The notes under the pieces were generated by a model, which ran no database searches, was not told where the DNA came from, and saw only the letters and a program-made list of their open reading frames with translations. Positions 1 to 12,724 of a DNA stretch of 12,724 nt are shown piece after piece. Both the position numbers and the translations under genes were made by a program. Within the stretch, counting starts at the first letter, position 1, and each line of letters starts with the position of its first letter. This stretch comes from a bacterium (GTDB lineage: Bacteria > B130-G9): positions 1-12,724 of the forward strand of contig JAGHCW010000063.1 in NCBI GenBank assembly GCA_021160245.1, given 5' to 3'.

Positions 1-2
1 CG

Positions 3-1331
3 AACGCGCTGGGCGTCTGCTCTGCGCTCATATTCCCATTCTGCATCGGGCTTCTTTTGACGGCCGGGAAGCGGCAACGCATTCTGCTCTTTTCTTGCGC
101 ATTGCTCTCAACAGTCGTTGTTATCCTTGCCAGATCGAGAGCGGGGGTCTTGGGCATAATGCTCTTTCTCCTTGGATTCGCGCTTTGGCAATGGAGAATG
201 ACGGAGACAGATGAGGCGAGGAAGAGACTCAAATTGCACATTTTATGGGCCTTTGGGGCTCTCTGTCTGCTACTTGTCATCATTCTTGTGGTTCAGGACA
301 TCGCGGGGTTGGCACAGATGCCGCTCATTGGTGACGCGTTGCTGGTTGTGGCCCACCCGAGCGAGGATTCGCTGACCTATGTCCTGAGACATCGATTACA
401 CCAGTGGAGTGAGGCGCTTAGGATGTGCAGGCAATTTCCGCTGACCGGAGTAGGGCTCGGCGCGTACATAATTGAACTACCGAACTTCTACGCTGTGAAC
501 AAAGGGCAGATGTTCATAATCGACACGGCGGGCAACCTATTTCTGCAAGTTGCGTCGGAGCTCGGATTCATGGGGCTGCTGCTATTGCTTTGTTTCGGGA
601 TAGTTGTCTTGGAGAATGTGTTTAACTCCTTTAGAGTCTGCATCCACCGAGCTTATTCCGCGGGTCGAGAGCTTTTAGGTTGCGTCGGCCTCGGTATCCT
701 AGTTGCCTCGTTCCTCTTTCTGTTCGGCGCGCACACGGTCTTCTTCGAATACAACTACCTGATGGCGATTTCCGTTGCCGTGCTACTTGCCTGGAAAACA
801 CACCCCATTGAGGCGCAAGATTCGCATTCGAAAGCCCGCGCTCGTTCGATCATTCACCGAAGCTTCGTTGCAGTCCCCGTCATAATTGTAATGGGCATTT
901 TTCTCGTCCAATCACTCGGGCCTCTCTCGATAGAGCAGAGAAGACAGGATGTTGGTTGGCAGTTTGAATATGGCTTGTATAGAAAGGAACTGTGGGACAA
1001 CAGGTTCCCCTTCTGGTGGACTCAGCAGGAGTCGCAAATGCGAGTTCCGGTTCAAGGGAGCATCCTGGCTTTCTCCGTATTCTGCGCCCATCCCGATGCG
1101 GACGAGAGACCCGTCGTCTGCCGCGTCTCGATAGATGGCCAAATGCGGGGAAGAGCCGAGCTGACGCGAGACCGATGGCGGCGGTTAAAGGTGCCTGTGA
1201 ATGCCCCCATCGGCAGTGAGATAGTATTCAATGTCGCCGTTGACAGGACTTTTTGCCCCTGCGTGGAGGATAATACGGCAGATGATCGTGATCTCGGTGT
1301 CGCCATCGCCAACATCCGTTGGTCAGACTGA
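3..1331 (+). CDS. O-antigen ligase/polymerase family membrane protein, 5'-truncated by window edge
   Basis: The frame is open back to base 3, where hydrophobic codons with an NALG motif precede the first possible start (TTG 57). The gene therefore begins outside the window, and 442 residues are visible. Several transmembrane segments carry Wzy_C/O-antigen ligase hallmarks: SRAG at about residues 45-48, the R-x-R-L-H-Q-W segment at about 129-135 followed by PLTGVGLGAY, and GN-x9-GFMG from 177. The published WaaL signature is H[NSQ]x9Gxx[GTY]; everything fits except that the His is Gly177. Such proteins sit in the inner membrane and join or polymerise lipid-linked glycan on the periplasmic face. 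After the last membrane helix (about 288-304) comes a soluble tail of about 135 residues. It contains an RTFCPC stretch and DDRDLGVAIANI, like the beta-rich domains found at the end of some surface-glycan proteins. Family membership is firm. Ligase versus polymerase cannot be decided. Confidence 0.85.
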   Translation, partial: NALGVCSALIFPFCIGLLLTAGKRQRILLFSCALLSTVVVILARSRAGVLGIMLFLLGFALWQWRMTETDEARKRLKLHILWAFGALCLLLVIILVVQDIAGLAQMPLIGDALLVVAHPSEDSLTYVLRHRLHQWSEALRMCRQFPLTGVGLGAYIIELPNFYAVNKGQMFIIDTAGNLFLQVASELGFMGLLLLLCFGIVVLENVFNSFRVCIHRAYSAGRELLGCVGLGILVASFLFLFGAHTVFFEYNYLMAISVAVLLAWKTHPIEAQDSHSKARARSIIHRSFVAVPVIIVMGIFLVQSLGPLSIEQRRQDVGWQFEYGLYRKELWDNRFPFWWTQQESQMRVPVQGSILAFSVFCAHPDADERPVVCRVSIDGQMRGRAELTRDRWRRLKVPVNAPIGSEIVFNVAVDRTFCPCVEDNTADDRDLGVAIANIRWSD

Positions 1332-1399
1332 TTCAATGCAGCCCCCAAAGAGCGCCGCATCCTGGACAATTGTGATCATTGGGGCTACGTTTGGTGGAA

Positions 1400-1428
1400 T
1401 TGACAGGCCGAGGGCGACCAGCTAATAT
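1400..1428 (+). promoter_or_regulatory. Predicted sigma70-type promoter for the BatD-like/GH57/flippase unit
   Basis: A perfect -35 TTGACA (1400-1405) is followed by a 17-bp spacer and a -10 TAATAT (1423-1428, 4 of 6 matches). Transcription would start near 1435, about 58 nt before the GTG at 1493. That argues against the earlier in-frame starts: TTG 1379 lies upstream of the promoter, and ATG 1442 is too close to the transcript start to have an SD. Just upstream, AGCCCC(C)AA (1340-1348) can pair with TTGGGGCT (1379-1386). A palindrome ACAATTGT lies between these two arms and could be an operator, but this is weak. Confidence 0.6.
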
Positions 1429-1492
1429 CACCTGTACAACGATGATCGGATTCAGGACAGAGCGAAGACGCATCCATATAGAGAGGCTATCT

Positions 1493-2491
1493 GTGGCTAT
1501 TCCCAAGTCGCGTTTTGTAACGCTTATATGTTGCCTAGTGTTGCTCATTGCTTGCTTTGCGCGCGCAGACATATCCGCTCGCGCCTCGGTTGACAAAAAG
1601 AGCGTGAAGCTGGGCGAGCAGTTCGATCTGACATTGCAGATCGTCCATGACAAGGGCTACAAGGCGCATCCACCATCCGCCGGAGAGACGCTTGGCGACT
1701 TCCACGTGGTCAAGAGCACGCGAAAAGAAGCCACACTCCCCGATGGAAGGGAGACAATCACGTATGAATACACTCTGGCCGGATTCAGACTTCACAGAGC
1801 CACAATCGCGTCAATCGAGGTTCCGTTCGAGGACCCGACAGGGCGCTCCGGCCTTCTTGAGACCGAGCCGCTTGGCATCACAATGGCCGGCACGGCGCCG
1901 GAGGAAGCAACGGATATAAAGGACATCAGAGACCTCGTGCCGATAGAGGCTCGGATGGCTCTTTGGCTGAAGATTCTCATCGGGCTGGCCGCCGTTTTAG
2001 TCGCGTTTTTCATCGCGCGATTCTTGATGGCGAAGAGAAAACCAGCGGAGGAGCCTTTGGAGACTATCGAGTTGCCCGCCTCAGAGGTTGCGCTTGCGGC
2101 TATTAAGCGACTTGTCGAGAGCGATCTTTTGTTTGAGGGTAAGCACAAGGAGTTTTACTTTGCTCTGTCCGAGATAATGCGCAAGTTCATCACCCGGCGG
2201 CTGAAGTTTCCAGCAGATGATATGACGATGACGGAGATCGAGTATCAGATGAGAGGCAATCCGATTTCGGGGGATTTTGCGCGCACAACTCTTGAGGTTC
2301 TGAGGTTCTCTGACCTGGCCAAGTTCGCAAAGCTTATTCCGAGCGATGATGAGACCGATAAGATCATTGAGAAGTCCCGAAATGCGATAGAGCTGGGCCG
2401 AGAACCGCTGTTTGACAATGATACGGCGACTGTGCCGGATGATTCGGCGTCAGATGGCTCGAGTGCAGGAGGCACAGAGATTGTCGATTGA
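1493..2491 (+). CDS. BatD-like membrane protein (oxygen-tolerance/DUF4381-type architecture)
   Basis: I start the gene at GTG 1493, giving 332 aa. GAGAGG (1481-1486) lies 6 nt upstream and the product then begins with a normal signal peptide. Residues 8-25 are hydrophobic and end in ARA before Asp26. LIAC at 18-21 could also be read as a lipobox. Residues 26-150 form a beta-rich periplasmic region with the conserved opening (SVDKKSVKLGEQF) and a DIKDIRDLVPIE linker. A membrane helix spans about 157-179. The cytoplasmic helical region (about 190-302) has the family pattern KEFYFALSEIMRKFI, then DDMTMTEIE, then SDLAKFAKLIP. The tail is acidic and low in complexity. BatD-like proteins usually sit with moxR, DUF58 and von Willebrand A genes in Bat operons. 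None of those is in the window. The exact role is unknown. The gene shares a transcript with GH57. Confidence 0.75.
   Translation: MAIPKSRFVTLICCLVLLIACFARADISARASVDKKSVKLGEQFDLTLQIVHDKGYKAHPPSAGETLGDFHVVKSTRKEATLPDGRETITYEYTLAGFRLHRATIASIEVPFEDPTGRSGLLETEPLGITMAGTAPEEATDIKDIRDLVPIEARMALWLKILIGLAAVLVAFFIARFLMAKRKPAEEPLETIELPASEVALAAIKRLVESDLLFEGKHKEFYFALSEIMRKFITRRLKFPADDMTMTEIEYQMRGNPISGDFARTTLEVLRFSDLAKFAKLIPSDDETDKIIEKSRNAIELGREPLFDNDTATVPDDSASDGSSAGGTEIVD
2467..2472 (+). promoter_or_regulatory. Shine-Dalgarno site that sets the GH57 start
   Basis: AGGAGG lies inside the end of the BatD-like gene, 8 nt before TTG 2481. It favours that TTG over an upstream in-frame TTG at 2412, which would add 23 basic residues with no family resemblance and overlap the upstream gene by 80 bp. 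Confidence 0.75.
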
Positions 2492-4691
2492 CAAGTTATT
2501 CGTATCATTCTTGTGGCATTTTCATCAACCTTACTATAAGGATTTGCTGGCGGACGAGTATGTGATGCCCTGGGTGCGGCTCCACGCGCTGAAAGACTAT
2601 TATGACATGGGCAGGATACTCGGCAGCGTGGACGGAGCAAGGGCTGTCTTCAATTTCGTCCCATCACTTCTAGCCCAGCTAAATGACTATGCTGGCGGCA
2701 CTGCCAACGACACGTTTCTGCGACTTACGGAGAGAGATGCGGACGGGTTGGGTGACGACGAACGAATGTTCATCATTCAGAGCTTCTTTCATATTAACCA
2801 CAAGATAATTGGCACGTATCCCCGCTATGTGGAGCTTCTAGCGAAGCGAGAGAGCGTCCTCTCTGATGGGAACACCGGGGCTTTTGGCGTCGATGATCTT
2901 CGTGATCTTCAGGTGCTATTCAATCTCGCTTGGAGCGGCAACACGCTCCGCAGTGAAAGCGATATCGTGAAGGAACTCGAGGCAAAGGGACGCGACTTTT
3001 CGGAAGATGAGAAGATGTCGCTACTTGATGCGCAGCAGAGCTTTCTCTCGAGGACAGGCCCTCTCTATTCGAGCCTCGTGAAACGAGGGGCTGTGGAGTT
3101 GAGCACTACTCCATTCTATCATCCCATATTGCCGTTGATTCAGAACGTGAAGAATGCTCGGAAGTGCATGCCAAATGCGCCGCTCCCAGAGAAATGGACC
3201 GGGGCGCCGGATGATGCTGTCAGGCACGCGAAGGACGCAGTCGAACTCTTTAAGTCAGTCTTTGATGTTCCCCTGAGAGGGATGTGGCCAGCTGAGGGTT
3301 CAGTCAGCCAGGACACGTGCTATATATACAAGAATCTGGGCATGAAGTGGATAGCGACCGACGAGATGGTCCTCTTCCGGTCAATGGCAGAAAGCCAGAT
3401 GAAGGACTTGGAGAAGAGGGCAGCCCGGCTCTATTCTCCGTTCTTCGTCGAGATCGATGGTTCACCGCTATCGGTCTTTTTCAGGGACCATTTGCTCTCG
3501 GATTCGATTGGTTTCGTTTACTCATCTTGGGAAGCTGAGGCCGCCGTTGATGACTTCATCTCGAAGCTTAAGGGCATCTTTGACGTTGTGCGCCATGATG
3601 CGGATATGTTCTCAAATGACCTTCCACCGGTTGTATCGGTGATATTGGATGGCGAGAACGCTTGGCAATTCTTCCCCGAGAATGGTGAGCCTTTCTTGCG
3701 AGCGCTTTACTCCATGCTGTCCAAGACGGATTGGATTGAGCCGACAACGTTTGGGGATTATGTCGAGAAGTTCGGGCCGGGCCGCAAGCTCGATAAATTA
3801 GCGTCGGGATCTTGGATTCGAGGCGATTTTGGCGTCTGGATCGGTCATTCGGAGGACAACAAGGCCTGGGACTACGTGGCGGCCGCTCGTGAGGCGCTTG
3901 TGCAGAATCCTCCCAAGGACGAAAAGGAGAATGAGCTTGCCTGGCAGTCCCTCATGGCCGCCGAGGGCAGCGATTGGAATTGGTGGTATGGCGATGATCA
4001 TCAATGCGATAACATCGCGGACTTTGACAGACTCTTCAGGAAACATATCGCAAACGTCTTCTCAATCATCGGCAAGCAGCCGCCCTTTGATTTGAGCATT
4101 CCGATCAAATCTCCGCCCAAGGTCCGGCTGGCTCGGCAGCCCAGACAGTTCTTGCAGCCGGTACTGGACGGCAAAGATACGAGATACTATGAGTGGCTCA
4201 GCGCCGGCATGTTTGACCAGCAATCTGGTGGCCGAGGCGCGATGCACCAGGTAAGCGCTTTGGCAAGGAGGCTCTATTTTGGCTTTGATCCTGAGAACCT
4301 TTATATCAGGATTGACTTCATGGGTTCGGCGGCGGATGTGCTTGCTGCGGCTGGCGAAATGGAGCTGGTTATCGATTTCACCTCCCCATCGCGCATAAGG
4401 CTAGGAATCTTGCCGAAAGGCGAGAGTGGAAGCTCGGCCGCGTCGCTTGCAGTCCTTTCTTACGAAGGGAGCGAATGGCGGCAAGATAAGATGCTCGATT
4501 CTGTGGCAATTGACCAAATCGTCGAGCTGAGTGCGCCTCTTGCGGTCTTGGGCTGCAAACCGGGGGACAGACTCGAGTTTGCGGCGAGGCTTTTGCGAGG
4601 CGGAAGTGTTTTGGAGAGCATCCCAGAGGTCTCCGCCATCGAGACATTAGTGCCGAGCCGCGATTTCGAGGAGGAAGAATGGTGCGTGTAG
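2481..4691 (+). CDS. Glycoside hydrolase family 57 protein (alpha-glucan active)
   Basis: This 736-aa protein starts at TTG 2481 and has no signal peptide, so it should act in the cytoplasm. GH57 motifs appear in order: HFHQP at 13-17, the nucleophile motif MWPAEGSVS with Glu272, WIATDE soon after, and DGENAW with Asp390 as the probable acid/base. SDWNWWYGDDH (497-507) is the conserved Trp-rich motif of the longer GH57 subgroup. From about residue 555 a C-terminal beta domain follows (LDGKDTRYYEW, then GFDPENLYIRIDF), as usual in that subgroup. GH57 enzymes are retaining alpha-amylases, 4-alpha-glucanotransferases or branching-type enzymes acting on starch or glycogen. The exact reaction cannot be told here. 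The gene overlaps its upstream neighbour by 11 bp, so translation is probably coupled. Its presence beside a flippase raises a possible link to surface or storage glucan, which is inference only. Confidence 0.9.
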   Translation: MSIDKLFVSFLWHFHQPYYKDLLADEYVMPWVRLHALKDYYDMGRILGSVDGARAVFNFVPSLLAQLNDYAGGTANDTFLRLTERDADGLGDDERMFIIQSFFHINHKIIGTYPRYVELLAKRESVLSDGNTGAFGVDDLRDLQVLFNLAWSGNTLRSESDIVKELEAKGRDFSEDEKMSLLDAQQSFLSRTGPLYSSLVKRGAVELSTTPFYHPILPLIQNVKNARKCMPNAPLPEKWTGAPDDAVRHAKDAVELFKSVFDVPLRGMWPAEGSVSQDTCYIYKNLGMKWIATDEMVLFRSMAESQMKDLEKRAARLYSPFFVEIDGSPLSVFFRDHLLSDSIGFVYSSWEAEAAVDDFISKLKGIFDVVRHDADMFSNDLPPVVSVILDGENAWQFFPENGEPFLRALYSMLSKTDWIEPTTFGDYVEKFGPGRKLDKLASGSWIRGDFGVWIGHSEDNKAWDYVAAAREALVQNPPKDEKENELAWQSLMAAEGSDWNWWYGDDHQCDNIADFDRLFRKHIANVFSIIGKQPPFDLSIPIKSPPKVRLARQPRQFLQPVLDGKDTRYYEWLSAGMFDQQSGGRGAMHQVSALARRLYFGFDPENLYIRIDFMGSAADVLAAAGEMELVIDFTSPSRIRLGILPKGESGSSAASLAVLSYEGSEWRQDKMLDSVAIDQIVELSAPLAVLGCKPGDRLEFAARLLRGGSVLESIPEVSAIETLVPSRDFEEEEWCV

Positions 4692-4711
4692 CGGGCACTT
4701 CCGGTGTCTGA
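4669..4711 (+). promoter_or_regulatory. Possible SD plus tiny leader ORF overlapping the flippase start
   Basis: AGGAGG (4669-4674) lies 7 nt before GTG 4682 and 4 nt before ATG 4679. Both open a frame of about 10 codons that ends at TGA 4709-4711. This overlaps the flippase start (GTG 4704) in another frame. It could serve translational coupling, be a chance effect of the GAG-GAG-GAA codons at the end of GH57, or reflect a frameshift hiding the true flippase N terminus. Confidence 0.3.
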
Positions 4712-6209
4712 GCGCATAGGCGGAAACTCCGCCCTGATGACGATCATGCAGATATTCGCATTCGCCTCAACTGCGGTGCTGCACATATTTCTTGCTCGAA
4801 AGCTCGGGCCCGCGGAGTACGGCGTTGCTGGCATAATCATCTCCGCGCTGGTTGTTGTCCGCGCTGGCGTTTTTGGGTCGGCGATGATGGGAACCTCGAA
4901 GCTTATTGCCGCGCGACCTGAGTGCGTCACATCTTGCATCGCGATTTCGAAACGGGCTTATGCGGGCATTGCGGCCTTCATTGCTCTGCAGTTCTTCTTT
5001 TTTGCTCCTCAGTTCGCAAGTTATCTGCGGGACCCATCGTTAACCGGCTACATCAGGCTTCTGCCTATCGCTGTAGCGCCGCTGGGCGCTTATGTCTTGC
5101 TGCTCTCGATTTTGACTGGTCTTAAGGATTTTCGCTCAACAATGCTGGTTGGGATACTTTTCCAGATTCTGAAGCTGACGCTTATTGTGGGCATGGTGCT
5201 TATGGGTCTCGGCGTTCCCAGTCTCATCTTCGGCTTTGGACTCGCCAGTCTCCTGGCGTTTCTTATCTTTCGCAAGCGAGCTAAGTTGCCGCGCGGAACC
5301 GAGGCTCTGCCGCTTTTGGACTATCTCAAGACCATGATCGGCGTCTTCATCGCTCTCACCCTTGCCATTGTGCTCCGATACGCCAACTTCTGGAACCTGA
5401 AGAGGATAGTCTCGGACAGCATCGTAGTCGGGCATTATACCGCCGCCAGCCAACTAGCCTTAATTCCCGCCCTGATCTTCAGCGGATTCGTTGTGGCGCT
5501 CTGGCCGGCTGTTTCCGGCGAGTCCGGCGCCTCGGACATCACCGTGGCTCGGGAGCACATTGCCAAATCGTTCAAGTACTTACTACTTGCTCTATTGCCC
5601 TTCACTGCAATTCTGGCGGCCCTGCCGGATTACACGATACTGATGGCCTACGGGAAGCAGTATTTGCCCGCATCGAGAGTGTTGCCCCTGCTTCTTGTCG
5701 CAATCGCGGTATTGGCGACTCAATCACTAATTATGTCAGCGTGCCTCGCTCTCGGCAAGACCTGGCCTATTGTTGCGACCCTTCTGGTTGCTATCGTGGG
5801 CATTGTTTTGATCGGCAACGTTATCATCCCAAGGTATGGCATACTCGGCGCGGCGGCAGCTGAGGTTACAGGATTCTCTCTAAGTGGACTCGTCTTCGGC
5901 GCACTGACGTTCAGGACATTCGGACGGTTCACCTCATTTGCGCAAGGCCTCAAAATCTGCGCCTCATCGGTGCTTCTTTTCATCGTCGTTCATTCGTTTG
6001 CATTTCTTGGTCGCGGTATCGTTCTAGTTGTGCCGATCGCATTTGGGCTCTATCTTCTGACAGTGCGGCTTCTGGGTGTTTTGGATGACAATGAGATTCG
6101 GGAAGGGCTAGCGCTGGCAAGAGTCTTTATTGCAAACGCGAATAAAACTCTTAGAGCGACATTCCGGAGGATGGCAAATTCTCAAAGCCCCGTGGATACT
6201 CGGCGCTGA
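4704..6209 (+). CDS. Polysaccharide flippase, Wzx/MOP superfamily
   Basis: The 501-aa protein is hydrophobic almost throughout, with roughly 12-14 membrane helices, the usual size for Wzx-type flippases. Family features are an LGPAEYGV motif at the end of the first helix (about 34-41), the segment SIVVGHYTAASQLALIP near the middle, and YGKQYLPASRVL before the later helices. These transporters move lipid-linked oligosaccharides from the cytoplasmic to the periplasmic face of the inner membrane. That fits the ligase/polymerase-like gene upstream and the GT9 gene downstream. GTG 4704 begins 12 bp after the GH57 stop, in the same frame, but its own SD is poor. A stronger SD points to a different frame (4679/4682). 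An internal ATG at 4737 would cut into the first helix and is less likely. The C terminus is a short basic cytoplasmic tail. Confidence 0.88.
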   Translation: MSERIGGNSALMTIMQIFAFASTAVLHIFLARKLGPAEYGVAGIIISALVVVRAGVFGSAMMGTSKLIAARPECVTSCIAISKRAYAGIAAFIALQFFFFAPQFASYLRDPSLTGYIRLLPIAVAPLGAYVLLLSILTGLKDFRSTMLVGILFQILKLTLIVGMVLMGLGVPSLIFGFGLASLLAFLIFRKRAKLPRGTEALPLLDYLKTMIGVFIALTLAIVLRYANFWNLKRIVSDSIVVGHYTAASQLALIPALIFSGFVVALWPAVSGESGASDITVAREHIAKSFKYLLLALLPFTAILAALPDYTILMAYGKQYLPASRVLPLLLVAIAVLATQSLIMSACLALGKTWPIVATLLVAIVGIVLIGNVIIPRYGILGAAAAEVTGFSLSGLVFGALTFRTFGRFTSFAQGLKICASSVLLFIVVHSFAFLGRGIVLVVPIAFGLYLLTVRLLGVLDDNEIREGLALARVFIANANKTLRATFRRMANSQSPVDTRR

Positions 6210-6223
6210 AGCATCCCGGCGGC

Positions 6224-6251
6224 TTGACGTGCGCAGGCGTTGACCTATATT
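6224..6251 (+). promoter_or_regulatory. Predicted promoter for the Trm112-like/GT9 pair
   Basis: TTGACG (6224-6229) is separated by 16 bp from TATATT (6246-6251); each box differs from consensus at one position. It lies in the 121-bp gap after the flippase. It would give a leader of about 73 nt before ATG 6331. No terminator is evident between the flippase and this point, so read-through from upstream is also possible. Confidence 0.5.
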
Positions 6252-6330
6252 TGATCTTCACTTGTGATCGCGCATTTAGATAGATGGATGGAAGAGAACT
6301 TAATGCGGAATCGATGGAGGACACATACGC

Positions 6331-6501
6331 ATGGCAATTGATAGTGAACTCCTTGAGATATTGGTTTGCCCGAAATGTAAGGGCGAACTTGAGTATCAGG
6401 AACCGGAGCAGAAGCTAATCTGCAACAGCTGCAAGTTGGCCTATAGAATAGAGGATGACATTCCAGTGATGCTGATCGACGAGGCAGAGCCAATTGAATG
6501 A
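6331..6501 (+). CDS. Trm112-like zinc-ribbon protein (YcaR/UPF0434 type)
   Basis: This is a 56-aa protein. It opens with [16 protein letters not shown], the classic Trm112/YcaR beginning. It has two Cys pairs, C13-x2-C16 and C31-x2-C34, as expected for one structural zinc site, and then IPVMLIDEA, the typical end of the family. GGAGG (6316-6320) precedes ATG 6331 by 10 nt. In eukaryotes and archaea Trm112 activates methyltransferases. The bacterial short forms have no settled role. In E. coli the homologue ycaR lies between the LPS genes lpxK and kdsB, and here the partner is also an LPS-type gene. The stop codon overlaps the next start as ATGA, so the two are probably made together. Confidence 0.9.
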
Positions 6502-7574
6502 AGAGAGCGAGTCGACTCCGTCTAAGCGAGATTAGAAGCGCTCTCTTCATAAGAATTAAATCGCTTGGCGATACGGTCCTTTTCACGCCGGCCATATACA
6601 ACTTCAAACGAGCTTGTCCGCACGCTCGCCTTTCAGTCCTGGTGGATGAGCCATCGGCGACGGCTATTGCCGGCAATCCCGATGTTGACGAGATAATAAT
6701 CTCGCCCAGTGGTTCTAGACCAATGGCTACCGCCAGGTTCGTGTTCAAGCTACTTCTCACGAGGTTTGACCTCGCCATCGATTTCCACGGGGGGCCACGA
6801 GGGAATATGGCGACTTTTTTCTCGGATGCGAAGTGCCGTGTAGGATGGCGCGATAGACCCCTTTCGTTCTGCTATTACAACATCCGAGTGCCAATGGCGA
6901 GAGAGGTGCTGAAGACCGACACAAAGCTGCACACGGTGGCGAAGAATCTCGCGCTGATTGTGCCGCTGGGGGTACCTGTAGTATCCACCCAAACGAGAGT
7001 GTTTATCGATCCAAGCGCGTCTCAATCGCTGGACAAAAAGCTCCGGCACTTGGCCCAAAACGTCGGCAAGCCGCTCTTGCTCGTCCATGTCGGCGCAACA
7101 AAGAGCAGGAAGGAATATCCGCCTGAACGCCTCGCCAACGTGCTGGCCTCCTGCCTCAGCGACACTCCTTGGCAGCCTGTTCTTGTCGGGGGAAAGGAGG
7201 ACTTGCCGAGATGCGAAGCGGTCTGCCAGAGCCTTCCCGAGGATGCGAGGCGCGACGTTATCTCGCTTGTTGGGAAGCTCTCTCTCCTTGAGGTCAAGTC
7301 GCTGTGCGATAAGGCAGATGCGTTTCTTGGCCCCGACAGCGGCTTAATGCACCTTGCCGACGCGCTTGGAACGCCCTGCGTCGTGCTTCTTGGGAAGACT
7401 GACCTTAGGCTGTGGCACCCGTGGCAATCGCCTCATATAATTTTGAGGCCGTGCCCGCACTTGACGTGCAGTCCGTCTTGCCCGCACTACACGCCCAGAG
7501 AGGGCTGCATTGGCCTAACGACAGAGGAGCAGGTGCTTTGCGCTCTATCAGACATCGAGGATTTGGCCCTGTAA
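6498..7574 (+). CDS. Glycosyltransferase family 9 (ADP-heptose:LPS heptosyltransferase-like)
   Basis: This 358-aa protein has no signal peptide and matches GT9 throughout. The N-terminal Rossmann domain has [17 protein letters not shown] (16-32), where Asp25 corresponds to the catalytic Asp of WaaC-type enzymes. NPDVDEII follows. The C-terminal nucleotide-sugar domain has [19 protein letters not shown] and the hallmark [16 protein letters not shown] starting at Gly278. Near the end there is a Cys-rich stretch (CPHLTC, then SC and GC), common in this family. Enzymes of this family add heptose or related sugars to the LPS inner core on the cytoplasmic face of the membrane. The true donor is unknown here. 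Translation is likely coupled to the Trm112-like gene through ATGA. The TAA stop at 7572-7574 is followed by a gap of 271 bp. Confidence 0.9.
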
Positions 7575-7845
7575 GCCATTCCAAGCGGTCATATAAGCAA
7601 GATGTTGCACTCCAGTTTTCATTTTCCCCTCATTAATAACCTAGAGCGATATGAATATGGAGACACATCCAAAGAAAGGCATTGAAAAGGTCATAAGGGA
7701 TAGCGTATTGTAGAAGTTAATATACAACATATTGCGTAAAGGCCAAGAGGTCTCGCTAGCTCGAGCCGGCGGCGTTAGGCTATGACGAGCTATTGGCTTT
7801 GGGTTGCGACAGGGCTTTAGCAAGGGATTTGGGGATGGGTTTACA
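7575..7845. other. Intergenic region before pheT
   Basis: No convincing gene lies here. A 20-codon frame (ATG 7651 to TAG 7713) has no good SD and no Phe codons, so it is not a classic phe attenuation leader. A weak promoter-like pair, TTGAAA (7682-7687) and TATTGT (7706-7711) with an 18-bp spacer, could drive pheT. No T-box core sequence was seen. The main structure is the hairpin at 7738-7800. Confidence 0.5.
7738..7800 (+). promoter_or_regulatory. Long imperfect hairpin in the pheT leader
   Basis: Three nested stems can form. AAAG(G)CCAA (7738-7746, one bulged G) pairs with TTGGCTTT (7793-7800). TAGCTCG (7757-7763) pairs with CGAGCTA (7786-7792). AGCC (7764-7767) pairs with GGCT (7778-7781) around a 10-nt loop. 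The total is 19 pairs, with a 10-nt bulge on the 5' side and a 4-nt bulge on the 3' side. No T-tract follows, so it is not an ordinary intrinsic terminator. It ends 45 nt before the pheT start, which suggests a regulatory leader or a processing site. Confidence 0.45.
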
Positions 7846-9975
7846 TTGAAGGTTACTACTAGTTGGCTCCACGAATATGTTGATTTCAGTCTTCCGATTG
7901 ATGAGCTTTGCGTTCGCCTGACGCAAGCGGGGCTAGAGGTTGAATCGTGTTACAATGAGGCCGAGGCAAAGCATGGGGACGAGCTTGTAGCTCTTTCTCA
8001 GCAATCGGGCTTTCCTCTTGATGACATGGTGCTAGACCTTGAGATCACTCCCAATAGACCCGATTGTCTGAGCATAGTAGGCATCGCGAGGGAGGTCTCA
8101 GTGATATGTGGGAAACCTTTTCTTCAGAAGAAGGTGAATATCGCCAATGCTGGTCCAGACGTAGCAACTGCAGCCACACTCCAGGTCATGGAGCCCCAAG
8201 CCTGTCCGAGATATATCGGAATCGTGATCTCAGGGATTGAGGTCGGTGAGTCCCCCACTTGGCTAAAACGGCGACTGATGGCGGTTGATCTCCGGCCGAT
8301 CAACAACGTCGTGGACATTAGCAACTATTTAATGATCGAGACGGGGCAGCCGCTGCATTGTTTTGATCTGGACAATCTCCAGGAACGAAAGGTGATTGTG
8401 CGCTTTGCCAGAGAGGGAGAACGGATAGTAACGCTCGATGAAGAGGAGAGAAAGCTCTCTCATGGGACTCTCGTTATTGCTGACGCTAAGCGTCCTGTTG
8501 CGATTGCCGGAGTGATGGGAGGCCTTTTGAGTGGAATAGGCGATTCCACAACGAATCTCTTCCTAGAATGCGCAGCTTTTGATGCGCCTTTGATAAGAAA
8601 GACCGCTCGAGCGATTTCTCTTCACACGGAATCATCCCACCGATTTGAACGAGGTGTCGATCTCAAGAGGGGCGAGCTCTGCTCGCAGATGGCGGCGGCA
8701 ATGATCGTTGAATGTTGCGGTGGCAGTATTTTACCTGGCGTTCTTGAGTCATGTCCTGAAAGGCAAGAGGCGAGTCGCATTTGGCTGCGGCCGGAATGGG
8801 TGAATGAAGTCCTTGGGACTAGCATTCCTGAGGCGAAGATGCACAAGATACTTCTTTCGCTTGGGTTTTCGATTTGCAGAGATGAGGATAGCTCCACCGG
8901 ACGGATGTGGGTGGAACCACCGTCCTTCAGGTTAGACGTTGTTGGCGAGGAGGACCTTGTTGAGGAGATAGCGAGAGTCCATGGCTTTGATGCGATAGAG
9001 CCTAGAATGCCCCGGACTCAGCTTAGTTCCGGTAGGTTGGATATAAGGTCTAAACTCCACAGGCGAATAAAGGGAACGCTAAAATCGATGGGCCTGTGTG
9101 AGGTTTTTACGCTCAGCCTGTTCGGGGATGATCTTCTGGACAAGTGTCGCATCCCGACCGAAGACAAGCTGCGCTCTGGTGTGAGATTGAAGAATCCCCT
9201 GAATGAGGACGAGGGCATATTGCGGACATTCCTGCTGCCCAGCGTCCTGAGCTGCGCCTCGCACAACGCGCGGCATAAGGCTCTGGACAGCTGGCTTTAT
9301 GGCCTCGGGCGCGTGTTTATTGACGAGGGTTCGAAGACGCCAGATGAGCAGATACGGCTTTCCGTGGTTATTCATGGGGAGCAAGCTCCGCCAAATTGGA
9401 CGACAGAAGCGCATGCGGCCTCGTTTTATCACATCAAGGGCATATTGGAGAGAATCGCCAGTGACATGGGTCTTGATGAGCCGAGTTTGACGCCTGCTGA
9501 TGTGCCATACGGGGTGTCCGGACAGTGCTTTGATCTAATTGTTGATTCTAAGCGACTTGGCCTTATGGGGAAACTACATCCTGATGTTTCAGCGGCCTTC
9601 GACCTTACTAGCGACTGCTATTTTGCCGAGCTATCGCTTGATATTATGATGCAGATGCAGGCTCCTCAGCGTGGCTACACTCGGTTTTCGCTCTTCCCAT
9701 CCGTGACTTTGGACCTCGCGATCACATTGAAGAAGGGCATATCACATGATCAAGTAGCGTCAGTTATACGTGAGATTGGGAAGGGGCTTGTTAAGGGCAT
9801 TACGCTTTTTGATCGATACGAGGGCAAGCAGATTCCGGCGGATAGGGTCGGCCTCGCTTTTTCGATCGTCTATGGAGCAGCCGATCGGACGCTTGTTGCA
9901 GCTGAGGCTCTTGAGCGACACCAAGCAATAATTGATGGTCTTTCAGAGCAATTGGGAGCTATTTTGAGGATATAG
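7846..9975 (+). CDS. pheT: Phenylalanyl-tRNA synthetase beta subunit
   Basis: The beta subunit of the alpha2-beta2 enzyme charges tRNA-Phe in the cytoplasm. TTG 7846 is chosen because it gives the family start (M-K-V-T-T-S-W-L-H-E-Y-V-D). The protein is 709 aa. ITPNRPDC is at 67-74, then RPINNVVDISNY and GQPLHCFD, and TESSHRFERGVD closes the B3/B4 region. The B5 domain spans about 312-385, with FRLDVVGEEDLVEEIARVHGFD near its end. The FDX-ACB anticodon-binding domain fills about 610-709 and ends GAILRI, a normal terminus. In typical bacterial PheT the TPNR-DC motif lies near residue 160. Here it lies at 67, so the EMAP/OB-fold tRNA-binding (B2) domain is missing. No pheS is next to it. The catalytic-like core is intact, so the gene looks functional. 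Confidence 0.95.
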   Translation: MKVTTSWLHEYVDFSLPIDELCVRLTQAGLEVESCYNEAEAKHGDELVALSQQSGFPLDDMVLDLEITPNRPDCLSIVGIAREVSVICGKPFLQKKVNIANAGPDVATAATLQVMEPQACPRYIGIVISGIEVGESPTWLKRRLMAVDLRPINNVVDISNYLMIETGQPLHCFDLDNLQERKVIVRFAREGERIVTLDEEERKLSHGTLVIADAKRPVAIAGVMGGLLSGIGDSTTNLFLECAAFDAPLIRKTARAISLHTESSHRFERGVDLKRGELCSQMAAAMIVECCGGSILPGVLESCPERQEASRIWLRPEWVNEVLGTSIPEAKMHKILLSLGFSICRDEDSSTGRMWVEPPSFRLDVVGEEDLVEEIARVHGFDAIEPRMPRTQLSSGRLDIRSKLHRRIKGTLKSMGLCEVFTLSLFGDDLLDKCRIPTEDKLRSGVRLKNPLNEDEGILRTFLLPSVLSCASHNARHKALDSWLYGLGRVFIDEGSKTPDEQIRLSVVIHGEQAPPNWTTEAHAASFYHIKGILERIASDMGLDEPSLTPADVPYGVSGQCFDLIVDSKRLGLMGKLHPDVSAAFDLTSDCYFAELSLDIMMQMQAPQRGYTRFSLFPSVTLDLAITLKKGISHDQVASVIREIGKGLVKGITLFDRYEGKQIPADRVGLAFSIVYGAADRTLVAAEALERHQAIIDGLSEQLGAILRI

Positions 9976-10042
9976 TGCAGGTTCAATCAGATTGCGCTTT
10001 GACTGATGTTATCGCATTGGGTCAACGGCGCTTGAAAACTTC

Positions 10043-10071
10043 TTGACAGGGCTTGCGTTGATGCATACTAT
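10043..10071 (+). promoter_or_regulatory. Predicted sigma70-type promoter of the propeller gene or of a leader RNA
   Basis: A perfect TTGACA (10043-10048), a 17-bp spacer and TACTAT (10066-10071, 4 of 6 matches) form a good promoter. The start of transcription would be near 10078, leaving about 205 nt untranslated before ATG 10284. Confidence 0.65.
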
Positions 10072-10090
10072 TCTTACAGATGAGCATACT

Positions 10091-10259
10091 AATGGGTGGT
10101 TGGCTTTATGGCCACCATTTCCCATTCAGAGCCACAAAAGAGGCTCTGTTGGATGATTTTTGAGTACCGCGGGATCGTATGGCGATTATGTGTGATTCTC
10201 GCTTGTAAATAAAGGAACAGATTATTCTGAATACGATCTTGGCCTTCGCTTCGAACCAA
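10091..10259 (+). promoter_or_regulatory. Candidate structured leader RNA with four abutting elements
   Basis: Element A: AATGGG (10091-10096) pairs with CCCATT (10121-10126), with TGGT/ACCA and GGC/GCC stacked inside. Element B follows with no gap: CAGAGCC (10127-10133) pairs with GGCTCTG (10142-10148) around an 8-nt loop, and TTTTT comes 8 nt later. Element C: GATCGTAT (10173-10180) pairs with ATACGATC (10231-10238), enclosing GCGA/TCGC (10182-10185 with 10199-10202) and CAGA/TCTG (10218-10221 with 10226-10229) as a possible three-way junction. Element D follows with no gap: TTGG(CC)TTCG (10239-10248) pairs with CGAACCAA (10252-10259). The pairings are read directly; function and real folding are inferred. 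It could be a cis-regulatory leader, a small RNA, or partly a weak terminator at element B. Confidence 0.45.
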
Positions 10260-10283
10260 AAGCTCAATATAGGAGAATAAGGG

Positions 10284-12683
10284 ATGCGGGGACGTATTAT
10301 TGTTGTTGCAGCTGTGTTTTTGGCTTTAGGCGTTTTCTCAGTTGAGGGCGCGGAATGGCTGAACTACTCCCGTACATGCACGGTTCCACACGTTGCCATG
10401 CAGGGTGACAAGGTCTGGGCTAGTATAGATGGTGGAGGCGCGGCTTATATTGATTCTATGGGCAATGTTGCTTTTTATACGCCATCTGATGGCCTAATCC
10501 CGACCGAGGTTGCGGCACTTGCGTGCGACAGCCTGACAGTGTGGTTTGGGGCGGAAGGCGGAGTATGCTCTTTCAACGGCGAGATTTTCACGACCTACAC
10601 GGCTGAGAATAGCGGACTGTTGATAAACGATGTAACGGCTATCGCGATTGATGGAAGGTCGCTCGATAAATATATCGGCACAGAAAAGGGACTCTCAGTC
10701 TATGACGGTGTTGAGTGGACCTCCTACACCCCCTATAACTGCGATCTCGCCTCTCCTTATGTATCCGCGCTATTTGTGGATGAGGATGCTGATGAGGTCT
10801 ATGTTGGAACCGACTTCGGCCTGAGCGTTATGAACATAACGACAGGGCTGTGGCGCCAGTATAAGGTGGAGCATGGGATGGTCGCCAATAGAGTGTCCTG
10901 CATCACAAAGGATGACGACGGCGATATCTGGATCGGAACTTATCAGGGCGTGAGCCGATTCGATGGCGCCAACTGGTATTCATACACGGCCGGGAACGGG
11001 CGGCTTTGCTCGAACTATGTCAACGGAATCGCCGCCTCGTCCGACGGCTATATCTGGGTGGCAACCGACAAAGGTCTAGTCCGCATTGATGGCTCGATTA
11101 GCCTTTTTTATACCGTTGCGGAGCACGGCCCGCTTGGATTCACATCAGATAATGTCCTCTCCGTTACATGCGAGGCGTCAGGCAAAGTTTATTTCGGCAC
11201 CGATGTTGGGCTTTTTGTCTTTAACGGGAGTTTGTTTGGCTCTTATTTGTCTGCCGGACTTGCCAGTAACTTCATCAACTGCGTCACAATTGAGGATAGA
11301 ACCACCCGATGGATCGGTTCAGACGGAGCGGGCGCAAACAGGATGACAGCGAGCGCTCTCGATCATTTCGATAATCTCAATTCGGGGCTTGTTTCCAATT
11401 ATATCACCGACATAAGTTCGCACATCGAAGCTGGCAAGCAGTTCGAGTGGTTTGGGAATCGCGCCGGAGGATTAGGCCAATCGGGTTTATCCATCTTTGA
11501 CGGACTTGGGTGGGACGCGCCCGCCCCGGCGCTGCTCACCGAACCTTCTCGAATCATCATCGAATCTGACGAAGACGAGGTGACGATCGATAAGTGGATT
11601 TGTACCCCGAACGATGGTGTTTACAGAACCGATGAGACGGTTCCGGGCGCATTCGATCACTACATGCGGACCGGTGGAGACCTGCTCTCTGATGTTGTCC
11701 ATTCCATGGCAATTGATGATGAGCATCTGAAGTGGTTCGCTACGGGCGAGGGCGTGAGTATCTTTGACGATACGAGCATCCCGGTCACATGGTCAACCAT
11801 AACGACTGCGGACGGTCTCCCGAGCGATGACGTTCATTCAATAGTCTTCGGCGGAGATGATACAGTCTGGTTTGGAACCGACATGGGTGTCGCGGTTCGA
11901 CGGGACGATAGGTGGACTACCTATCAGCACATAGATACAGCCGCTCCCATAATCTCCGACGCCGTAGCCGCGATGGCTGTTGAGCAGATTGGCCCGACGT
12001 GTTTGCGTTGGTTCGCAACGGAAGGTGGCCTGTTGATGTTCAATGGCACTGATTGGTCGCTACTCAAGGAGGCTAACTCGAATCTGCCTTCTAACAACAT
12101 TAGAGACATAGCTATTGACACCGGTGGAAACAAATGGTTCTGCACGGCCGGCGGCGTGGCGATGACCGGGTCCGGCGCAATTGTCGATCCAGAAACCGCT
12201 TTCACTGTGTTCCACTCGGTGACTCCGGCAACGATCGCGTCTCTTCTGTCCGATGACGTGCGGGACGTCATGGTTGATCGCGATAACAATAAATGGTTTG
12301 CGACCGACAAGGGCGTTTCCGTCTATGATGACGCAGATTGGACTCACTACACGGTTGAGGATGACTCGCTTTGTTCAAATGACATTCGCGCACTTGCAGT
12401 TGACGGGATAGGGCGAGTATTCATCGGCACAGCCAATGGATTCTGCGTCGTTCAAGACGGAGTGGTCACTGCCGATGGTCCATATCTTGCCGGCGATGAC
12501 GTCAGATCGATTGTGATCGACCGCAACGGTATAGCCTGGATTGCGACCGCGCGCGGCGTTGTGAAGGCTACAGTAAGGCACGATGGCGCGAGTTTCGTCG
12601 TTTATGACCAGGCCACTACGCACGGCGGCCTGCCCTCTGATTGTATTTTAGACTTAAATATTGATAACGAATCCTACAGCTAG
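10284..12683 (+). CDS. Secreted multi-blade beta-propeller protein (Reg_prop type), probably truncated
   Basis: The start is ATG 10284 with AGGAGA 7 nt upstream. The 799-aa product opens with a signal peptide (R2/R4, hydrophobic 5-18, cleavage about 22-23), so it is exported. The rest is about 17 repeats of 40-50 residues, each with the pattern [SN]-x-x-V/I-x-x-I-x-x-D-x4-W-[FI]-[GA]-T-x-x-G-[VL], as in IWIGTYQGVSRFDG (215-228), KWFATDKGVSVYDD (670-683) and AWIATARGV (751-759). This is the two-component-regulator-propeller (Reg_prop) repeat. Seventeen blades would make two seven-bladed propellers and part of a third. No histidine kinase, membrane anchor or sorting domain follows. The protein stops inside blade 18: TAG takes the place of the conserved aromatic residue (codon 800), and the frame then stays open to the window end. 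The function is unknown; binding or surface scaffolding is possible. Confidence 0.85.
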   Translation: MRGRIIVVAAVFLALGVFSVEGAEWLNYSRTCTVPHVAMQGDKVWASIDGGGAAYIDSMGNVAFYTPSDGLIPTEVAALACDSLTVWFGAEGGVCSFNGEIFTTYTAENSGLLINDVTAIAIDGRSLDKYIGTEKGLSVYDGVEWTSYTPYNCDLASPYVSALFVDEDADEVYVGTDFGLSVMNITTGLWRQYKVEHGMVANRVSCITKDDDGDIWIGTYQGVSRFDGANWYSYTAGNGRLCSNYVNGIAASSDGYIWVATDKGLVRIDGSISLFYTVAEHGPLGFTSDNVLSVTCEASGKVYFGTDVGLFVFNGSLFGSYLSAGLASNFINCVTIEDRTTRWIGSDGAGANRMTASALDHFDNLNSGLVSNYITDISSHIEAGKQFEWFGNRAGGLGQSGLSIFDGLGWDAPAPALLTEPSRIIIESDEDEVTIDKWICTPNDGVYRTDETVPGAFDHYMRTGGDLLSDVVHSMAIDDEHLKWFATGEGVSIFDDTSIPVTWSTITTADGLPSDDVHSIVFGGDDTVWFGTDMGVAVRRDDRWTTYQHIDTAAPIISDAVAAMAVEQIGPTCLRWFATEGGLLMFNGTDWSLLKEANSNLPSNNIRDIAIDTGGNKWFCTAGGVAMTGSGAIVDPETAFTVFHSVTPATIASLLSDDVRDVMVDRDNNKWFATDKGVSVYDDADWTHYTVEDDSLCSNDIRALAVDGIGRVFIGTANGFCVVQDGVVTADGPYLAGDDVRSIVIDRNGIAWIATARGVVKATVRHDGASFVVYDQATTHGGLPSDCILDLNIDNESYS

Positions 12684-12724
12684 GCCACCACAATGATATA
12701 CAATTCCAACTCCATCAGGGACGA

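Follow-up and report, generated by a model that had tools for sequence, protein, structure and literature searches.

Hairpins in 5′ untranslated regions (UTRs) stabilise bacterial messages, among them those of ompA in Escherichia coli, recA in Acinetobacter baumannii and vacA in Helicobacter pylori (PMC7509114). Leaders can also carry structured standby sites (Espah Borujeni et al., PMC3936740) or be bound by CsrA, as in glgC and hag (PMC7652899), and in riboswitches the nucleotides of the pocket are usually conserved (PMC7266159). Here we analyse a leader between pheT and a gene for a putative secreted propeller protein, within a window of 12,724 nucleotides that constitutes the whole stretch of DNA under study (coordinates refer to the window, and all features lie on its forward strand). 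A first-pass annotation had drawn four structures in this leader, A to D, together with two segments complementary to the Shine–Dalgarno (SD) sequence, and had suggested that they might form a translational switch. Comparison with relatives separates these elements, and we propose an explanation in which the leader would act after transcription, through its 5′ hairpins and its translation start.

The locus and leader in four genomes

The phylum sample comprised four genomes, namely that of the window (G000, contig G000:C32) and three relatives (G001, G002 and G003), which belong to two other genera of its family, G001 and G003 being congeneric. The order of the locus is common to all four genomes and three genera: pheT, about 310 bp (308 nt in the window) and an orthologous Reg_prop propeller gene, with intergenic regions that align along their full length. 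The upstream gene encodes the beta chain of phenylalanyl-tRNA synthetase and carries four Pfam domains of that chain. The open reading frame (ORF) 3′ of the leader (10284–12683, ATG at 10284) combines a signal-peptide-like start with Reg_prop propeller repeats, and its orthologues in the relatives show 53–55% identity.

Two side observations concern the ends of these genes. In the region 7804–7860, comparison suggests that pheT starts at a TTG at 7846 (TTGAAGGTTAC) rather than at 7804; an invariant GGGGATGG precedes this TTG in all four genomes, and the pheT promoter region GATAGNGTAT is likewise conserved. At the other end, the propeller ORF of the window stops at 12681, close to the contig end (region 12660–12724), and contig G000:C86, read on its reverse strand, carries the protein on at its end from the same motif (LYIDNEF...). 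Because the ORFs of the relatives are about 1850 amino acids long and G000:C86 continues the protein, this stop is probably an assembly artefact of the contig end. More giant Reg_prop ORFs (about 900–2800 amino acids; L041, L042, L043 and L044) form a tandem cluster, which lies 3′ of the first propeller gene in G001:C141 and G002:C76 and is found on G000:C86 in the genome of the window.

A predicted sigma-70-type promoter, TTGACA-N17-TACTAT, occupies 10043–10071, with TTGACA at 10043–10048, TACTAT at 10066–10071 and a spacer of 17 nt. It matches 10 of 12 positions and is not rare alone, as shuffled sequence gives one such promoter on average; all three relatives have TTGACA-N17-TAGTAT at the corresponding position. 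Transcription is predicted to start at about 10078, 205 nt before the ATG, and the leaders of the four genomes are 205, 207, 206 and 206 nt in length. The dedicated promoter and 205-nt structured leader of the first-pass annotation are both in place in the window, and they are well supported by the conservation of promoter and leader length in the three relatives and by compensatory changes in hairpins A and B. Folding of 10078–10290, which had been suggested as a check, gave a graded result: the full leader has only a small advantage over shuffles (z −1.47, 14/200), the A+B segment a clear one (z −3.96) and the C segment a marginal one (z −1.72). The full leaders of G001 and G003 fold no better than shuffles.

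The leader is phylum-restricted and single-copy. Neither the window nor its relatives have a match in Rfam 15, at the gathering score or at E 5, and a covariance model of the leader, run on 290 genomes, recovered only the four known copies, with no paralogous leader in the four genomes. The viral contigs searched held no relative, and a search of the genome contigs returned only one distant propeller protein. Some candidates were rejected. One 32-nt stretch at G001:C63 that partly matched the covariance model (E 0.11) appears to be a chance hit. A conserved leader peptide was considered for a window ORF that begins ATGAGCATACTA and runs for 27 codons through A and B; comparison by eye found neither a corresponding start nor a corresponding frame in the relatives. 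No terminator-like site was present for an attenuator, and a tRNA/T-box link to pheT was rejected as well.

Hairpins A and B and the translation-start block

Hairpin A (10091–10126) pairs AATGGG (10091–10096) with CCCATT (10121–10126); it has an outer GGG/CCC stem, a 3′ bulge and an inner stem that is compensatorily replaced in the relatives. Hairpin B (10127–10148), in which CAGAGCC (10127–10133) pairs with GGCTCTG (10142–10148), abuts A at 10126/10127 as first described, and a shorter AGCC/GGCT core stands in its place in the relatives. Pairing in A+B is kept at a sequence identity of 34–55% between the window and the genera of the relatives; segment A by itself is 34–43% identical, no higher than the spacer 5′ of the promoter (38–50%), and folds alike. 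Across the four genomes, 88.6% of cells are paired in A+B compared with 77.1% in shuffles, and 9 of 20 pairs differ at both positions and still pair (alignment A2), a number reached by 1 of 500 shuffles; sliding the partners by one column abolishes this compensation signal. The consensus fold, a common two-hairpin structure, has an energy z of −5.9, which none of 300 column shuffles equalled (SCI P 0.027), and the mean MFE z is −5.7. Every lineage pair tested gave P of 0.03 or less, in shuffle tests that ignore kinship, and covariation power is low because there are four genomes to compare, two of them congeneric.

Hairpin A is well supported by these comparisons and hairpin B moderately, because G002, in which A can form (−16.2 kcal/mol), is predicted to prefer one longer rod over A+B, and stem B of G001 has one mismatch. 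The loops of both hairpins are not conserved although the stems covary. A and B are 5′-proximal hairpins kept in structure and not in sequence, as would be expected of a message stabiliser, with G002 ambiguous in this respect. Hairpin A starts about 13 nt from the predicted transcript start; the ideal distance between hairpin and 5′ end is shorter than this in an ompA-type stabiliser.

The translation-initiation block (10240–10294), which the first reading had left unnoticed, is the other conserved part of the leader. At 10269–10294, 25 of 26 columns are invariant in the four genomes (ATAGGAGAATA-N-GGGATGCGGGGACG); this run spans the SD sequence AGGAG (10271–10275, invariant in all four), the start codon and codons 2–4, and no other exact occurrence of the pattern was found. 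Start-block identity between genera is 78–90%, and no identical run in the propeller ORF is longer than ATGCGGGGACG. Among the 317 invariant residues of that ORF, the codon is kept in all four genomes for 20% (2 of 15 for Arg and 7 of 54 for Gly), and the start-block codons CGG and GGA are both kept despite this general drift. Conservation is much weaker at the starts of pheT, fliW and csrA, which served as controls. RNAalifold pairs an upstream TTTTCGC with GCGGGGA in codons 2–4. In the window, CTTCGC (10244–10249) can pair with GCGGGG (10286–10291), and CCTTCGC keeps most of the pairing through T to C changes; G003 loses one pair. The start-block fold does not outperform shuffles (z −0.9), so that it may be the sequence itself that is constrained.

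Comparison thus shows selection acting on the promoter, the leader length, A+B at the level of structure and the start block at the level of sequence. On this comparative evidence the leader is a genuine RNA control region, because its first two hairpins, its promoter and its ribosome-binding and start region are preserved across the phylum. How it might work is less certain. We regard as about an even call the explanation that the propeller gene has a cis-acting 5′ leader, confined to the phylum and present in single copy, which is transcribed from its own promoter and controls propeller expression after transcription. Hairpins A and B, near the 5′ end, would shield the mRNA from 5′-end-dependent decay of the RNase E/G type (RNase E/G is encoded in three of the four genomes) and would keep the 5′ part of the leader folded aside. 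The weakly structured middle would offer a ribosome standby area, and the invariant block from the SD sequence through the AUG to codons 2–4 would be the initiation site and set the initiation rate. The weak TTTTCGC:GCGGGGA pairing and the purine motifs would contribute to this rate, a trans factor may modulate it, and a ligand-driven switch would be unnecessary.

Control by CsrA would place the protein directly on the start block, with a CsrA dimer bound to GGAs at the SD sequence, start codon and codon 3 repressing translation and FliW relieving the repression. CsrA is encoded in all four genomes, above the family cut-off, with FliW adjacent in each, and the three GGA motifs (10272–10274, 10282–10284 and 10290–10292) are invariant and of fixed spacing, with the outer pair 18 nt apart. 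However, the first GGA lies in the invariant AGGAG, which is also simply a good SD sequence, and this overlap is undiscriminating, as strong SDs usually carry GGA. GGA is not enriched in the propeller leaders (P 0.14–0.74), and no conserved GGA-in-loop hairpin was found in them, upstream of or at the SD sequence, where shuffled leaders do equally well. One flagellin-leader family of the phylum (L052, L054 and L055) has a GGGC(AAGGAU)GCCC hairpin together with CACGGAGGA at the SD sequence, in agreement with the known CsrA site (PMC7652899); fliW and csrA adjoin each other elsewhere in the genome, away from those flagellin genes. Because these flagellin leaders show the canonical hairpin and CACGGAGGA, the propeller leader is without the hallmark that real targets of the phylum seem to carry. 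With that hairpin missing and the GGA count ordinary, CsrA control is possible and is not indicated beyond the SD-overlapping GGAs; we rate it rather unlikely as the explanation of the leader.

The middle of the leader

The switch that had been drawn consists of structure C as a three-way junction, hairpin D and two anti-SD words. The arms of C and D and both words are present in the window. Structure C (10173–10238) has an 8-bp stem, with arms GATCGTAT (10173–10180) and ATACGATC (10231–10238), that closes 50 nt; D (10239–10259) pairs TTGG (10239–10242) with CCAA (10256–10259); and the words are ATTCTC (10195–10200) and TTATTCT (10222–10228). None is kept in the relatives, which have no conserved counterpart of C and lack the arms of D. 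Both exact words are absent from all three, with weak SD complementarity near the columns of the first and other SD-complementary letters near those of the second. No consensus structure was found in columns 81–172 of the four genomes (z +1.3), and leaving out G003 reduces the consensus to zero pairs. Conservation in relatives, which had been proposed as a check on the switch, speaks for the promoter, the leader length and A+B, and against C, D and the exact anti-SD words. Predicted SD accessibility in full folds of the four genomes is 0.92, 0.49, 0.46 and 0.06, with no common state.

A translational riboswitch-like element, with C and the two anti-SD segments as its expression platform, is unlikely by our estimate. 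The window contains exact 6- and 7-nt complements of the SD region, and when duplex energy with the SD block is computed in a sliding profile, the two strongest peaks shared by the lineages (columns about 127 and about 155) fall near ATTCTC and TTATTCT (P 0.004 versus shifted profiles). In the relatives, moreover, the 5′ arm of A (TTGGG) can pair with GCYCAA before the SD sequence. Yet scrambled SD targets match the real one in 14% of trials (P 0.14), so the clustered complementarity may reflect no more than pyrimidine-rich patches. Among shuffled leaders, 27% match the SD block over 6 nt at least once and 6% over 7 nt, which bears out the original caution that six to seven matching bases can arise by chance. 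The remark that no known riboswitch core could be recognised also holds: no conserved loop core was seen and Rfam gave no match, and the four genomes share no conserved loop or junction nucleotides of a covarying aptamer fold, as a riboswitch would. Because the middle has no consensus fold, the words are confined to the window, scrambled targets behave similarly and SD accessibility varies, the on/off switch as drawn is not supported by the relatives and is left as a weak residual possibility.

The pairing between the 5′ arm of A (10091–10098) and GCYCAA (10262–10267) extends over 7, 6 and 9 bp in the relatives and over 5 bp, two of them G-U, in the window, and may be an alternative long-range pairing. 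It would also serve a broader reading, which we hold to be improbable: that the leader represents a new phylum-specific regulatory RNA class, in which A+B would act as a sensor for a protein or metabolite and switch the giant propeller protein, perhaps together with the downstream cluster, on and off at translation, through this pairing or through the two mid-leader anti-SD segments.

At the other extreme, the region could be an ordinary long 5′ UTR with fortuitous hairpins, of which the promoter and ribosome-binding site alone matter. C, D and the middle behave accordingly, as do the full-leader folds of G001 and G003, but the compensation and stability of A+B and the fixed leader length count against this account, which we find quite improbable. 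Pairing of an Hfq-assisted small RNA with the invariant SD/AUG/codon 2–4 block is decidedly improbable: Hfq is encoded in all four genomes and the block extends beyond coding need, but a conserved ribosome-binding site accounts for part of it.

Comparison with known leaders

Comparison shows which half of a hand-drawn RNA structure is real and which is accidental. What stands is a conserved structured mRNA leader that is absent from Rfam, is found only in one poorly sampled phylum and precedes the gene for a very large, apparently secreted propeller protein; 10091–10148 and 10269–10294 are concrete RNA segments for testing how such proteins are controlled.

With translational riboswitches, the leader shares its length, structure and potential anti-SD segments; it differs in lacking conserved ligand-pocket-like nucleotides, an expression platform clearly kept in the relatives and any Rfam match. 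It resembles CsrA-bound leaders in the GGAs over the SD sequence and in the presence of CsrA and FliW in the genomes, whereas the high-affinity GGA-loop hairpin upstream of the SD sequence, present in flagellin leaders of the same genomes, is missing from it. Leaders with standby sites are similarly long, and their hairpins likewise precede a stretch of little structure and the SD sequence, although here standby behaviour is read from the layout only. The ompA-type leaders differ in gene, phylum and sequence, and in the present case some 13 nt separate the hairpin from the predicted 5′ end; the likeness is that 5′-proximal hairpins of an mRNA for an envelope or secreted protein are kept in structure over sequence, with a strong SD sequence downstream.
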